Both the position numbers and the translations under genes were made by a program. 64,000 nt of DNA, from contig NZ_CP084951.1 of assembly GCF_022788655.1 (NCBI RefSeq), positions 2,418,001 through 2,482,000 of the forward strand, read 5' to 3'. Positions within the stretch are counted from its first letter, which is position 1; every line of letters starts with the position of its first letter. Origin of the DNA: Sulfitobacter indolifex (GTDB lineage Bacteria; Pseudomonadota; Alphaproteobacteria; Rhodobacterales; Rhodobacteraceae). The notes under the pieces were generated by a model, which saw only the letters and a program-made list of their open reading frames with translations, had not been told where the DNA came from and made no database searches. Positions 1 through 64,000 of this stretch are shown here, in pieces.

Positions 1-84
1 GTCGTCGATGCGCAGGGCCTCGCTGGGGTGGTGTCGCTCTCGGACATGGTCTCGGTTCTGAACATCTCGAAAGAAATCGGATAG
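1..84 (+). CDS. CBS-domain protein, C-terminal end only
   Basis: The window opens inside a reading frame that ends with TAG at 82-84. The 27 visible residues contain GVVSLSDMVSVL, the usual last strand and helix of a CBS motif, a domain that senses adenine nucleotides. It is followed only by a short tail. The start and the rest of the protein lie outside the window. A second CBS-pair protein closes the nqr operon at 20928, so CBS proteins occur on both sides of this oxygen-limitation region. Confidence 0.6.
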   Translation, partial: VVDAQGLAGVVSLSDMVSVLNISKEIG

Positions 85-101
85 CTTATAAGACGGTCCC
101 G

Positions 102-145
102 AAGCGGGTCTGCGACCTGAAAGTACTGCAAAAGCGGACCCGCTT
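102..145. repeat. Inverted repeat downstream of the CBS gene
   Basis: AAGCGGGTC (102-110) is complementary to GACCCGCTT (137-145) with a 26-base loop. There is no T-tract, so it is only a possible factor-assisted terminator between the CBS gene and the convergent response regulator. Confidence 0.35.
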
Positions 146-271
146 GCATGAATAAACCTCAGGGTTCTCCGAAGCCCTCATGCGGGGGGACAGCCAAGCC
201 TCCGAGTTCAAGGTTTTGCGCAAGGCCTATCGGCAGGCCGATCTCGCAAAGGCATTTCACGCTCTACTCGA

Positions 272-1015
272 CTAATGATGGTCCAATTCGACAGCGCTTT
301 CTGTCAAAATATACCCGATGCCGCGCACCGTCTTGATTAACAGCGGGCGAGAGGCATCCCGCTCAACCTTCTTGCGCAGGCGTGCTACCTGATTGTCGAT
401 GGTGCGGTCCAAAGGGGCCCATTCCTGACCGTCAATCAGGTCCATTAACCGGTCCCGGGACAAGGGCTTCTTGGCATTCTTCAGAAAGGCCGCCAGCAAT
501 TTAAAGTCCGCGGTTGTCAAATCGCAATCCTCGCCCTGCCGATCAACGAGCAGCATGCGATCCAACCTGATCTTCAACCCATCGAGGGACAACCACGGCG
601 CATCCGATGTATCGCTGTCTCTGTCGGTGGTCTCAGCTGGCATGGGCCTGCTGCTCCGGCGCAAGACCGATCGGACGCGGGCCAAAACTTCGCGGACATG
701 GAAAGGTTTGGTAAGATAGTCGTCTGCCCCCAACTCCAAACCGACCACGCGGTCAATCACATCGTCTTTCCCGGTCACCATAACAATCGGCACGTCATGA
801 GTACGGCGCAGCTCTCGCAGGATATCGAGCCCGTTATCCGCGCCGAGGTTCAAATCCAATGTGACCAGATCAAACGCGGCCGCCCCAAAGGCATCCCGGA
901 CACTTTGGGCGCTTTCAGCCTCAACCACGCGATAGCCGTCCCCTTCAAGACAACGCCTTAGAAGGGTTCGGATTCTCACATCATCATCAACGACAAGGAT
1001 CTTTTTCTCGGCCAC
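272..1015 (-). CDS. OmpR/PhoB-family response regulator
   Basis: A 247-residue two-domain response regulator. The receiver domain (about 4-118) has the acidic pair DDD at 10-12, the phosphoacceptor D54 in LVTLDLNLG, and the conserved lysine in LTKPF. The C-terminal winged-helix domain (about 145-240) ends in the typical TVRGIGYIL hairpin. It should bind DNA as a phosphorylated dimer. No histidine kinase is encoded next to it, so it is an orphan here. It is divergent from the Crp/Fnr gene at 1187, and the 171-base gap must hold both promoters. The targets cannot be read from the sequence; a role in the adjacent anaerobic regulon is inference from position. Confidence 0.93.
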   Translation of the reverse strand: MAEKKILVVDDDVRIRTLLRRCLEGDGYRVVEAESAQSVRDAFGAAAFDLVTLDLNLGADNGLDILRELRRTHDVPIVMVTGKDDVIDRVVGLELGADDYLTKPFHVREVLARVRSVLRRSSRPMPAETTDRDSDTSDAPWLSLDGLKIRLDRMLLVDRQGEDCDLTTADFKLLAAFLKNAKKPLSRDRLMDLIDGQEWAPLDRTIDNQVARLRKKVERDASRPLLIKTVRGIGYILTESAVELDHH

Positions 1016-1186
1016 GGCTACAACCTACAGACACCTTTGTTTTTATAGATTGAAAACTCAATCGTGACCACCCGGTTGGCACGCAGGGCCACCCCCGCGA
1101 CAAACCGTTACAAACCGATACACCAGCAAAGGTATCGCTGCGACACCTGCCTGTGAATGTGACTGCACACAACAAAGGGCGGTCAC

Positions 1187-1870
1187 ATGTACGTAACACT
1201 CTTCAACGAATTCGCACCTGCAACCATCGTGTCGGTGCCAAGCCGGCAGCAAAATGGGGCTGCGGGATCACCGTCCAGGAAAAGCCAAGGCGCCGGCGCG
1301 CATCTGTTCCGAGAAGGCGACGCTGCGGCCTCCATATATGAGATCGTCTCCGGCGTCTTTCGCCTGACGCGCGTCCTGGGCAATGGCCGCCGTCAAGTCA
1401 TTGCGTTTGGCTTTCCGGGGGACACCATCGGTTTCCCCAAAGGGGCCTGCCATCACACCGATTGCGAAGCAATCACCGCGGCCGAAGTTATCGTCCATCG
1501 CCGGAATGCCCTTGATACAGTCGATGGAGATCATGAGACCCACCAGCGCCTCTTGAACGCCGCCCTGCGCGAAATCTCTGCGATGCAGGATCACTTCATG
1601 ATGCTTGCCCGCAAGTCGGCCAAAGAAAAGATGGCCTCTTTTCTGGTGACCTTAGCAGAGCGCAATGGCACGCCCATTGGCGGCTACACATCTTGTTCGC
1701 TGCCCATGAGCCGGGCGGATATCGCAGATTTCCTTGGCCTTACGGTCGAAACCGTCAGCCGCACCTTAACCCGCCTGCGCAAGGAAAATATGATTGCCTT
1801 GGAAAACCCCCAGACCGTTCTCATTCGCGACATGCGGGCCCTGATCTCAGCCTCGCAAGTGAGCGAATAG
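1187..1870 (+). CDS. Crp/Fnr-family transcription regulator (FixK/Dnr-like)
   Basis: 227 residues: a cyclic-nucleotide-binding-like beta-roll (about 38-110), a dimerisation helix (about 118-150) and a C-terminal helix-turn-helix. The recognition helix reads VETVSRTL, giving E188, S191 and R192, the E-x2-S-R signature of regulators that bind TTGAT-N4-ATCAA. The N-terminal cysteine cluster of oxygen-sensing FNR is absent; the only cysteines are at 88, 93 and 170. It therefore resembles the FixK/DnrD branch, whose signal comes from another sensor or from NO/haem. Matching sites occur at 1935, 3563, 5238, 12951, 13150, 23559 and 24539, so it is the obvious candidate for local control, though a chromosomal FnrL could use the same sites. 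Confidence 0.88.
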   Translation: MYVTLFNEFAPATIVSVPSRQQNGAAGSPSRKSQGAGAHLFREGDAAASIYEIVSGVFRLTRVLGNGRRQVIAFGFPGDTIGFPKGACHHTDCEAITAAEVIVHRRNALDTVDGDHETHQRLLNAALREISAMQDHFMMLARKSAKEKMASFLVTLAERNGTPIGGYTSCSLPMSRADIADFLGLTVETVSRTLTRLRKENMIALENPQTVLIRDMRALISASQVSE

Positions 1871-1934
1871 CGGCCGGGGTGCCCAAGGTCGGGGCCATGA
1901 GCGCTTCGCCATCTCCGCAAGCCACTATGTGGGT

Positions 1935-1948
1935 TTGATTTGAATCAA
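1935..1948. promoter_or_regulatory. FNR/FixK box upstream of the first usp gene
   Basis: Perfect TTGAT-TTGA-ATCAA palindrome, 164 bases before the universal stress protein gene at 2112. It is the first of a series of similar sites in this region. Confidence 0.75.
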
Positions 1949-2111
1949 GTTGCGATCCGATCCCGAACGTTAGGCTCCTGCACAGGTTTGGCATGCGGAG
2001 GGAACCAATGGGCCAACAGACAAGCCGAAATGGGCCGCGCCCTCGCCGATACCCCGCACGGGCGGCCCTGCCCTACCGAGGTTCAACAAATGGGGCCATA
2101 GGAGACCTATC

Positions 2112-2951
2112 ATGTCGATAAAGACGATCCTGACCTGCCTTATGGATGTCGAAACCGCCGATGGTCTGTTGGCGGCAGCAACATTGCTCGCACGGCGGCA
2201 CGGTGCCCATGTGATCGGCCTGCATACTTTGGAATCGCTGATGGTCTATCCCGGCATCGCGCTGCATGCGCCGGACATCATTTTCACGGAATTTGGTGCC
2301 TCCCAAGCCAAACAGTCCGCCGCACTTGAGAAGATTTTCGAGCAGCATTCCCACGCCGAGGATTTTGTCTCTGAATGGCGACTGCTAAAAAGCCGCTCGG
2401 TCACCGCCGCAGAACGGATCGTGGAGAGCGCACAATCCGCAGACATCGTGCTGATGCCCGCCCCCGACCCTCAGGCCGAGACCAACGCGCATACGCGTCT
2501 TTTAGAAGACGTGATCCGCGATGCCGGGCGGCCCGTGATTGTTGTGCCGAGGCACTTTGCCGGCGACAGGCTGGGCCAGAAGATCTTAATTGGTTGGAAT
2601 GGCACCCGAGAAGCAGTGCGCGCGGTGCATGATGCGCGCACATTGCTTCGCGCCGGTGACTCTGCGCATATCCTGCGCATAAACGATCACAGCAAGGACA
2701 CCGGTCTTGATGCCACTTCCAACGATCTGGCCGCGGCCTTTGCCCGGCATCAGATCGACACCACCTTGGTTGAACGATCTTGGCAACACCCCGGGGTTGC
2801 CGCGGCGCTGAACAAAGAAGCGTTTGAACAAGGGGCAGATTTGATTGCTGTCGGCGCGTTTGGCCATTCCCGCGCCTATGATCTCGTGATTGGTGCCGCC
2901 ACCCGCGAACTGCTTCGAAAAGCCGATATCCCAGTCCTGTTTTCGCGGTGA
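2112..2951 (+). CDS. Universal stress protein, tandem-domain (UspA family)
   Basis: 279 residues made of two Usp domains (about 1-140 and 150-279). The first begins MSIKTILTCLMD; the second begins KILIGWNGT and ends with the typical nucleotide-loop and strand pattern GAFGHSRAYDLVIGAATRE followed by IPVLFSR. Tandem Usp proteins bind ATP or other nucleotides and help survival under growth arrest, often without oxygen. An FNR-type box lies upstream at 1935 and two more usp genes follow on the same strand. The start is supported by a purine-rich stretch (GGAGACCTATC) before the ATG. The exact ligand is not predictable. Confidence 0.9.
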   Translation: MSIKTILTCLMDVETADGLLAAATLLARRHGAHVIGLHTLESLMVYPGIALHAPDIIFTEFGASQAKQSAALEKIFEQHSHAEDFVSEWRLLKSRSVTAAERIVESAQSADIVLMPAPDPQAETNAHTRLLEDVIRDAGRPVIVVPRHFAGDRLGQKILIGWNGTREAVRAVHDARTLLRAGDSAHILRINDHSKDTGLDATSNDLAAAFARHQIDTTLVERSWQHPGVAAALNKEAFEQGADLIAVGAFGHSRAYDLVIGAATRELLRKADIPVLFSR

Positions 2952-2971
2952 AACCATTTTGCCAGAACGGC

Positions 2972-2995
2972 GGGGCCCAGCCTCAAGGGGGCCCC
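2972..2995. repeat. GC-rich stem-loop between usp genes
   Basis: GGGGCCC (2972-2978) pairs with GGGCCCC (2989-2995). There is no T-run, so it may be a transcript-stabilising or processing hairpin between the usp genes rather than a terminator. Confidence 0.4.
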
Positions 2996-3051
2996 TGACC
3001 CAATGCGTCAGAGACCTATGGCGCGTCACAAAGCCCTAAAAGGAGCCAATC

Positions 3052-3468
3052 ATGTATACCAAAATCATGATCCCAGTTGATCTGCGACATGCTGACCGGT
3101 TGGGGAAGTCCCTTCAGGTGGCAGCTGATATCGCCAAGCTATACAAGGCCGAAACCCATATCGTAGGTGTCGGGCATAGTGTCCCGAACGAAGTCGCGCG
3201 GACCCCCGATGAGTTTGCGCAAAAGCTGACCCGCTTTGCTGCAGAGATGTCCCAGACATACGGGGTGACCTTCGCCCCACACGTCGAAACCAGCCACGAC
3301 CCGGCCGTGGACCTTGACGATGTTTTGAATCGCAGCGCGAGTGGCCTTGGGATCGACCTGATCGTCATGGCAAGCCACATCCCTGGCTTGGCTGAGTATG
3401 TCTTTGCGTCAAATGCTGGATATCTCGCCTCACATTCGGACCTGTCTGTCCTCATTGTGCGGCAATAG
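3052..3468 (+). CDS. Universal stress protein (single domain)
   Basis: 138 residues with one Usp fold. It starts MYTKIMIPVDL and ends SDLSVLIVRQ. The MASHIPGLAEYVFASNAGYLASH segment replaces the standard G-2x-G-9x-G ATP loop only loosely, so nucleotide binding is uncertain. The AAAGGAG ribosome site at 3040-3046 sits at normal distance from the ATG. It follows the tandem usp gene by 100 bases and probably shares its transcript. Small Usp proteins of this kind are typical members of FNR/FixK regulons. Confidence 0.88.
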   Translation: MYTKIMIPVDLRHADRLGKSLQVAADIAKLYKAETHIVGVGHSVPNEVARTPDEFAQKLTRFAAEMSQTYGVTFAPHVETSHDPAVDLDDVLNRSASGLGIDLIVMASHIPGLAEYVFASNAGYLASHSDLSVLIVRQ

Positions 3469-3562
3469 CCCGTCCCAATGGTCGTGCCGCATTCATGACC
3501 ACCTGCGGCCCATATGCCGCGTGACACGGCCATCAGCCACTGCCGACGGACCGGCATTTCAC

Positions 3563-3576
3563 TTGATATGCATCAA
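3563..3576. promoter_or_regulatory. FNR/FixK box upstream of the third usp gene
   Basis: Perfect TTGAT-ATGC-ATCAA palindrome, 68 bases before the ATG at 3644. Its spacer matches that of the box at 23559 exactly. Confidence 0.78.
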
Positions 3577-3643
3577 AAGGGCGCTGCCGCAGAAGGCTAT
3601 GCTTAACAGGACCAAACCCGACAAACGCGATTGGAGAGCCGTT

Positions 3644-4051
3644 ATGTACAGCAATATTCTCATCCCTGTCGTGGCTGATGAAGGACATGACAATCAAAAG
3701 GGGCTCGACGCGGCCCGGGCATTGGCCACGTCCGGCGCAAGGTTCACCTTGCTGCATGTAATGGAGCCGATCCCAAGCATTGCTTCATCGGAAATCCCGA
3801 CTGAAGTGTTGGCTAAGGTTCGCGAAGGCATTGCTCAGGCGATGAGCCGCTTGGGCAAAACCCTTCCAAATGCGCAGGTCCAACTCGTTTCCGGACACGC
3901 GGGCCGGACCATCGTCGATTTCGCAAATCAATACGGCTCGGACTGTATCGTGGTGGCGTCCCACCGTCCCGGACTTGGCGACTACTTCCTCGGCTCCACC
4001 GCTGCGCGTGTTGTCCGCTTTGCCCAGTGCTCGGTGCATGTCGTTCGCTAA
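3644..4051 (+). CDS. Universal stress protein (single domain)
   Basis: 135 residues with a full Usp domain. The ATP-binding-type loop is clear: VASHRPGLGDYFLGSTAARVVRFA, followed by the last strand CSVHVVR. I take the ATG at 3644, preceded by a TTGGAGAG ribosome site, because residues from here match the family start (MYSNILIPV). A longer upstream frame beginning at 3398 runs through the FNR box and is not credible. It is a third usp gene in a row, with its own FNR-type site at 3563. Confidence 0.9.
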   Translation: MYSNILIPVVADEGHDNQKGLDAARALATSGARFTLLHVMEPIPSIASSEIPTEVLAKVREGIAQAMSRLGKTLPNAQVQLVSGHAGRTIVDFANQYGSDCIVVASHRPGLGDYFLGSTAARVVRFAQCSVHVVR

Positions 4052-4106
4052 CCACGCGTCCGCATGGCGCGTGAGCGAACTTTAGAACCATAAAGGAGGG
4101 CAAAAG

Positions 4107-4559
4107 ATGCATCTTACCCCATTCCTCAAGCGGGTGGCGCTTGCAAAGCTTCTGGGCTTCACCTTAGGCGCGCTTGGCTATGTCATCTTCAGTTCTACAG
4201 GCACGCTGAGCGGCATGTTCCTTTTGGGTATGGTGGGTTGGTTCGTCACGCTCGGCGCTCTGGTTGGAATACTCGGCTTTTACCAAACCATGCCGTTTCT
4301 CGGCATTCCCATACCGGTCTGGCTCAGAGGCGCTTGGTGCGGTGCGTGGATGGGGCTTTTGCTGGTGCTTGTCGCATATGGCGCGCTTTCAGAGTTAACC
4401 GCAGAGATTGCATGGCTGCCGGGTCTCTTTGCCAGCCCTTGGTGGCTGGTTGTGGAAATGGCCTTCTGGGGGGCGGTGATCGACGTGATCGTGACCTCGG
4501 CATTCGGGTCAACGCCGTGGCAGGGCTCCGGGGTGAGCCATCAGGGCGATTTGGAATAA
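4107..4559 (+). CDS. Four-helix inner-membrane protein of unknown function
   Basis: 150 residues that look wholly membrane-embedded: hydrophobic stretches at about 10-30, 35-58, 72-92 and 105-130, separated by short loops. No enzymatic motif, cysteine pair or histidine cluster is visible and I do not recognise the family. AAGGAGG at 4093-4099 gives a strong ribosome site for the ATG. It lies 55 bases after the third usp gene, so it is probably cotranscribed from the FNR box at 3563 and may belong to the low-oxygen response. Confidence 0.7.
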   Translation: MHLTPFLKRVALAKLLGFTLGALGYVIFSSTGTLSGMFLLGMVGWFVTLGALVGILGFYQTMPFLGIPIPVWLRGAWCGAWMGLLLVLVAYGALSELTAEIAWLPGLFASPWWLVVEMAFWGAVIDVIVTSAFGSTPWQGSGVSHQGDLE

Positions 4560-4645
4560 GCACAGACGGGGCTGCGAGCGGGCAAACGTTTGCAGGGCGA
4601 CACCGCCCCGCGTCACATCAAAATCAAACCGTCCTGCGACAGCCG

Positions 4646-5044
4646 TTACTCCTGAAGCGTTTCAAGATACGCAACAAGGTCCACGATCAGCGCGCTGGTC
4701 ATGATCGGCTGGCCCGTCTCTGCTTTCATGGGGGTGTCTTGCTCGTCAAAAATATGTCCGTAGATCGGCATCATCGAGCCATGGGCCAGCAACGGGTCGC
4801 GCCCGTCAATGCGCATTACCACACGTTTGGTGGGGAACACCCCGCCATTCGTAGCGGAAAGTCTGCGCAGGTTGCTCGGTTTGACCAGAAGAATAGGCGA
4901 GATCGGACCATCTCCGAGAGCCTCGGTGCCGTGGCATGCCACGCAATATTGGCTATAAATTTCCTGACCCTGGTCCGCGTCCTGCGCCAAGGCAGGGAGT
5001 CCAAACAGGCAACCAAGCGCCGTTGCAAGAAGCTGATTTTTCAT
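4646..5044 (-). CDS. Small periplasmic class I cytochrome c
   Basis: 132 residues: a signal peptide (KNQLLATALGCLFGLPALAQ), one haem site CVACH, then a cytochrome c fold with GDGPISP and KPSNLRRLS, and several methionines that could supply the distal ligand. An upstream in-frame ATG at 5059 exists, but AAAGGA just before the ATG at 5044 favours the shorter start. It is similar in layout to the protein at 23636 (CVACHG, GDGPLA, KPANLTE) and to the broken copy at 24588. The FNR-like site at 5238 lies upstream. The likely role is soluble electron transfer in the periplasm; the partner is unknown. Confidence 0.85.
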   Translation of the reverse strand: MKNQLLATALGCLFGLPALAQDADQGQEIYSQYCVACHGTEALGDGPISPILLVKPSNLRRLSATNGGVFPTKRVVMRIDGRDPLLAHGSMMPIYGHIFDEQDTPMKAETGQPIMTSALIVDLVAYLETLQE

Positions 5045-5237
5045 CTTTTTTCCTTTCATGAAACGGCGCCTGCCCTCATGCCCCTGCCTTTAGCCGATGG
5101 GGGGGCGGACGCGCGATTTGGGCCTCATTTCTCGGTACCCCCCGCATCAACGGGGGCCTTTCCGATTTCTAACTATTCAACCTTCAGGGTCACACTCATA
5201 TTGAGTTAGAGTGTAGAGCGGGCGAGGGTTACAGAAC

Positions 5238-5251
5238 TTGACCTAGATCAA
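5238..5251. promoter_or_regulatory. FNR/FixK-like box upstream of the cytochrome c gene
   Basis: TTGAC-CTAG-ATCAA, one mismatch from the TTGAT-N4-ATCAA consensus, 194 bases upstream of the cytochrome start at 5044. It sits between that gene and the end of the minus-strand transport operon. Confidence 0.6.
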
Positions 5252-5342
5252 GTGCTCCCTGCCACACCAGTGACGGCGGCGGGCTAGGTACCGGGGCAAA
5301 AGCCCAAACGCGGTACCGGCGGCACTGCGGAAAGCCCCGCCC

Positions 5343-5963
5343 TTACACCACCCGCAAGACCCAATCAGCCGCGTCGGGCAAAAGCACATCAAGAGAAGCC
5401 TGAAATGCGGCAGCGATGGCGCTTGGGCTGTCATTCCCAGCCTGTGCAGATTGGGCAAAATTACGAATGCCCAGAACCCGCTGGTCGCTGTCATTAAGCA
5501 CGGTCAAAGCAAGATCGACCATCACGAGAACCGTGCCGCCGGGTTCTATCGTCACTTCAAAGCTGTCCATCCGCACAAGAAGCGCCTTGTCCGGAACCGG
5601 CCCACCCTCGCTCGGCCCGACATACCCGATCCGCCCAGAAGCGGCGATGCTGCGCACAAGCAACCCCTGCAGGACGATCGGAGCCTCATCAACCCAGCGG
5701 GCGTCGGGGAGGTAAGTAATTGTCGCACCGTCAGACCGCACCATGATCCGATCGCTCGCCAAGGCTGCTGACGCCTCGGGACGGGCGATCAGCAGCTTCG
5801 CGGCGCTGCGAGGCCCTTTTTGCGATCCGGGCGCTGGCCGCAGGTCATAGGTATCTACAGGCTGCGCGGCCGTGTTCAGGGCGGACAGGGCACTGCATCC
5901 GCTCAGCGAAGCAATCGCGCCCAGAAATGCGATGCGGCGGGTCAGGTTTGCTGGGGGCATCAT
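5343..5963 (-). CDS. ABC-type transport auxiliary lipoprotein (PqiC-like)
   Basis: About 206 residues. The N-terminus has a lipobox, ASLSGC, directing attachment to a membrane. The body matches the auxiliary lipoprotein of MCE/Mla/Pqi systems: YDLRP near the start, then LLIARPEA, DRIMVR and the IxYLPDARWVDEAP segment. Such lipoproteins sit in the outer membrane or periplasm and partner MCE-ring proteins in lipid movement between membranes. The start at 5963 follows the MCE stop by one base; ATG at 5960 is equally possible. It is the last gene of the minus-strand operon that begins with cbpA. Confidence 0.85.
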   Translation of the reverse strand: MMPPANLTRRIAFLGAIASLSGCSALSALNTAAQPVDTYDLRPAPGSQKGPRSAAKLLIARPEASAALASDRIMVRSDGATITYLPDARWVDEAPIVLQGLLVRSIAASGRIGYVGPSEGGPVPDKALLVRMDSFEVTIEPGGTVLVMVDLALTVLNDSDQRVLGIRNFAQSAQAGNDSPSAIAAAFQASLDVLLPDAADWVLRVV

Positions 5964-5964
5964 G

Positions 5965-7680
5965 TCATCTCCGGTAATCAGGAACACGTTTGTCGAGCAA
6001 GAACCGCGCCGGGTCGCTGTCGATACGACGCACGAGGTTGTTCAGGGTGGCGACCAACCCGCGCGCTTCAGCACTTAGACGGGTCAATTCGGGAAGTCCG
6101 GTGCGGGCGAAATTACCCAGGCCCGGAGCCGTGGCATCAATGGCCGATTGGGCGCTTGCCACCACGGTATCGGCGCGCGCAATCAGTCCGCGCAGGTCTG
6201 CTGCGATGGCGGGTACATCGCGCGTCACGTCCTCAACAGCGATGCTGATCCGCTCTGAGGCAGTGCGCAAATCCATTAAGACGGGGGCGAAGTCGGTCTG
6301 GATCACCCCACTGACCGCGTCAAGCGCCGTTTCGGCTGAGGCCAAGGCTCCGTCCGTTCCCGCCAATGTGGTGTCAAGCCGGCTTAGGCTAAGCTGCGCC
6401 CGCTCAAACAGAGCATTTGCCGAGCCCAGCGCCGCCTCAGCTTGCGCAGTGATCGGAACGAAGCGCGTTGTTGCTCCGGTTACATCCACCGCGACCTGCT
6501 CCACCGCCTCCGCTGCCGTTGCCACGGCGCGGCGGATATCGGTCACAACGGCAGGAATATCTGACTGCACCAGACCCTCCAGCGTTTCTAGAGCTACATT
6601 TGCTGTGCCCAAGACCGTGCGGGCCTCTGTGACCATCTGCGCCCCCTCCCCGCTGACCAACATGTCAAAACTGTCAGCAGCGCTCGTTACGCTTACGAAA
6701 GCACGGTCGGCCTCATCCAGGGTCTGCCCCAGATCAGACAGCCGAGCATTCAAAAGGCCTGATGTTTCGGCGACACCATCAAGTGTGGCCCCCCCGCGCT
6801 GTTGCAAGTCCGCGATGGCATCATCGGCGCGTCCGATGGTATGTGATAGGTCTTCCAACAACGGCGGCAGCGTATTCCGTAACAGGACCTGCGCCGCATC
6901 AAAGGTGCCCTCCACATTACGGATCGCAGAGTCGGTTGCGGCCATGCTGGACTCCGCTGTCTCGAAAGCACTCTGCGCCGAGGCAAGCGCCGCATCTGCG
7001 CGGCCGAGCGTAGCCTGCGCTGAGCCGGTGATACTGTCCAACTTGTCAGTAAATAAAGAAATTTGCGCGGTCGCTTCATTAACCGTACCACTGATCTCAG
7101 AGAAATCCGTGAGCGCCTGATCAAGCCGCCCGGAAGAACTCTCGAGGTTCTGCAAAATACCGGCGACGCGCGTCTGGTTTTCCGGCCCCAGCAGTGCCTG
7201 AAGTTGTGCCATCAGATCATTGGCCTGCACCATAAGATCGGGCGCATCTTCGACCAGCAACTGAACCGTTGATCGTTCGGAGGGGATCATCGGCAGACCG
7301 TCTTGTTCGGCCTCCAATGGTGCCGCCCCCGGCGTTCCACCAGAAAGCGAGATATACGCGACCCCTGTGACGCCCTGAGACTGTACCTGCGCGACCGTGT
7401 TCGCACGCACTGGCGTGCTGCTATCAATCTCTATCGTAACAAAGACTTTGGACGCGTCGTCCTCGTGGATATTTATCCCGGTCACCTTGCCGACCGAGAT
7501 GCCGTTAAAAAGAACGTTACCGGACGGGTCCAGCCCTGACACGTCATCGAAAAGGATCCCATAGGTGGCATATTGGCGGTCGATTTGGACACTTGAGAGC
7601 CAGATGAAGAACCCCAGCGTGCCGATAATGATGGCAAGTGTGAAGGCGCCGATCAGGATGAAATTGGCCCGGGTTTCCAT
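5965..7680 (-). CDS. MCE-domain protein, MlaD-like periplasmic lipid-binding subunit
   Basis: 571 residues: one N-terminal membrane helix (NFILIGAFTLAIIIGTLGFFIWL), a single MCE domain (about 38-120; YGILFDDVSGLDPSGNVLFNGISVGKV), then about 430 residues of predicted alpha-helical repeats rich in A, S, D and T ending with FLLDKRVPDYRR. Long helical tails after MCE domains form hollow tubes that carry lipids across the periplasm (known for PqiB/LetB-type proteins). Its ATG shares one base with the ATPase stop, so it is translationally coupled. It is much longer than E. coli MlaD (183 residues), nearer to alphaproteobacterial forms. Confidence 0.9.
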   Translation of the reverse strand: METRANFILIGAFTLAIIIGTLGFFIWLSSVQIDRQYATYGILFDDVSGLDPSGNVLFNGISVGKVTGINIHEDDASKVFVTIEIDSSTPVRANTVAQVQSQGVTGVAYISLSGGTPGAAPLEAEQDGLPMIPSERSTVQLLVEDAPDLMVQANDLMAQLQALLGPENQTRVAGILQNLESSSGRLDQALTDFSEISGTVNEATAQISLFTDKLDSITGSAQATLGRADAALASAQSAFETAESSMAATDSAIRNVEGTFDAAQVLLRNTLPPLLEDLSHTIGRADDAIADLQQRGGATLDGVAETSGLLNARLSDLGQTLDEADRAFVSVTSAADSFDMLVSGEGAQMVTEARTVLGTANVALETLEGLVQSDIPAVVTDIRRAVATAAEAVEQVAVDVTGATTRFVPITAQAEAALGSANALFERAQLSLSRLDTTLAGTDGALASAETALDAVSGVIQTDFAPVLMDLRTASERISIAVEDVTRDVPAIAADLRGLIARADTVVASAQSAIDATAPGLGNFARTGLPELTRLSAEARGLVATLNNLVRRIDSDPARFLLDKRVPDYRR

Positions 7681-8468
7681 TAGCTCCCCCCCGCCGTGGC
7701 CTGTGCGGCACGGGCGCGCGGGCCGTGAAAATACTCCTGCACCCAAGGATGATCTACCGCATCCATATCTGCCACGCTGCCCACCGCCAGCACACGCCCG
7801 TCCGCCAGCACCGCGACACGGTCGCAAATCGCATAGAGGCTGTCCAAATCATGGGTAACAAGGAAAACCGTCAGGCCAAGAGCGGCCTGCAACTGCTTGA
7901 TGAGAATATCGAAAGCCGCGGCCCCAATCGGGTCGAGCCCGGCTGTTGGTTCGTCCAGAAAGACGATCTCAGGGTCCAGCGCAATGGCCCGCGCAAACCC
8001 GGCCCGCCTGCGCATGCCCCCAGAAAGCTCGGCGGGATATTTGGCCAAAGCGGTCTCCGGCAGGCCCACCATCCGAACTTTGATCCCGGCTAGGGTCTCC
8101 CGCAGCTCCGGAGCAAGTTGCGATTGCTCGCGCATCGGTGCTTCAACGTTCTGCTGCACGGTCAGCGAGGAAAACAGCGCGCCATCCTGAAACATGACGC
8201 CCCAACGACGGCGCAGGCGACGGTAGGCGGCCTCGGGCGTGTCCCGCACGCTTTCGCCAAATACCTCGATCTGCCCTGCCGCGGGTTTCAGCAAGCCGAC
8301 GATGGCCCGCAGCAGCACAGATTTGCCGGTACCAGAGCCGCCGACCACGCCAATAATCTCGCCCCGGCGCACGTCAAGGTCCAGCCCATCATGCACGGTA
8401 TGGGTGCCAAATCGGGTCATAAGACCCTGCACCCGGATGATATGTGCGTCTGCAGGATTGCCCATCAT
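7680..8468 (-). CDS. ABC transporter ATP-binding protein, MlaF-like
   Basis: 262 residues with Walker A GGSGTGKS (43-50), Q-loop FQDGALFS, signature LSGGMRRR (148-155), Walker B IVFLDEPTAGLDP and the switch histidine in THDLDS. The LSGGM signature and DGALFSSLTV segment are characteristic of the MlaF branch. It powers the permease encoded just upstream and the MCE/lipoprotein encoded just downstream. ATG at 8468 overlaps the permease stop; a second ATG at 8465 is possible. Confidence 0.93.
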   Translation of the reverse strand: MMGNPADAHIIRVQGLMTRFGTHTVHDGLDLDVRRGEIIGVVGGSGTGKSVLLRAIVGLLKPAAGQIEVFGESVRDTPEAAYRRLRRRWGVMFQDGALFSSLTVQQNVEAPMREQSQLAPELRETLAGIKVRMVGLPETALAKYPAELSGGMRRRAGFARAIALDPEIVFLDEPTAGLDPIGAAAFDILIKQLQAALGLTVFLVTHDLDSLYAICDRVAVLADGRVLAVGSVADMDAVDHPWVQEYFHGPRARAAQATAGGS

Positions 8469-9595
8469 ACCCCCACGATAGCAAAAAAGATCGAGAACAT
8501 CGCATCCGCGACGATCACCATAAATATAGACAGCACGACCGATGTAGAGGTGAGCCGGCCGAGAGACTCGGCATCGCCGCCGACCTTCAGCCCTTCGAAA
8601 CAGCCGATGATGCCAATGATCAAAGCAAAGAACGGCGCCTTGATCATGCCGACGCCGAAGTGCCAGACATCTGTGTTGCTGGTAAGTCGCATTTGGAAAA
8701 CGGCGGGCGAAACGCCTAAGTCGATCCATGACATGATCGCGCCCCCCAAAAGTCCTGATATATCCGCGATAAACCCTAAAGCGGGCAGCATCAGCATGAG
8801 CGCAAGCACCCGTGGCACCACGAGGATTGTCACCGGATCGAGCCCGATGGTGCGCATGGCGTCCACCTCCTCGCGCATCTTCATCGAGCCGATAGCTGCG
8901 GTGAAGGCAGAGCCGGACCGGCCTGCAACGATGATCGCCGTCAGCAAAATGCCCAGTTCGCGCAACACGGAGATGGCGATGAGGTCGACGACAAAGACTT
9001 CGGCCCCAAACTGCCGCAACTGCGCCGCCCCCTGAAACGCCAGAACCACGCCGATCAAAAAAGACATTAACGCCACAATAGGGACGGCGTTCAGGCCGAC
9101 TTCCTGACAATGGTGCACCAAAGACGTAAGGCGTAGCCGGCTTGGGTGCGCCAAGATCCCGCCCATGGTAGCAACGACCTGACCCAAAAAGGAAATCAGC
9201 GCGACGGTCTTATGCGCCCCCAACACAACAGTCCGTCCGAGAATTTCGAGACGGTCGCCCACTGACTTCGTCGGTGGCGCCGCCACGGCGTCAGACAGCA
9301 TGCTGCGCCGGACGGTCTCGATCAGTTGGGCCTGCGCCTGCGTTGCGCCTTCAAGAGCTGCGCCACCCGGCACCGTTGCGTGGGCCTGCAGATCAATCAA
9401 CACCCAAGCCCCTGCGGTATCTATCCGGGCCAGCCCCGCGATATCGATTACCGAGGCCCCATGCATCTCAGAATGCAGCCAATCGCGGTCCAAACACGCG
9501 ACCTTGCCAATATCGAGATCGCCGCAGATGCTCAGTCTGGACCCCGAGCGGGTCAGCGCAATGGCCTGCGTTTCTGGAATGGCAGGGGCGCTCAT
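8465..9595 (-). CDS. STAS-domain fused MlaE-family ABC permease
   Basis: 376 residues. The first about 95 look like a STAS/MlaB-type domain (LSICGDLDIG, VIDIAGLARIDTAGAW) and the rest is an MlaE permease with about five membrane segments, including GVVLAFQGAAQLRQFGAEVFVVDL and the conserved VAGRSGSAFTAAIGSMKMREEVDAM. In E. coli MlaB and MlaE are separate proteins; the fusion is common in alphaproteobacteria. Together with the next three genes it forms a full lipid-transport ABC system. Its ATG overlaps the stop of the P-type ATPase by 4 bases. Confidence 0.92.
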   Translation of the reverse strand: MSAPAIPETQAIALTRSGSRLSICGDLDIGKVACLDRDWLHSEMHGASVIDIAGLARIDTAGAWVLIDLQAHATVPGGAALEGATQAQAQLIETVRRSMLSDAVAAPPTKSVGDRLEILGRTVVLGAHKTVALISFLGQVVATMGGILAHPSRLRLTSLVHHCQEVGLNAVPIVALMSFLIGVVLAFQGAAQLRQFGAEVFVVDLIAISVLRELGILLTAIIVAGRSGSAFTAAIGSMKMREEVDAMRTIGLDPVTILVVPRVLALMLMLPALGFIADISGLLGGAIMSWIDLGVSPAVFQMRLTSNTDVWHFGVGMIKAPFFALIIGIIGCFEGLKVGGDAESLGRLTSTSVVLSIFMVIVADAMFSIFFAIVGV

Positions 9596-11478
9596 GCAGG
9601 TTGCCCTGCGGCGTGCGGCAGTTCGCCTGCAGTCCCGCTTTGTATTTGGCCAGGGTCAATGCGCAGCGCGCGCAGGGCGTTTAAGATCACTGCAACATCG
9701 ATGACCTCTTGCAAGAGCGCGCCCTGCACCGGGGTTAGGTAGCCAAAGGCCGCCGCGATCATGCCTGCAATAGACAGGCCGATCCCGACAACGAGGCTTT
9801 CCAGTGCAATCTTGCGCGCGCCTCGCGCGATAATCATCCCCGGCAACAGGCGTCTCAGGTCATCGACCAGCAGCACCACATCCGCCGCCTCAGCCGAGGC
9901 TGCCGCTCCGCGCGCCCCCATGGCGACGCCCACATCTGCCGCCGCCAATGCCGGAGCATCATTAACGCCATCACCCACCATCATCACCGGTCCGGCCCGT
10001 CGCTCATCGAGAACCAGCTGCACCTTCTGCTCTGGGGTCAGATCCGTCTGCAGGGCGTCGAGCCCCAGCCCCTCAGTAACTGCCTCAGCCACTGCGCGAC
10101 GGTCGCCGGTTGCCAACACAATCCGGGCGAGGCCATTTTCGCGCAGACCCTTTAGCAACTCTGCTGTGCCGGGTCGTAGCATATCGGCCATGACTAAATA
10201 TCCGACATCCTTTCCGTCCACCGCCATGGCGACCAGGAGCGCACCCGGTGCTTGCACCTCTGCCACGTAGGAACCTGTGTAGGCCGCGACATAGGCTGTG
10301 CCGCCAACCCGCACCTCATGTCCGTCCACCTGCCCGGCCACGCCGTCGCCTGGCGTTTCGACAACCTGTCGGGGCAGGCTCAGCGTTTGCCCACGGGCAT
10401 GGGCATCGGCCACCACTGCGCGTGCCACCGGATGCTGGGACGCCTGTTCAAGGGACGCTGCAAAATAGAGGATTTGTTCTGCATCTAGCGCGCTCGTAGT
10501 CACTACGGAACGGATCTGCGGTTGGCCCTCTGTAAGGGTGCCCGTTTTGTCTACGATCAGCGTTCGGATACGCGCCATCGCTTCTAACGGTTTGCCGCCC
10601 TTGATCAGCACCCCAAAGCGCGCCGCCCGCGACAGCCCCGCGACCAGAACCACCGGCACCGCAAGGATCAGAGGGCACGGCGTGGCAACGACCAGCACCG
10701 CCACGGCGCGGATCGGGTCGCCGGTCGCCCACCATGCCGCGCCAGCCAAGGCCACCGTAATTCCTAAGAAGGCCAGCGCATAGCGATCTGCCAGCCGCGC
10801 CATCGGCGCCTTGGCGCGCTGCGCGGCCTCGACCAGCCGCACAATCCCGGCATAAGTACTGTCTGCGGCCCGGGCCGTGGCGCGCAACTCAAAGGCTTCG
10901 CCGGCATTCGTGGCCCCGCTCATCACCGCCATCCCTCGGGACAGGCGTAGGGGCAGTGTTTCACCGGTCAAAGCCGATTGATCCAACAGCGCCTGAGGTG
11001 ATTCAACTATACCATCGACCGGCGCCACCTCGCCTTGCCGGATAAGCAAAAGATCACCGAGGTCAATGGCGTCAAGCGAGACCTCCTCCAGCTTCCCCGC
11101 CCGCTGCCGCGTTGCGCTGCGCGGCACCCGTGACAGCAAGTCGCGCATTTCACGGCGGGCGCGACCTTCGGCAAAGCTTTCCAAGAAGGTGCCTCCCGAA
11201 TACATCAGCGCGACCACCGCTGCGGCCAGTGTCTCGCCCACCAGCAACGCCGCCGCCATCGAAAGCGCCGCGACGATGTCCAGTCCGACATCGCCCGTGG
11301 CGAGGCTGCGCAGGATCTCAATGCAAAGTGCCACGAGGACCGGCGCGACCCCCATCGTCCAGACCCAAGCCGCAAGGTCGGCGTGGCCGGTGGCCCAAAG
11401 GCCAAGACCGCCAGCAAGCCCAGCGACGGCGACAGCCAACAAAGTGACTTTAAGGGGGTCCTGTGCCAAGCCCGTCAT
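9592..11478 (-). CDS. Heavy-metal translocating P-type ATPase (P1B-like), TPC motif
   Basis: 628 residues. It has the actuator motif TGET (171-174), the phosphorylation site D310-KTGT, SQHPVARA (the P1B HP motif) and the hinge GDGVNDAPAL. No N-terminal metal-binding HMA domain is present. The membrane metal site reads TPCPL (266-270) instead of the CPC of Cu/Zn/Cd pumps, so metal specificity cannot be assigned by motif. I use the ATG at 11478, which has a GGGGGAGG ribosome site, rather than the upstream ATG at 11511. It sits between cbpM and the lipid transporter, coupled by ATGA to the latter. Confidence 0.9.
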   Translation of the reverse strand: MTGLAQDPLKVTLLAVAVAGLAGGLGLWATGHADLAAWVWTMGVAPVLVALCIEILRSLATGDVGLDIVAALSMAAALLVGETLAAAVVALMYSGGTFLESFAEGRARREMRDLLSRVPRSATRQRAGKLEEVSLDAIDLGDLLLIRQGEVAPVDGIVESPQALLDQSALTGETLPLRLSRGMAVMSGATNAGEAFELRATARAADSTYAGIVRLVEAAQRAKAPMARLADRYALAFLGITVALAGAAWWATGDPIRAVAVLVVATPCPLILAVPVVLVAGLSRAARFGVLIKGGKPLEAMARIRTLIVDKTGTLTEGQPQIRSVVTTSALDAEQILYFAASLEQASQHPVARAVVADAHARGQTLSLPRQVVETPGDGVAGQVDGHEVRVGGTAYVAAYTGSYVAEVQAPGALLVAMAVDGKDVGYLVMADMLRPGTAELLKGLRENGLARIVLATGDRRAVAEAVTEGLGLDALQTDLTPEQKVQLVLDERRAGPVMMVGDGVNDAPALAAADVGVAMGARGAAASAEAADVVLLVDDLRRLLPGMIIARGARKIALESLVVGIGLSIAGMIAAAFGYLTPVQGALLQEVIDVAVILNALRALRIDPGQIQSGTAGELPHAAGQPA

Positions 11479-11583
11479 GCAACCTCCCCCGACCAAAGAG
11501 CCAAGTCGCACGGGCAGTTCAGAAGGCGGATGGACCGGCGTAAGCAGAGGGAACGAGCGGAATGCCTTGCCATCCTGCCCAAC

Positions 11584-11913
11584 TCAACTCTGCCGCAGTG
11601 CGGTATCAATGCGGCGGCGCAAATCTTTGGGCAGGGTCTCGATCACATCGGCCAGCTGGGTCAGATCGCGGCGGGCCTCATGCAATTGATCAATGAGCGA
11701 CAGCACGATGCCAACGGCGATCTCATCTAGGTCAAGATCTTCGGACAGATCGCAAACCAGTTCCAACCGCGCGATATCAACCTTAGAGAAGAATACCCCC
11801 TCTTCTGCCCGCAGCGGCCGCACCAGTTGGGCGTCGATATAGCGGTCAAGCTGGGCTCGGGTCAGCCGCGTGACCGTCATGATGACCTCGTCTTCGGAAT
11901 ACCGGTTGGTCAT
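11584..11913 (-). CDS. cbpM: Chaperone modulator CbpM-like protein
   Basis: 109 residues with the layout of CbpM: a short N-terminal part (SEDEVIMTVTRLTRAQLDRYID), the VRPLRAEEGVFFSKVDIARLELVCDLSEDLDLDEIAV core typical of the MerR-like modulator, and a C-terminal helical pair (LIDQLHEARRDLTQLADVIETLP). CbpM binds the J domain of CbpA and limits its activity. Its start overlaps the cbpA stop by 4 bases (ATGA), which is the expected cbpA-cbpM pairing. An upstream in-frame ATG at 11970 would extend into cbpA and is less likely. Confidence 0.85.
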   Translation of the reverse strand: MTNRYSEDEVIMTVTRLTRAQLDRYIDAQLVRPLRAEEGVFFSKVDIARLELVCDLSEDLDLDEIAVGIVLSLIDQLHEARRDLTQLADVIETLPKDLRRRIDTALRQS

Positions 11914-12857
11914 GCTGCGGTTCCTTTCTGCGCGCTGGAGCGGGCCTCTGCGGCCCGTTTCTCGCGCCATTCGGTCAGAAAGGCGCGCAGGTCCGGGTCC
12001 GGCGCTTTTGGCACTGAGACTTTGATCTCAACCCGCTGATCGCCAGCCGATTGTGACCCTTTGCGCTTCACCCCCCGCCCGCGCAGGCGCAACACCCGAC
12101 CAGAACTCGCCCCTGCCGGGATCGTCATACCGACAGGGCCATGAATGGTCGGCACGGTGACCTTCGCCCCCAAAATCGCGTCTTCAAAGGGCAACGCGAG
12201 CGTCGACAAAATGTCATCGCCCTCGCGGCGGAATTCTGGATGGGCCTGCACCGTCACAGTGATCAGCGCATCGCCCGACGGGCCACCGCCTGCGCCGGGC
12301 GCGCCCTTTCCGCGCAAACGCAGGGTCTGACTATCCTGCGTACCGGGCGGGATCTTGACCGAAAGGCTTGCCCCATCAGCCAAGGTGATGGCAGTTTCGG
12401 AGCCGCGCACCGCATCCAAAAAGGGCACCGTGAGACTGTAGTTGATGTCGGCGCCAGCCATGCTGCGGCCCCTGCTGCCAAAGTCGAAGCCGCCGCCCTC
12501 GGCCGCACGTTTGCGAAGGATATCGGCAAAGATGTCGCTGTAGTCGCTGTTTTGTCCGGCGCCTCGACGCTGCTGGTAGGCATTATCCGGGGCTTGGGCA
12601 TAGTCGCGATAATACTGCCGCGGCGGACGCTCTGCCCCCTGCGCGTCGATTTCACCGGCATTAAAGCGGGCGCGGGTTTCGGGATCCTTCAACAGATCAT
12701 AAGCAGCAGAAGCCGCCTTGAACCGCGCAACCGCTGACTTGTCATCGGGGTGCAGGTCCGGATGGCTGCTGCGGGCCAACTTTCGATAGGCCTTTTTGAT
12801 GTCGGCGGCAGTCGCCGCTTTCGTCAGGCCAAGAACCTTATAGGGGTCAGTGCTCAT
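11910..12857 (-). CDS. cbpA: DnaJ-class co-chaperone / curved DNA-binding protein CbpA-like
   Basis: 315 residues: an N-terminal J domain (about 3-70) with the HPD motif in RSSHPDLHPDD, a G-rich linker, and two C-terminal substrate-binding beta domains (YSLTVPFLDAVRGSE; LPFEDAILGAKVTVPTIHGPV). It lacks the zinc-finger region of DnaJ, which places it with CbpA. It stimulates DnaK and may also bind DNA. An FNR-type box is centred 100 bases upstream (12951-12964), so the operon probably responds to low oxygen. It is the first gene of a seven-gene minus-strand run ending at 5343. Confidence 0.9.
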   Translation of the reverse strand: MSTDPYKVLGLTKAATAADIKKAYRKLARSSHPDLHPDDKSAVARFKAASAAYDLLKDPETRARFNAGEIDAQGAERPPRQYYRDYAQAPDNAYQQRRGAGQNSDYSDIFADILRKRAAEGGGFDFGSRGRSMAGADINYSLTVPFLDAVRGSETAITLADGASLSVKIPPGTQDSQTLRLRGKGAPGAGGGPSGDALITVTVQAHPEFRREGDDILSTLALPFEDAILGAKVTVPTIHGPVGMTIPAGASSGRVLRLRGRGVKRKGSQSAGDQRVEIKVSVPKAPDPDLRAFLTEWREKRAAEARSSAQKGTAA

Positions 12858-12950
12858 TCATTGGGGCCTTCTATTCGCTTCAAGCGGACCTTGACCAATC
12901 AGCGTCCCGTCGATTGACCACACAATCCCATAGCGCAACAGCGACTGTCA

Positions 12951-12964
12951 TTGATTCAGATCAA
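12951..12964. promoter_or_regulatory. FNR/FixK box upstream of cbpA operon
   Basis: TTGAT-TCAG-ATCAA, a perfect match to the half-sites, 94 bases upstream of the cbpA start. It shares a 378-base divergent gap with the site at 13150. Confidence 0.78.
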
Positions 12965-13149
12965 GATATGCGGAACGGCTAACCGGTCAGTCAGAACTGC
13001 GCGATCTGTGACGAAGTATGCGCGTCTCACCTTGGCACATCATCTGAACCCGCGCCATTTTTCTTTGCGGCGGGCTCGCGCAGGCCTCTGCCGTCGCCAG
13101 ATTTGTGTTGCCTTGGATGGTGCGAGGCGCGCCTAGGGGGTCGCGGAAA

Positions 13150-13163
13150 TTGATACAGATCAA
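13150..13163. promoter_or_regulatory. FNR/FixK box upstream of the five-heme cytochrome and nqr genes
   Basis: TTGAT-ACAG-ATCAA, perfect half-sites, 73 bases before the cytochrome ATG at 13236. No other site is seen before nqrA, so this box may control the whole cytochrome-nqr run. Confidence 0.78.
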
Positions 13164-13235
13164 TGCGCGATCTGCCCGATCCGTCATTGCTGGAGTGTGA
13201 CTCCGTGATCATGTCCCAGCAAAAGGATCGGCTCG

Positions 13236-14315
13236 ATGAAGGTTGGCACATCCGTATTGGCAATTGGTGTCATGGCCTTGGTCGCCGCACCAGCGATAGC
13301 CCAGACCGTGTCCACTGCCGAAGAAATTCTGCGCGCTTGGCTGACATCCCCGCATGCGAATGCCGAGACCGAGGCCTTCCGACATTGGGATGCGGAGGGC
13401 GAAATTCCCGGAGACTGCGCCGTCTGTCATTCGACGACTGGAGTGATCGATTATCTGGCAAATCCGGGTGACGTTGCAGGGGTGATCGACCGCCCGGTGT
13501 CCACCGGCACGACCGTTGAATGCGCGGCCTGCCATAATCCAGCAGCAGAAGCCCTGCAGGATGTGGTTTTCCCCAGCGGTCAGGTCGTCACAATGACCGG
13601 CGATGCGGCCATTTGCACAGTTTGCCATCAGGGGCGGGCCTATAGCGGCACGGTAGACGCGGCCTTGGATGGCCTTGCCGACGATACCGTTTCCGACAAG
13701 ATCACCTTCATTAACATTCATTACGCGGCTGCCGCTGCAACCCAGCTCGGCAGCGTTGCCCAAGGTGGGTATCAATACCCCGGACAAAGCTACAAGGGCG
13801 TCTTTGAGCATGTTGAAGGGTTCGACACCTGCGTCAATTGTCATGACCCTCATGCCACGAAGGTTGTCTTTGACACCTGCAATACCTGCCATCAGGGGGC
13901 AACGGATTTCCGCGCCATTCGCACCACGCCGATGGACATACTAGGTCGGGGTGACACCACCTCTGGCATCGCGACGGTCATAGACGATCTGCACGGGCGT
14001 CTGAAGGCAGCGCTGATGACATATGCGGCGCAGACCAGCGGCACGGCGATCGTATATTCAGGCACAGCCTATCCGTATTTCTTTAATGATCTCAACGCCA
14101 ACGGAGCCCTTGATGCGGGCGAAGCCATTTATCCGAACCGTTATCAAAGCTGGACACCACGCCTACTCAGAGCGGCCTATAATTACCAGTTTGTCAGCAA
14201 GGATCCCGGCGCTTTTGCGCATAACCCGCATTACTCAATCCAGTTGCTGTTCGACAGCCTGACAGACCTCGGCACGGCCGCCGCCGTGGATTTAACCGGG
14301 TTGGTGCGTCCATAG
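13236..14315 (+). CDS. Five-heme periplasmic cytochrome c
   Basis: 359 residues: a signal peptide (to about 23, cleavage after AIAQ) and five CXXCH haem sites, CAVCH 61-65, CAACH 96-100, CTVCH 127-131, CVNCH 199-203 and CNTCH 215-219. Several extra histidines (H40, H50, H162, H192, H206) could be distal ligands. The C-terminal 130 residues have no haem site; they include PNRYQSW and NPHYSIQLLFDSL, a segment I associate with multihaem membrane-associated cytochromes. It should move electrons in the periplasm. It lies 99 bases before the nqrA start, with no terminator between them, and an FNR box stands upstream. The physiological partner is not known. Confidence 0.87.
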   Translation: MKVGTSVLAIGVMALVAAPAIAQTVSTAEEILRAWLTSPHANAETEAFRHWDAEGEIPGDCAVCHSTTGVIDYLANPGDVAGVIDRPVSTGTTVECAACHNPAAEALQDVVFPSGQVVTMTGDAAICTVCHQGRAYSGTVDAALDGLADDTVSDKITFINIHYAAAAATQLGSVAQGGYQYPGQSYKGVFEHVEGFDTCVNCHDPHATKVVFDTCNTCHQGATDFRAIRTTPMDILGRGDTTSGIATVIDDLHGRLKAALMTYAAQTSGTAIVYSGTAYPYFFNDLNANGALDAGEAIYPNRYQSWTPRLLRAAYNYQFVSKDPGAFAHNPHYSIQLLFDSLTDLGTAAAVDLTGLVRP

Positions 14316-14414
14316 CCGGGCGGGCTGCGAGGGCCGAGCCGTCTTGCATCCCCTACGCGCCGCTTCCGGCCAGAGCTGTCGCCGTTCCGGTGCCGAAAAA
14401 TGGAAAGGACGCTT

Positions 14415-15689
14415 GTGGAGTTCAGGCTACGCAAAGGTAAAACCATAAATCTGGGCCCCTCACCCGGTGATACGCCGGTGATTGCGCGAACCGTGCGCAA
14501 GGTCGGCGTGATGGCGCGGGACTATCCAGGTGTGATTTTTGACCTGCGTGTCCGTGAAGGTGACCGGGTTCGGCGCGGTCAGCTTCTCTGTGTTGATCGT
14601 CACCGGCCGGAGATCGGATTTGTTGCCAGTGTATCTGGACGGGTGCATCAGATACGCCAAGGCGCGCGGCGCCGGATCGAAGCAATTGTGGTAAATGTCG
14701 AGGGTGACGAAGGGCTTCGGTTTGACGTGGGCGCCGCGGCGCAGAACGATGGCGCACTGCGCAATTTGCTTTTGAAGAGCGGCGCTTGGCTGGGCTTTCG
14801 GACCCGTCCTTTTGGCCGCATCCCTGATCCAGCGGATCGCCCTTCCGCAATCTTTATAACCGCGACCGACAGCAATCCGCTCGCGCCGGACCCGACTCAT
14901 GTGCTGAGGCCGCTGTTGGACAGCTTTCGGCGCGGAGCTCAGGCGTTGTCGCGTCTGACCGATGACCCGGTCTTTGTCTGCCAAGCCCCCGGCCCCTCGT
15001 TGATAGATCCGAGCGAAACACTACAAGTCGTACGGTTTTCCGGACCGCATCCTTCCGGGCTGCCGGGCACTCATATTCACCATCTCTGGCCGGTTTCGGA
15101 CCAAAGGTCTGTATGGCAGATCGGTTATCAGGATGTCGCGGCGATCGGCACACTGCTGTCCTCTGGAGAAGCGACCACAACCCGGACCATTTCAGTGGCC
15201 GGACCCGGCGTCGAAAGACCCGCCTTGGTCCGCGCGCCATTGGGGGCGGAGCTGATTGATCTGCTAGGAGAGCCGCGAACCGATGAAACCCTCCGCGTAC
15301 AACGGTTGGTCTCGGGCTTCAGTCTGACTGGCACAGAGGCCCGGTTTCTCAGCCGTCATGATTTGCAGGTGACGGTTTTCGACAGAAACGCCACGCCAAA
15401 GCATACACGCACTGCACTGTGGCGCATGATTGGCAGGCTGCCGCTTGCCGTCCCGGGGGCAACCCAGCCGTCCGAAGCTTTTGAACGACTTTTCCCCTTT
15501 GATCTTTTGCCCGTACCGCTGATGCGGGCGCTTGCGGTGGGCGACATCGAAACGGTGGAGCGTCTGGGAGGCCTCGAACTTCTGGAAGAGGACTTGGCCT
15601 TGCTGACGTGGCGCTGCCCCTCGGGCACCGATTACGGGCAGCTTTTGCGGGGTGTTCTCGACACCCTACACCAAGAGCGCGCCGCATGA
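14415..15689 (+). CDS. nqrA: Na+-NQR subunit A (NqrA)
   Basis: 424 residues. Family marks include RKGKTINL at the N-terminus, PGVIFDLRVREGDRVRRGQLL with a lipoyl-like hammerhead fold, SGPHPSGLPGTHIHHL, GYQDVAAIGTLLSSGE, and the C-terminal EEDLALLTWRCPSGTDYG. NqrA is the peripheral cytoplasmic subunit that docks on NqrB and lies near the quinone site. GTG at 14415 with AAAGGA just before it matches the family start; an ATG at 14400 would add five residues. Its end overlaps nqrB by 4 bases. Sequence similarity to Vibrio NqrA is clearly partial, so this is a divergent clade. Confidence 0.9.
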   Translation: MEFRLRKGKTINLGPSPGDTPVIARTVRKVGVMARDYPGVIFDLRVREGDRVRRGQLLCVDRHRPEIGFVASVSGRVHQIRQGARRRIEAIVVNVEGDEGLRFDVGAAAQNDGALRNLLLKSGAWLGFRTRPFGRIPDPADRPSAIFITATDSNPLAPDPTHVLRPLLDSFRRGAQALSRLTDDPVFVCQAPGPSLIDPSETLQVVRFSGPHPSGLPGTHIHHLWPVSDQRSVWQIGYQDVAAIGTLLSSGEATTTRTISVAGPGVERPALVRAPLGAELIDLLGEPRTDETLRVQRLVSGFSLTGTEARFLSRHDLQVTVFDRNATPKHTRTALWRMIGRLPLAVPGATQPSEAFERLFPFDLLPVPLMRALAVGDIETVERLGGLELLEEDLALLTWRCPSGTDYGQLLRGVLDTLHQERAA

Positions 15690-16492
15690 CCCCGCCGCCG
15701 CCCTTCCTCTCGCGTCCTTGGGATGGAAATCGCCTGACGCTTGTCACCTTGTTGGCGATCCTCGCCCCCCTAACGGCGAGCATCGTGGCCCACGGCTTTG
15801 CCCGGCTGGCGGCTCTGGCCTTGGCGCTGGTTCTGGCGGCTCTGTGGCATCTGGCTTTTGCGAAGCTTCGAAAGCGCCCCCCGGAGTGGGGCGGCATCGT
15901 GACCGCGATGATCTTTGTAACTCTGGTACCCGCCACGGTGCTGCTCTGGCAACAGGGGGTGGCCCTGTCTTTTGGACTGGTCATGGGGGAGCTGATCTTT
16001 GGCGGTCGCGGTCGGGGGTTCCTGAGCCCTGCCGCCGTCAGCTTAGCCTTCCTGCTGTTTTCCTTCCCCGTTGACGCAGCGCAACCCACTGACACGGCGA
16101 GCGCGCTCGCGGCTCTAGCCGGAGGGGTGCTCTTGGTGATTGCAGGAATACTGTCTTGGCGGCTTGTCATCGGGTTTTCCGTGGCGGTGGCCGCCTGTGC
16201 ATCCCAATGGCCAGTGCCGACGATCTGGCCTTCGTGGCCGAGTGCCACCTTGATCCTCGGGCTGGTATTTCTCATCGGTGATCCGGTCGCTGCGGCCTGC
16301 ACCAATGCCGGGCGCTGGCTCTATGGTTTTCTCGCGGGGGGCTTGCTCGTACTGCTGGCGCATGCAGGCGGCGACATCCTGTCGTCCGTGGTCTTTGCGG
16401 CATTGCTCGCGGCCATCTTTGCCCCGCTAATCGATCAGGGCGTGATCTGGGCCAACATCCGGCGACGCGCGCGGCGGTTACGCAATGTCTAA
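15686..16492 (+). CDS. nqrB: Na+-NQR subunit B (NqrB), shortened form
   Basis: 268 residues, versus about 410 in Vibrio NqrB. Residues about 66-143 align by eye with the Vibrio core: GGIVTAMIFVTLVPATVLLWQ, FGGRGRGFLSPAAVSLAFLLFSFP; and later IGDPVAAACTNAGRWLYGFLAG. The N-terminal cytoplasmic part and first helices are missing, as are the loop before the FMN site and the later GNIPGS-like segment. At the covalent FMN position Vibrio has SGATAL; here the aligned residues are DTASAL with S139 in place of threonine. It should still form the membrane core between NqrA and NqrC-F. Overlaps with nqrA and nqrC show coupling. Confidence 0.85.
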   Translation: MTPPPPFLSRPWDGNRLTLVTLLAILAPLTASIVAHGFARLAALALALVLAALWHLAFAKLRKRPPEWGGIVTAMIFVTLVPATVLLWQQGVALSFGLVMGELIFGGRGRGFLSPAAVSLAFLLFSFPVDAAQPTDTASALAALAGGVLLVIAGILSWRLVIGFSVAVAACASQWPVPTIWPSWPSATLILGLVFLIGDPVAAACTNAGRWLYGFLAGGLLVLLAHAGGDILSSVVFAALLAAIFAPLIDQGVIWANIRRRARRLRNV

Positions 16493-17294
16493 CTTATCGC
16501 CAATCGCCCTGTGGGCCCGCTTCCTTGCGCTGCCGAACGACAGCCGAACCAAGACGCTAGGCATCGCATTCCTAGTCGCCCTCGTGTCAGCAACGGCGGT
16601 TTCTGTCACCTCCGTGGCCCTGAAACCGCGACAGGAGGCAAATGTCGCAGCCCTGCGCGAGGCAAAACTGGCGACGATGATCGCGACACTTCCGGGCCTT
16701 GCCAACATCCTGCGCGCCACTGGGGCCGAGACTTTGGAGACTGCCATCGTGGATCTGGCTGAGGGAACAGTCGCCACTGGCATTGATCCGGACCGCTACG
16801 ATTTCCTTGCGGCGCAGACTGACCCCGTCCAAACAGTTGCCCTGACCGCAGAACAGGACATGGCCGGGATTGGCCGCCGCCCGCATTACGCCCCCGTCTT
16901 TGTGTTGCGCGGCGATGAGGGGCTCGCTTTGGTGGTCCTGCCGGTTTACGGAACCGGCTACCAATCGACGATCCGCGCCTATCTGGCCCTTTCCGCCGAT
17001 CTAAACACTATCGCGGGCCTGAGCATCTATGAACAAGGCGAAACGCCGGGTCTGGGGTCGCGGATTACCGATCCGGCATGGCAGGCGCTATGGTCAGATC
17101 GGCAGGCGGTAGACCCCTCTGGGGAAGTCGTGATCACGGTTGTGCGCGGCAAATCCACCGGGCCTGCGGAGGTCGACGGGATTTCCGGGGCCACGCGGTC
17201 CGCCACCGGGGTCGCCCGGCTGGTTCGGTTTTGGCTTGGCCCCGATGGGTTTGGCCCCTTCCTCGCCCGCCTTCGGTCAGGAGAGGGGCTATGA
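16485..17294 (+). CDS. nqrC: Na+-NQR subunit C (NqrC), FMN-binding
   Basis: 269 residues: one N-terminal membrane helix (about 24-45) and a periplasmic FMN-binding domain. The flavinylation motif is SGAT at 234-237 within [13 protein letters not shown], with T237 as the covalent FMN acceptor for Apb[35 protein letters not shown] is the classic NqrC/RnfG core. It takes electrons from the NqrD/E iron-sulphur centre and passes them towards NqrB. It overlaps nqrB by 8 bases and nqrD by 4. In contrast to NqrB, the threonine here is intact. Confidence 0.93.
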
Positions 17295-17953
17295 CCACAA
17301 AAAACCTGCAGCTTCTGACCGCGCCGCTGATCGACAACAATCCGATCACCCTACAGATCTTGGGGATTTGTTCGGCGCTCGCCGTGACCACCTCGATGGC
17401 GACGGCCCTGACCATGAGCCTTGCGCTGACGGCGGTGCTGACCACGGCGAGTGCGGCGATCAGCCTGATCCGCTTTCATCTGCCCGGATCGATCCGCCTT
17501 GTTGTCCAGATCACCATCATCGCCTCCCTCGTGATCATCGCCGATCAGTTCTTGCGCGCCTATGCCTTTGAGATGAGCGAGCGACTGTCGGTCTTTGTCG
17601 GGTTGATCGTGACAAATTGCATCGTCCTTGCCCGGGCCGAGACATTTGCAATGCGCAACCCGGTTTGGCCCAGCATACTGGATGGGGTCGGCAATGGCCT
17701 TGGATACGGCCTTGTGTTGATGATCGTTGCCGCGATCCGCGAAGTATTGGGGGCCGGCACGCTGTTCGGGGCCCAGATCGCGCCGCTGGCCTCGGAGGGG
17801 GGCTGGTTTCAACCGCTCGGCCTGATGCTGCTGGCCCCCAGTGCGTTTTTTATCATCGGGCTTCTGATCTGGGCCATCCGGACTGTCCGCCCGGCGCTGG
17901 TGGAGCCAGACGAGTTTCCCCTCCGCACAGATCCACGCGGGGATCGGTCATGA
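17291..17953 (+). CDS. nqrD: Na+-NQR subunit D (NqrD)
   Basis: 220 residues with six predicted membrane helices. The two half-membrane cysteines that share the 2Fe-2S centre with NqrE are present: C27 in [10 protein letters not shown] and C110 in [12 protein letters not shown]. Other family marks are LIDNNPIT near the start and [28 protein letters not shown]. It starts at an ATGA overlap with nqrC. It lies in the membrane core and relays electrons across the bilayer from NqrF to NqrC. Confidence 0.95.
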
Positions 17954-18552
17954 GTGAGCTGTTCCTGAGATCGGTGTTTCAAGAGAACCTCGCGCTGTCG
18001 TTCTTTCTGGGAATTTGCACCTTTCTCGCGGTGTCCAAACGGATTGACACGGCGCTTGGCCTTGGCCTCGCGATGATCGTGGTTCAGGGGCTTACAGTTC
18101 CGGTCAACCACCTGATCTACAACGGGCTTTTGATTGAGGGCGCTTGGGGCTGGGCTGGTTTGCCGACAGTTGATCTGAGCTATCTAAAGCTGATCTGCTT
18201 CATTGGTGTCATCGCCGCCATTGTCCAAATCCTGGAAATGACCCTAGAGCGTTTCGTGCCGCTTCTGCACCGGAGCCTTGGCATATTTTTACCCCTGATT
18301 ACGGTGAATTGTGCCGTTTTGGGCGGCAGCCTGTTCATGGTGGATCGCCGCTACAGCCTGCCTGAAAGCGTTGTCTATGGCTTGGGCAGTGGTATCGGCT
18401 GGGCACTGGCCATTGTTGGGTTCGCGGCGATCCGGGAAAGGCTGCGCTATGCTGATATCCCAGAGGGGCTGCGCGGTCTCGGTATTTCCTTTATCGTCAC
18501 GGGCCTGATGTCGATGGGGTTCTCGGCCTTTGTCGGGGTGGGTCTGCCATGA
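17950..18552 (+). CDS. nqrE: Na+-NQR subunit E (NqrE)
   Basis: 200 residues, six membrane helices in an inverted arrangement relative to NqrD. The cluster cysteines are C23 in GICTFLAVS and C121 in [11 protein letters not shown]. Conserved [33 protein letters not shown] and [21 protein letters not shown] confirm NqrE rather than RnfA. Coupled by ATGA overlaps to nqrD and nqrF. Confidence 0.95.
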
Positions 18553-19772
18553 GCGAGGTGGTTCTCGGCAGTGTGGTCTTCGTCGTCATCGTATTGGTGC
18601 TGTGCAGCGTCATCCTGCTGGCGCGGTCTGTTCTGCTGCCCACAGGCCCGGTGACCGTGCGGATCAATGAACGGCAGGACATCACAGCGCGGGCCGGAGA
18701 CCGGCTGCTGACAGCCTTGTCAGACAGCGGGATTTCGGTGCCCTCGGCCTGTGGTGGAGCGGGCACCTGCGGGCAGTGCCGGATGGTCATCGGCGAAAAC
18801 CGCAGCCCGGCTCTGCCGACTGAGGCCGCGCTGCTCTCGCGGGTTGAACTTGCCTCCGGGCTGCGCTTGGCTTGCCAGACGACGCTGCGCAGCAACATCA
18901 GCGTGACCCTGCCCGAAAGCTTGCTGACCGCGCAGACGTGGGAATGCACAGTCGTCTCAACCCGCACAATCGCCCCCATCATTCGCGAGATCGTGCTGGC
19001 CCCGTCCAGCGACACGGCGTTCACATTTGAGCCGGGTGCCTTTGTGCAGATCGAGGCACCGACATATGATCTGACTTTTGCGGACTATGACATCGCCCCC
19101 GCGCATCGCAGCGCTTGGGATCAGCAAGGCCTTGATGCACTGCGGGCGCAGTCCAAGAGCAGCGTGTCGCGCGCCTATTCCATTGCGAACAATGCATTGG
19201 CTGATGCGGGGCGGATCGTTCTTTTGGTCCGGCTGGCACTGCCGCCGCCACAGAACCCGGACGCCCCTCCGGGTGTGGTGTCGTCGTGGCTTTTTGGTCT
19301 GCGTAAGGGTGATCCGGTCAGCGTCACCGGCCCCTTCAGCAGCTTTGCGGCGCGGACCACCGAGCGTGAGATGGTCTTTATCGGCGGGGGTGTCGGAATG
19401 GCGCCGTTGCGCGCGATCATCTCGGACCAACTGGAGCGCAGGAACACAGGTCGGAAAATGAGCTATTGGTACGGCGCGCGCAGCCGCGTGGACTTGTTCT
19501 ATGACAAAGAGTTCGAGAGGCTTCAGGCGAAATACCCCAACTTTCGCTGGACCGTCGCCCTTTCCGATCCCGCGCCAGAGGACAACTGGCAAGGCGAAAC
19601 CGGATTTATTCATGAAGTTGCCCTGCGCACAGCGTTGGCGGCCCATCCGGCGCCCCATGACTGCGAGTATTACCTTTGCGGGCCGCCGATGATGATCAAG
19701 GCGGTCCGCGCCATGCTTGATGATTTGGGGGTCGGCCCGGACCATATTTTTAACGATGATTTTGGAGGATAG
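18549..19772 (+). CDS. nqrF: Na+-NQR subunit F (NqrF), NADH dehydrogenase subunit
   Basis: 407 residues: an N-terminal membrane helix (about 5-30), a 2Fe-2S plant-type ferredoxin domain with C68, C74, C77 and C109, then FAD-binding (RAYSIANNA) and NADH-binding ([25 protein letters not shown]) domains, ending in the conserved FNDDFGG. It is the electron input module, oxidising cytoplasmic NADH. Length is normal for NqrF. It overlaps nqrE by 4 bases and is followed directly by apbE. Confidence 0.95.
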
Positions 19773-19775
19773 GTG

Positions 19776-20750
19776 ATGCGGTTCTCTCGACGTGGTTTTC
19801 TGGGGGGCAGCGGCGCCATGCTTGTCGCAACGGCGCTTCCGGCGGCGGGGTCTGACCTGTTGCAGATCGAAGGTCCGGCCTTTGGCGCAGGTTGGCGGGT
19901 GCGGGTGGGAAGCGGAGCCGACGCAGCCGCTGTTGTCCGGGTGATCACTGGCGTCATCGCATCAGTTGACGCGGCGATGTCACCCTTTCGAGCGGGGTCT
20001 GAGATTTCAGTGTTCAACCGTGCAGAGACCTTGGACTGGCAGCCGCTTTCGTTCCAGACCCTCACAACCATCGCCGAGGCACAGCGTATTGCCGACCAAA
20101 CCCAAGGCGCTTTTGATCCGACCCTTGGCGGTCTAGTGGGCCGATATGGTTTCGGCCCGATCACGGCGGGGCCGGAAGGCGCGTTTCGTGACCTCACGGT
20201 GGGGGCCGGTGGCGCGCGAAAGGCCCATCCACGGCAAACGTTAGACCTGTGCGGCATTGCCAAGGGCCACGCGCTCGACCGGTGTGTCGCCGCTTTAGAG
20301 ACACTCGGGCTTCGTAGGTTCTTTCTGGAACTAGGCGGCGAAGTTGCGGCACGCGGGTTGAAGCCTGATGGCACTGTCTGGCGTGCGGCGGTCGAACGCC
20401 CCCTGCCCGGACAGGTGGCACCGCAATGCGTGGTGGGGCTGACAAATGAAGCGCTGGCAACCTCGGGCGATTTGATAAACAGCTACGCCCTCGCCGGGCA
20501 CCGCTATAACCACATCATCAATCCGCAGCTGTTGGCGCCCTCGGACACGGCGCTGGCGTCGGTTTCGGTCTTTGCGGCGCGGGCCATAACGGCGGATGCG
20601 CTGGCCACTGCGCTTTTCGCGATGGGGTCGGAACAGGGACCGGCCTTTGCACAGGCCGCCGGGCTCGATGCCCTGTTCCTGTCGCGCGACGGGCCGCGAC
20701 TGCGTCAAGACATAACAGGCCGGTTCGCGGACTGGATCATCTGGGGGTAA
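19776..20750 (+). CDS. apbE: FAD:protein FMN transferase (ApbE)
   Basis: About 324 residues. The N-terminus has a Tat-type signal, SRRGFLGG, followed by a hydrophobic stretch, so the enzyme is exported folded, as ApbE is. Family marks are DAAMSPFRAGSEIS, FDPTLGGLVGRYGF, LDLCGIAKGHALDR, FFLELGGEVAARG, SGDLINSYALAGHRYNHIINP and ITADALATALFAMG. It attaches FMN to threonine of NqrC, and normally NqrB, using FAD and Mg2+. GGAGG at 19764 suits the ATG at 19776; a GTG three bases earlier is possible. Confidence 0.93.
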   Translation: MRFSRRGFLGGSGAMLVATALPAAGSDLLQIEGPAFGAGWRVRVGSGADAAAVVRVITGVIASVDAAMSPFRAGSEISVFNRAETLDWQPLSFQTLTTIAEAQRIADQTQGAFDPTLGGLVGRYGFGPITAGPEGAFRDLTVGAGGARKAHPRQTLDLCGIAKGHALDRCVAALETLGLRRFFLELGGEVAARGLKPDGTVWRAAVERPLPGQVAPQCVVGLTNEALATSGDLINSYALAGHRYNHIINPQLLAPSDTALASVSVFAARAITADALATALFAMGSEQGPAFAQAAGLDALFLSRDGPRLRQDITGRFADWIIWG

Positions 20751-20757
20751 GACAGCG

Positions 20758-20931
20758 ATGATGGCATTCTTAATCACATTCGGATTGTTCTTATGCGCCT
20801 TTGCCGGGCTTGGGCTCGGAGCCCTCTTCGGCCGTGCGCCGATCAAAGGCTCATGCGGCGGGTTGTCCTGCATTCCGGGCGCAGACTGCGCCGCCTGCCC
20901 CAAACACGGCGCCAAAGGAGATCAGACATGA
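20758..20931 (+). CDS. nqrM: Na+-NQR maturation protein NqrM
   Basis: 57 residues, easily missed because it is short. It has an N-terminal membrane helix (MAFLITFGLFLCAFAGLGLGALFG), then RAPIKGSCGGL and a cysteine-rich tail with four cysteines (CGGLSC, DCAAC). This is the NqrM/DUF539 pattern; NqrM is needed to assemble the iron site between NqrD and NqrE. It starts 7 bases after apbE and its stop overlaps the next start (ATGA), so it is within the nqr operon as in Vibrio. Confidence 0.9.
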   Translation: MMAFLITFGLFLCAFAGLGLGALFGRAPIKGSCGGLSCIPGADCAACPKHGAKGDQT

Positions 20932-21329
20932 CCGAGCGACCTTGTATCGCCGATTACATGGCCGTTGATTTGGTCCTGTTCAGACCGGAATTCGAAATCC
21001 TGCATGCCATGAATGCAATGCTGGAAAAACGACTCTCCGGCGCGCCCGTCGTTGATAACGAAGGTCGGCTCGTCGGGGTGCTGTCAAAAAAGGATTGCCT
21101 GCGCGCCGCGTTGAATGGGGCCTACTATCAAGAATGGGGCGGTCAGGTCGCAGCCTACATGAGCGCACATCCCGAGACTTTGGATGCGGACCTTGATCTC
21201 GTAACCGCTGCCGAGTGGTTCCTGCACAGCGACTATCGCCGGTTTCCTGTGCTTCGTGGTGGTAACCTTGTTGGACAGATCAGCCGTGCTGATATTCTGC
21301 GTGCGTTGCTGGACAACTGGTCCGCCTGA
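20928..21329 (+). CDS. CBS-pair domain protein
   Basis: 133 residues consisting of two CBS motifs and little else: LVLFRPEFEILHAMNAMLEKRLSGAPVVDNEGRLVGVLSKKDC and LDLVTAAEWFLHSDYRRFPVLRGGNLVGQISRADILRAL. CBS pairs bind AMP, ATP or related nucleotides. It is the last gene of the nqr operon, joined to nqrM by an ATGA overlap. An energy-charge sensor acting on the Na+-NQR or a neighbour is a reasonable guess, but no partner can be read from the sequence. Confidence 0.88.
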   Translation: MTERPCIADYMAVDLVLFRPEFEILHAMNAMLEKRLSGAPVVDNEGRLVGVLSKKDCLRAALNGAYYQEWGGQVAAYMSAHPETLDADLDLVTAAEWFLHSDYRRFPVLRGGNLVGQISRADILRALLDNWSA

Positions 21330-21348
21330 ACACGGGCTGTGCAACGAC

Positions 21349-22743
21349 TCAAATATCAACAACCTCATGCAGTTCTGGGCAGCGCACTGGAAGCCCTTTG
21401 CTTTCCAATTCCTGCCGCAGACCTTCCATACCGCCGTCTCTTTCACCATGCACCAGAAAGGTCATCCGAGGCTTGCCGGTCGTCCCTAGCCAATCCAGCA
21501 GTTCCTGTTGATCCGCATGCGCTGAGAAACCATTAATTGTGTAGATCTTGGCATTGACGGGCATGTCCTTACCTTGAAGGCGAACGGACTTGGCCCCGTC
21601 GATGATGTCACGCGCCAAGGTGCCAAGCGCGGCGAAGCCGACAAATACAATGCTGCATTCTTTGCGCCAGATATTCTGCTTCATGTGGTGTCGCACCCTG
21701 CCCCCGGTACACATGCCTGATCCTGCCATGATGATGGCGCCCCCCCTGACCCTGTTGATCAATATGGAATCGACAACGTCGCGGGTGAGGCGCAAACCGG
21801 GGAGCACAAAGGGATCGGCCCCCCTGCTCATCCCGCGGCGAAGGTGGTCGCGAAACCCCTCAGGATGGGCGCGAAATATTTCGGTCGCGGAAATCGCCAT
21901 CGGACTGTCGAGAAAGACAGGCGTGTTCGCAGCAAACACATCTTCGTCGATGCCCTTCGCCAGATAAAATAGAACCTCTTGCGTGCGTTCCAAAGCGAAT
22001 GTGGGGATGATCACATTGCCCCCCCGCGAGAGGGTTTCGCGCACGGCTTCAAGAAGCTCCTTGATCGAGCCGTCAAGCGGGCGGTGCTGACGGTCGCCAT
22101 AAGTGCTTTCGACCACAACGTAATCAGCCGTCGGCGGCGGTGTCGGATCAGGGAGAAGCTGATGCCCGCGATTGCCGATGTCGCCTGAGAAAACGATGCG
22201 CCGGCTCTTCCCCTCATCCACCGCGTCAATAACAACAGATGCAGCACCCAGGATATGACCCGCATTGATAAAGCGGGCATCGACACCTTTGCTGATCTTG
22301 AACGGCTCCTCATAGGCCAAGACGCGGCCAAAGCGCTTCAGCGCGGCGAGGACATCTGGAATGGTGTATAAAGGTGTGATCGGGGATTTTCCCTGCCGCC
22401 GTCGCTGTCGGGTGGCACGGGCTGCGTCCTCTTCCTGAATCTTGGCGGAATCCATCATGATCAATTCGGCCAAATCGCGGGTCGGCGCGGTGCAGATAAT
22501 TTCGCCCTTAAACCCGCGTTTCACCAACAGCGGGATGCGTCCGCAGTGGTCCAGATGCGCGTGGGTCAGAAGAAGGACATCAATCTCGGAAGGCTCAAAA
22601 CCAAAAGCCCCTGCGTTTTCCTCATCCGTATGCTGTCGGCCCTGAAACATGCCGCAATCGATCAAGATACGCAGACCGGCACACTGCAAAAGATGACAGG
22701 ATCCGGTGACGTTTTGCGCCGCTCCGTGAAAAGAAAGTTTCAT
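21349..22743 (-). CDS. MBL-fold metallo-hydrolase with beta-CASP and RNA-specificity domain
   Basis: 464 residues. The metallo-beta-lactamase core has HAHLDHCG (HxHxDH; about residues 60-67), GHILGAASVV and SGDIG. The beta-CASP insert follows, and the C-terminal part has GGRVRHHMK and FSAHADQQELLDWL. This is the YSH1/CPSF-73-like family of zinc-dependent RNA exo/endonucleases found in bacteria. It converges on the nqr operon with a 19-base gap. The target RNA is unknown; bacterial members near usp and Fnr genes are common in low-oxygen clusters, which fits the context. Confidence 0.9.
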   Translation of the reverse strand: MKLSFHGAAQNVTGSCHLLQCAGLRILIDCGMFQGRQHTDEENAGAFGFEPSEIDVLLLTHAHLDHCGRIPLLVKRGFKGEIICTAPTRDLAELIMMDSAKIQEEDAARATRQRRRQGKSPITPLYTIPDVLAALKRFGRVLAYEEPFKISKGVDARFINAGHILGAASVVIDAVDEGKSRRIVFSGDIGNRGHQLLPDPTPPPTADYVVVESTYGDRQHRPLDGSIKELLEAVRETLSRGGNVIIPTFALERTQEVLFYLAKGIDEDVFAANTPVFLDSPMAISATEIFRAHPEGFRDHLRRGMSRGADPFVLPGLRLTRDVVDSILINRVRGGAIIMAGSGMCTGGRVRHHMKQNIWRKECSIVFVGFAALGTLARDIIDGAKSVRLQGKDMPVNAKIYTINGFSAHADQQELLDWLGTTGKPRMTFLVHGERDGGMEGLRQELESKGLPVRCPELHEVVDI

Positions 22744-23069
22744 TCGGTCAAATCCTCATTGCAGGTCCGTAATGGTTCGAGCGAGGCGTCGCATTCCGCC
22801 CTACTGGCTTTCTTTCTTCGAAAGATTGCGTAGCCCAGCGAGGGTTAGGACGAATTCTCTCTCTGGCTGTCGCAGCATCACAAGGACCGAGACATCCAAT
22901 CTCCTCTTAAAGCGCACCGAGATCATTGATCCGAACCTAACCGAGACTGAAAATGAGGTTGGCCGGGGAAGGACCGCTTAAACTGAAACTGCTGAGTTTC
23001 AGTGCCATTGATTGGCGTCTGCATGCGCTGCCCATATCGGCAAGTTCGACTGACCTCCTTTCGCGTAAA
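22744..23069. other. Intergenic stretch with a perfect 9-bp hairpin
   Basis: No gene is seen. ACTGAAACT (22982-22990) and AGTTTCAGT (22995-23003) form a perfect stem with a GCTG loop. It lies downstream of the DUF302 gene on the minus strand and may end that transcript, though only a short TTT follows. The rest should contain the promoter of the MBL gene; no FNR-type site is seen. Confidence 0.5.
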
Positions 23070-23501
23070 TCAATTCCCAATGGCGTCTTTGACGATACCG
23101 TCCAATAGGGTTTGGACTTCCTGCATGGCGCCTTCGGGGTAATTGCGGAAACCGACGATCACCTCGTCGCCCTGATCGGCAACGAATATCCCATAGGGGC
23201 AATAGCCGATGTTCATGGGGTCAGCCTCCATCACCTTACGGGAGGTCACAGCTGAGCAGAAAATAAACACATCTGCTGCGTCGAAAAGCTTGACGTCACT
23301 TCCCACGTCCGCACCCGTTCGGGCGAGCATGTCCCCTACATGGCTGACATAATCGACAACGAGCCCACGGTCGACTATCGCGCTTTCGACAGCAAACGTG
23401 ACATCTTCAAAGCTGTCATCGACAGAATAAGTCGTCATGCCTTGGGAAAAGGCCTGTGAGGCTGCGGTTATGGCGACAAGTATTACTGCAAGGCGTTTCA
23501 T
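23070..23501 (-). CDS. Exported DUF302-family protein
   Basis: 143 residues with a signal peptide (MKRLAVILVAITAASQAFSQG) and a DUF302 domain: TTYSVDDSFEDVTFAVESAIVDRGL, DVFIFCSA, then GYCPYGIFVADQGDEVIVGFRNYP. Members form dimers of unknown biochemical role and are often found beside cytochromes and sulphur or denitrification genes. GGGAGGATC upstream of the ATG at 23501 is a good ribosome site. A longer frame to 23585 would run through the FNR box. The box is 58 bases upstream. Confidence 0.85.
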   Translation of the reverse strand: MKRLAVILVAITAASQAFSQGMTTYSVDDSFEDVTFAVESAIVDRGLVVDYVSHVGDMLARTGADVGSDVKLFDAADVFIFCSAVTSRKVMEADPMNIGYCPYGIFVADQGDEVIVGFRNYPEGAMQEVQTLLDGIVKDAIGN

Positions 23502-23558
23502 CGTGATCCTCCCGTTAAAGCTAAATGAAATATTGCCGCACGAACCCCCGGCGTTGCA

Positions 23559-23572
23559 TTGATATGCATCAA
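23559..23572. promoter_or_regulatory. FNR/FixK box upstream of the DUF302 gene
   Basis: TTGAT-ATGC-ATCAA, perfect half-sites, 58 bases before the ATG at 23501. Identical to the site at 3563, and at a similar distance from its gene. Confidence 0.78.
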
Positions 23573-23635
23573 ACTGAGGGCGCAACTGCGGCTTCGGTCG
23601 TGGCAGTCTCGAACCCGTCGCTCATCAAACACCGT

Positions 23636-24049
23636 TCAAGGAACGTAGCTGGTGGACGCTGGATCTTGTAAGCTTAACAGAAATTCGACGATGTTGATCA
23701 ATTTTGCTGGCACCAAAGTATTTGCGCCATTCCCGGTATCAAATTCGACCATCTCGTTATCCAAAAGATTCTCGAAAACAGGCATATCTTCGCGCGGGAG
23801 AGTATTTCGAGAATAGCCATCGATGACCGACATGATTTCAAGCATCGGCCAAACCCCATCGCGACGCGCGGCGATCTCGGTCAGGTTTGCGGGTTTCGTG
23901 GCCAACCCCGCCGCTAAAGGGCCATCCCCCCGCCCCGCGGTGCCGTGGCAAGCCACACAGTTCTCCATAAAAAGAGCTTCCCCAGCGCTTTGGGCCTCCA
24001 CAGTTGTCCCAATGAGGAGAAGCGGGAGCAATGCGAGAAAGTGTTTCAT
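23636..24049 (-). CDS. Small periplasmic class I cytochrome c
   Basis: 137 residues: signal peptide (MKHFLALLPLLLIGTTVEAQS), one CVACHG haem site, GRGDGPLAAGLATKPANLTEIAARRDGVWP, and a methionine-rich middle (MLEIMSVIDG, REDMPVFE) that can give the distal ligand. It is a paralogue of the cytochrome at 4646, with the same domain plan and length. ATG at 24049 is chosen because the signal peptide starts there. It lies between the DUF302 and phasin genes, all on the minus strand, and may share the upstream FNR-like site at 24539. Confidence 0.87.
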   Translation of the reverse strand: MKHFLALLPLLLIGTTVEAQSAGEALFMENCVACHGTAGRGDGPLAAGLATKPANLTEIAARRDGVWPMLEIMSVIDGYSRNTLPREDMPVFENLLDNEMVEFDTGNGANTLVPAKLINIVEFLLSLQDPASTSYVP

Positions 24050-24093
24050 ATGTGACCTGCTTTTACTGACGTCCAATTGTGGGTGAGCCATGC

Positions 24094-24447
24094 TTAAAGC
24101 GGAATATCGTCATAGCGACGGGCATGACCAGTTCGCGCATCGCCGGCTGTGTTGATCGTTGTAGTCGAGATCATCTTGTAAAGACGGGTGAATTCTTCCG
24201 CATATTGGGCCAAGGCTATCTCGTAGAACTCCGCTTGGACCTGCAACAATTCGCCAGGGCTTTTGCAGGCGAGCATGGCGCTTTGAGCGTTCATATTCTC
24301 TTGCAGCCGATCGTTCACGAAGCGCGTGCTCTCGGAAATGATGTCGAGCCAGCCCTTAGAGGCGACCGGGTTCGTCGCCATCATGGCGACGGTGATCGCG
24401 GGAAGGTCAATGTTGGCAATCGTGGACGCCTTATCGTTTACTTTCAT
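24094..24447 (-). CDS. Phasin-family protein
   Basis: 117 residues, almost all helical and without signal peptide or membrane segment. The pattern WLDIISESTRFVNDRLQENMNAQSAMLACKSPGELLQVQAEFYEIALAQYAEEFTRLYKM is the phasin_2 domain: proteins that coat polyhydroxyalkanoate granules and sometimes act as stress chaperones. ATG at 24447 has a GGGGGG ribosome site. An FNR-like site lies 92 bases upstream at 24539. No PHA synthase is nearby. Confidence 0.85.
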   Translation of the reverse strand: MKVNDKASTIANIDLPAITVAMMATNPVASKGWLDIISESTRFVNDRLQENMNAQSAMLACKSPGELLQVQAEFYEIALAQYAEEFTRLYKMISTTTINTAGDARTGHARRYDDIPL

Positions 24448-24538
24448 CGTACATACCCCCCTTATCTGCGCGGCGATTCTGCTGCTCCGAAACTGCTCAG
24501 CGACCAACCATAGCTTAACCCACGTTCAACCGACCGCA

Positions 24539-24552
24539 TTGATCTAGATCAT
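24539..24552. promoter_or_regulatory. FNR/FixK-like box upstream of the phasin gene
   Basis: TTGAT-CTAG-ATCAT, one mismatch from the palindrome, 92 bases before the phasin ATG at 24447. It lies between the gene and the broken cytochrome remnant. Confidence 0.6.
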
Positions 24553-24587
24553 TCTGGCGGAGGGTAAGGTCTGTAAAATTGCGGTGC

Positions 24588-24752
24588 TCAATGTCGGGTA
24601 CGACGGTGATACCGGGCAGTGATGCACAGTACCTCGACCGGCGGCCAAAGGCCGTAGCGCCGCGCTGCGCTGCGGATTGGGTCAAATCCGCTGGCTTGAC
24701 TTTCAAGCTTGGCCGCCAAAGGCCCTTCCCACGACCCGTGACAAAGAAGCAT
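24588..24752 (-). pseudogene. Frameshifted cytochrome c remnant
   Basis: Reading the minus strand, pieces in different frames match the cytochrome at 23636 in order. Frame one gives MLLCHGSWEGPLAAKL (compare CHGTAGRGDGPLAAGL). A second frame gives KVKPADLTQSAAQR (compare TKPANLTEIAARR). The first frame then resumes with RYGLWPPVEVLCI (compare RDGVWPMLEIMSV) and stops at 24588-24590. The signal peptide and first haem cysteine are gone. It is a decayed third copy of the small cytochrome. Confidence 0.7.
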
Positions 24753-25065
24753 ATCCTATTAGCGGACCATCGATTTGATTTTCATTAATCTGAGGTCAGA
24801 CTGAAAGTCTATTTGCTGACACCCCCTTAGGGCGTCCCTCCGAAGTCCAATATGGACTGCGCAGCCTATCTATTTTTGATCGAGCGCATCAGCAAACTAC
24901 GTGGATGTGATCTGTTCAAAATGAGGGACGTCGACGTCATGACAGCTGATCCAGGAATCGGGACTGTGGACCAGTATGGGCACGCATCTGTGCACCAGTT
25001 TGTGCACGTCCACGGGTGGCTCCGACTCAGGTCGGGGCCCTGCGAATAAAATCAACCACTTAGGG
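24753..25065. other. Intergenic stretch left of the integrated element
   Basis: No gene can be supported. A 65-codon open frame on the plus strand (24852-25049) shows no recognisable domain or ribosome site. The repeated GTGCAC words near 24990-25010 are short. Confidence 0.4.
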
Positions 25066-25089
25066 GAAATTGGCTCCGGCGGTAGGGAT
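25066..25089. repeat. attL: displaced copy of the tRNA-Asn 3' end
   Basis: These 24 bases (GAAATTGGCTCCGG... ending GTAGGGAT) are identical to 31674-31697, which covers the 3' end of tRNA-Asn and a few bases beyond. The copy marks the far end of an element integrated at that tRNA. Confidence 0.85.
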
Positions 25090-25146
25090 ACAGGACTATA
25101 ATAGATGCATATAGAACATATACTTAGTCGAAAAGTCCCATTTCTT

Positions 25147-25177
25147 GTGTACCGGATTTTTCGTTTTTTGTGTACCG
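25147..25177. repeat. GTGTACCG repeats, left arm
   Basis: GTGTACCG occurs at 25147-25154 and 25170-25177 in the same orientation, 23 bases apart. The same word occurs twice near the right end (31591, 31602). Placement inside both ends suggests arm-type sites for the integrase or an excisionase. Confidence 0.5.
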
Positions 25178-25435
25178 TATTTGGCAGATGTTCTCTGGAC
25201 TGCAACATTCGAAAGCAAAATGCTGAAGCCCTGAAACTTCCTGGCACCATCATCTAAAAACTCTCTAGGAACCTGCAATCCTTAGGGCCCAAGTTTACTA
25301 GTACAAACAGCCTCTTGTGAGATCACCCTGCTTAGCGGGACAACAATGGCAAGATGTAGCAGCATGGAATAGCTCCGGAGCAGCACTTGCCCGCTCCCCA
25401 TAGTCATGTCAGCTTGTACAGAAGAGGAGCGTTTG

Positions 25436-25921
25436 ATGGCTAAGTGTGCAGAGTGTGGAACCAACTTGGGAGCGTTCAGCACCTACGGCCCCGGCGGGAC
25501 ACTTTGCAAGTCCTGCAACAAAACTAGGTTGGGCGGCAAAGAAAAAGCTCAAACAAAGCAAGCCCTGAACGAACAGATAGAAGCCGTACTTCTAACTACA
25601 GAGACAGCCCCCAACCTGAACATTACAGACCGCATTGAAATTGTAACGGCTGAGTGTGCCTTTGGGATGAATATGTTCAAAGATCTGTTTGCTAGCATTA
25701 GAGACATTGTAGGCGGGCGTTCTGAGGCAGTTCAGAAAACATTGAGAGATAGCAGGCGCACTGCCCTATATGAGCTTAAGAAGGAGGCTCACAAAGTCGG
25801 GGCAAATGCTGTTGTAGGGGTAGATTTAGATTACGTAGAGCTCAGCGGAGCGGGTAATATGGTGTTACTGGTAGCGTCTGGCACCGCTGTGATATTTGAA
25901 AGTAAGGAAGCTACATTATGA
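25436..25921 (+). CDS. Zinc-ribbon plus YbjQ-like (DUF74) protein
   Basis: 161 residues. The N-terminus has a four-cysteine zinc ribbon: CAECG at about 4-8 and CKSC at about 24-27. After a linker, the rest matches the YbjQ/heavy-metal-binding fold: [45 protein letters not shown], then [15 protein letters not shown] and [11 protein letters not shown]. The family is a pentameric ring of unknown role. GAGGAG before the ATG at 25436 sets the start. It overlaps the next start by 4 bases (ATGA), so the two are coupled. It is element cargo. Confidence 0.82.
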
Positions 25922-26514
25922 AGGCACGTAATATACTTAAGAAAACACAGCTCATAGCGGCAAAGAGTTTTCGAAGCTGTGCATTTTTATTGATCTTGGC
26001 AACAGCTTCTCAACCGGCTTTTGCACTAGATCGGGTGTCGATACTTTTCATTCAAAATGCACTAAACCAACACGGCTTTGAAGCGGGAGAACCCGATGGT
26101 AAGCTAGGTCCAGCGACAAGACGTGCTTTAGCAGCTTTTTCGGATAAGTATGGCGCTCCAGATCATGTTGACGGCGTAATGGAGTTCATGATTGAAAAGT
26201 CTATTCAAGCGAGGGAGGAAGTAACCTCAGAAGATCAACTTAACCAAATTAGGACGACTGTTTCTGAGAATCTCCGTGATCCGTCAAGTGCTGAGATCAG
26301 AAATGTTTACAAAACTGTAAATGGAACAGATGATTTAATTTGTGGGGAGGTCAATGGTAAAAATGCATATGGTGGGTATGCAGGTTTCACTAAGTTTTAT
26401 GGCACCAACTTTAAGTCTCTAGGGTTCTGGTTAATGCATATTGATGATGCTGAGACCAGCGTTGCCGAATTTGTCTGCCTATTTTCCTTTCCTAAGCAAA
26501 CCTCACGGCAATAG
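25918..26514 (+). CDS. Exported peptidoglycan-binding-domain protein
   Basis: 198 residues. An N-terminal signal or anchor ([14 protein letters not shown], to about residue 36) precedes a PG_binding_1 motif ([30 protein letters not shown]). The C-terminal part, [33 protein letters not shown], is a small domain often found alone in phage and host exported proteins. The protein probably binds the cell wall from the periplasm. It is translationally coupled to the YbjQ-like gene. Function for the element (for example surface modification or exclusion) is inference. Confidence 0.75.
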
Positions 26515-26775
26515 CCATACAACACTGCGGTTAGCGAGCAGAATTGTTAATACCAAAGAGGGGCGCTGCAGTGCATCCTAGATTTTTCATTTTCATGTTT
26601 GTCAAATGCGCAGTCAGGTTTATTTAAGACAATCCGGAACAGCGAAGCATGCGCTTAAGTTTTTTTGAAATCGGGCTTAAGTGTCGCAACCAACATAGAT
26701 CAAACCCGAAGCGCCATTTTCCTTGGGGGCCCCAAGTTTTTTGGTGGCGCATCCTTATAGCTACGCCGAACGAAC

Positions 26776-27327
26776 CTACGCGGTTTCAGTGTTGAGTATC
26801 CTGTGGACTGACATCCGGCTAATGCCCATCTCTTCAGCAATCTTGTAAGTGCTTCGTCCCTCAGCCTTCAGTTGATAGACCTTCTCACGGTTAATGCGCT
26901 TCTTGGTACCCTTGTAGACGCCCTTCGCCTTAGCTTTAGCAATACCCTCAGCCTGACGCTTGCGAATGATGTTACGCTCAAATTCAGCAAACGCTCCCAT
27001 CATTTGAAGCTGTAGCTTAGCAAAGGCATCATCTGCGTCAGCTGAGAAGGTCAGGCGCTCGCTGAGGAAGCTGATAGCTACACCCTTGTCGTTGAGGGTC
27101 TGTATGATGTCCTGAAGGTCTCTGAGGTCACGTGCGAGGCGATCAATGGAATACACCACTACAGCATCACCTTCGCGAGCGTAGTCGATCATCGCTTGGA
27201 GTGCGGGCCTTTCCTTGGCGCTCTTACCGGACAGCTTCTCCTCAAAGGTCTTATCAACCTGCCCTAGGTCTTGGCGGTCTAGATTCTGGCCTTCGCTAGA
27301 AACACGCTTGTATCCGATAATCGACAT
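26776..27327 (-). CDS. Serine recombinase (resolvase/invertase family)
   Basis: 183 residues. The catalytic domain has YKRVSSEGQNLDRQD with the serine nucleophile at about position 10, VVYSIDRLARDLRDLQ and GAFAEFERNIIRKRQAEGIAKAKAKG, and a short C-terminal helix-turn-helix (STYKIAEEMGISRMSVHRIL). It is the size of Tn3-type resolvases and DNA invertases, not the large serine integrases. It could resolve multimers of an excised circle. Clustered GGTAAC words lie just upstream of its start. Confidence 0.92.
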   Translation of the reverse strand: MSIIGYKRVSSEGQNLDRQDLGQVDKTFEEKLSGKSAKERPALQAMIDYAREGDAVVVYSIDRLARDLRDLQDIIQTLNDKGVAISFLSERLTFSADADDAFAKLQLQMMGAFAEFERNIIRKRQAEGIAKAKAKGVYKGTKKRINREKVYQLKAEGRSTYKIAEEMGISRMSVHRILNTETA

Positions 27328-27340
27328 AATGGCCTCCTAA

Positions 27341-27458
27341 GGTAACATTTGAGTCTAGACTACAGCGATTCTGGTAACATCTGCAAGATAAATGACCCTA
27401 ATGGTACCCTTAAAGTAGTAACGCGGTAACAGCAATACTGAGGTACACCCTATGTTAC
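27341..27458. repeat. GGTAAC repeat cluster upstream of the serine recombinase
   Basis: GGTAACAT at 27341 and 27373, GGTAAC at 27425, and the inverted GTTAC at 27454. The cluster begins 14 bases upstream of the recombinase start, where res sites usually lie, so it may be its recombination or operator site. Confidence 0.4.
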
Positions 27459-27530
27459 TAGTATGGGGAGTTCTGGTTGCCTTGTTTCAGCATGTGTGGG
27501 TAAGTTTCCAAATGCACAAGGAGTTTCACT

Positions 27531-27788
27531 ATGGCCTTCATGCCTGACAAACCACCCCACGACCCACAAGACGGCGACCAGAACGTAAAAGGCCTGATTT
27601 ATACTAAGCTTGCGCAGCTCATAGCAGCAATCGGAATGCTTGGCGGCATCATTGTTGTGTTTGCAGGGTTCGTTGATGACAATCTCATCATAATCGCTTC
27701 GGGCATCTCATGCTTTGTTTCCTCCGTGATCATCGGAGTTTTAACCGATATTTCAATGTCTATCGCCAAGAGTACCTCTGCAGCCTGA
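27531..27788 (+). CDS. Small membrane protein of unknown function
   Basis: 85 residues. A polar N-terminus (PDKPPHDPQDGDQN) is followed by two hydrophobic stretches, about 27-48 and 52-76, separated by DDN. AAGGAG at 27519-27524 is a good ribosome site. No family is recognised. It lies alone between the recombinase and the polymerase-like gene in the integrated element. Confidence 0.6.
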   Translation: MAFMPDKPPHDPQDGDQNVKGLIYTKLAQLIAAIGMLGGIIVVFAGFVDDNLIIIASGISCFVSSVIIGVLTDISMSIAKSTSAA

Positions 27789-28179
27789 TGGCCCTCGCGA
27801 TATAAAAGTAGCCGTCAGAGGCGAAACCTGCCAGGCAATCCGAGGAAAATTCCAAAGCAAGAAATGCTAAACCTACCATCGACTTGCTGATTGAATTCGA
27901 TGCATAACCCATGGCGAATAAGCAATATATATAGGTGCAGACTCGAGCACAGGCACCAAATGCAGGAAAGCCTGTAACACAAGGGAAAAATAATCATGCC
28001 TTTGTGGTTGATCTATTCTCAACAACACCTATTTTATCAAAGTCCGATGCCAAGCCGTTTTACGGCGCAGATAGACGTGTCCGGCCATAATACTCATTAA
28101 GTCCGCGTAAATCGCCTCCTTTTAAAGGACTACTCCCCCAGGGGAGCTTTTTGCGTTTTAAATCTTGAAAGGAAGAAAT
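27789..28179. other. Long untranslated leader region before the polymerase-like gene
   Basis: No gene is seen in about 390 bases. The 3' end carries a terminator-like hairpin (28133-28146, then CTTTTT) only 28 bases before the start of the next gene. Confidence 0.5.
28133..28152 (+). terminator. Terminator-like hairpin in the leader of the polymerase-like gene
   Basis: CTCCC (28133-28137) and GGGAG (28142-28146) form a stem with a four-base loop, followed by CTTTTT. Its place directly upstream of the gene at 28180 on the same strand suggests either the end of an upstream transcript or an attenuator. Confidence 0.55.
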
Positions 28180-29631
28180 TTGAAAGACCTCAACCGAACT
28201 TATAAAACCTACTCCGCCCAGTACGGTGCCTTGATTGAGGCGACCAGCCAAATATACTGTGATTATGAACCAGCTGACCCGACCACGACCGAAGCTCTAG
28301 CATTCTGGCTAGGAGAAATCGGCATCTTTCCTGACCGCCCTACATCCAAAATAAAGTATATTAGAGCCTTATCCGATTTCTGCATGGCTTACACGGCAAG
28401 CATCGAGGGGCGGGTAATTTGGCCAAGCGCGAATGCTGAGTTTTCCGGAGGCCCCTATGGTGGCGAAATAGTAAGACGGCTCAAAAAGGCCCTCGAGGGT
28501 CGGTACCTAAAGAAACTTCAACTCTCTTCGAAGAAGGACAAACTCTGTGCGGTATACGAAATACGAGTTCCAGACTTTGGCCATTTAACTCGGTTCAAAC
28601 CCCACGGCCTAAGCCCTGTCGTTCAGGTGCGCAGTCAAAAGGTTCGACGGAGCGGCAAGCAGACCGGCGGACACAAACTTAGTCTTAAGCGCTTCGATCA
28701 AGAGCAGATCGCCAAACTACAAACTGAAATGAGGAAAATTCGGGCCTGTATGGCAGCGCATCCATTGACCCACCCTAACGGGGCTACCTTCAGCACAATC
28801 ACCCGAATTTTCAATAACTCCGATCTAGAGCAAGGCGGACGAAGCTACGGTAGCTACCAGAACTATTCGGAGAGTGAGCGACTGACTATGACCATTGACC
28901 GAGAACCTGTCTGCGAAATCGACCTTAAATCTTGCTACCTAGCTATCATTGCCGCGAAACAGAAAACACGACTGCCAGATGATCCTTATGCAGTAATTCC
29001 TTATGTTCAGGAGCATTTGGGAACAGACAGGTTTACGGAAGTGCGCAACCTTATGAAGCTGGTAGTATCAAAGCTTCTGTCTGTAGACGGTAAACCGACC
29101 ACCTTTCCGAAAGGCGAAAAATACAGAGGCTCCGATGGCAGAATCCAAACGCGAACAGTCAAACAGAAATTCAATGTCCCTAAGAAAGTCACCGCCAAAA
29201 GCCTATATGCCCAAATTTACGACACTTACCCATTCTTGAGGAAACGTAGTCTTAATGTGTTCCAGCTTATGAATATCGAAAGCAACATCATGACCGCGAC
29301 AACCCTCCAGCTTGCCCTAAAAGATATTCCTACCTACCCAGTTCATGACTGTTTGATATGCAAGGCTTCGGACGAAGGCCGGGTTCTCGAGGCCCTTAAG
29401 GATATTTTGGTCCAATATCTAGGATCAATACCTGCTCTTGATGTTACCTACGCAGACGGAACTTATCGAATTTATAAGGCTAGCTATCCAGAGCATTTCA
29501 AGCATTACTTCGAGGAAGATATGATTGTTCACCCCGGAGAAGAGGATGACTTCTTAGTAATAGATGATCAAGATTATCAGCACCTCGCGGGATTAACACA
29601 ATACCAATTAGGGAAGGAAGGAAGGGTATAG
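28180..29631 (+). CDS. Putative family A polymerase-like (palm domain) protein of the element
   Basis: About 483 residues (numbering here from the upstream TTG at 28165). No standard annotation is obvious, but the C-terminal half carries the order expected of a single-subunit polymerase palm: GGRSYG at 224-229, a motif A-like EIDLKSCYLAIIA with D253, a basic helix RNLMKLVVSKLL (294-305), and a motif C-like YPVHDCLI with H394-D395. Many phage and plasmid proteins share this GGR ... ElD ... HD layout. I take TTG at 28180 as start because AAGGAAG precedes it well. It may replicate or prime the excised element. No exonuclease domain is seen. Confidence 0.55.
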   Translation: MKDLNRTYKTYSAQYGALIEATSQIYCDYEPADPTTTEALAFWLGEIGIFPDRPTSKIKYIRALSDFCMAYTASIEGRVIWPSANAEFSGGPYGGEIVRRLKKALEGRYLKKLQLSSKKDKLCAVYEIRVPDFGHLTRFKPHGLSPVVQVRSQKVRRSGKQTGGHKLSLKRFDQEQIAKLQTEMRKIRACMAAHPLTHPNGATFSTITRIFNNSDLEQGGRSYGSYQNYSESERLTMTIDREPVCEIDLKSCYLAIIAAKQKTRLPDDPYAVIPYVQEHLGTDRFTEVRNLMKLVVSKLLSVDGKPTTFPKGEKYRGSDGRIQTRTVKQKFNVPKKVTAKSLYAQIYDTYPFLRKRSLNVFQLMNIESNIMTATTLQLALKDIPTYPVHDCLICKASDEGRVLEALKDILVQYLGSIPALDVTYADGTYRIYKASYPEHFKHYFEEDMIVHPGEEDDFLVIDDQDYQHLAGLTQYQLGKEGRV

Positions 29632-30036
29632 AGGAAGAAAAGTATATCCCTGAGGAGCCACGCCCACTCATCATCTTTACTGCTGCTATGAGGGCCAGTC
29701 GAAGTTAGGCATTCCTGGCATCACAACCAAAGCACGTGGAGAGGCCTACCAATAGGCCTCCCCTCCAAAGCTTTCATGCAATCCCCGCATAAGCAGCATT
29801 CTACAATGCCATATGGACAGCTTTAATCAGCGATCTAGGACCCTCCTCAGTATTGGGCTGGGGACCCAACTCAAATGTCAAGAACTGTATTAAAACGGCC
29901 TTTATAGTATCTCAGCTGGTTATAGTTCTATAACAACCCTCTGCAGCGCTTCTCAGGCTCCACTCCATTCTATGGTGACCCTCGTCGAGCGTTTCCCCTT
30001 GATGATGCTCTCAATAGCTTTCAGAAAATTGCGAAC
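29632..30036. other. Intergenic stretch with hairpin GAGGCCTA/TAGGCCTC
   Basis: No gene is seen. A perfect 8-bp stem, 29741-29748 with 29753-29760 and a CCAA loop, lies 110 bases after the polymerase-like gene. It may act as a terminator or processing site between the converging genes; no T-tract follows. Confidence 0.5.
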
Positions 30037-31509
30037 TTAGTTATCTCCCCAAGCTTTCGTGGCTAAAATCTTGTTCAGGTCTTCGACATACATGCTCGGA
30101 GGAACTCCCGTGCCATACCTCTGAGCGATAGCGGAAGAAGCCTTCGTCACGTGGCCTTGCAGGTAATCGACCACGTCAGGCGCAACCCTTGCCACTCTTC
30201 CTCTATCTTTGAATGTGTGACGGGTAGAGTAAGCGGTAAGACTGGGGTCGGGTATCTTGAGCTTGTTTCGTATGATGTTGTTTAACTGAACACTGACGTT
30301 GCTGTACGATGAAGCATCTGAGTATTTTCCGAAAGCACCTTCGTCTGCGTGGTTTGCTAGCTTTAAGGCTTTAAGATGCTTTAAGAGGGGGGCAGCTACC
30401 GGGACCGATCTCTCTACCCGGCCCTTATCAAGCCTCCTGTGACTGTTGGCCCGCATTCTCAGGTGAGGAGCTTCACACTCAAGGCGAATATCCCCCACCT
30501 CTAAACCAGCTGCTTCAGAGGTAGCGCAACCCGTGTAGAGCATGACTAATCCAATTAGGCCGATTGGACTTCCCCCGGCAAACTTCTCTACAAGAGCTTT
30601 CTCATATGCGGCTAGTTCACTTGGGGTGAAAGATCGTCTATCTTTGGCGGTGTCCCGTTCTCGCGACATGTTCCTAAGGCCCTCAAACGGGTTCTTTATC
30701 GTTTCGTTTTGGTATTCTTGGCGGGCGAAGTTGAAAACTGCTCCAAACTGGGAGGAATAGCGCCCTATAGTCGCCTCGCTCGCGGGCTCGCTGCCTTGCC
30801 TGTAGGTGTCCAGATAGGCTCGGGCTTGCTGCCGGGAAATGTCCTCTAGCGGCGTGTCCTTCCCGCCTAAGAAGCTTGCAAACTTCTGGTAAAGGGCGCG
30901 GACCTTGGTTTCAAAGATCCTCTGTTTATAGGGGTTTCTACGCTTCTCTTGCCTGTTGACCTCTAGGTAATCGTTGCATGCACTTGCCCATGTGGGCTTG
31001 ACAGGAGCTTCGACTTCACCCGAGGCAATGAGGTAGGCGGTCTGAAACACGTCGGTTGCGTCCGCAGGCTTGTAGATCGTTCGCCATGTCTTTGCGTCGG
31101 TGCCAACCTCTTGGCTGACATAGAAATCTGACAGAAACCTGTCGTAGCGGTCCTTCCAATCTATCCGCTGATCAGTAAATCGGGACCGTTCCTCAGCCGT
31201 AGCGCTGGCCGTTAGGCTGGGTTGCTGGTCTGGGTGGAGACCGAGACGCTTAAGATACCTGGAAGCCACCTCCCGAACCTCAGCGGGGGTGAGGTCTCTC
31301 CCTAGCGCTGCCTGCTTCTCGGCCGTGGCAAGCTGCTTCTCCACCTCTTGATTGAAGATGCCGAGCTTCCAGAGGGCTAGGGCCTCATCCTTGGTAGCGA
31401 AAGATTCTTTGAACTCTGACTTGCCAATAACATTCTTCAATCTGGAGGGCACACGGCGACGGTAGGAGTACCAACCCATCGAGCTGCGCTTGAGGTACTT
31501 GCTACCCAT
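30037..31509 (-). CDS. Tyrosine-type site-specific integrase
   Basis: About 490 residues. The N-terminus (YLKRSSMGWYSYRRRVP) is the usual start of Rhodobacterales phage integrases. A SAM-like core-binding domain (about 185-285) and a catalytic domain follow. In numbering from the ATG at 31542, the Arg I motif reads TGCATSEAAGL, with A340 where R is expected, and the HxxR box reads Y438-S-T-R441-H442. GH is at 463-464 and the tyrosine nucleophile is probably Y476 in QRYGTG. ATG at 31509 fits family starts better than 31542. It lies beside attR and tRNA-Asn, its expected target. Confidence 0.88.
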   Translation of the reverse strand: MGSKYLKRSSMGWYSYRRRVPSRLKNVIGKSEFKESFATKDEALALWKLGIFNQEVEKQLATAEKQAALGRDLTPAEVREVASRYLKRLGLHPDQQPSLTASATAEERSRFTDQRIDWKDRYDRFLSDFYVSQEVGTDAKTWRTIYKPADATDVFQTAYLIASGEVEAPVKPTWASACNDYLEVNRQEKRRNPYKQRIFETKVRALYQKFASFLGGKDTPLEDISRQQARAYLDTYRQGSEPASEATIGRYSSQFGAVFNFARQEYQNETIKNPFEGLRNMSRERDTAKDRRSFTPSELAAYEKALVEKFAGGSPIGLIGLVMLYTGCATSEAAGLEVGDIRLECEAPHLRMRANSHRRLDKGRVERSVPVAAPLLKHLKALKLANHADEGAFGKYSDASSYSNVSVQLNNIIRNKLKIPDPSLTAYSTRHTFKDRGRVARVAPDVVDYLQGHVTKASSAIAQRYGTGVPPSMYVEDLNKILATKAWGDN

Positions 31510-31590
31510 GCCTATGCGAATCTCCCTTGCAAAGAAGGCCACACGGACGGGAGATGAAGACTACGCTTCTCACTACTCAAAGATGGTGGT

Positions 31591-31622
31591 GTGTACCGTG
31601 TGTGTACCGATTTTGCGTACCA
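31591..31622. repeat. GTGTACCG repeats, right arm
   Basis: GTGTACCG at 31591-31598 and 31602-31609, then a variant GCGTACCA at 31615-31622. Same word and orientation as at the left end; they also overlap the probable integrase promoter. Confidence 0.5.
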
Positions 31623-31673
31623 CACAAACTGCCAACCACCCTAAAAGTCAAGAAAATATGACTACGTCGAGGA

Positions 31674-31697
31674 GAAATTGGCTCCGGCGGTAGGGAT
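31674..31697. repeat. attR: direct repeat at the tRNA-Asn 3' end
   Basis: Identical over 24 bases to 25066-25089. Most of it is the 3' end of the tRNA gene (acceptor and T-arm), so integration leaves the tRNA intact. Confidence 0.85.
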
Positions 31698-31753
31698 CGA
31701 ACCTACGACCAATTGATTAACAGTCAACTGCTCTACCGCTGAGCTACGCCGGA
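31679..31753 (-). tRNA. tRNA-Asn (anticodon GTT)
   Basis: A 75-base cloverleaf on the minus strand beginning TCCGGCGTAGCTCAG, with the anticodon loop CTGTTAA (anticodon GTT), T-arm GGTTCGATCC and encoded CCA. It is the integration target of the element to its left on the map. Confidence 0.97.
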
Positions 31754-32029
31754 ATGCCTATGTCTGTCTGATGAGTAACGCCACCGGACAGCGGCTCTTT
31801 AACGTGGGCGGTCCGGTGTGTGCAAGAGCAATTGGTCAGGAATGTCGAATTTTTTTCGATTATCGATATTCCCCGGCGAAATCGATTTGCCTGGTGCATG
31901 GTAGAGCACACTCCGTGATCACAGCTGTGTGACAATGCCCCCTCCCCGCGCTTCGGGCTGGACGGATCACGCTGACTGCGATTGATACTTTCTCAGCTTT
32001 CGCAACCCAAAGATCTATAAAGGAAAATT

Positions 32030-32419
32030 ATGACCTTTCTCACCCCCTACCAGCCGCAGATCCTATCGTTGTTCCGCATCATGTCGGGCTTGCTGTTGCT
32101 ACAGCACGGCACAACAAAAATCCTCGGATTTCCAGCAAGCCAAATGTCCGGCGCATCAATCACGTCAATGGGCGGCATCGCGGGTGTCATTGAGCTGATC
32201 TTTGGCGCCCTACTGGTGATCGGCCTTTTCTCGCGCCTATCGGCCTTCATCCTGAGCGGCCTGACGGCCGTGGCCTATTTCATCGCACATATGCCGCAGG
32301 GGTTCTTCCCGATGCTGAATGGCGGCGAACTGGCGGCACTCTATAGCTTTGCCTTCCTTTACCTCGCCGCTGCAGGCCCGGGGCCGTGGTCGGTCGACGC
32401 AATGCGCAGCAAGGGCTGA
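32030..32419 (+). CDS. DoxX-family membrane protein
   Basis: 129 residues with four membrane helices. Family marks are LFRIMSGLLLLQHGTTKILGFP near the start, GGIAGVIELIFGALLVIGLFSRLSAF and ALYSFAFLYLAAAGPGPWSVDA. DoxX proteins are small quinone-related or redox-stress membrane proteins; the substrate here is not known. GGAAAATT before the ATG is a modest ribosome site. It is the first protein gene after the tRNA and converges on the gamma-glutamyltransferase gene. Confidence 0.88.
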   Translation: MTFLTPYQPQILSLFRIMSGLLLLQHGTTKILGFPASQMSGASITSMGGIAGVIELIFGALLVIGLFSRLSAFILSGLTAVAYFIAHMPQGFFPMLNGGELAALYSFAFLYLAAAGPGPWSVDAMRSKG

Positions 32420-32426
32420 GGCCCGG

Positions 32427-32463
32427 TAAAAAAAAGGCATGGCCCGTCAGGGGGCCACGCCTA
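32427..32463 (-). terminator. Rho-independent terminator of the gamma-glutamyltransferase gene
   Basis: On the minus strand GGCGTGGCCCC pairs with GGGCCATGCC around a short loop, followed by a run of eight or nine T. It lies 25 bases after the stop at 32488. Confidence 0.8.
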
Positions 32464-32487
32464 TCGCTCAAGAACATTCTGTGCGGC

Positions 32488-34074
32488 TTAGAAGCCCGCA
32501 GCCTGCCCATCTTTACGTGGATCGGACCCAGCGGAATATCCACCCCCGGGCAGACGCTGCACCAACTGCGCCCCGCCAAAACCGAAAGCGTTGTCAGGCG
32601 CTTCGACATGGATGACATGGCCCAGATCGCGCAGCCCTTGCAGCAACTCCGGCTTCATCGCCGGTTCGCAGGCCACCTCTAGCCCAGACAGCATCCGCCA
32701 GCGCGGCGCATCGGCGGCAACCTGTACGTCTTGCCCCCAAAGCTGCGTGCGCAGCAGCAGTTGCATGTGGCCTTGCGCCTGAATTGGCCCGCCCATCATG
32801 CCGTAAGCCATCAGCGGCTGGCCGTCCTTCATGGCGAAACCGGGGATGATCGTATGAAAGGGGCGCTTGCCGCCCGCAACGATGTTCTGGTGTCCGGCCT
32901 CAGTGGTAAAACCAAATCCCCGGTTCTGCAGCGACACGCCCGTCCCCGGCACCACAATGCCCGAGCCAAAACCGGCATAGTTCGACTGGATGAAGCTGAC
33001 CATCATGCCCGACGCATCAGCCGTGCTCATCAAAACCGTGCCACCCTGCTTAGGCGCACCGGCACCGAAATCCTGCGCTTTTTCGGATGAGATCAGCGCC
33101 GCGCGGGACTTGAGGTAGCTAGGATCAAGCAATGCCTTTTCATCCACCTCGGTCATCGCCGGACGGTCGCCGACATAGGCGTGCAAGTCGCGATAGGCTA
33201 GCTTGCAAGCCTCGATCTGCAGGTGCACAGACATCAGATCATCGGGGCCGTGATCGCGAATTTTGCTATGCTCGAGAATGCCGAGCGCCATCAATGCGGC
33301 GATCCCCTGCCCGTTTGGCGGAATTTCATGCAGCTCTACGTCGTCGAAGCTTTGGCTGATTGTGCCACACCATTCGGGCGTATTGGCAGCCAAGTCCTCC
33401 ATGGTCATCGCGCCGCCATTGGCCTTTGCATGGGCGACGATCTCTTCTGCGATTTCACCCTCGTAAAAGGCGCGCCCGTTCGTTTCAGCGATCAGGCGCA
33501 GGGTACGTGCGGCACCCGGATTGCGGAACCGTTCGCCCGCGCGCGGGGCACGCCCATCTGGCAGGAAAGTCTCGGCAAAGCCCGGTTGTTGGCCCAAGAC
33601 CTCGGCCCCGCGCGCCCAAAGCGTGGCGATCGTCGGCGAAACCAGAAAACCTTCTTCGGCATAGCGTATCGCCGGGGCCAGCACGGTCGCCAGATCAAGC
33701 TTACCGAACTTTTCCATTAACTCGACCCAAGCGCTGACCGCGCCCGGCACGGTGACACTGTCCCAGCCATGCTCGACCATGCCATTGGGGAAACGCTCAG
33801 GCGACCAAGCCGCTGGCGCGCGCCCCGAGGCGTTCAGCCCGTGCAGCTTCTTCCCATCCCACAAGATGCAAAACGCGTCTGAGCCCAACCCGTTGCCCGT
33901 AGGCTCCACCACCGTCAGCGCCGCGGCGGTGGCAATCGCCGCATCCACCGCATTGCCCCCCTGCTGCATCATCATAAGACCGGCCTGCGTGGCCAGCGGC
34001 TGAGAGGTCGCGACCACGTTGTCGGCAACCACGGGGGATCGGTGGGACGGGTAGATTGGATCGTGACGAAGCAT
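32488..34074 (-). CDS. Gamma-glutamyltransferase family protein
   Basis: 528 residues. N-terminal MLRHDPIYPSHRSPVVADNVVATSQPLATQAGLMMMQQGGNAVDAAIATAAALTVVEPTGNGLG is the family core. The small subunit starts at the GGT in PKQGGTVLMSTADASG, where the threonine is the self-cleavage nucleophile. SGIVVPGTGVSLQNRG and KRPFHTIIPGF follow as expected. No signal peptide is present, so it appears cytoplasmic, unlike E. coli Ggt; such forms can act on glutathione or acyl-amides. ATG at 34074 has an AGGACAG ribosome site; the longer frame to 34167 is not supported. Confidence 0.9.
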   Translation of the reverse strand: MLRHDPIYPSHRSPVVADNVVATSQPLATQAGLMMMQQGGNAVDAAIATAAALTVVEPTGNGLGSDAFCILWDGKKLHGLNASGRAPAAWSPERFPNGMVEHGWDSVTVPGAVSAWVELMEKFGKLDLATVLAPAIRYAEEGFLVSPTIATLWARGAEVLGQQPGFAETFLPDGRAPRAGERFRNPGAARTLRLIAETNGRAFYEGEIAEEIVAHAKANGGAMTMEDLAANTPEWCGTISQSFDDVELHEIPPNGQGIAALMALGILEHSKIRDHGPDDLMSVHLQIEACKLAYRDLHAYVGDRPAMTEVDEKALLDPSYLKSRAALISSEKAQDFGAGAPKQGGTVLMSTADASGMMVSFIQSNYAGFGSGIVVPGTGVSLQNRGFGFTTEAGHQNIVAGGKRPFHTIIPGFAMKDGQPLMAYGMMGGPIQAQGHMQLLLRTQLWGQDVQVAADAPRWRMLSGLEVACEPAMKPELLQGLRDLGHVIHVEAPDNAFGFGGAQLVQRLPGGGYSAGSDPRKDGQAAGF

Positions 34075-34684
34075 AGCTGTCCTTTGCTTGGGTAAGGCCA
34101 GCGGCACGGCAAATCCGGCCGCCTGCGGCGTTGCTGGCAAACTGGACGTGAATGCATCTGCATGCAACTGCTCGGCGACGATATTTTAGGCGCCAATTGC
34201 ATCGCAGCTTCAGGGGGTCTGAACCTTAGCTCGGTTCTCCGTTCCGTTTACGCGCTTTCCGATACAGAAGCGTCCGATGGTGCCGGAAGCTACGCTCGCA
34301 ATGAGATGGGGTAAACACGACAACCCAAGCGGCCCAAAGACGGCTCTCTTCGCGATACTGCCATGCCCTAGCACAAAGCGACTGGTCGGCATCCGAGAAG
34401 ATGCAATTATGAAGGATGCGAGACCAATCTCTAACGTTAACCAACATCTGGAACCTCCCTTTCGCATAGCGTCAGGACGTTTTGTTGCCCCTGCCGCCTA
34501 GGATTCGGTCCCCCCGGATAAATTAAATGCTGGCTTACGAATCTGCCGAGAATAAGGCGGAGGGTGGCAAAACCATGCCGCGCGGATGTAAATTTTCCGC
34601 GTAAGGTGCGTACGGAGGGTCAGTTGGGATGGGTGCCTAGGCACACCGAAACGCGGGGCAATGGGCCGAGGTTTCTGGTGTGGG
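34075..34684. other. Intergenic stretch before tRNA-Ser
   Basis: About 610 bases without a supportable gene. Open frames of 74-85 codons at 34210-34501 on both strands overlap each other, lack ribosome sites and match nothing I recognise. Confidence 0.5.
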
Positions 34685-34774
34685 TGGCGGAGACGAAGGG
34701 ATTCGAACCCTCGAGACCCTTCCGGGCCTACTCCCTTAGCAGGGGAGCGCCTTCGACCACTCGGCCACGTCTCC
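34685..34774 (-). tRNA. tRNA-Ser (anticodon GCT)
   Basis: A 90-base class II tRNA on the minus strand starting GGAGACGTGGCCGAGTGG, with anticodon loop CTGCTAA (GCT), a long variable arm (GGCCCGGAAGGGTC), T-arm GGTTCGAATCC and encoded CCA. Confidence 0.96.
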
Positions 34775-35208
34775 GTCGACCCGTTTAGAGAGGTCGCGCC
34801 GAAGAGACAAGGCAAAATTGGCCAGAAATTTAGCATTTTCTGAAGGTCTAATTTGTCCGGCCCCGGGGCGCGGTTCCTTGAGTGCAGATCTGCTTCATCC
34901 GAAATGCTGCTCTGCAGAAAAACGTTGCCGCCGATATCCCGTTCGACACCATTTCTTAGCAAGTCCAGCGCCACTGTAGTAACTCACACGAGAGCGTGAA
35001 TGACTTGTGAAGCCAAACTAATTTGCCATCATGCTATTGTTATAAATTAATTTTTTCCACCACAGCGAAGCACCGCCGCTCTTAACCACCCTGACTTCTC
35101 CCCAATCTTGCTGCAGAGCCGAAACTTTGTTCATCCGGGCGTCGTTACTTCACCACAAACGATGACATCGCAATGATGCGATCTTAGAAAAACCCGAAGG
35201 AACACATT
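34775..35208. other. Intergenic stretch after tRNA-Ser
   Basis: No gene is seen. The part near 35030-35060 is AT-rich (TTATAAATTAATTTTTT) and may belong to the promoter of the secreted protein at 35209. A direct GATG-ATGATG-like repeat near 35160-35180 is too short to interpret. Confidence 0.4.
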
Positions 35209-35505
35209 ATGAAACTTATTCTTACAACAGCCGTCGCCGCATTGATTTCTACTGCTGCCGTCGCCGACAACTCTACCCGCTACAACGACATCTTCCTGGA
35301 CACCTCGACTGGCGCGGGCGAAGTCTATGGCAACAATGACCGTATGCGCCCCGCAGGCGTGTCGACCAAAGCCAATGACATCACGTTAAACACTGCTGAC
35401 GTAACCAAGAACGACGATACCGTGATGAGCAGCCGCAACGCTCTGAGAAGCCCCGGTGAAGGTTACATCTATGGTGGCTTTGGCGCGGGCAACGACAGCA
35501 AGTAA
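35209..35505 (+). CDS. Small exported protein of unknown function
   Basis: 98 residues: signal peptide (MKLILTTAVAALISTAAVA) and a mature part rich in N, D, T and G. DNSTRYNDIFLDTSTGAGEVYGNNDRMRPAG and GEGYIYGGFGAGNDSK suggest a flexible secreted polypeptide without cysteines. AAGGAACAC before the ATG serves as ribosome site, and a strong terminator follows directly. I do not recognise the family. A pair of similar-sized exported proteins at 44483 and 44791 is not obviously related in sequence. Confidence 0.72.
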   Translation: MKLILTTAVAALISTAAVADNSTRYNDIFLDTSTGAGEVYGNNDRMRPAGVSTKANDITLNTADVTKNDDTVMSSRNALRSPGEGYIYGGFGAGNDSK

Positions 35506-35522
35506 GCCGTTGACCACCCATT

Positions 35523-35560
35523 AAAAAAGCCCGGCAGTGCAAAACTGTCGGGCTTTTTGT
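35523..35560. terminator. Bidirectional terminator between the exported protein and ychF
   Basis: AAAAAAGCCCGGCAGT and ACTGTCGGGCTTTTT form a long stem with A and T runs on either side, so it can end both converging transcripts. Confidence 0.88.
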
Positions 35561-35596
35561 ATTAAGGCCACGCTAAACGGCCTACCAATGTAGCGA

Positions 35597-36694
35597 TCAG
35601 GTGTTGAACAGAAAGTGCAGCACGTCGCCATCCTTAACGATGTAGCTTTTGCCTTCGGCGCGCATCTTGCCCGCTTCTTTCGCGGGTCCCTCACCGCCGA
35701 GGCCTATGAAATCGTCATAGGCGATAGTTTCGGCGCGAATGAAACCCTTCTCGAAATCACCGTGGATGACGCCCGCTGCTTTAGGTGCCGATGTGCCGGT
35801 TTTGATCGTCCAGGCGCGCGCTTCCTTGGGGCCGACGGTGAAATAGGTCTCAAGATGTAGCAACTCGTAGCCTGCGCGGATCAAACGATCGAGACCGGCC
35901 TCCTTCAGGCCCATCTCTTCGAGGAACATTTCGGCCTCTTCGGCCTCCAGCTGGCTGATCTCTTCTTCGATCTGGGCTGAGATCACCACATGGGAGTTGC
36001 CCTGTGCGGCGGCCATTTCAGCAACTTTGGCGGAATGGTCGTTGCCTTCGGCGGCTTCGGCCTCGCCCACGTTACAGACGTAAAGCACCGGCTTCGTGGT
36101 CAGCAATTGCAGCATGCGCCATGCCTTAGCGTCGTCTTCGTCGACTTCGACGACACGCGCGGGGTTGCCAGCCTCCAGCGCTTCCAGCGCCTTGCGCATC
36201 AGACGTTCCTGCTGCACCGCCTCCTTGTCGCCGCCGCGCACTTTGCGAACGATGTTTTGCAGTCGTTTCTCGATGCTTTCGATGTCTGCCAGCATCAATT
36301 CGGTGTCGATGGTTTCGGCATCGGCAACCGGGTCAACGCGGCCTTCGACGTGGGTCACGTCCCCGTCTTCAAAGCAGCGCAGCACATGGGCGATGGCATC
36401 GACTTCGCGGATATTGGCAAGGAACTGATTGCCCAAGCCCTCCCCTTTCGAAGCGCCTTTCACCAGACCGGCGATATCGACAAAGGTCATGCGCGTGGGG
36501 ATGATGCTTTTCGACTTCGCGATCTCGGCCAATGTGTCGAGCCGCGCGTCAGGCACAGCAACTTCGCCGACGTTGGGCTCAATGGTGCAGAACGGAAAAT
36601 TCGCCGCCTGCGCCGCTGCGGTGCGGGTCAGCGCGTTGAAAAGGGTCGATTTGCCGACGTTCGGCAGACCGACGATGCCCATTTTGAAACCCAT
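35597..36694 (-). CDS. ychF: Redox-regulated ATPase YchF
   Basis: 365 residues, full length. G1 motif [14 protein letters not shown] at 9-22, [46 protein letters not shown], the NVGEAEAAE region for the NxxE nucleotide motif of YchF, and the C-terminal TGS-like domain ending [17 protein letters not shown]. YchF is a universally conserved Obg-family protein that prefers ATP, binds the ribosome and represses oxidative-stress defence. Confidence 0.96.
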
Positions 36695-36753
36695 GACGAT
36701 ACCCCTATAAAAGCTGCGCGTGTGTTAGGGGTAGCGGGCGCAAAGCGCAAGGC

Positions 36754-36945
36754 TCAGCGCGCGCGGCGGTCCTGATGCGCCTGATAGATCAAGATCCACG
36801 CGAGCAGAATGAACATCGGATGGGTCAGCCCGCCTGAGAAGATAATCGCGGGCACCCAGATCAGGAACACCACGATGGACAGGATCGGCCGTCCGATCAG
36901 CAGGATCGACAGCGGCGGCAGAAAAAGGGCGAGTACATAATTCAT
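36754..36945 (-). CDS. YqaE/Pmp3-like small membrane protein
   Basis: 63 residues with two hydrophobic helices: LALFLPPLSILLIGRPILSIVVFLIWVPAII and MFILLAWILIYQAH. The LPPLSILL start and GxP turn are typical of the YqaE/Pmp3 family, which affects membrane potential and salt tolerance. It ends with HQDRRAR. It lies upstream of ychF on the same strand with a 59-base gap and is divergent from trpA. Confidence 0.78.
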   Translation of the reverse strand: MNYVLALFLPPLSILLIGRPILSIVVFLIWVPAIIFSGGLTHPMFILLAWILIYQAHQDRRAR

Positions 36946-37099
36946 GCGCCATGAGATAGGAGGCTTTGCGCAAAATGGAAGGGCGCGCCGCGCAAAGCGG
37001 CCTCAAAGGGGAAATTTTGCCGCCCCCTGCCCCGCGGCGGATTGATTTTCGCCGCCACATTCGGCATTGCCGAGGAAAGCACCAAATGAGGCAAGCCAC

Positions 37100-37891
37100 A
37101 TGACCCGTATTGACGCCAAATTCGAAGACCTCCGCGCCCGCGGCAAAAAGGCGTTTGTCTCCTATGTGATGGCCGGTGACCCGGATTTTGATCGCTCCCT
37201 AGAGATCGTGCGCGGCTTGCCCGCCGCCGGGGTGGATATCATTGAACTGGGCCTGCCTTTCACCGATCCAATGGCCGACGGCCCGACGATCCAGCTTGCC
37301 GGTCAGCGCGCCCTTGCAGCAGGCATGACGCTGAAACGCACGCTCGAAATGGTTCGCGCCTTTCGCAAGGATGACGACACGACCCCAATCGTATTGATGG
37401 GCTATTACAACCCGATCTATTCTATGGGTGTTGAGAAGTTCTTAACCGAAGCCAAAGACGCCGGGATCGACGGGTTGATCGTGGTCGACCTGCCGCCCGA
37501 AGAAGACATCGAGCTGTGCCTGCCCGCGCAGGACGCCGGGCTGAACTTCATCCGCCTTGCCACGCCCACGACAGACGACAAGCGCCTGCCCCGCGTGGTG
37601 CAGAACACCTCTGGCTTTGTCTATTACGTCTCAATCACCGGTATCACCGGCTCAGCTGAGGCGAATGCCGCCGATGTCTCTCCCGAGGTTAAGCGCATTC
37701 AAAAGGCCAGCGGCCTGCCCGTCATCGTGGGCTTTGGCGTGAACACCCCCGAAAAAGCCCGCGCCATCGCCGAAGTGGCCGACGGTGTGGTGATCGGCTC
37801 AGCCATCGTCAACCGCATCGCCAATGGCGACAGTCCCGAGGATGTGTTGGCTTTCGTCAAATCCCTCGCTGACGGGGCGCATTCGGCGTAA
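37100..37891 (+). CDS. trpA: Tryptophan synthase alpha subunit
   Basis: 263 residues. Catalytic E and D are in [16 protein letters not shown]; other marks are [50 protein letters not shown] and VVIGSAIV. It converts indoleglycerol phosphate to indole and glyceraldehyde 3-phosphate for TrpB. ATG at 37100 fits the family start ([16 protein letters not shown]) and has GAGGCAAGC upstream. trpB is not adjacent; it lies at 45492 on the opposite strand. A terminator follows the gene. Confidence 0.97.
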
Positions 37892-37915
37892 CCCACTACC
37901 CTAAAGAGATTAACC

Positions 37916-37950
37916 AAAGCCCGCGCCGCCTGATTGGCCGCGCGGGCTTT
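37916..37950 (+). terminator. Terminator after trpA
   Basis: AAAGCCCGCGC and GCGCGGGCTTT form an 11-bp stem with a 13-base loop, 25 bases after the trpA stop. Confidence 0.8.
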
Positions 37951-38029
37951 GCCGTTGGTAAGCCGTTCACAATTGCCAAGCCCTTCGCCAATTGCTACCC
38001 AAAGTTAACTCATTCAGCATAGGTGGCCC

Positions 38030-39220
38030 ATGCCCGTCATCACCAGCATCGACGATCTCAAACGCATCTACAAACGGCGCGTGCCGCAGATGTTCTATGA
38101 TTACGCAGAGTCGGGCAGCTGGACGGAGCAGACTTTCCGTGAGAACAGCAGCGACTTCGACCAAATCCGCCTGCGCCAACGGGTGGCGGTGGACATGTCG
38201 GGCCGCAGCACCGCGACCCAGATGATCGGCGAAGATGTGGCCATGCCCGTGGCCCTCGCACCTGTCGGGCTGACGGGCATGCAATGCGCCGATGGAGAGA
38301 TCAAAGCCGCCCGCGCCGCAGAAGCCTTTGGCGTGCCCTTCACGCTCTCGACCATGTCGATCAACTCCATCGAAGACGTGGCCGAGGCGACGACAAAACC
38401 CTTTTGGTTCCAGCTTTATACCATGCGCGATCAGGATTATGTCAGCCGCCTGATCCAGCGCGCCAAGGATGCGAAATGCTCGGCCTTGGTCATCACGCTT
38501 GATCTGCAAATCCTTGGCCAGCGGCACAAAGATCTGAAAAACGGTCTGTCGGCCCCGCCCAAACTGACCGCCAAAACAATCGCCAACCTCGCCACCAAAT
38601 GGGGCTGGGGGATCGAAATGCTGGGCGCGAAGCGGCGGCATTTCGGTAATATCGTCGGCCATGTGCATGGCGTGACCGACAATGCCGACCTCGGCGCGTG
38701 GACGGCGGAGCAGTTTGACCCCTCGCTTGACTGGGACAAGATTGCCAAGATCAAAGAGCAATGGGGCGGCAAAGTGATCCTCAAGGGGATTTTGGATGCC
38801 GAAGATGCACGGATGGCGCTGAAAGTCGGGGCCGATGCGATTATCGTCTCCAACCACGGCGGCCGCCAATTGGATGGCGCGCTCAGTTCAATCCGAATGC
38901 TACCCGAAATTCTCGACGCGGTGGGCGATCAGATCGAAGTGCATCTCGATGGCGGCATCCGTTCGGGTCAGGACGTGCTCAAAGCCATGGCGATGGGCGC
39001 GAAAGGCACCTACATCGGGCGTGCCTTTATCTACGGGCTGGGCGCGATGGGCCAACAGGGCGTGACCCGCGCGCTAGAGGTGATACACCGCGAATTGGAC
39101 CTGACCATGGCGCTTTGCGGCGAGACGCAAGTGGCCAACCTTGGGCGGCACAACCTATTGATCCCCCGCAATTTTGGTGGCGATTGGCAGGAATGGCCGC
39201 GTGATCCGGCCAAATGCTGA
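38030..39220 (+). CDS. lldD: L-lactate dehydrogenase / alpha-hydroxy-acid oxidising flavoprotein
   Basis: 396 residues of the FMN-dependent alpha-hydroxy-acid dehydrogenase family. It has IDDLKRIYKRRVPQMFYDYAESG at the start, LAPVGLTGMQ, FQLYTMRDQ, GADAIIVSNHGGRQLDGA with the catalytic histidine, and HLDGGIRSGQDVLKAMAMGAKG. The length and order match LldD, which oxidises L-lactate to pyruvate and feeds quinone. The next gene starts inside its last codons. A weak upstream ribosome site (AGGTGG) precedes the ATG. Confidence 0.92.
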   Translation: MPVITSIDDLKRIYKRRVPQMFYDYAESGSWTEQTFRENSSDFDQIRLRQRVAVDMSGRSTATQMIGEDVAMPVALAPVGLTGMQCADGEIKAARAAEAFGVPFTLSTMSINSIEDVAEATTKPFWFQLYTMRDQDYVSRLIQRAKDAKCSALVITLDLQILGQRHKDLKNGLSAPPKLTAKTIANLATKWGWGIEMLGAKRRHFGNIVGHVHGVTDNADLGAWTAEQFDPSLDWDKIAKIKEQWGGKVILKGILDAEDARMALKVGADAIIVSNHGGRQLDGALSSIRMLPEILDAVGDQIEVHLDGGIRSGQDVLKAMAMGAKGTYIGRAFIYGLGAMGQQGVTRALEVIHRELDLTMALCGETQVANLGRHNLLIPRNFGGDWQEWPRDPAKC

Positions 39221-39834
39221 TCTTTCTCAGCCGCGAGCTGACCTTTCTCGCCACGCCCAAAACCGGGACAACGGCCGTGGAAATGGCGCTAAAGCCTGCG
39301 GCAGAAATCGTTTTTTCGCGCAATCGCAAGCACCTCACGGCCCTGCGTTATAAAAAACGTGTGCTGCCGTTCTTGCAGGATACCTTCTCGGCCTCACCCG
39401 AGCCGCTGGCGGTGATGCGCGACCCTATTGAGCAAATTCGCAGTTGGTATCGGTATCGCAGCCAGCCGCGACTGGATGGCAAAGCGCTTAGCACCAAGGG
39501 CTTGACCTTCGAGCAGTTCGCGCTCGAGGTGATCTCTGACGCGCCCCCGCCCCGCGCGCAGATCGGCAGCCAATTCTCCTTTCTCACCTCAGGCCAAGGC
39601 GACCTGTTGGTGCAGCACCTCTTTGCCTATGAAAGCCAACCTGCCTTCCGCGATTTTCTAGCGGATCGTTTGGGCCGTGAAATCAAACTGAAGCCCAAAA
39701 ATGTCTCTCCCGATGTGCCTGCGCCGCTTTCCTCTGAGGTAGAAGCACGGCTGCGCGCCGCGCGGGCCAAGGAATTCGCCCTCTATGACCGGCTGATGGC
39801 AGCCGAAGGCTACCTGCATACACCGCAGGAATAG
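39214..39834 (+). CDS. Sulfotransferase-like protein
   Basis: 206 residues. The 5'-PAPS binding loop [10 protein letters not shown] lies at about 14-23, and [17 protein letters not shown] (about 67-83) matches the 3'-phosphate loop R-D-P of sulfotransferases. These two motifs define the sulfotransferase fold. The acceptor cannot be predicted. Its ATG overlaps the lldD stop by 7 bases, so it is coupled to the lactate dehydrogenase gene, an unexpected pairing. Confidence 0.78.
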
Positions 39835-39947
39835 CCCGGCACCCGGCCCTTTTGCCCTTTCCAGCCAAGCAAAACCGGTCTATACGCGCGGCTTCACGCG
39901 GGAATACAGCCTTGGAGGATTCCCGCCCTAATAAATTGGAGACTAAA

Positions 39948-40604
39948 ATGGCCGGAGAGATTCCTGATCTTGAAGCCCAGGTACGTACGGGGACAGGCAA
40001 GGGCGCCGCTCGTCAAGCACGTCGTGACGGCATGGTTCCTGGTATCGTATTTGGTGGTGACAACGAGCCGCTGCCGATCAATATCCCGTTCAACAAGCTG
40101 CTGACCCGCCTGCGTCAGGGCCGCTTTAAAGCGACCTTGTTCAACCTCAAGGTTGAAGGCCACGACGACGTTCGTGTGATCTGCCGCGACGTTCAGCGCC
40201 ATGTTGTCAAAGACCTGCCCACGCACATCGACCTGATGCGCCTGAAGCGGACCACCAAGATCAACCTGTTCATCAACGTCGAAGTTAAAGGCGAAGAAGA
40301 ATGCCCCGGCCTGAAAAAGGGTGGCGTGCTCACTCTGGTTCGTCCGGAAGTTGAACTGGTCGTGACTGCTGCGGACATCCCTGAGTTCGTGACCGTGGAC
40401 GTCACCGGTCTTGAGATCGGCGACAGCGCAACCATCAGCCGCGTCGACCTGCCCGAAGGCGCCAAGCCCACAATCGACCGCGACTTTGTTATCGCGACGG
40501 TTTCGGCACCTGCCGGTCTGTCCGCGGCGGATGACGACGAAGACGACACTCCGGTTGACGAAGTGCCAACCACCGAAATGGGTCCGCCCGACGGTGAAGA
40601 ATAA
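39948..40604 (+). CDS. rplY: 50S ribosomal protein L25 (general stress protein Ctc type)
   Basis: 218 residues. The N-terminal L25 domain has [25 protein letters not shown] and [20 protein letters not shown]; the C-terminal TL5 domain follows with [19 protein letters not shown] and [28 protein letters not shown], then an acidic tail [13 protein letters not shown]. It binds 5S rRNA. ATG at 39948 has TTGGAGAC upstream. It is followed by a terminator and then pth, the common rplY-pth order. Confidence 0.96.
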
Positions 40605-40630
40605 GCAATCTGCCGCAAGGCATTGCTGGA

Positions 40631-40658
40631 ACGGGGTCGCATCACGCGGCCCCGTTTT
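40631..40658 (+). terminator. Terminator after rplY
   Basis: ACGGGGTCGC and GCGGCCCCGT form a stem with one mismatch around ATCAC, followed by TTTTGC, 27 bases after the stop. Confidence 0.78.
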
Positions 40659-40787
40659 GCGTATGGGGGGCGGGCAATTTCTTTGAAAGAAATCACTACG
40701 GAATTTTCAAAATATTCCGATGCACGGCAGGCCATTCCATCCCCCTGCCCCGCTTGCTAAACTGCACCGAACCACAGGAGACCCGCC

Positions 40788-41495
40788 ATGAAACTGATCG
40801 TCGGCCTCGGCAATCCGGGCGCGAAATACGCCCGCAACCGCCACAACATCGGCTTCATGGCGCTCGACCGTATCGCGGAGGATCACGGTTTTGCCCCGTG
40901 GAAGGGCAAGTTTCAGGGAAGCGTGAGCGAGGGGCGCTTTGGTTCTGACCGGGCGGTGCTGCTCAAGCCCGAGACCTTTATGAACAACTCCGGCCAATCG
41001 GTGCAGGTCGCGATGAAGTTCTACAAGATCGACGCGAGCGATGTGATCGTCTTCCACGATGAGTTGGACCTCGCGCCGGGCAAGGTGAAATGCAAGACGG
41101 GCGGCGGCCATGCAGGTCATAACGGCCTGCGCTCAATCCACGCGCATATCGGGGCGGAGTATGATCGCGTACGCCTCGGCATCGGTCACCCCGGCCATAA
41201 AGACGCGGTGGCGGGCTATGTATTGCGCGATTTCCCCAAGGCTGATGAGGGCTGGCTGGACGATGTGCTGCGGGGCATTTCCGACGGCGCCGCTGACCTG
41301 GCGCGGGGCGACACCGGGCGGTTCATGAATGCCGTGGCCCTGCGCGTGGCCCCGCCGCGCTCAGGCACCGGCAGCAAGGGGCCCAAAAAACCCGCAGATG
41401 CAAAACCGCAATCCGCCCCCGCCACTCCCGCCGCATCTAAGCCGGAGGCGGAAGCCCAATCGCCCCTGCAAAAACTGATGGACCGCTTCCGCTGA
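40788..41495 (+). CDS. pth: Peptidyl-tRNA hydrolase
   Basis: 235 residues. GLGNPGAKYARNRHNIGFMALDRIA holds the catalytic histidine; KPETFMNNSGQSV, VFHDELDL, GGGHAGHNGLRSI and RVRLGIGHPG are all present. It cleaves peptidyl-tRNA released early from the ribosome. The last 45 residues (GSKGPKKPADAKPQS...) form a charged, proline-rich tail beyond the usual length. AGGAGAC before the ATG gives the start. Confidence 0.97.
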   Translation: MKLIVGLGNPGAKYARNRHNIGFMALDRIAEDHGFAPWKGKFQGSVSEGRFGSDRAVLLKPETFMNNSGQSVQVAMKFYKIDASDVIVFHDELDLAPGKVKCKTGGGHAGHNGLRSIHAHIGAEYDRVRLGIGHPGHKDAVAGYVLRDFPKADEGWLDDVLRGISDGAADLARGDTGRFMNAVALRVAPPRSGTGSKGPKKPADAKPQSAPATPAASKPEAEAQSPLQKLMDRFR

Positions 41496-41573
41496 GCAAA
41501 TCAGCCTGACGCAATGTCGGGCTGGCCCCCGCCCCTGTGCCGTGGTTCACTAAAACCCAACAGGGGGGACATC

Positions 41574-42749
41574 ATGCGAACATTCGGAAAATGGCTGGGC
41601 CGGGTCTTGCTGGCGCTTTTGGTGGCAGCGGTCGTCATCGGACTTTGGAAACGCGAAGAGATTGCGCGGCTTCTGGCGGTGAACTCTCTCTTCTCGGAAG
41701 AGAAGATCGTGCACAACTTCAGCCATATGGATGGTGCCTTCCTTTATGCACCCGTCTCGCGCGGCGACGGGCTGACCAGCGAACTGCCCTACGGCCCTGA
41801 AACCGAACTGCCCGAGACAGTCGACAACTGGATCGCTGCCCGCGACGTGACCTCGCTCGTTGTGTTAAAAGACGGCGCAATCGTCTATGAAAACTACTTC
41901 CAAGGCACCGGACCTGAGGACCGCCGCATTAGCTGGTCCGTGGCAAAAAGCTATCTCTCCGCTTTGGTGGGTATCTTGCTGGACGAAGGCAAAATTGCGT
42001 CCCTTGATGACCAAGTGACCAAATACGCCCCAACCCTCAAAGGCAGCGCCTATGACGGGGCGAGCTTACGCAACGTGCTGCATATGGCCAGCGGCGTCAC
42101 CTTCGACGAAGACTATCTCGACTACGATTCGGACATCAACCGCATGGGCCGGGTCGTGGCCTTGGGGGGCAGGCTGGACGATTTCACCGCCGAGCTGACC
42201 GAGACTTTCACCGAGCCGGGCAGCCAGTGGCAGTATGTCTCGATCGACACCCATGTCATCGGCATGGTGGTGCGCGGCGCCACGGGGCGCGGTATTCCTG
42301 AGTTGCTGAGCGAAAAGGTCATCGCGCCTTTGGGGCTGGAATATGCGCCCTATTACATCGTCGACGGCTCAAGCACCGCCTTTGTGTTGGGCGGTCTTAA
42401 CATGACCACGCGCGACTATGCCCGTTTTGGCCAGATGTACGCCCAAGGCGGGCAATGGAACGGCCAGCAGGTCGTGCCCGAAGCCTGGGTGCAAGCCTCG
42501 ACCAGCCCCACCGCCCCCACCGCCGACGGCCAGATCGGATACGGCTACCAATGGTGGATCCCCGTGGGCGCGGCAGACGGGGAATATATGGCGCGCGGCA
42601 TCTATGGCCAGTACATCTATGTCGACACGGCGCGTGATGTGGTCATCGCCACCAACGCCGCCGACCGCAAGTTCCGGGAGGCCGGCGTATCGGACCAGAA
42701 CATTGAGATTTTCCGCGAGATCGCTACCTCAGTCTCAGGCGGGACATAA
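41574..42749 (+). CDS. Beta-lactamase-family serine hydrolase
   Basis: 391 residues. One N-terminal membrane helix (WLGRVLLALLVAAVVIGLW) anchors it facing the periplasm. The catalytic SxxK is in SWSVAKSYLSALVG, followed by a YxN-type segment and FVLGGLNMTTRDYARFGQMYAQGG. GYGYQWWIP and MARGIYGQYIYVDTARDVVI are typical of class C/esterase-like members (EstB, D-aminopeptidase). The substrate is not predictable. ATG at 41574 has GGGGGGAC before it. It is followed by a DUF2237 gene at 16 bases, so the two may be cotranscribed. Confidence 0.88.
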   Translation: MRTFGKWLGRVLLALLVAAVVIGLWKREEIARLLAVNSLFSEEKIVHNFSHMDGAFLYAPVSRGDGLTSELPYGPETELPETVDNWIAARDVTSLVVLKDGAIVYENYFQGTGPEDRRISWSVAKSYLSALVGILLDEGKIASLDDQVTKYAPTLKGSAYDGASLRNVLHMASGVTFDEDYLDYDSDINRMGRVVALGGRLDDFTAELTETFTEPGSQWQYVSIDTHVIGMVVRGATGRGIPELLSEKVIAPLGLEYAPYYIVDGSSTAFVLGGLNMTTRDYARFGQMYAQGGQWNGQQVVPEAWVQASTSPTAPTADGQIGYGYQWWIPVGAADGEYMARGIYGQYIYVDTARDVVIATNAADRKFREAGVSDQNIEIFREIATSVSGGT

Positions 42750-42765
42750 GGCACAAGGGGAAGAC

Positions 42766-43149
42766 ATGACACCCGACAGCAGCATCAACGTTTTAAACCA
42801 GCCGCTTGCCATCTGCGGGACCGACCCGGTCACGGGCTTCTTCCGCGATGGGCATTGCAACACCTGCGCACATGATCAGGGCAGCCACACGGTCTGCGCG
42901 GTGATGACGGCAGAGTTTCTGGCCTATTCGAAATACGTCGGCAATGACCTTAGCACCCCGCGCCCTGAGTTTGGCTTTGCGGGGCTAAAGCCGGGTGATC
43001 CATGGTGCCTTTGCGCGGCGCGATTCCTGCAGGCTGCGGATGAGGGGTGCGCCCCGCAGGTCCATCTTGCCGCGACCCACCAACGCGCGCTTGATATCGT
43101 GCCGCTGGCGGTGCTGCAAACCCACGCCATAGACCTGAGTGACGGATAA
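42766..43149 (+). CDS. DUF2237 family protein
   Basis: 127 residues. NVLNQPLAICGTDPVTGFFRDGHCNTCAHDQGSHTVCAVMTAEFLAYSKYVGNDLSTPRPEFGFAGLKPGDPWCLCAARFLQA is the strongly conserved core of the family, including several cysteines and CLCAARW-like segment. Function is unknown. The ATG at 42766 has AAGGGGAAG upstream. It ends 2 bases before the next gene's start, suggesting one transcript. Confidence 0.9.
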   Translation: MTPDSSINVLNQPLAICGTDPVTGFFRDGHCNTCAHDQGSHTVCAVMTAEFLAYSKYVGNDLSTPRPEFGFAGLKPGDPWCLCAARFLQAADEGCAPQVHLAATHQRALDIVPLAVLQTHAIDLSDG

Positions 43150-43151
43150 CC

Positions 43152-43730
43152 ATGCGCCTACGCCTCCTGCCCCTCCTGCTGCTTCTGCCTGCCACCGCTT
43201 GGGCCGAACCCATCCTGCGCCCTGCAGACAGCGCGCGGCTGGAAAACCTCGATGCCGCCTTTGGGAATGCCGCGATGCAAGCGCTCGCCGCGGGTGAATC
43301 TGGGGATGTCGCCGCCCTAACCCGCGCCCTTTCAGGCCAGCCTCAGGTGGCCTTCTCCGCCGATTTGCAGGGCGACTGGTCATGCCGCACGATCAAGCTG
43401 GGCGGGGTCAGCCCGCTGGTGGCCTACTCCCCCTTCAAATGCCGCTTTACCGCGACCGACCGCGGTTTTGCCTTTGAAAAGCTCACCGGATCACAGCTGA
43501 CGCGGGGGGAGATCACCCTGCGCGATGGCCGCGCTGTCTATGCGGGCGTGGGCTATGTCCGGGGCGAAACACCGCCCGACTATGCCGATCTGCCAGCGGA
43601 TTTCACCTCTGGCGGTAAGGTGCAAAGTGACGTGGCGGTCTTCCAGCGGATCAGTCCGACACGGGCCCGGCTGCTGTTTCCGTCACCGGCTGTGGAAAGC
43701 GATTTCGATATTCTGGAACTGACGCGCTAA
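43152..43730 (+). CDS. DUF4893 exported protein
   Basis: 192 residues: signal peptide (MRLRLLPLLLLLPATAWA) and a domain with GDWSCRTIKLGG, YSPFKCRFT, FEKLTGSQLTRGEI and VYAGVGYVRGE, which I recognise as DUF4893. The two cysteines may form a disulphide in the periplasm. No activity is known. It starts 2 bases after the DUF2237 stop. The membrane-bound LuxR-type regulator converges on it from the other strand. Confidence 0.88.
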   Translation: MRLRLLPLLLLLPATAWAEPILRPADSARLENLDAAFGNAAMQALAAGESGDVAALTRALSGQPQVAFSADLQGDWSCRTIKLGGVSPLVAYSPFKCRFTATDRGFAFEKLTGSQLTRGEITLRDGRAVYAGVGYVRGETPPDYADLPADFTSGGKVQSDVAVFQRISPTRARLLFPSPAVESDFDILELTR

Positions 43731-43745
43731 GGCGCCACGCCGCCC

Positions 43746-44279
43746 TTAGGCCGCGTGGCAGAGTTGTAGTTTCGACTTGGGACGCGGCATCAGCGCATCG
43801 TCCATCAGATCTTCGATAAATGTACTCAAAAGCTGGGTTCGCCCGGTCACGCCCGCCTTGCGATAAATCGCATTGGTCTGTGCCTTCACGGTCCCTTCGG
43901 AAGTGCCGCGCATCTCAGCAATGTCGCGTGTATTCAAACCCTTAGTCAAGAAAATCGCCACATCCCGTTCGGCCGGGGTGAGGTGCCATTCGCGAAAGTG
44001 TTCTTCGAGCACATCAGCGAATTCCACCGTACAATGGCGCAACGCCGTCTCTGCTTTTTCCGCGCGTTGGAGGCTCATCCGAAGGGCCATCCAGCCCAGT
44101 ACGACCCCAAGGATCAGACCCAAAACTTGGATCCCCTTGTTCGGTCCAATATCAGCGAGCGGAGTCCCAAATAGAGTCACGCCGCGCCCTTCCAGTGCAA
44201 AAACGAGCACGAAATACACAGTGGCGTTGAACTGTAGTGCGGCGATAACCCACAGCGCGATCTTTTTCTTATTATTCAT
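43746..44279 (-). CDS. Membrane-anchored LuxR-type helix-turn-helix protein
   Basis: 177 residues. Two hydrophobic segments (about 7-29 and 47-68) form a membrane hairpin with a short loop. A coiled linker (LQRAEKAETALRHCT) leads to a C-terminal GerE/LuxR helix-turn-helix: LTPAERDVAIFLTKGLNTRDIAEMRGTSEGTVKAQTNAIYRKAGVTGRTQLLS. There is no receiver or ligand-binding domain, so signal input would be through the membrane part. It lies close to two exported paralogues on the same strand (44483, 44791), which may be its targets or partners; that link is inference. Confidence 0.86.
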   Translation of the reverse strand: MNNKKKIALWVIAALQFNATVYFVLVFALEGRGVTLFGTPLADIGPNKGIQVLGLILGVVLGWMALRMSLQRAEKAETALRHCTVEFADVLEEHFREWHLTPAERDVAIFLTKGLNTRDIAEMRGTSEGTVKAQTNAIYRKAGVTGRTQLLSTFIEDLMDDALMPRPKSKLQLCHAA

Positions 44280-44482
44280 GGTGAAGCCTTGCCTTGATGT
44301 CCGCCGTATCTAACCGCGGCACACCGAAGTGCAAGGGATGGCGGCCATGCGCCATGATCAACCCTTAGTGATTTGGCACCCGCCCCGAAGGGCGAGTGCG
44401 TGTTCTTGAGGCCAGTTTGAGGTTGCGGTTCTGGCCGGAAGAGTCTTTTAGCGCAACGCCTTAGCAGGCGACGGGCCTTAGC

Positions 44483-44749
44483 TTAGCGCGGGAAGCTGTT
44501 CACTTCTGCAGCATCTTGCGCGGCAGGGAAGACGGTGATGGTGACGTCGGATGTGTCTTCGGCGCGGAAGGTGCCGCTGTTGAAGATGTCCAGTTTCACA
44601 CTGTCGACCGCGTCGTTGCGGCTGGAGTAGGAAACGCCTGTTTCTGCTTTGTCGTTATAGCCGATTTGCTGGCCTTCCATGCCCTGTGCGAAAGCGGCGG
44701 AACCTGCTGTAGCAAGGATCAGGGCGGTTGTTACGAGTGTCTTTTTCAT
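44483..44749 (-). CDS. Small exported protein, paralogue A
   Basis: 88 residues with signal peptide (MKKTLVTTALILATAGSAAFAQ) and a short mature part: GMEGQQIGYNDKAETGVSYSSRNDAVDSVKLDIFNSGTFRAEDTSDVTITVFPA. It is about 70 percent identical by eye to the next gene upstream (44791), and both have the same length, so they arose by tandem duplication. No known domain is recognised. The pattern suggests a small beta-rich periplasmic or secreted protein. The FPR C-terminus is shared. GGACAC upstream of ATG at 44749. Confidence 0.8.
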   Translation of the reverse strand: MKKTLVTTALILATAGSAAFAQGMEGQQIGYNDKAETGVSYSSRNDAVDSVKLDIFNSGTFRAEDTSDVTITVFPAAQDAAEVNSFPR

Positions 44750-44790
44750 TGTCGTGTCCTTTCGGGGGGAAAGTTGGGTTTGGTCCGCGA

Positions 44791-45057
44791 TTAGCGCGGG
44801 AAGCGGTTCACAGACTCATCGCTCTGCTCGGTTGGGAAGACGGTGATCGTGATGTCCGACAGGTCTTCGGCGCGCAGGATGCCGTGTTTGAAGACTTCGA
44901 GTTTGGTCTCATCCACGGTTTCGCTGCGGCTGGAGTAGGAGACGCCATTGTCAGCTTTGTCGTTATAGCCGATGCGCTGGCCTTCCATGCCTTGAGCGAA
45001 AGCAGCGGTGCCTGCTGTTGCAAGGATCAGTGCGGCGGTTGCGAGTGTCTTTTTCAT
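44791..45057 (-). CDS. Small exported protein, paralogue B
   Basis: 88 residues, signal peptide MKKTLATAALILATAGTAAFAQ, mature part GMEGQRIGYNDKADNGVSYSSRSETVDETKLEVFKHGILRAEDLSDITITVFPTEQSDESVNRFPR. Tandem duplicate of the gene at 44483 with 41 bases between them. The conserved core is GYNDKA..GVSYSSR. The signal peptide sets the start at 45057, with AAAGGAACAC upstream; a longer frame to 45141 is not needed. Function unknown. Confidence 0.8.
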   Translation of the reverse strand: MKKTLATAALILATAGTAAFAQGMEGQRIGYNDKADNGVSYSSRSETVDETKLEVFKHGILRAEDLSDITITVFPTEQSDESVNRFPR

Positions 45058-45431
45058 ATCGTGTTCCTTTTCATTCCCGGGGTGAGTTGCGAGCCGCTCA
45101 GTAGCGATGCGGCATCGTCGGGATGACATGGAAAAGGGCATTCGAGGGGGTATTGGCTATCGACCCGGGGTTTAAATCGACCGATCTAAACCCCTGGAAG
45201 AGCGTCATAAACCTTGGTTTATGGGGCAGCCGAAGGGCAAAAAGCGAAGGGAGATTGCCTTAGCGTCAAGCCTGTAAGGGCGAAACCACGTTTCGCCGGC
45301 AGGCGCGCTGTCGGTAAACGAAGGCTAGCCGGTCTTTTCCCTTTGGGAAAGTTTTTTCGTGCTTTTTCTTGAAAGAACTTCGCCCCCTGCCCAAAGTTTA
45401 TGCGCAAATCGCAAACTTTGTGACGCCAAAC
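45058..45431. other. Intergenic stretch upstream of the exported pair
   Basis: No gene is supported. It should contain the promoter of the paralogue pair; TTTAAATCGACCGATCTAAA near 45171-45190 is an imperfect palindrome that could be an operator. Confidence 0.45.
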
Positions 45432-45465
45432 GCAAAACGGGCCCGCGTTCTCACGCAGGCCCGTC
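45432..45465 (-). terminator. Terminator of trpB
   Basis: On the minus strand ACGGGCCTGCGT pairs with ACGCGGGCCCGT (one mismatch), followed by TTTTGCGTTT. It lies 27 bases after the trpB stop. Confidence 0.8.
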
Positions 45466-45491
45466 AAGATCGGCTTAGATTCGGTGCTGAT

Positions 45492-46724
<1,233 letters not shown>

Positions 46725-46820
46725 TGCGCCTCTCCTAGAATGTCGCGCCAGCCTTACCGCAGCACGCCCGCCTGCGCCACCATGAGTTTCGCGCGAAAGG
46801 TGGGCGGGCAAGGCTTCGCG

Positions 46821-48758
46821 CTAGTCGAAGAGTTTGAACAGCTCGCGTTTCAAGGCATTCTCCAGCTCATCCTTCACGATATCCTCGGTCGAGCGGCTGT
46901 CATCTGGCGCGATGTTCAACTCATCTTGGATTTTCTGGCGCACCACATCCTCGGCCCGCTGTTTTTCCTCGGCAAAGTTCAGATCAATCGCGGCGCGCAG
47001 GTCGGCCTTGATCTCAGGGTCGGCCCACGGCCCCGTGATCCGCACCGGCACCGCCAGCCCACCGCGCGACGCATTGACGCGCAGCGCTTTGGGCGTGACC
47101 GTATAGTCGAGCGTCCGAGCGCCTAGATTAACCTGCCCTGCCCCGGTCGCGTTGAAGTTCGGCAGCAGCATCAGCAGATCGTCATTGCGCAGGATGCCCC
47201 CGGCAATGTCAAAACTCGCCTCCACGGAATCAAATACCGTGCTGCCGCCCTTGGCATCGACCGACCCCAACAGCGCGTCCAGATCGATCCCCGCAATCGT
47301 GCCGCGCCCCATGGTCAGCACTCCCGACCCACTGAGCGAGCGCATGATCGCATCCACCGATTGCCCGGAGCCGAGGAACGACACTTCGGCAGTTCCGTCC
47401 CCGGTAAAACGCGTCACCCCGGCGGCATCCTCCAACAGATCGCGCATCTGAACGCCCTGCGCCGTCAGCTTGCCCCCAACCGACAGGCCGCTACGGTTGT
47501 TCATCACGAACTCGCCCACGACCTTGCCGCCATAGGCGCTCATATCCTGCAGATCGAACACCATCCGCGCGCGGTCGTTGCGCAGCACGGCGCGTGTGGC
47601 CCCAAGCGCGAGTTGCCCCAGATCAATGCTCTCGGCACTCAGCGCGATGTCACCGTCAAAGGCCGCAAGCCAGTCCGCGTTGATTTCCTGCCGTGACCAC
47701 CCCTCAAGACCCGCCGCTGTCGGGCTGCCGTTGCTGCCCGTCTCTGTGGCTTCATCCGACAGGGCCGAGAGGTCCAGCGCCCCGGTGCGCAGGTTCGCGG
47801 TAATCCTCGGCGTGCCGTTCAGCGCCAGATCAGCTTGCCCGGTCAGGCTGTTGCCGCCCAAATCCAATGCGATGTTGCGCAGCGCCAAGCGCCGATCTGC
47901 CGTCAGCGTCAGCCCACCGCGCAGATCGACCGACTGCCCCAAGCCCCGCGGCAGCGTGACACCGCCCGCGCCAAAGGACGCCAGAAACCGTGCCGTATCG
48001 GCGCTGTCGATCCGCAGGTCGCCCGCCAGCGCACCATTAAGCGATCCGCGCCCGTCAAAAGAGATTTCGCCGCCCCGCGTCGCGACATCCGCACGTAAGG
48101 GCTGAACGCCCCCCTCCAAAAAATCCGCAAAACCGTCGATCCGCGCGGTAAGCTGCACCGCCTCTCCCGCGGGCGCCATGCTGGCGGTGATATCCGCCGC
48201 CCCGCCTTGCTCTGGCCAATCAAGCGCCAGATCAACACCTTCATAGCGCAACACATCAGCGCCTTCCGCGTCATAGATCAGCGTGGCATCTGTCACGGTC
48301 AGTTTCTGAATGCTCAGGGGCCGCCGGCTGGCGGTCGGTTCGCTCTCGGTCTCAATCCGCGCACCGCTGGCGCTGTCGGTGAACTGCCAACTTGCCCGCC
48401 CGTCGCGGCGCTGCTCCAGACGGATCACCGGGCTTTGCGCGGCAATATTGGTGATGCGGATTTCACCACGTAGCAAAGCGCCCGCATCCACACCAATTGC
48501 CGCATTGGCCGCCGTCAGCATCGCGCCCTTGTCGGTCCAATCGGCATTGCCGACCTCAAGCCCGCCTGCTGTCACACCAAGTACAGGCCAAAAGGTCACG
48601 CCCACATCACCGGTGATCGACACCTCCCGCCCGGTCATCCGGCTGAGTTGGTCACTGGCAATCCGCGCGATCCGTTCGCCAGGCAGCAGGAACAGCGCCC
48701 CCAGCATGATCACAACAATCAGCAACAGCGCGCCGATACCGCGTATAATCCATCTCAT
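46821..48758 (-). CDS. AsmA-family protein
   Basis: 645 residues: one N-terminal membrane helix ([27 protein letters not shown]), the AsmA N-terminal domain ([43 protein letters not shown]), long beta-rich repeats, and the C-terminal AsmA_2 domain ([39 protein letters not shown]). AsmA-like proteins bridge the inner and outer membranes and move phospholipids. The last part is charged and ends [12 protein letters not shown] at 48758 has GAGGAGAGTGCC. It is divergent from rimO. Confidence 0.9.
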
Positions 48759-48820
48759 GGCACTCTCCTCTTGCCCGGCGGCTCTTTCCCCGGTCACCCG
48801 CATGCCTTATAGCGCAAGCC

Positions 48821-50194
48821 ATGAGCACAAACCCACCCAATCTGCGCCCTGACCTCGCCCCGCAAGCGAAGATCAGCAACCCCGCCCGTCCTGGCCAGCC
48901 GACAATCGGCATGGTCAGCCTTGGCTGCCCCAAGGCGCTGGTGGACTCTGAACGCATTCTCACGCGGCTGCGCGCCGAAGGCTATGGCGTCTCGCCTGAC
49001 TATGCGGGCGCAGATGCGGTGATCGTGAACACTTGCGGGTTTCTGGACAGCGCCAAGGCGGAAAGCCTCGACGCCATTGGCGAAGCGCTTAAGGAAAATG
49101 GCAAGGTCATCGTCACCGGCTGTTTGGGGGCCGAGCCGGATTACATCCGTGAGCATCACCCCAAGATCCTCGCCGTGACTGGCCCGCATCAATACGAGCA
49201 GGTGCTCGACGCGGTGCATGGCGCGGTGCCGCCCAGCCCTGACCCGTTTATCGATTTGCTACCCGCGCAACAGGTCTCGCTGACCCCGCGCCACTATAGC
49301 TACCTCAAGATTTCCGAGGGCTGTAACCACAAGTGCAAGTTCTGCATCATTCCTGACATGCGCGGCCGCCTGCAATCGCGCCCCGCCCATGCGGTCATGC
49401 GCGAGGCCGAACGGCTGGTCGACAATGGCGTTAAGGAACTCTTGGTCATCAGCCAAGATACCTCTGCCTACGGCGTTGACATCAAACACGCCGAAGACCG
49501 TGGCCATCGTGCGCATATCACCGATCTGGCGCGTGATCTTGGCTCGCTTGGCGCTTGGGTACGCCTGCACTATGTCTACCCCTACCCCCATGTGCGCAAA
49601 CTGATCCCGCTCATGGCCGAAGGTCTGGTGCTGCCCTATTTAGACATCCCGTTCCAGCACGCGCACCCGGACGTGCTGAAACGCATGGCCCGCCCTGCGG
49701 CGGCGTCAAAAACCCTCGATGAGATTGCCGCATGGCGCGACACCTGCCCCGACATCACCCTGCGTTCGACATTCATCGTCGGCTATCCGGGTGAGACTGA
49801 GGCGGAGTTCCAAACCCTGCTCGACTGGCTCGACGAGGCGCAACTCGACCGCGTCGGATGCTTCCAATACGAAAACGTCGAAGGCGCACGCTCAAATGCG
49901 CTGCCCGACCATGTGCCCGCAGAGGTCAAACAAGACCGCTGGGATCGCTTCATGGAAAAGGCCCAAGCCATCTCCGAGGCCAAGCTCGCCGCGAAGGTCG
50001 GCAAGCGCATCGATGTGATCGTGGACGAAATCGACGAGGATGCCGCCACCTGCCGCACCAAGGCCGACGCGCCCGAGATCGATGGCAACCTGTTCATTGA
50101 TGAGGATTTCCAGAACCTCAAGGTCGGCGATATCGTCACTGTCGAAGTCGAAGAAGCTGGCGAATACGACCTCTGGGGACGTCAGATCACCTGA
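48821..50194 (+). CDS. rimO: Ribosomal protein S12 methylthiotransferase RimO
   Basis: 457 residues: N-terminal MTTase domain ([42 protein letters not shown]), radical SAM domain with [17 protein letters not shown] (CxxxCxxC), and a C-terminal TRAM domain ([33 protein letters not shown]). It methylthiolates Asp of S12 using two 4Fe-4S clusters. The segment [18 protein letters not shown] separates it from MiaB. No strong ribosome site is obvious before the ATG. Confidence 0.96.
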
Positions 50195-50211
50195 CGCCCC
50201 CTAGGGCTGCC

Positions 50212-50706
50212 TTAGACGTAAGCGCCCGCCGAATAGGTCAGCTCATAGCTGTGGCTGTAAAGCTCGAACACGATGCCAAAGGGGTCTTCGACATAGACCA
50301 TGCGGTAGGGCTTTTCGCCGGGGAAATATTCCCGCACCGGCATGCGCTGCTTGCCGCCCGCCGCGACGATGCGTTCCAATAGCCCTTCGACATCCGGGTC
50401 TTGGATGGCAAAGTGGAAGGTGCCGTGGCGCTTGTGCTCTAGCTTTTCTTCGGGGGCGTAATTGCCGGGGAACTCGAAGATCTCAATGCCGATGCCATCC
50501 GCCGTGGCGAGATGGGCAATGCGCAGTGATCCCCAGCCGGGACCGAAAACATCGGTGCACATGACGCCGATGGCGGTGTCATCCTCCACCGCTTCGGTGG
50601 GCTGCATCACGACGTAGAACCCAAGCACTTCGGAATAGAAATCAACGGCGGCGTCGAGGTCTGGCACAGATAGGCCGATGTGGGAAAAGGTACGGGGGGT
50701 GGTCAT
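50212..50706 (-). CDS. VOC-family (glyoxalase/dioxygenase-fold) protein
   Basis: 164 residues with one vicinal-oxygen-chelate domain: FSHIGLSVPDLDAAVDFYSEVLGF, then GWGSLRIAHLATADGIGIEIFEF, HFAIQDPDVEGLLERIVAAGG and YVEDPFGIVFELYSHSYE. The metal ligands H and E are at the usual places (H near 11, E near 80, H near 98, E near 152), so a metal-dependent activity is likely but the substrate is not. GGAGATT sets ATG at 50706. It is divergent from the LysR gene at 50802, its likely regulator. Confidence 0.88.
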   Translation of the reverse strand: MTTPRTFSHIGLSVPDLDAAVDFYSEVLGFYVVMQPTEAVEDDTAIGVMCTDVFGPGWGSLRIAHLATADGIGIEIFEFPGNYAPEEKLEHKRHGTFHFAIQDPDVEGLLERIVAAGGKQRMPVREYFPGEKPYRMVYVEDPFGIVFELYSHSYELTYSAGAYV

Positions 50707-50762
50707 AGTCAATCTCCTGTTTGCGTTGAGGTTGAGATAGACAGGCGCACCCCATGTGTGAA

Positions 50763-50789
50763 ATTATCAAACCTCATGAAAATCATAAT
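50763..50789. promoter_or_regulatory. Candidate LysR operator in the VOC-lysR gap
   Basis: ATTAT (50763-50767) and ATAAT (50785-50789) are inverted around a core ATGA-AAA-TCAT (50776-50786). It lies between divergent genes just before the LysR start, where LysR autoregulatory sites usually are. Confidence 0.4.
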
Positions 50790-50801
50790 GAAACGTTTTC
50801 C

Positions 50802-51692
50802 ATGCTGAACGCCACCTGGCTCGAGACCTTCACCACCCTTTGTGAGACCGGCCATTTCACCCGCACAGCGGAGCGGTTGAACATGACCCAGCCCGGCGTG
50901 TCACAACATCTGCGCAAGCTTGAGGATCAACTGGGCCAACCGCTGATCGCACGGGAGGGGAAGAGTTTTACCCTGACCCCGGCGGGTGAGGCGCTGTTTG
51001 AGACTGGCCTTGCCCGGCGACGCGAAGAACAGCAGTTGCGCGAACGGATCGCCACCGACCTGCCCGACCGGGGCGTGGTGCATATCGCCTGTTCCGGCAG
51101 TTTCGCCATGCTTCTGCATCCGCTGCTGCTGGATTGGATGGAGCAAGCGCCGGACCTCACCCTGCATCTCGAAGCCGCCCCCCAAGCCACAATCCGCGCC
51201 GGACTGCTTGATGGGCGGTTTGATCTGGGCGTCTTGGCCGATGATCCCGCCCATGCTCGGCTGGAAGCCCAGCATCTGGGCCGCGAAGAACTTTGTCTTA
51301 TCCTGCCGGTTAATATGTTGGAACCAATAGATAGCTTCGCCGATCTCGAAGTGCGCGGCTTCATCGCGCACCCCGATGGCTTTACCTATGCCGATGATCT
51401 GTTGCAGCTTAATTTCCCCGACAGCTATCCGGGGGCGGACCGGATGCGCCTGCGCGGCTATGTGAACCAAATCGGCCAGATCCCGGCAGCGGTCGCGCGG
51501 GGTTTGGGCTACACGCTTTTGCCCCGCAGCGGGGTCGAGACTTTTGCGGCGAAAGATCGGCTTCGGCTGGTGCCGCTGCCGAAACGACGCTGGCATGATC
51601 TTTGGCTCGCCTCGCGGCGTGGGCGGCCCCTGCCCGCCCGAATGCGCAGGGCGGCAGAACTTATCGCTGAGGCAGCTGCGAGATTGCACTAG
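50802..51692 (+). CDS. LysR-family transcription regulator
   Basis: 296 residues. The N-terminal helix-turn-helix is typical: WLETFTTLCETGHFTRTAERLNMTQPGVSQHLRKLEDQLGQPLIAREGKSFTLTPAGEALF. The effector domain follows (VVHIACSGSFAMLLHPLLLDWMEQAPDLTLHLE). ATG at 50802 matches family starts. The VOC gene opposite is the most likely target. Ligand unknown. Confidence 0.93.
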   Translation: MLNATWLETFTTLCETGHFTRTAERLNMTQPGVSQHLRKLEDQLGQPLIAREGKSFTLTPAGEALFETGLARRREEQQLRERIATDLPDRGVVHIACSGSFAMLLHPLLLDWMEQAPDLTLHLEAAPQATIRAGLLDGRFDLGVLADDPAHARLEAQHLGREELCLILPVNMLEPIDSFADLEVRGFIAHPDGFTYADDLLQLNFPDSYPGADRMRLRGYVNQIGQIPAAVARGLGYTLLPRSGVETFAAKDRLRLVPLPKRRWHDLWLASRRGRPLPARMRRAAELIAEAAARLH

Positions 51693-51775
51693 GCCGCACA
51701 ATTCGCCGATATTGTGGAACCAAACCGCCCCGCTACTAGATATACCTACAAGAAAGGGCGCGACGACGGAGAGAC

Positions 51776-51804
51776 TTGAACATGTTCCCTTTCTGTTCTA
51801 TATG
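51776..51804 (+). promoter_or_regulatory. SOS (LexA) promoter of the tandem-repeat protein
   Basis: GTTC-CCTTTCT-GTTC (51784-51798) is the alphaproteobacterial LexA site GTTC-N7-GTTC. It fills the 17-bp spacer between -35 TTGAAC (51776-51781) and -10 TATATG (51799-51804), so LexA would block the polymerase directly. Confidence 0.78.
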
Positions 51805-51832
51805 TAGAACGCAGTAGCAGAGGAATGACCAC

Positions 51833-52216
51833 ATGTCTTTTCAACCTCAGTTTCCCGGCATTTTCGACCCTGATCAACAGGGCCGCCCGCCGCGCGGCAG
51901 CGACAGTGCGCAGCCTAAACAGGCCGACCGCCGCATGCCCGCGACCGAAAAACAAATGCAATACGCGCACTCCCTTGCCAAGCGAACCGGCGATGATCTC
52001 CCCGAAGGGATCGAGGCGGATCGAACGGCGGTTTCGGAGTGGATCGACGCCCATAAACCGCAGACGCTGGAGGGGCCGTTTGCCGCCTACCCTTCGGCAA
52101 AACAGGTCGCGTTCGCCGAACGCATCGCCCGTCTGAAGCGACGCGATGTGCCAGAGGAGTGTTTTCGCGATAAAACCCTAATGTCGCGTTGGATCGACGG
52201 CAATAAACCGCGCTGA
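51833..52216 (+). CDS. SOS-controlled protein with two helical repeats
   Basis: 127 residues, cytoplasmic. After a polar N-terminus it contains two similar units: PATEKQMQYAHSLAKRTGDDLPEG ... SEWIDAHKP (about 36-75) and YPSAKQVAFAERIARLKRRDVPEE ... SRWIDGNKP (about 86-126). This KQ-AxA-IA pattern recalls short C-terminal repeats of DNA topoisomerases and plasmid proteins, suggesting nucleic-acid contact, but the family is not firmly known to me. GAGGAATGACC precedes the ATG. Its promoter carries a LexA box, so it should be induced by DNA damage. Confidence 0.78.
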   Translation: MSFQPQFPGIFDPDQQGRPPRGSDSAQPKQADRRMPATEKQMQYAHSLAKRTGDDLPEGIEADRTAVSEWIDAHKPQTLEGPFAAYPSAKQVAFAERIARLKRRDVPEECFRDKTLMSRWIDGNKPR

Positions 52217-52287
52217 TCTGGGGGGGGCGGCGCTCTTTACGCGCCGTCACCTCTGGCAGCGGTAGACTTCGCTACTACCTTCATTCC

Positions 52288-52908
52288 ATGAGCTATCCGA
52301 CCTCCACCGCTGAGACTTTAGCCGACGGCACCGTGCATGTGCTCAGCCTCGGATTCGCTATTCCTGCCAGTATCTTGCTGATGATCCACGCCGCAGGGCA
52401 AGAGGGGCAGTTGGCCGCGACAGCGGTCTACGCCGCTTGCATCCTCGCCTCTTTCACTGCCTCCGCTGTCTACCATCTGCTGCCCTTCGACCGCAGCCGC
52501 GCTTTTCTGGGCCGCGTCGACCATGCCGCGATCTATTTCAAAATCGCGGGCACCTATACGCCGCTGGTGATGGTGATTGGATCGGGCTTTGCCTATGGCG
52601 TCCTCGGCGTGGTCTGGGCCTTGGCGGTGATCGGCGCGGTGGCCAAACTGTGGTTCTGGCGCACCGATGCGCGCGGATCACTGGCGCTCTACCTCGGGAT
52701 GGGCTGGCTTTCGGTCCTGCTGATCTATCCGATGTGGCACAATCTGCCCGGTGCCGCACTGGCGCTGGTGGCCGTGGGTGGGTTGACCTACTCGGCAGGC
52801 ACGCTGATCTACGCCCACCCCGGCATGCGCTATCAAAACGCGATCTGGCATGTGTTCGTGCTGATCGCCACGGCCTGTTTCTTTGCCGCCATTGCGCTGA
52901 GCCTCTAG
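52288..52908 (+). CDS. Hemolysin III (HlyIII/PAQR) family membrane protein
   Basis: 206 residues with seven predicted helices. The family metal site is seen as SAVYHLLP near residue 60 (S-x3-H), DHAAIYFKIAGTYTP (D-H) and a C-terminal helix with H in NAIWHVFVLIATACFF. HlyIII members are PAQR-like hydrolases or lipid-sensing proteins. The stop overlaps the end of the convergent IMPACT gene by 4 bases. Confidence 0.88.
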   Translation: MSYPTSTAETLADGTVHVLSLGFAIPASILLMIHAAGQEGQLAATAVYAACILASFTASAVYHLLPFDRSRAFLGRVDHAAIYFKIAGTYTPLVMVIGSGFAYGVLGVVWALAVIGAVAKLWFWRTDARGSLALYLGMGWLSVLLIYPMWHNLPGAALALVAVGGLTYSAGTLIYAHPGMRYQNAIWHVFVLIATACFFAAIALSL

Positions 52909-53261
52909 GCCGCGAGTTGATCAAGGTAGGCCCGCACGCAGGTCTGGACATGACGAAAGCGGTCGCCGCCAAGATGTTTCCCGCCATACCAGCGCGTCAC
53001 CACGATCAGATGATCCTCCAGCCCTTCGCGCTCCAGCATCCGAACGATTACCATCCCTGCCCCGGATTCGCCGTCATCCCCTTTAAGCGGGCCTCCGTCC
53101 GACAGCAGCACCGCCCAAGTGTTATGCGTGGCCTTGGCGTAGGACTTGTCGCGCTTAAGGTCTTTCAGCGCGGCGTCAACCTCAGCACGGTCCCGGGCAT
53201 CACAGCCCGACACCGCGTATTTTGACCCGCGGTCGTTCAGCACATGCCCCAGTTTGAGCAA
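52905..53261 (-). CDS. IMPACT/YigZ N-terminal-domain protein
   Basis: About 118 residues: only the IMPACT fold is present, DRGSKYAVSGCDARDRAEVDAAL, SYAKATHNTWAVLL, DDGESGAGMVIVRMLEREGLEDHLIVVTRWYGGKHLGGDRFRHV. The C-terminal domain of full YigZ is missing. No ATG fits: I use TTG at 53261, four bases after the M48 gene stop; GTG at 53243 is an alternative. The long upstream frame lies inside the M48 gene and is a shadow. The M48 gene precedes it on the same strand. Confidence 0.8.
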   Translation of the reverse strand: MLKLGHVLNDRGSKYAVSGCDARDRAEVDAALKDLKRDKSYAKATHNTWAVLLSDGGPLKGDDGESGAGMVIVRMLEREGLEDHLIVVTRWYGGKHLGGDRFRHVQTCVRAYLDQLAA

Positions 53262-53265
53262 ACCG

Positions 53266-53991
53266 TCACAGCCCTGCCATGGTACGGCGCACGGTGTCGA
53301 TCCGGGAACTGTTGGGCGGATGCGTGCCAAGGAAACGATCACCCGGATCGGGAATGCGGGTGAAGAATTCCGCCCCCCGCAGCGGGTTGTATCCGGCCCG
53401 CGCAGTGATGACCGTGCCAAGGGCGTCGGCCTCAAGCTCAAAGTCTTTAGAATAGCGCCGTGCCCCAACTTCTGCGCCCAACTCCTGCGCCGTGCGTACG
53501 GCGGTCGCGTCTCCGCCGCTCAGCGTGGCGATCCCGGCAAAGATCACAGCACCGGCCATGGCGTTTTGCTGCTGACGGGCAATGTGGCCTGCGATGTGAT
53601 GCGCCGTCTCATGGCCCAGAACAAAGGCCAATTCATCCGCGTTCCGGGCATCCGCGATCAGCGCCAAGGTGAATGCAACAATCGGGCGGCCATTTTCATC
53701 AAGCGTCTGAAAGGCGTTAGCCGGCTGCCCGGGGCGGTCGTCCACCACGATATTGAAATCGCAGTTCAGCCCGGTGGTGCGGTTGCGGCACTCGCGCTCA
53801 GCCACCGGTTCAAGCGTGCGGACCACCTGCACAAAGCTGCGCGCAGCGGCGCTGGCGTTAAGCCTTGGGTTGGATTCCTGCGTTGTTCTAGGCGTATCTG
53901 AGGGGATCGGCCCTGTTTGAATGGGTGCCACGTCACAGGCCGAAAGCAGCGCAATGAAGCCAAATGCGCCCAGGGCATTGATAAATCTCAC
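53266..53991 (-). CDS. M48-family metallopeptidase, lipoprotein
   Basis: 241 residues. GTG at 53991, with a GAGGAA ribosome site, starts a lipoprotein signal ending in LLSAC. The zinc site HETAHHIAGH (HExxH) and the downstream E in FELEADALG form the M48 active site. GTHPPNSSRIDTVRR closes the domain. It should act in the periplasm on misfolded or outer-membrane proteins (LoiP/BepA type). An upstream in-frame ATG at 54051 is possible but spoils the lipoprotein signal. Confidence 0.86.
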   Translation of the reverse strand: MRFINALGAFGFIALLSACDVAPIQTGPIPSDTPRTTQESNPRLNASAAARSFVQVVRTLEPVAERECRNRTTGLNCDFNIVVDDRPGQPANAFQTLDENGRPIVAFTLALIADARNADELAFVLGHETAHHIAGHIARQQQNAMAGAVIFAGIATLSGGDATAVRTAQELGAEVGARRYSKDFELEADALGTVITARAGYNPLRGAEFFTRIPDPGDRFLGTHPPNSSRIDTVRRTMAGL

Positions 53992-54087
53992 GACAGTTCC
54001 TCGCTCGGTTTGTCCGACCCCCTCTCTATCATGAGCCGCCCCCGCTGCCACCCCCGTTCACGGAGCTTTGACGCCCCGCCGAACGTG

Positions 54088-54139
54088 GTCTTGCACTCGC
54101 GAGCATAAAGCCTGTCTTGCGCTCGCGAGCACAAAGCCT
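54088..54139. repeat. 26-bp tandem repeat upstream of the small conserved protein
   Basis: Two units, 54088-54113 and 54114-54139, differ at two positions. Each contains the palindrome CTCGCGAG. They end 11 bases before the ATG at 54151, so they overlap the leader and perhaps the ribosome site. Confidence 0.75.
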
Positions 54140-54150
54140 AATGTGCCCTC

Positions 54151-54381
54151 ATGTTTACCATCGAGCATGAATTCGACGCCACCGTCATCACCCTGATTGA
54201 CGAATCCGACGCCCCCCTGCGCGAGGACGTGACCGTCTCTGCCTTTGCAGAGGAGATCACGATCGAGCAATGGGACGCGCGCACAGACCGTGTGGCCAAG
54301 ATCACCCTGTCCCCCGCGCAATTGCGCGATCTGACAGCGGCCTTAAACCTGCCCGAGGGCATCTACCGCAGCAATTCCTAA
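54151..54381 (+). CDS. Small conserved protein of unknown function
   Basis: 76 residues, cytoplasmic: MFTIEHEFDATVITLIDE, EDVTVSAFAEEITIEQWDARTD, KITLSPAQLRDLTAALNLPEGIY. Predicted beta-rich first part and a C-terminal helix. No known domain is assigned. It starts just after a tandem repeat and ends 10 bases before the aminotransferase start, so they may be cotranscribed. GTGCCCTC upstream gives only a poor ribosome site. Confidence 0.68.
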   Translation: MFTIEHEFDATVITLIDESDAPLREDVTVSAFAEEITIEQWDARTDRVAKITLSPAQLRDLTAALNLPEGIYRSNS

Positions 54382-54391
54382 GGATCGTCAC

Positions 54392-55270
54392 ATGGCCACT
54401 GGCACAGACATCAAGACCTATTTCAACGGCGCATGGCACGACGGCGATCTGCCCACCATCAAGGCCGCAGACCACGGCGCATGGCTGGGCACCACCGTCT
54501 TTGACGGGGCGCGGCTGTTTGACGGGCTCGCCCCCGATCTGGAGGCGCATTGCGCCCGGATCAACCGCTCGGCCCGCGCGCTGATGATCACCCCCACGGT
54601 TGAGACCGAGGATATGATCGAAATGTGCCGCGAAGGGCTGAAAAGCTATTCGCGCGATCAGGCGGTCTATATCCGTCCGATGTATTGGGCGTTGGCCGGC
54701 GATGAGCTGGGCATCGTGCCGCGCGAAGGCGCCACCGGATTCGCGATCAGCCTTGAGGCAATCCCCATGGCCCCGCCAGAGGCCGCGACCACCCTCACCC
54801 GCACCCGTTTCCGCCGCCCGGTTCTGGAAGACAACGTCGTCAACGCCAAGGCGGGCTGTCTGTACCCCAACAACGCCCGCATGATGGTCGAGGCGCGCTC
54901 CAAAGGGTTCGGCAACGCACTGGTGGCCGATGCCATGGGCAATGTCGCCGAAAGCGCCAGCGCCAATGTCTTTATGGTCAAGGATGGCGAGGTTTTCACC
55001 CCCATCCCCAACGGCACCTTCCTTGCCGGGATCACCCGCGCGCGGCATATGTCGAACATGCGCAACGCGGGCATAAAGGTGCATGAGAAGGTGCTGGGCT
55101 TTGATGATTTCCACGAGGCAGATGAGGTCTTCTTGTCGGGCAATATGATGAAGGTCACCCCCGTCAGCGCCTTTGACGATACGAAATACGGCACCGGTGC
55201 AAACCAAAACCCGGTCACGCGCCAAGTGCGTGAAATGTATTGGGATTGGGCCGCCAGTCAGCGCGGCTAA
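54392..55270 (+). CDS. Class IV aminotransferase (branched-chain amino acid aminotransferase-like)
   Basis: 292 residues. AAWLGTTVFDGARLF-like N-terminal region, RINRSARALMI, VYIRPMYWALAGDELGI, and the PLP lysine in VVNAKAGCLYPNNARMMVEARSKGF; AMGNVAESASANVFMVKDG and FLSGNMMKVTPVSAFD follow. The fold and motif order fit IlvE or D-amino acid aminotransferase-type enzymes; the motifs alone do not fix the substrate. AGGATCG before the ATG. Followed by a Usp gene 97 bases on. Confidence 0.9.
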   Translation: MATGTDIKTYFNGAWHDGDLPTIKAADHGAWLGTTVFDGARLFDGLAPDLEAHCARINRSARALMITPTVETEDMIEMCREGLKSYSRDQAVYIRPMYWALAGDELGIVPREGATGFAISLEAIPMAPPEAATTLTRTRFRRPVLEDNVVNAKAGCLYPNNARMMVEARSKGFGNALVADAMGNVAESASANVFMVKDGEVFTPIPNGTFLAGITRARHMSNMRNAGIKVHEKVLGFDDFHEADEVFLSGNMMKVTPVSAFDDTKYGTGANQNPVTRQVREMYWDWAASQRG

Positions 55271-55367
55271 CGGCGAGGTCGGCTGCGGCGCGTGAAAGCA
55301 TTTGCCAGCGCCGCCCGCCCGCGCCATGATCGCACCGCACCATCAAGTGGTGCGGAGAGAGGGTTTG

Positions 55368-55826
55368 ATGCGTAAATTCCTAGTGGTGCTGGACGATAGT
55401 ACCGAATGCCTGAACGCCATGCGTTTCGCCGCCCTGCGCGCCGCGCGCACCGGGGGCGGCGTGGCCGTCCTCTCGGTGATCCCGCCCGAAGAGTTCAACC
55501 ACTGGATCGGCGTTGGTGATCTGATGCGCGAAGAGGCCCGCGAACGGATCGAGGTGCATTTTGAGGTTTTCGCCAAATGGATGCGCGACAAACAGGGCGT
55601 TGATCCCGAGTTGATCATCCGCGAGGGCGAACCCACCGATGAAATCATTCAACAGCTTTCTGATGACCCCGATATTGGCGTTTTGGTGCTGGGCGCCAGC
55701 GGTGATCGCAAGAAAGGCCCCGGCCCCCTGGTGACGCAACTGTCCCGCTCTGCAGGGGCATTGCCAGTACCGATAACCATCGTTCCCGGCGACCTCAGCA
55801 AGGAACGGCTTGAGGCGATCACCTGA
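55368..55826 (+). CDS. Universal stress protein
   Basis: 152 residues, single Usp domain: MRKFLVVLDDSTECLNAMRFAALRAARTGGGVAVLSVI, VLVLGASGDRKKGPGPLVTQLSRSAGALPVPITIVPG. The loop GASGDRKKGPGPLVTQLSRSAG is a variant of the ATP-binding G-2x-G-9x-G(S/T). ATG at 55368 has GGAGAGAGGG upstream. No FNR-type box is seen before it, unlike the usp genes in the first region. Confidence 0.88.
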   Translation: MRKFLVVLDDSTECLNAMRFAALRAARTGGGVAVLSVIPPEEFNHWIGVGDLMREEARERIEVHFEVFAKWMRDKQGVDPELIIREGEPTDEIIQQLSDDPDIGVLVLGASGDRKKGPGPLVTQLSRSAGALPVPITIVPGDLSKERLEAIT

Positions 55827-55851
55827 AGCATCACCTGAAGCATCACCAGAT

Positions 55852-55866
55852 TAGAACCGTTCTAAA
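55852..55866. promoter_or_regulatory. Irr-type iron-control element upstream of nfuA
   Basis: TTAGAA-CCG-TTCTAA, a perfect palindrome matching the iron control element bound by Irr in alphaproteobacteria, 61 bases before the nfuA ATG. Confidence 0.65.
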
Positions 55867-55926
55867 CCTTGACTTGCAGCCCCTGCGAGCGCATATCAGA
55901 CCCACGCCGAAAGCGAGGTAAACCCT

Positions 55927-56487
55927 ATGTTCATCCAGACCGAATCCACTCCGAACCCCGCAACGCTCAAGTTCCTGCCGGGCCAGACCGTGCTGGAGAT
56001 GGGCACCGCAGATTTTCCGACCCCAGACGCCGGGGCGACATCGCCGCTGGCCCAACGGCTCTTTGCTGTTGAGGGTGTGACAGGCGTGTTCTTTGGCACC
56101 GATTTCGTCACCGTGACGAAGCAAGACGCAGTGGAATGGGACCATGTGAAGCCCGCCCTGCTCGGCGCGATCATGGAGCATTTCCAGTCCGGTGACGCAG
56201 TCATGGCCTCCGACCACCAGCCCACATCGGGCCACGCTGCACATGACGGCGAAGATGGTGAAATCGTCGGCCAGATCAAAGAGTTGCTGGACAGCCGCGT
56301 GCGCCCTGCCGTGGCCCAAGATGGTGGCGACATCACCTTCCACGGCTTTGAGCGCGGCGTTGTCTATCTGCATATGCAAGGTGCCTGCGCGGGCTGCCCT
56401 TCGTCCACGCTGACATTGAAAATGGGCATCGAAAACCTGCTGCGTCACTACATTCCTGAGGTGACAGAGGTTCGTCCGGTTGCCTGA
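55927..56487 (+). CDS. nfuA: Fe-S cluster scaffold/carrier NfuA-like (NifU C-terminal family)
   Basis: 186 residues: an N-terminal Nfu_N domain (MFIQTESTPNPATLKFLPGQ) and a C-terminal NifU domain (RPAVAQDGGDITFHGFERGVVYLHMQGACAGCPSS) with the CxxC cluster ligands. It carries 4Fe-4S clusters to target proteins. The start of tsaB overlaps its end. The Irr-like box upstream fits control by iron. Confidence 0.92.
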   Translation: MFIQTESTPNPATLKFLPGQTVLEMGTADFPTPDAGATSPLAQRLFAVEGVTGVFFGTDFVTVTKQDAVEWDHVKPALLGAIMEHFQSGDAVMASDHQPTSGHAAHDGEDGEIVGQIKELLDSRVRPAVAQDGGDITFHGFERGVVYLHMQGACAGCPSSTLTLKMGIENLLRHYIPEVTEVRPVA

Positions 56488-57103
56488 GCAATCGGACACG
56501 AGGCCGCTGATTTTGGCCTTCGACACATCGGCCGCGCATTGCGCGGCCGCTTTGCTGTCGGGTGACCGAGTATTGGCGTCGCGCGTCGAGCCGATGGCCA
56601 AAGGCCAAGCCGAACGTCTGCTGGTGCTTTGCGAAGAGCTGCTGGCCGAGGCGGGTGTGACCTACGGCGACCTCACGGCGCTTGGCGTCGGCATTGGGCC
56701 GGGCAATTTCACCGGCATCCGGATCGCCGTTTCCGCCGCGCGTGGGCTGGCGCTTGGCCTTGGCATTCCGGCGGTCGGGGTCGATGCCTTTGACGCATTG
56801 CGCGAAGGCCATGACGGCCCCTGCGCCTGTGCCGTAGATGCACGCCGCGATCAGGTCTTTCTCCAAGGCTTTGACAACGCGGCGATTTCAACCCCCGGCC
56901 TTTATGACGCGGCCGCCCTCCCCGCCTTCACCGGCCCCTTGATCGGCGCAGACGGTAAGCCGCCCGCGATGCCAGTGGCCGAGGCCATCGCCCGCATCAC
57001 CGCCCGCCGTTTTGCCAGCAACCCACCGCGCCCCGCGCCGCTTTACCTGCGCCCCGCCGATGCAGCACCCGCACGCGATGCGCCCCCGGTGCTGCTGCCG
57101 TGA
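56480..57103 (+). CDS. tsaB: tRNA threonylcarbamoyladenosine biosynthesis protein TsaB
   Basis: 207 residues: LILAFDTSAAHCAAALL (ASKHA fold start), EPMAKGQAERLLVLCEELLAEAG, LGVGIGPGNFTGIRIAVSAARGLALGLGIPAVGV. TsaB partners TsaD in making t6A37 of tRNA. TTG at 56480 is the start, overlapping the nfuA stop. Overlap with rimI downstream is the usual tsaB-rimI pairing. Confidence 0.9.
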   Translation: MPEQSDTRPLILAFDTSAAHCAAALLSGDRVLASRVEPMAKGQAERLLVLCEELLAEAGVTYGDLTALGVGIGPGNFTGIRIAVSAARGLALGLGIPAVGVDAFDALREGHDGPCACAVDARRDQVFLQGFDNAAISTPGLYDAAALPAFTGPLIGADGKPPAMPVAEAIARITARRFASNPPRPAPLYLRPADAAPARDAPPVLLP

Positions 57104-57555
57104 CAGCGGCAGAGCTTGCCGCCCTCCATGCCGCCGCCTTTACTCTAGACAGGCCTTGGCAGGAGGCGGAGTTCGCCAGCCTGTGCGGCAGCCCTTTCGT
57201 GCATCTTTTCATCCGGCCCGGTGGCTTTGCCCTGACCCGGACCATCGCGGGCGAATCTGAGTTGCTGACCCTCGCGGTCGATCCCAGCTACCAACGCCAA
57301 GGTTTGGGCCGTGCGCTGCTTCGCGACTGGTTGGCCGCCCTGCCCGCCGACTGCGACAGCGCCTTTCTTGAGGTCGCAGCAGACAACCATCCCGCCCGCG
57401 CGCTCTATGCCGGTGAACACTTCGCCCAAGTCGCAACCCGGCGGGCCTATTATGCGCGTATCGATGCTCCAGGCGTCGATGCTTGCATCCTACGCCGCGA
57501 CTTGACCCGTGGTCACTCTGGCGATCTTGCCGCACTGCACGCAAAAAGCGGTTGA
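57100..57555 (+). CDS. rimI: GNAT acetyltransferase, RimI-like
   Basis: 151 residues with a GNAT fold: ESELLTLAVDPSYQRQGLGRALLRDWLA is the acetyl-CoA binding motif (Q/R-x-x-G-x-G/A), then SAFLEVAADNHPARALYAGEHFAQVATRRAYY. The ATG is replaced by GTG at 57100 overlapping the tsaB stop. It acetylates a protein N-terminus (RimI: S18) or a related target. Confidence 0.88.
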   Translation: MTAAELAALHAAAFTLDRPWQEAEFASLCGSPFVHLFIRPGGFALTRTIAGESELLTLAVDPSYQRQGLGRALLRDWLAALPADCDSAFLEVAADNHPARALYAGEHFAQVATRRAYYARIDAPGVDACILRRDLTRGHSGDLAALHAKSG

Positions 57556-57662
57556 CCCACCCCCCTGCCTGCGCCCTAAATTGCACCTGATCAATTGATC
57601 CACAAACGCCGAGGCGGCAGCATTTGCCAGACCGCCCGGCACCACAAACCGGGAGACGATAA

Positions 57663-58664
57663 ATGACCCTCATGACAAAATTCCTCGGCGCAGCCGCAGG
57701 CATGGCCCTCACTTCGGGCGCCGCGCTGGCCGAACCCGCACTGATCTTTGACCTTGGTGGCAAGTTCGACAAAAGCTTCAACGAAGCAGCCTTCAACGGC
57801 GCAACCCGCTGGGCCGAAGAAACCGGTGGCAAATTCGCAGAGATCGAAATGCAGTCCGAAGCACAGCGTGAGCAGGCTCTGCGCCGCTTTGCCGAATCCG
57901 GTGCCAACCCGATCATCACGATGGGTTTTGCCATGGCCGATCCGCTCTCCACAGTGGCACCTGACTACCCCGACACGAAATTCGCCGTGGTTGACGTGAA
58001 CTGGCTCGACCTGCCCAACGTCCGTCAGGTCAGCTTTGCTGAGCATGAAGGGTCGTACCTCGTTGGCGTGATGGCCGCGATGGCGTCTAAATCGAACACT
58101 GTCGGTTTTGTCGGTGGCATGGACGTGCCGCTGATTCGTCACTTCGGCTGCGGTTATGCCCAAGGCGTCATGGCGACCAACCCCGATGCCAAAGTCATCG
58201 CCAACATGACAGGCACCACCCCCGCCGCTTGGAACGACCCGGTGAAGGGTTCCGAGATCACCAAGGCGCAGATCAACCAAGGCGCTGATGTGGTCTATGC
58301 CGCGGCTGGTGGCACTGGCGTGGGCGTGCTGCAAACTGCCGCCGACGAAGGCATCCTGTCGATCGGTGTGGACAGCAACCAGAACCACCTGCACCCAGGC
58401 AAAGTCCTGACCTCGATGCTGAAGCGCGTCGATGTCGCGGTCTATGACGCGATGATGGCCGGTGAAGACCTCGAAGTCGGCAAAGTCGTGACCCTCGGCC
58501 TTGCCGAAGAAGGTGTCGGCGTTGCCATGGACGAGCATAACGCCGATCTCGTGACCGAAGAAATGAAGGCCGCAGTCGACGAAGCGCGCCAGAAGATCAT
58601 CGACGGAGAGATCAAAGTGGTCTCCTACTACGAGAACGACAGCTGCCCGGCGCTGGACTTCTGA
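57663..58664 (+). CDS. BMP-family ABC transporter substrate-binding protein
   Basis: 333 residues: signal peptide (MTLMTKFLGAAAGMALTSGAALA), then LIFDLGGKFDKSFNEAAFNGATRWAEETGG, the mark of basic membrane lipoprotein (BMP) family binding proteins, and GFVGGMDVPLIRHFGCGYAQGV. Members bind purine nucleosides. There is no lipobox cysteine at the cleavage site, so it is a soluble periplasmic protein here. It leads the ABC operon. A terminator between it and the ATPase gene may give higher receptor expression. Confidence 0.93.
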   Translation: MTLMTKFLGAAAGMALTSGAALAEPALIFDLGGKFDKSFNEAAFNGATRWAEETGGKFAEIEMQSEAQREQALRRFAESGANPIITMGFAMADPLSTVAPDYPDTKFAVVDVNWLDLPNVRQVSFAEHEGSYLVGVMAAMASKSNTVGFVGGMDVPLIRHFGCGYAQGVMATNPDAKVIANMTGTTPAAWNDPVKGSEITKAQINQGADVVYAAAGGTGVGVLQTAADEGILSIGVDSNQNHLHPGKVLTSMLKRVDVAVYDAMMAGEDLEVGKVVTLGLAEEGVGVAMDEHNADLVTEEMKAAVDEARQKIIDGEIKVVSYYENDSCPALDF

Positions 58665-58689
58665 ACTTAGATTAACCAAAATGACCCTA

Positions 58690-58722
58690 AGGGCCGCGCC
58701 GTTCCATCGGCGCGGCCCTTTC
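58690..58722 (+). terminator. Terminator between the binding protein and ATPase genes
   Basis: AGGGCCGCGCCG and CGGCGCGGCCCT form a 12-bp stem with loop TTCCAT, followed by TT. Partial termination here could favour the binding protein over the membrane subunits. Confidence 0.75.
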
Positions 58723-58799
58723 CGAACATGACACCGTGACCCGGACAGAGATGGGCCAATTCCAGATCAAGGGCCGCCACGCCCGCAGGACCTTTTGAT

Positions 58800-60413
58800 A
58801 TGACCGACACCGCACACGGCTCCGCACCAGCGATCGAACTCAAGGGCATTTCCAAAGCCTTCGGCCCCGTACAGGCCAACAAAGACATCTCGATCCGCGT
58901 GATGCCCGGCACGATCCACGGGATCATCGGCGAAAACGGCGCGGGCAAATCGACGCTGATGTCGATCCTCTATGGGTTCTACAAAGCCGACGCCGGTGAG
59001 ATTTTCATCAGCGGCAAGAAGACCGACATTCCCGACAGCCAGGCCGCCATTGCGGCGGGCATTGGCATGGTGTTTCAGCACTTCAAGTTGGTCGAAAACT
59101 TCACCGTGCTGGAAAACATCATTCTGGGCGCCGAAGATGGCCGCCTGCTGAAGCCCTCGCTGTCGAAGGCCCGCAAGACGCTGATCAGCTTGGCCGAGGA
59201 CTACGGCTTGAACGTCGACCCCGACGCGCTGATCCAAGACATCGGCGTGGGCATGCAGCAGCGGGTGGAAATCCTCAAGGCGCTTTACCGTCAGGCCGAT
59301 ATTCTCATTCTGGACGAGCCCACAGGCGTGCTGACCCCCGCCGAGGCCGACCAGCTCTTCCGCATCCTCGGGCGTCTGCGCTCTGAGGGCAAAACCATCA
59401 TCCTCATCACCCACAAGCTGCGCGAGATCATGGAGATCACCGACACCGTGTCGGTCATGCGTCGCGGACAGATGACCGCGACTGTGAAAACCGCCGAGAC
59501 CTCGCCGCCCGAACTGGCAGAGCTGATGGTCGGCCGTAAGGTCTTGCTGCGCGTCAATAAAAAGCCCGCGACGCCAGGCGATGTCATTTTGGATGTCAAA
59601 GGATTGCGGGTCGTCGACAGCAAAGGCGTCGAGCGTCTGCGCGGCATTGATCTACAGGTTCGCGCTGGTGAAGTGCTGGGCCTTGCCGGTGTGGCGGGCA
59701 ACGGCCAATCCGAACTCTTGGAAGTGCTGGGCGGCTATGCTGATGGCACCGGCAGCGTCACGCTGAACGGCACCCCGCTTGACCTCTCTGGCAAGAAATC
59801 CGACGGCCAATCGCGGCGCGCGCGCGGCGTGGCCCATGTGCCCGAAGACCGCCAGCGCGAAGGTCTGATCATGGATTTTCAGGCGTGGGAGAACAACGTC
59901 TTTGGCTACCACAGGGATGAGCGCTTCAACAGCGGCATGCTGATGGACCATGCAGCGATCCGCGCAGACGCCGAGGACAAGATGGAGCGTTTCGACGTGC
60001 GCCCGCCCGATCCCACGCTCGCCGCCAAGAACTTCTCCGGCGGCAACCAGCAGAAGATCGTTCTGGCCCGCGAGATTGAGCGCAACCCTGACCTGCTGCT
60101 GATCGGCCAACCCACCCGCGGCGTCGACATCGGCGCGATTGAGTTTATTCACGAGCAGATCATCGCCCTGCGCGATCAGGGCAAAGCGATCTTGCTGGTC
60201 TCGGTCGAGCTTGAAGAAATCCTAGCCCTGTCGGACCGCATCGCGGTGATGTTCGACGGGCAGATCATGGGCGAACGCGCCGCAGATCAGACCGACGAAA
60301 AGGAATTGGGGCTGCTCATGGCAGGCATCACCGACACTGAAAACGAACATAGCGTGGCCGAAGTTGAAGCCAATCTCGCCCGCGTTGGCGGCGACGCCAG
60401 CAAGGAGGTCTGA
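58800..60413 (+). CDS. ABC transporter ATP-binding protein (nucleoside/BMP type, two domains)
   Basis: 537 residues with two ABC cassettes. The first has GENGAGKSTLM, and the signature region IGVGMQQRVEILKALYRQADILILDEPTGVLTP; the second has GLAGVAGNGQSELLEVLGG and NFSGGNQQKIVLAREIERNPDLLLIGQPTRGVDIG. Fused tandem ATPases of this RbsA-like type go with BMP binding proteins. Substrate is most likely a purine nucleoside, by association. Confidence 0.94.
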   Translation: MTDTAHGSAPAIELKGISKAFGPVQANKDISIRVMPGTIHGIIGENGAGKSTLMSILYGFYKADAGEIFISGKKTDIPDSQAAIAAGIGMVFQHFKLVENFTVLENIILGAEDGRLLKPSLSKARKTLISLAEDYGLNVDPDALIQDIGVGMQQRVEILKALYRQADILILDEPTGVLTPAEADQLFRILGRLRSEGKTIILITHKLREIMEITDTVSVMRRGQMTATVKTAETSPPELAELMVGRKVLLRVNKKPATPGDVILDVKGLRVVDSKGVERLRGIDLQVRAGEVLGLAGVAGNGQSELLEVLGGYADGTGSVTLNGTPLDLSGKKSDGQSRRARGVAHVPEDRQREGLIMDFQAWENNVFGYHRDERFNSGMLMDHAAIRADAEDKMERFDVRPPDPTLAAKNFSGGNQQKIVLAREIERNPDLLLIGQPTRGVDIGAIEFIHEQIIALRDQGKAILLVSVELEEILALSDRIAVMFDGQIMGERAADQTDEKELGLLMAGITDTENEHSVAEVEANLARVGGDASKEV

Positions 60414-60414
60414 G

Positions 60415-61575
60415 ATGGACGTGATGCCAAAATGGGCCGAGGTGATCCTCGTGCCACTGATCTCATTGCTGCTGGCGGCGATCCTCTCGGCGCTGGTGAT
60501 CCTCGCCATTGGGGAAGACCCGATTGCCGCCGTGACGCTAATGGTGAAAGGCGCGCTCGGCTCAACCTATGGCTGGGGCTATACGCTTTACTACGCGACC
60601 AATTTCATCTTTACCGGCCTCGCCGTCGCCGTCGCCTTCCACGCGCGGCTTTTCAACATCGGTGGCGAGGGTCAGGCGATGCTGGGTGGCCTCGGCGTGG
60701 CCATTGCCGCGCTCTATATTCCCTGGCCGCATTGGACATTGGCGCTGATTGGCTGCGGTGTAATGGCTGGGCTCTTGGGCGCGATCTGGGCCGCGATCCC
60801 CGGCTGGCTCCAAGCCAAACGTGGCTCACACGTCGTCATCACCACGATCATGTTCAACTTTATCGCCGCGGCCCTGCTGAACTACGTGCTGGTTAACGTC
60901 ATGCGCCCGCCCGGCAGCATGGACCCGGCAAGCGCCCGCTTCCCCGAAGCGGTGCATCTGCCGACGCTGCATGAATTGCTTGCCCCGCTGGGCATCGCAT
61001 TCTCCAAATCCGCGCCGGCGAACGTTTCGCTGCTGGTGGCCGTGGCGGCCTGTGTGGTGATCTGGCTGCTGATCTGGCGCACCCGTCTGGGCTATGAAAT
61101 CCGCGCCTATGGCCATTCGCAACCGGCGGCGAAATACGCTGGCATCTCGCCCGTGCGCATCACCATGGTCACGATGATTATCTCGGGCGCGCTCGCGGGT
61201 CTGATGGCGATCAACAACGTCATGGGCGAAAGCGAACGTCTGGTGCTAAACGCCACCGAAGGCGCGGGCTTTATCGGCATCGCCGTGGCCCTGATGGGCC
61301 GTTCGCACCCCGTCGGCGTCTTCTTCGCCGCCCTGCTCTTTGGCTTCCTCTATCAAGGCGGCGCGGAGCTGGCGCTCTGGACCTCGATCCCCCGCGAGTT
61401 GATCGTCGTCATTCAGGCGCTGGTGATCCTTTTCACAGGCGCGCTCGACAATATGGTGCGGATGCCGCTGGAGCGCCTGTTCCTGATGTTCCGCCGCCCC
61501 GGCCCCCCTGCAAATTCCGCTGACAGCGAGCCCAAACCCGGCCCCCGCAGCGCCCAATCGGAGAGCGCGGAATGA
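60415..61575 (+). CDS. ABC transporter permease (BMP/nucleoside type, subunit 1)
   Basis: 386 residues, about nine membrane helices. FHARLFNIGGEGQAMLGGLGVAIAAL is the conserved permease signature, and GIAVALMGRSHPVGVFFAALLFGFLYQGG follows. It starts at an ATG within 1-2 bases after the ATPase stop; GGAGGTC is the ribosome site. Works with the next permease as the heterodimeric channel. Confidence 0.93.
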   Translation: MDVMPKWAEVILVPLISLLLAAILSALVILAIGEDPIAAVTLMVKGALGSTYGWGYTLYYATNFIFTGLAVAVAFHARLFNIGGEGQAMLGGLGVAIAALYIPWPHWTLALIGCGVMAGLLGAIWAAIPGWLQAKRGSHVVITTIMFNFIAAALLNYVLVNVMRPPGSMDPASARFPEAVHLPTLHELLAPLGIAFSKSAPANVSLLVAVAACVVIWLLIWRTRLGYEIRAYGHSQPAAKYAGISPVRITMVTMIISGALAGLMAINNVMGESERLVLNATEGAGFIGIAVALMGRSHPVGVFFAALLFGFLYQGGAELALWTSIPRELIVVIQALVILFTGALDNMVRMPLERLFLMFRRPGPPANSADSEPKPGPRSAQSESAE

Positions 61576-61610
61576 GCCCCTATACCCCTCTGAGAAAGCG
61601 GGTCTGACCT

Positions 61611-62579
61611 ATGGACTATATCACGCTCATCCAACTGCTCGATAGCACCGTGCGTCTTGCCACACCGCTGCTTCTGGCCTGCCTTGCCGGTCTGTTTTCC
61701 GAACGCGCGGGTGTCTTTGACATCGGGCTTGAGGGCAAGATGCTGGCCGCCGCCTTCTTCTCGGCGGCGCTGGCGTCGATCACCGGCTCGGTCTGGCTCG
61801 GCCTCGCCGCGGGCATCGGGGCCTCCATGGTGCTCAGCGCTGTGCACGGGCTGGCCTCAATCACCTTTCGCGGCAACCAGTTGATTTCCGGTGTGGCGAT
61901 CAACTTCCTCGCCGCGGGCATGACCGTCCTGATCGCCCAAGACTGGTTCGCCCAAGGCGGCCGCACCCCGTCGCTCTTTGGCGGCGCGCGGTTTGAGCCG
62001 ATCACCCTGCCCTTCGCTAAAGCTGTGGAAGATGTCCCCTTCCTCGGCCCGCTCTACGAAGAACTGATCTCAGGCCATTCAATCTTGGTCTACGCCGCCT
62101 TCCTCGCTGTGCCGCTGACATGGTGGATCCTATTCCGCACGCGCTTTGGCCTGCGCCTGCGTGCCGTGGGCGAGAACCCTGCCGCCGTGGACACCGCTGG
62201 CGTCTCGGTCGTCGGTCTGCGCTATGCGGCTGTCGGCATTGCCGGGCTGCTCTGCGGCGTGGCGGGGGCGTACCTCAGCACTGCGCTTCAGGCAGGCTTT
62301 GTCAAAGACATGTCCGCAGGCCGGGGCTTCATCGCCCTCGCCGCATTAATCTTTGCCAAATGGCGCCCGTGGTACGCGCTTTGGGCCACCCTGCTCTTTG
62401 GCCTCTTCGGCGCGCTGGAGACCCGGCCTGACGTGATCCAATCGGTCATTGGCATCAAGGTTCAAGGCCAGCTCTTGGGTGCACTGCCCTATCTGATGAC
62501 GGTGGTGATCCTTGCAGGCTTCGTGGGCAAAGCGATCCCGCCCCGTGCGGGCGGCGAACCCTATGTGAAAGAACGCTGA
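61611..62579 (+). CDS. ABC transporter permease (BMP/nucleoside type, subunit 2)
   Basis: 322 residues, about eight membrane helices. LLLACLAGLFSERAGVFDIGLEGKMLAAAFFSA is the family signature; later LRLRAVGENPAAVDTAGVSVVGLRYAAVG. It follows the first permease by 35 bases. Together they complete the uptake system begun at 57663. Confidence 0.93.
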   Translation: MDYITLIQLLDSTVRLATPLLLACLAGLFSERAGVFDIGLEGKMLAAAFFSAALASITGSVWLGLAAGIGASMVLSAVHGLASITFRGNQLISGVAINFLAAGMTVLIAQDWFAQGGRTPSLFGGARFEPITLPFAKAVEDVPFLGPLYEELISGHSILVYAAFLAVPLTWWILFRTRFGLRLRAVGENPAAVDTAGVSVVGLRYAAVGIAGLLCGVAGAYLSTALQAGFVKDMSAGRGFIALAALIFAKWRPWYALWATLLFGLFGALETRPDVIQSVIGIKVQGQLLGALPYLMTVVILAGFVGKAIPPRAGGEPYVKER

Positions 62580-62693
62580 CAAACCTCTCCAGCCCTTGCA
62601 CCCGAGGGCTGGATCGGCGCAACATATTCTAAGGGTCGCATCACTGCGACACGCTATCTTGAATCGCGCAGCCGTTCAGGGCTAGGAAACGTC

Positions 62694-63608
62694 ATGCAAA
62701 TCTACCTGCCCATCGCCGAAGTATCGGTTAACGCCTTTCTCCTTCTGGGATTGGGCGGGATCGTGGGCATCTTATCAGGCATGTTTGGCGTCGGCGGCGG
62801 ATTTCTGATCACGCCGCTGCTCTTCTTTGTCGGCATCCCACCTGCCGTGGCCGTGGCCACCTCGACCAACCAGATCGTCGCGTCGTCTTTTTCGGCGCTG
62901 CTGGCGCATCTGAAACGACGCACGGTAGATTTCCGAATGGGCTGGGTGCTGCTGGCCGGGGGTTTGATCGGCTCCGGCATCGGCATGTTCATCTTTAACT
63001 ACCTAAAGTCGCTCGGACAGGTCGATCTGCTGGTGACCCTTTGCTACGTGATATTTTTGGGCATCATCGGCGGGCTGATGTTCTTTGAATCGCTCCGCGC
63101 CATCCGCCGCAGCCGTAAGGGCGGGCGCGTGCAACGCAAAAAGCATTACTGGGTTCACGGTCTGCCATTCAAACTGCGTTTCCGCGTTTCGGGTCTTTAT
63201 ATCTCGGTGATCCCGCCCGTGTTGGTTGGCGCAGCGGTCGGGATGCTCTCGGCCATTATGGGCGTCGGCGGTGGCTTCATCATGGTGCCCGCGATGATCT
63301 ATCTGCTCGGCATGCCGACCAAGGTCGTGATTGGCACCTCGCTGTTGCAGATCATTTTCGTGACTGGCTTTACCACCATGCTGCACGCGACCACCAACCA
63401 GACGGTCGACATCGTGCTGGCGGTGCTGTTGCTGGTCGGCGGGGTGTTGGGCGCGCAGGTGGGCACGCGGATCGGCGTGCGGATGCAGGCCGAACAGCTG
63501 CGTATTTTGCTGGCGGTGCTGGTCCTCGCGGTCAGCGGCAAGCTGGCACTTGATCTGCTGTTGGAGCCGGCCGAGCTTTACTCCCTCAGCCCGGTGGCGG
63601 CAGAATGA
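62694..63608 (+). CDS. Sulfite exporter TauE/SafE family permease
   Basis: 304 residues, about eight helices. The duplicated family motif is seen twice: GGIVGILSGMFGVGGGFLITPLLFF and AAVGMLSAIMGVGGGFIMVPAMIYL, each followed by a STNQ or GTSL segment. Such proteins move sulfite, sulfoacetate or other organosulfonates. Its end overlaps the TIGR02186 gene start (ATGA), a linked pair in Rhodobacterales. Confidence 0.92.
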   Translation: MQIYLPIAEVSVNAFLLLGLGGIVGILSGMFGVGGGFLITPLLFFVGIPPAVAVATSTNQIVASSFSALLAHLKRRTVDFRMGWVLLAGGLIGSGIGMFIFNYLKSLGQVDLLVTLCYVIFLGIIGGLMFFESLRAIRRSRKGGRVQRKKHYWVHGLPFKLRFRVSGLYISVIPPVLVGAAVGMLSAIMGVGGGFIMVPAMIYLLGMPTKVVIGTSLLQIIFVTGFTTMLHATTNQTVDIVLAVLLLVGGVLGAQVGTRIGVRMQAEQLRILLAVLVLAVSGKLALDLLLEPAELYSLSPVAAE

Positions 63609-64000
63609 TCCGCGCAGTTTTCGCATTCGTTGGCCTGTTGTTCACAGCTCTCACCGCCACGGCGGAAGAGGAGATCGTGCTGGGCCTCAGTCAGGCCGAA
63701 GTCTCCATCACCACCAATTTCGACGGCTCAGAGATCCTCGTCTACGGCGCTGTCAAACGTGAAACCCCGATCCCCGAAGGCGCGCCGCTTGAGGTTGTGG
63801 TCACCGTCTCCGGCCCCTCAATGCCGATCATGGTACGGCGCAAGGAGCGGCGGTTTGGCATCTGGGTCAACGTGGACGCTGTCGAGGTCGACCGCGCGCC
63901 GAGCTTCTATGCGGTGGTCACCTCTGGCCCGCTGTCCGAAGTGCTAAAACGCATCGAAGACCTGCGCCACCGCATCTCCATCCCCCGCGCCATCCGCTCG
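63605..64000 (+). CDS. TIGR02186 family protein, N-terminal part
   Basis: The first 132 residues are visible: signal peptide (MIRAVFAFVGLLFTALTATAEEE) and IVLGLSQAEVSITTNFDGSEILVYGAVKRE, then VTVSGPSMPIMVRRKERRFGIWVN, the core of TIGR02186, a periplasmic protein found beside TauE/SafE genes. It runs off the window. It overlaps the exporter gene by 4 bases, so they are one operon. Confidence 0.88.
   Translation, partial: MIRAVFAFVGLLFTALTATAEEEIVLGLSQAEVSITTNFDGSEILVYGAVKRETPIPEGAPLEVVVTVSGPSMPIMVRRKERRFGIWVNVDAVEVDRAPSFYAVVTSGPLSEVLKRIEDLRHRISIPRAIRS

What the first reader, a model, noticed from the sequence alone, without database searches (positions are those of the whole stretch)
13150..21329. 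Na+-NQR operon headed by a five-heme cytochrome c under an FNR-type box
A five-CXXCH cytochrome, nqrABCDEF, apbE, nqrM and a CBS-pair protein form one near-continuous run with overlaps, preceded by one FNR-type site. Na+-NQR operons are normally headed by nqrA. The arrangement suggests a low-oxygen ion pump that can exchange electrons with a periplasmic multihaem carrier, with a nucleotide sensor (CBS) at the end. What is seen is the order and the motifs; the electron route is inference.
Basis: partly seen in the sequence, partly recalled or inferred. Interest (0 to 1): 0.75.

Follow-up and report, generated by a model that had tools for sequence, protein, structure and literature searches.

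The report
Rerouted NQR pump with multihaem cytochrome
A bacterial sodium-pump relative appears to have lost the part that feeds electrons to membrane quinones and instead sits beside a periplasmic multihaem cytochrome, so it probably sends electrons from NADH to the outside of the inner membrane when oxygen is scarce.

Summary
In detail: FNR box, 5-CXXCH cytochrome, nqrABCDEF, apbE, nqrM and a CBS-pair protein lie in one run, 13150-21329. This NqrB (268 aa) lacks the periplasmic loop carrying the covalent-FMN threonine, and the N-terminal segment and residues of the ubiquinone site. In one alignment 0 of 80 such NqrBs carry the FMN motif, against 39 of 39 canonical ones; tested cofactor residues of NqrF, NqrD/E and NqrC are kept. 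These complexes form one clade, mostly Alphaproteobacteria. In 248 same-family genomes, 27 of 31 with the short NqrB also carry the cytochrome, 26 within 1.9 kb; canonical NQR shows no such link. Some loci carry 4- or 6-haem cytochromes instead, one lineage has a tetrahaem domain fused to NqrC; 26 of 80 show no multihaem gene. FNR-type boxes recur between cytochrome and nqrA. Best explanation (0.6): an NQR-derived, low-oxygen NADH:cytochrome c oxidoreductase in which electrons leave from NqrC-FMN to the cytochrome instead of NqrB-FMN, riboflavin and quinone. Shown: losses, linkage, fusion. Inferred: route, direction, pumping. Acceptor unknown. My searches found no paper describing it. New variant of a known kind.

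The parts
12951..12964 (+). perfect FNR-type site TTGATTCAGATCAA, between the divergent DnaJ-like gene (11910-12857, -; named by eye from the sequence) and the cytochrome
   Evidence: 5 perfect sites in the window, 0.08 expected
13150..13163 (+). perfect FNR-type site TTGATACAGATCAA, 72 bp before the cytochrome start
   Evidence: sites recur before or between the same genes in relatives
13236..14315 (+). five-CXXCH c-type cytochrome (359 aa; Sec-type signal peptide judged by eye, so periplasmic by inference); all five CXXCH His in 28/28 aligned relatives, plus eight other His (40, 162, 192, 206, 329 in 28/28; 50, 253, 332 in 27/28), enough for bis-His ligation
   Evidence: no PDB homologue at E 0.01
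14400..15689 (+). nqrA (429 aa), below the cut-offs of the NCBIfam nqrA models it matches
15686..16492 (+). short nqrB (268 aa): no counterpart of V. cholerae residues about 221-262 (covalent-FMN loop) nor of most of the N-terminal ubiquinone-site segment
16485..17294 (+). nqrC, periplasmic FMN-binding subunit, flavinylation motif SGAT kept
17291..17953 (+). nqrD, both [2Fe-2S] cysteines kept
17950..18552 (+). nqrE, both [2Fe-2S] cysteines kept
18549..19772 (+). nqrF, NADH/FAD/[2Fe-2S] subunit, all tested residues kept
19773..20750 (+). apbE, FAD:protein FMN transferase
20758..20931 (+). nqrM, NQR maturation factor
   Evidence: 22.8 bits, cut-off 22
20928..21329 (+). CBS-pair protein
   Evidence: CBS homologue in 69 of 80 related loci

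Best explanation
An NQR-derived membrane complex whose electron output has been moved from quinone to the periplasm. NADH reduces FAD and [2Fe-2S] in NqrF; electrons cross the membrane through the [2Fe-2S] of NqrD/E to the FMN on NqrC; since NqrB has no covalent-FMN site and no ubiquinone-site segment, the NqrC FMN hands them to a periplasmic multihaem cytochrome c, which passes them to an unknown periplasmic, outer-membrane or extracellular acceptor. Ion translocation is probably retained through the NqrD/E-NqrC switch. FNR-type regulators turn it on at low oxygen. Shown: the genes, the lost and kept residues, the linkage, the NqrC-haem fusion, the boxes. Inferred: electron route, direction, pumping, regulation by FNR itself, acceptor.
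For: NqrB FMN motif in the relevant stretch 0 of 80 variants against 39 of 39 canonical; stretch length median 31 (range 31-76) against 75 (72-90). Kept: NqrD cysteines 78/78 twice, NqrE 77/77 and 76/77, NqrF FAD/[2Fe-2S]/NAD residues 74 of 75, NqrC acceptor Thr/Ser 77 of 77. The model of the short NqrB is confident (pLDDT 86.3) and keeps the NqrB/RnfD fold. Positions near the quinone that are conserved in 33-38 of 39 canonical NqrBs (140, 141, 156, 157, 159) carry other residues in nearly all variants. Variant NqrB and cytochrome co-occur in 27 of 31 variant genomes of 248, in 26 of the 27 only 1.25-1.83 kb apart; canonical NQR shows no association (p 0.47), and 0 of 39 canonical loci has an ORF with two or more CXXCH. 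Other cytochromes take the place: 4-haem beside nqrA in four loci, 6-haem within about 4 kb in two. NqrC is fused to a tetrahaem domain in L052 and in seven protein clusters, one of them 99% identical to L052. Two genomes hold both NQR kinds. Where the cytochrome occurs without variant NqrB, in 8 of 12 genomes it is divergent to an ORF resembling the NqrF reductase part; two of these were scanned and are ferric-reductase-type NAD(P)H oxidoreductases.
Against: 26 of 80 variant loci show no ORF with three or more CXXCH; some of these contigs are short, but a 12-member clade (Rhizobium, Kaistia, Devosia and others) lacks one throughout. Of 24 genomes searched for the 5-haem family (those of 23 of these 26 loci, and of L068), only L044's has it. 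Part of the NqrB riboflavin site is kept (Gly198 80/80, Asp346 77/80, Phe342 74/80, Ala205 62/80, Thr162 58/80; but Asn200 27/80, Asn203 29/80), so a shortened path through NqrB is not excluded. The cytochrome also occurs without variant NqrB (12 of 39 genomes). No acceptor was found: NosZ not associated (9 of 31, p 0.83), cytochrome c peroxidase not found in the own genome, no recurrent reductase in the flanks. The 80 loci were chosen by short NqrB, so the missing motif is partly by selection (the cytochrome linkage is not).
Confidence: 0.6

Rival explanations
1. Shortened quinone reductase: NqrC-FMN docks directly over the NqrB riboflavin, which reduces quinone at an altered site; the cytochrome is an accessory or branch partner.
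For: Riboflavin-site residues partly kept; NqrC-type FMN sampling a non-covalent flavin site has been proposed for two-subunit Nqr/Rnf-like complexes whose membrane subunit lacks the flavinylation site (PMC11334425 section 9, read in full); 26 of 80 variant loci have no local multihaem gene.
Against: N-terminal segment short (9-29 residues before the column of window residue 17 in the 24 rows of A1) and quinone-side positions changed; Asn200/Asn203 changed in most; does not explain the tight cytochrome linkage or the NqrC-haem fusions.
Confidence: 0.17
2. Reverse operation: periplasmic donors reduce the cytochrome and the ion gradient drives electrons through NqrC, NqrD/E and NqrF to NAD+.
For: The same parts would serve both directions; one of 118 flank ORFs holds a sulfide-dehydrogenase flavocytochrome domain; RNF is known to run both ways (abstract of PMC12174285).
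Against: FNR-type boxes suggest a low-oxygen role, hence NADH disposal (inference); the alternative neighbour of the same cytochrome family is a ferric-reductase-type NAD(P)H oxidoreductase, usually an NAD(P)H-to-outside enzyme (direction recalled).
Confidence: 0.1
3. The complex still works as a quinone reductase through an unrecognised flavin site and the cytochrome is merely a co-regulated neighbour.
For: Shared low-oxygen regulation alone could keep neighbours together.
Against: Fusion of a haem domain to NqrC, other haem proteins at or near the same spot, and absence of such genes from 39 canonical loci.
Confidence: 0.08

Closest known systems
Na+-NQR (NADH:ubiquinone oxidoreductase, Vibrio cholerae type)
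   Same: gene order nqrABCDEF, apbE and nqrM; NqrF, NqrD/E and NqrC cofactor residues; NqrB fold
   Different: NqrB lacks the covalent-FMN loop and the ubiquinone-site segment; linked to a multihaem cytochrome; FNR-type boxes, which canonical nqrA upstream regions lack (3 of 39, 1.5 expected)
MmcA-Rnf of Methanosarcina acetivorans
   Same: a multihaem cytochrome c heads the operon of a related ion pump and is modelled to take electrons from RnfG, the NqrC homologue, on the outer face (PMC11024163, PMC4023990; passages read)
   Different: ferredoxin and RnfB/RnfC instead of NADH and NqrF/NqrA; archaeal; the cytochrome is an OTR-related heptahaem; whether its RnfD lost FMN was not tested here (PMC4023990 names a potential flavin motif SGTF)
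Two-subunit Nqr/Rnf-like complexes (mainly Actinobacteria and CPR; PMC8238504 passages; PMC11334425 section 9)
   Same: NqrB/RnfD-type subunit without the flavinylation site; one-way transfer to extracytosolic acceptors proposed
   Different: there the NqrB-type domain is fused to an NAD-binding domain and only two subunits are apparent; here the six-subunit set is kept
RnfG with multihaem domain (Christensenellales; PMC8238504 passage)
   Same: haem domain on the periplasmic flavin subunit
   Different: RNF, not NQR; multi-flavinylated RnfG

Membership tests
Na+-NQR | nqrA-F in order with apbE and nqrM | tested here: met
Na+-NQR | NqrF FAD, [2Fe-2S] and NAD residues; NqrD/E cysteines | tested here: met
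Na+-NQR | covalent FMN site on NqrC | tested here: met
   (sequence motif only)
Na+-NQR | covalent FMN site on NqrB | tested here: not met
   0 of 80 variants, 39 of 39 canonical
Na+-NQR | riboflavin site in NqrB | tested here: inconclusive
   Gly198, Phe342, Asp346 kept, Ala205 and Thr162 mostly kept; Asn200, Asn203 mostly changed (both changed in the window)
Na+-NQR | ubiquinone site (N-terminal helices and nearby residues of NqrB) | tested here: not met
   (sequence only)
Na+-NQR | Na+-dependent NADH:quinone activity | not testable with these tools
   needs biochemistry
MmcA-Rnf | cytochrome c encoded at the head of the pump operon | tested here: met
   (window); same strand in front of nqrA in 10 of 80 relatives, divergent in 34
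MmcA-Rnf | RnfC/RnfB-type iron-sulfur modules | tested here: not met
   NqrA and NqrF instead
MmcA-Rnf | cytochrome homologous to MmcA/OTR | not tested
   no MmcA sequence was compared
Nqr/Rnf-like two-subunit complex | NqrB/RnfD domain fused to PF00175 | tested here: not met
   this NqrB has PF03116 only

The most novel reading that the evidence does not exclude
A clade-wide, FNR-controlled NQR that pumps ions while oxidising NADH with a periplasmic multihaem cytochrome instead of quinone; the periplasmic output module is interchangeable (5-, 4-, 6-haem) and in one lineage built into NqrC itself.
Probability: 0.5. Interest if true: 0.87.

Novelty: new variant of a known kind. Interest (0 to 1): 0.75.

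Why it matters
How NQR/RNF couple redox steps to ion transport is open: the proposals centre on NqrB with its FMN and riboflavin, or on the NqrD/E switch (PMC12174285 passages). A natural complex that keeps the NqrF-NqrD/E-NqrC leg and lacks the NqrB-FMN/quinone leg separates the two. It would also add a route that carries NADH electrons directly to the periplasm in many Alphaproteobacteria, two of the sampled genomes holding an ordinary NQR as well, and would mean that genes named NADH:ubiquinone oxidoreductase subunit B or RNF subunit D there (names) are misnamed.

Tried and rejected
NosZ as final acceptor: 9 of 31 variant genomes against 67 of 248 overall, no association. Cytochrome c peroxidase: matches in 183 of 248 genomes but not in the own one; association not computed, since the printed list of misses is cut. 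MtrB/PioB porin: 0 of 248, but no control genome rang either, so inconclusive. Recurrent flanking reductase: in 118 flank ORFs (of 193 listed; 19 of the 22 loci listed) the families most often met are CBS (9), ABC transporter (5) and Na+/H+ exchanger (4); no terminal reductase recurs. Structure of the cytochrome: model poor (pLDDT 57.8) and not used. PDB relatives of the cytochrome: none. Sequencing error or lone pseudogene as the cause of the short NqrB: rejected, since it is conserved across one clade. Literature on this variant: searches; the listings, and passages of eight papers (of one of these also a full section), show no description of it; supplements and most subscription journals were not seen.

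Exceptions and overlaps: L070 (Acidobacteria) lacks the NqrB motif in the aligned stretch but groups with canonical NQR. L068 was left out of the NqrB count because NqrA and NqrB are one ORF. The tree uses the 75 variant rows (window included) that had NqrD, E and F to at least 70%, and 25 of the 39 canonical ones. The canonical control is 39 of the 58 distinct nqrA matches above cut-off, picked by me mainly for room on the contig.
Full report
CHECK OF THE OBSERVATION. The cytochrome (13236-14315) has five CXXCH and Pfam Cytochrome_C7; nqrA to nqrF, apbE, nqrM and the CBS-pair gene follow on the same strand, overlapping by 4-8 nt, abutting (nqrF/apbE) or 7 nt apart (apbE/nqrM); 84 bp separate cytochrome and nqrA, and no terminator-like site is listed there. 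There are two perfect FNR-type sites before the cytochrome and five in the window, against 0.08 expected in shuffles.

The NqrB here has 268 residues. Against V. cholerae NqrB the match runs to residue 220 and resumes at 263 (similar with the 24-member profile A1): the periplasmic loop with the covalent-FMN threonine (Thr236, recalled; a T236Y mutant structure is listed) has no counterpart. Only 9-29 residues stand before the column of window residue 17, near the start of the first helix, in the 24 rows of A1, whereas in V. cholerae the N-terminal region that forms the inhibitor and quinone pocket reaches to a bend at Arg43 before TM1 (PMC9325719 passages). In an alignment of 80 variant NqrBs (the window's own copy and 79 of the 80 loci; L068 left out) with 39 canonical ones, an [STA]GA[TS] motif is in that stretch in 0 of 80 and 39 of 39; stretch length 31-76 (median 31) and 72-90 (median 75). 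Near the quinone, Gly140, Gly141, Asn156, Glu157 and Phe159 are conserved in 33-38 of 39 canonical NqrBs and replaced in nearly all variants (contacts 141, 156, 159 from PMC10643135 passages; 157 from PMC9325719 passages; 140 recalled). Riboflavin contacts (PMC10643135) are mixed: Gly198 80/80, Asp346 77/80, Phe342 74/80, Ala205 62/80, Thr162 58/80, but Asn203 29/80 and Asn200 27/80, against 39/39 for the last two in canonical NqrB. The NqrB model is confident (pLDDT 86.3) and matches NqrB and RnfD structures (TM 0.76-0.80 by query length), so the fold is kept and the loop is what is missing.

WHAT IS KEPT. NqrD cysteines 78/78 at both places, NqrE 77/77 and 76/77 (one gap), NqrF ligands and FAD/NAD residues 74/75 (one gap), NqrC flavin acceptor Thr 62 or Ser 15 of 77 (region shown). 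So the path from NADH to NqrC-FMN is complete and the path from there to quinone is not.

LINKAGE. Among the 80 loci, 46 carry a homologue of the 5-haem cytochrome: 34 as divergent neighbour of nqrA, 10 on the same strand in front of it, 2 downstream. Eight more carry another ORF with three or more CXXCH: divergent 4-haem genes beside nqrA (L009, L015, L039, L046), 6-haem genes 1.3 and 3.5 kb upstream (L043, L035), the NqrC fusion (L052) and a 3-haem ORF after apbE (L068). 26 show none. Of these, L011 has a PccH-type monohaem gene directly upstream and L032 a divergent EB_dh-domain protein with one CXXCH; L028, L044 and L045 have at most 593 bp before nqrA. In a genome-wide search of 24 genomes (those of 23 of the 26, and of L068) only L044's has the 5-haem family, on another contig.

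UNSELECTED SAMPLE. In 248 genomes of the same family, profile A1 finds variant NqrB (one continuous match; G889 and G807 partial) in 31 and canonical NqrB (match split by the insertion) in 39, two genomes having both; the cytochrome is in 39. Variant and cytochrome together: 27 (Fisher p about 1e-22); canonical and cytochrome together: 4, two of them the genomes with both NQRs (p 0.47). In 26 of the 27 the two lie on one contig 1.25-1.83 kb apart, 24 divergent and 2 on one strand; in the 27th (G807) they are on different contigs, but nqrA lies beside the cytochrome. The four variant genomes without it: G665 has a 4-haem gene beside nqrA, G757 the EB_dh-type gene, G688 nothing recognised, G889 a contig that ends in nqrB. 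Control: of 39 canonical loci (of 58 matches above cut-off in class and phylum samples), none has an ORF with two or more CXXCH in 11-15.5 kb.

FUSION. In L052 (Bauldia sp. MAG) NqrC runs into a tetrahaem Cytochrom_c3_2 domain. Seven protein clusters have the same FMN_bind plus Cytochrom_c3_2 make-up; one is 99% identical to L052 and probably the same protein, the other six are 64-85% identical (120 best of 963 hits listed). This is the most direct hint that NqrC-FMN and haem exchange electrons.

THE CYTOCHROME ELSEWHERE. Of the 12 genomes with cytochrome but no variant NqrB, 8 have it divergent next to an ORF of 488-579 aa similar to the NqrF reductase part (26-30% identity); Pfam on two of the eight gives Ferric_reduct, FAD_binding_8 and NAD_binding_1. 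The same neighbour stands beside the second copy in G699 (L169). L157 has a 9-CXXCH neighbour; L163, L164 and L166 nothing recognised. Thus the cytochrome sits beside two different NAD(P)H-oxidising membrane enzymes.

REGULATION. A TTGAT-N4-ATCAA site with at most one mismatch is in 31 of 35 loci scored as divergent cytochrome/nqrA pairs (0.92 expected from locus density; L033, one of the four misses, is not such a pair), in 4 of 10 same-strand loci (0.2 expected; L006 has no upstream sequence) and in 10 of 33 loci without the 5-haem gene (1.8 expected; L044 has no upstream sequence). Before canonical nqrA it is in 3 of 39 (1.5 expected).

HISTORY. In a FastTree of NqrD+E+F, 74 of 75 variant rows form one side of a split with support 1.0; L070 falls with the 25 canonical rows. 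The 5-haem gene is found near the base (L033, L036) and on shallow branches, the nine same-strand loci in the tree and the window form one group, and a 12-member clade (rhizobia, Kaistia, Devosia, Pseudogemmobacter and others) has no local multihaem gene; one deep node has support 0.26.

OWN GENOME. One gene with an NqrB/RnfD match and one complex I 49-kDa subunit match, so the operon is probably an addition to complex I. The one genome of the same genus in the samples has no nqrA, variant NqrB or cytochrome match.

LITERATURE. MmcA heads the Rnf operon of Methanosarcina, with RnfG modelled as its donor (PMC11024163, PMC4023990; passages). Two-subunit Nqr/Rnf-like complexes without the NqrB flavinylation site were proposed to work one way (PMC11334425 section 9). 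PMC8238504 (passages) mentions RnfG with a multihaem domain. I saw no description of this NQR in searches.

JUDGEMENT. The losses, the linkage and the fusion are results; the route, direction, pumping and acceptor are inference.

Noticed in passing
window 1935, 3563, 23559: Three further perfect FNR-type sites; with a Crp-family regulator (1187-1870) and two universal stress proteins (2112-2951, 3052-3468) this end of the window looks like a low-oxygen regulon island.
   Followed up: partly
L158, L159, L160, L161, L162, L165, L167, L168, L169: The same 5-haem cytochrome family lies divergent next to an NqrF-like ORF; the two that were scanned (L159, L168) are ferric-reductase-type NAD(P)H oxidoreductases.
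   Followed up: partly
L157:5191-7011 (-): A nine-CXXCH protein with a Cytochrome_cB domain directly beside the 5-haem cytochrome.
   Followed up: no
L052: Split arrangement: nqrABC on one strand, nqrDEF-apbE on the other, about 1.7 kb apart, together with the NqrC-tetrahaem fusion.
   Followed up: partly
L068:8342-10675: NqrA and NqrB appear as one ORF of 778 aa.
   Followed up: no
protein P0360: A 485-aa protein with FMN_bind and Rnf-Nqr domains, apparently an NqrC-NqrD fusion.
   Followed up: no
G666:C1:2677838-2678533: The cytochrome gene is matched in two pieces, one with a stop inside; left as is.
   Followed up: no
L008: nqrA, cytochrome and apbE of Allgaiera indica are each split over two frames, which may be sequencing error or decay.
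   Followed up: no
proteins P0011, P0027, P0066, P0068, P0086, P0104: Longer versions (558-621 aa) of the 5-haem cytochrome with a repeated module; four bear organism names (Anaerolineae twice, KSB3, WOR-3); their gene neighbourhoods were not seen.
   Followed up: no
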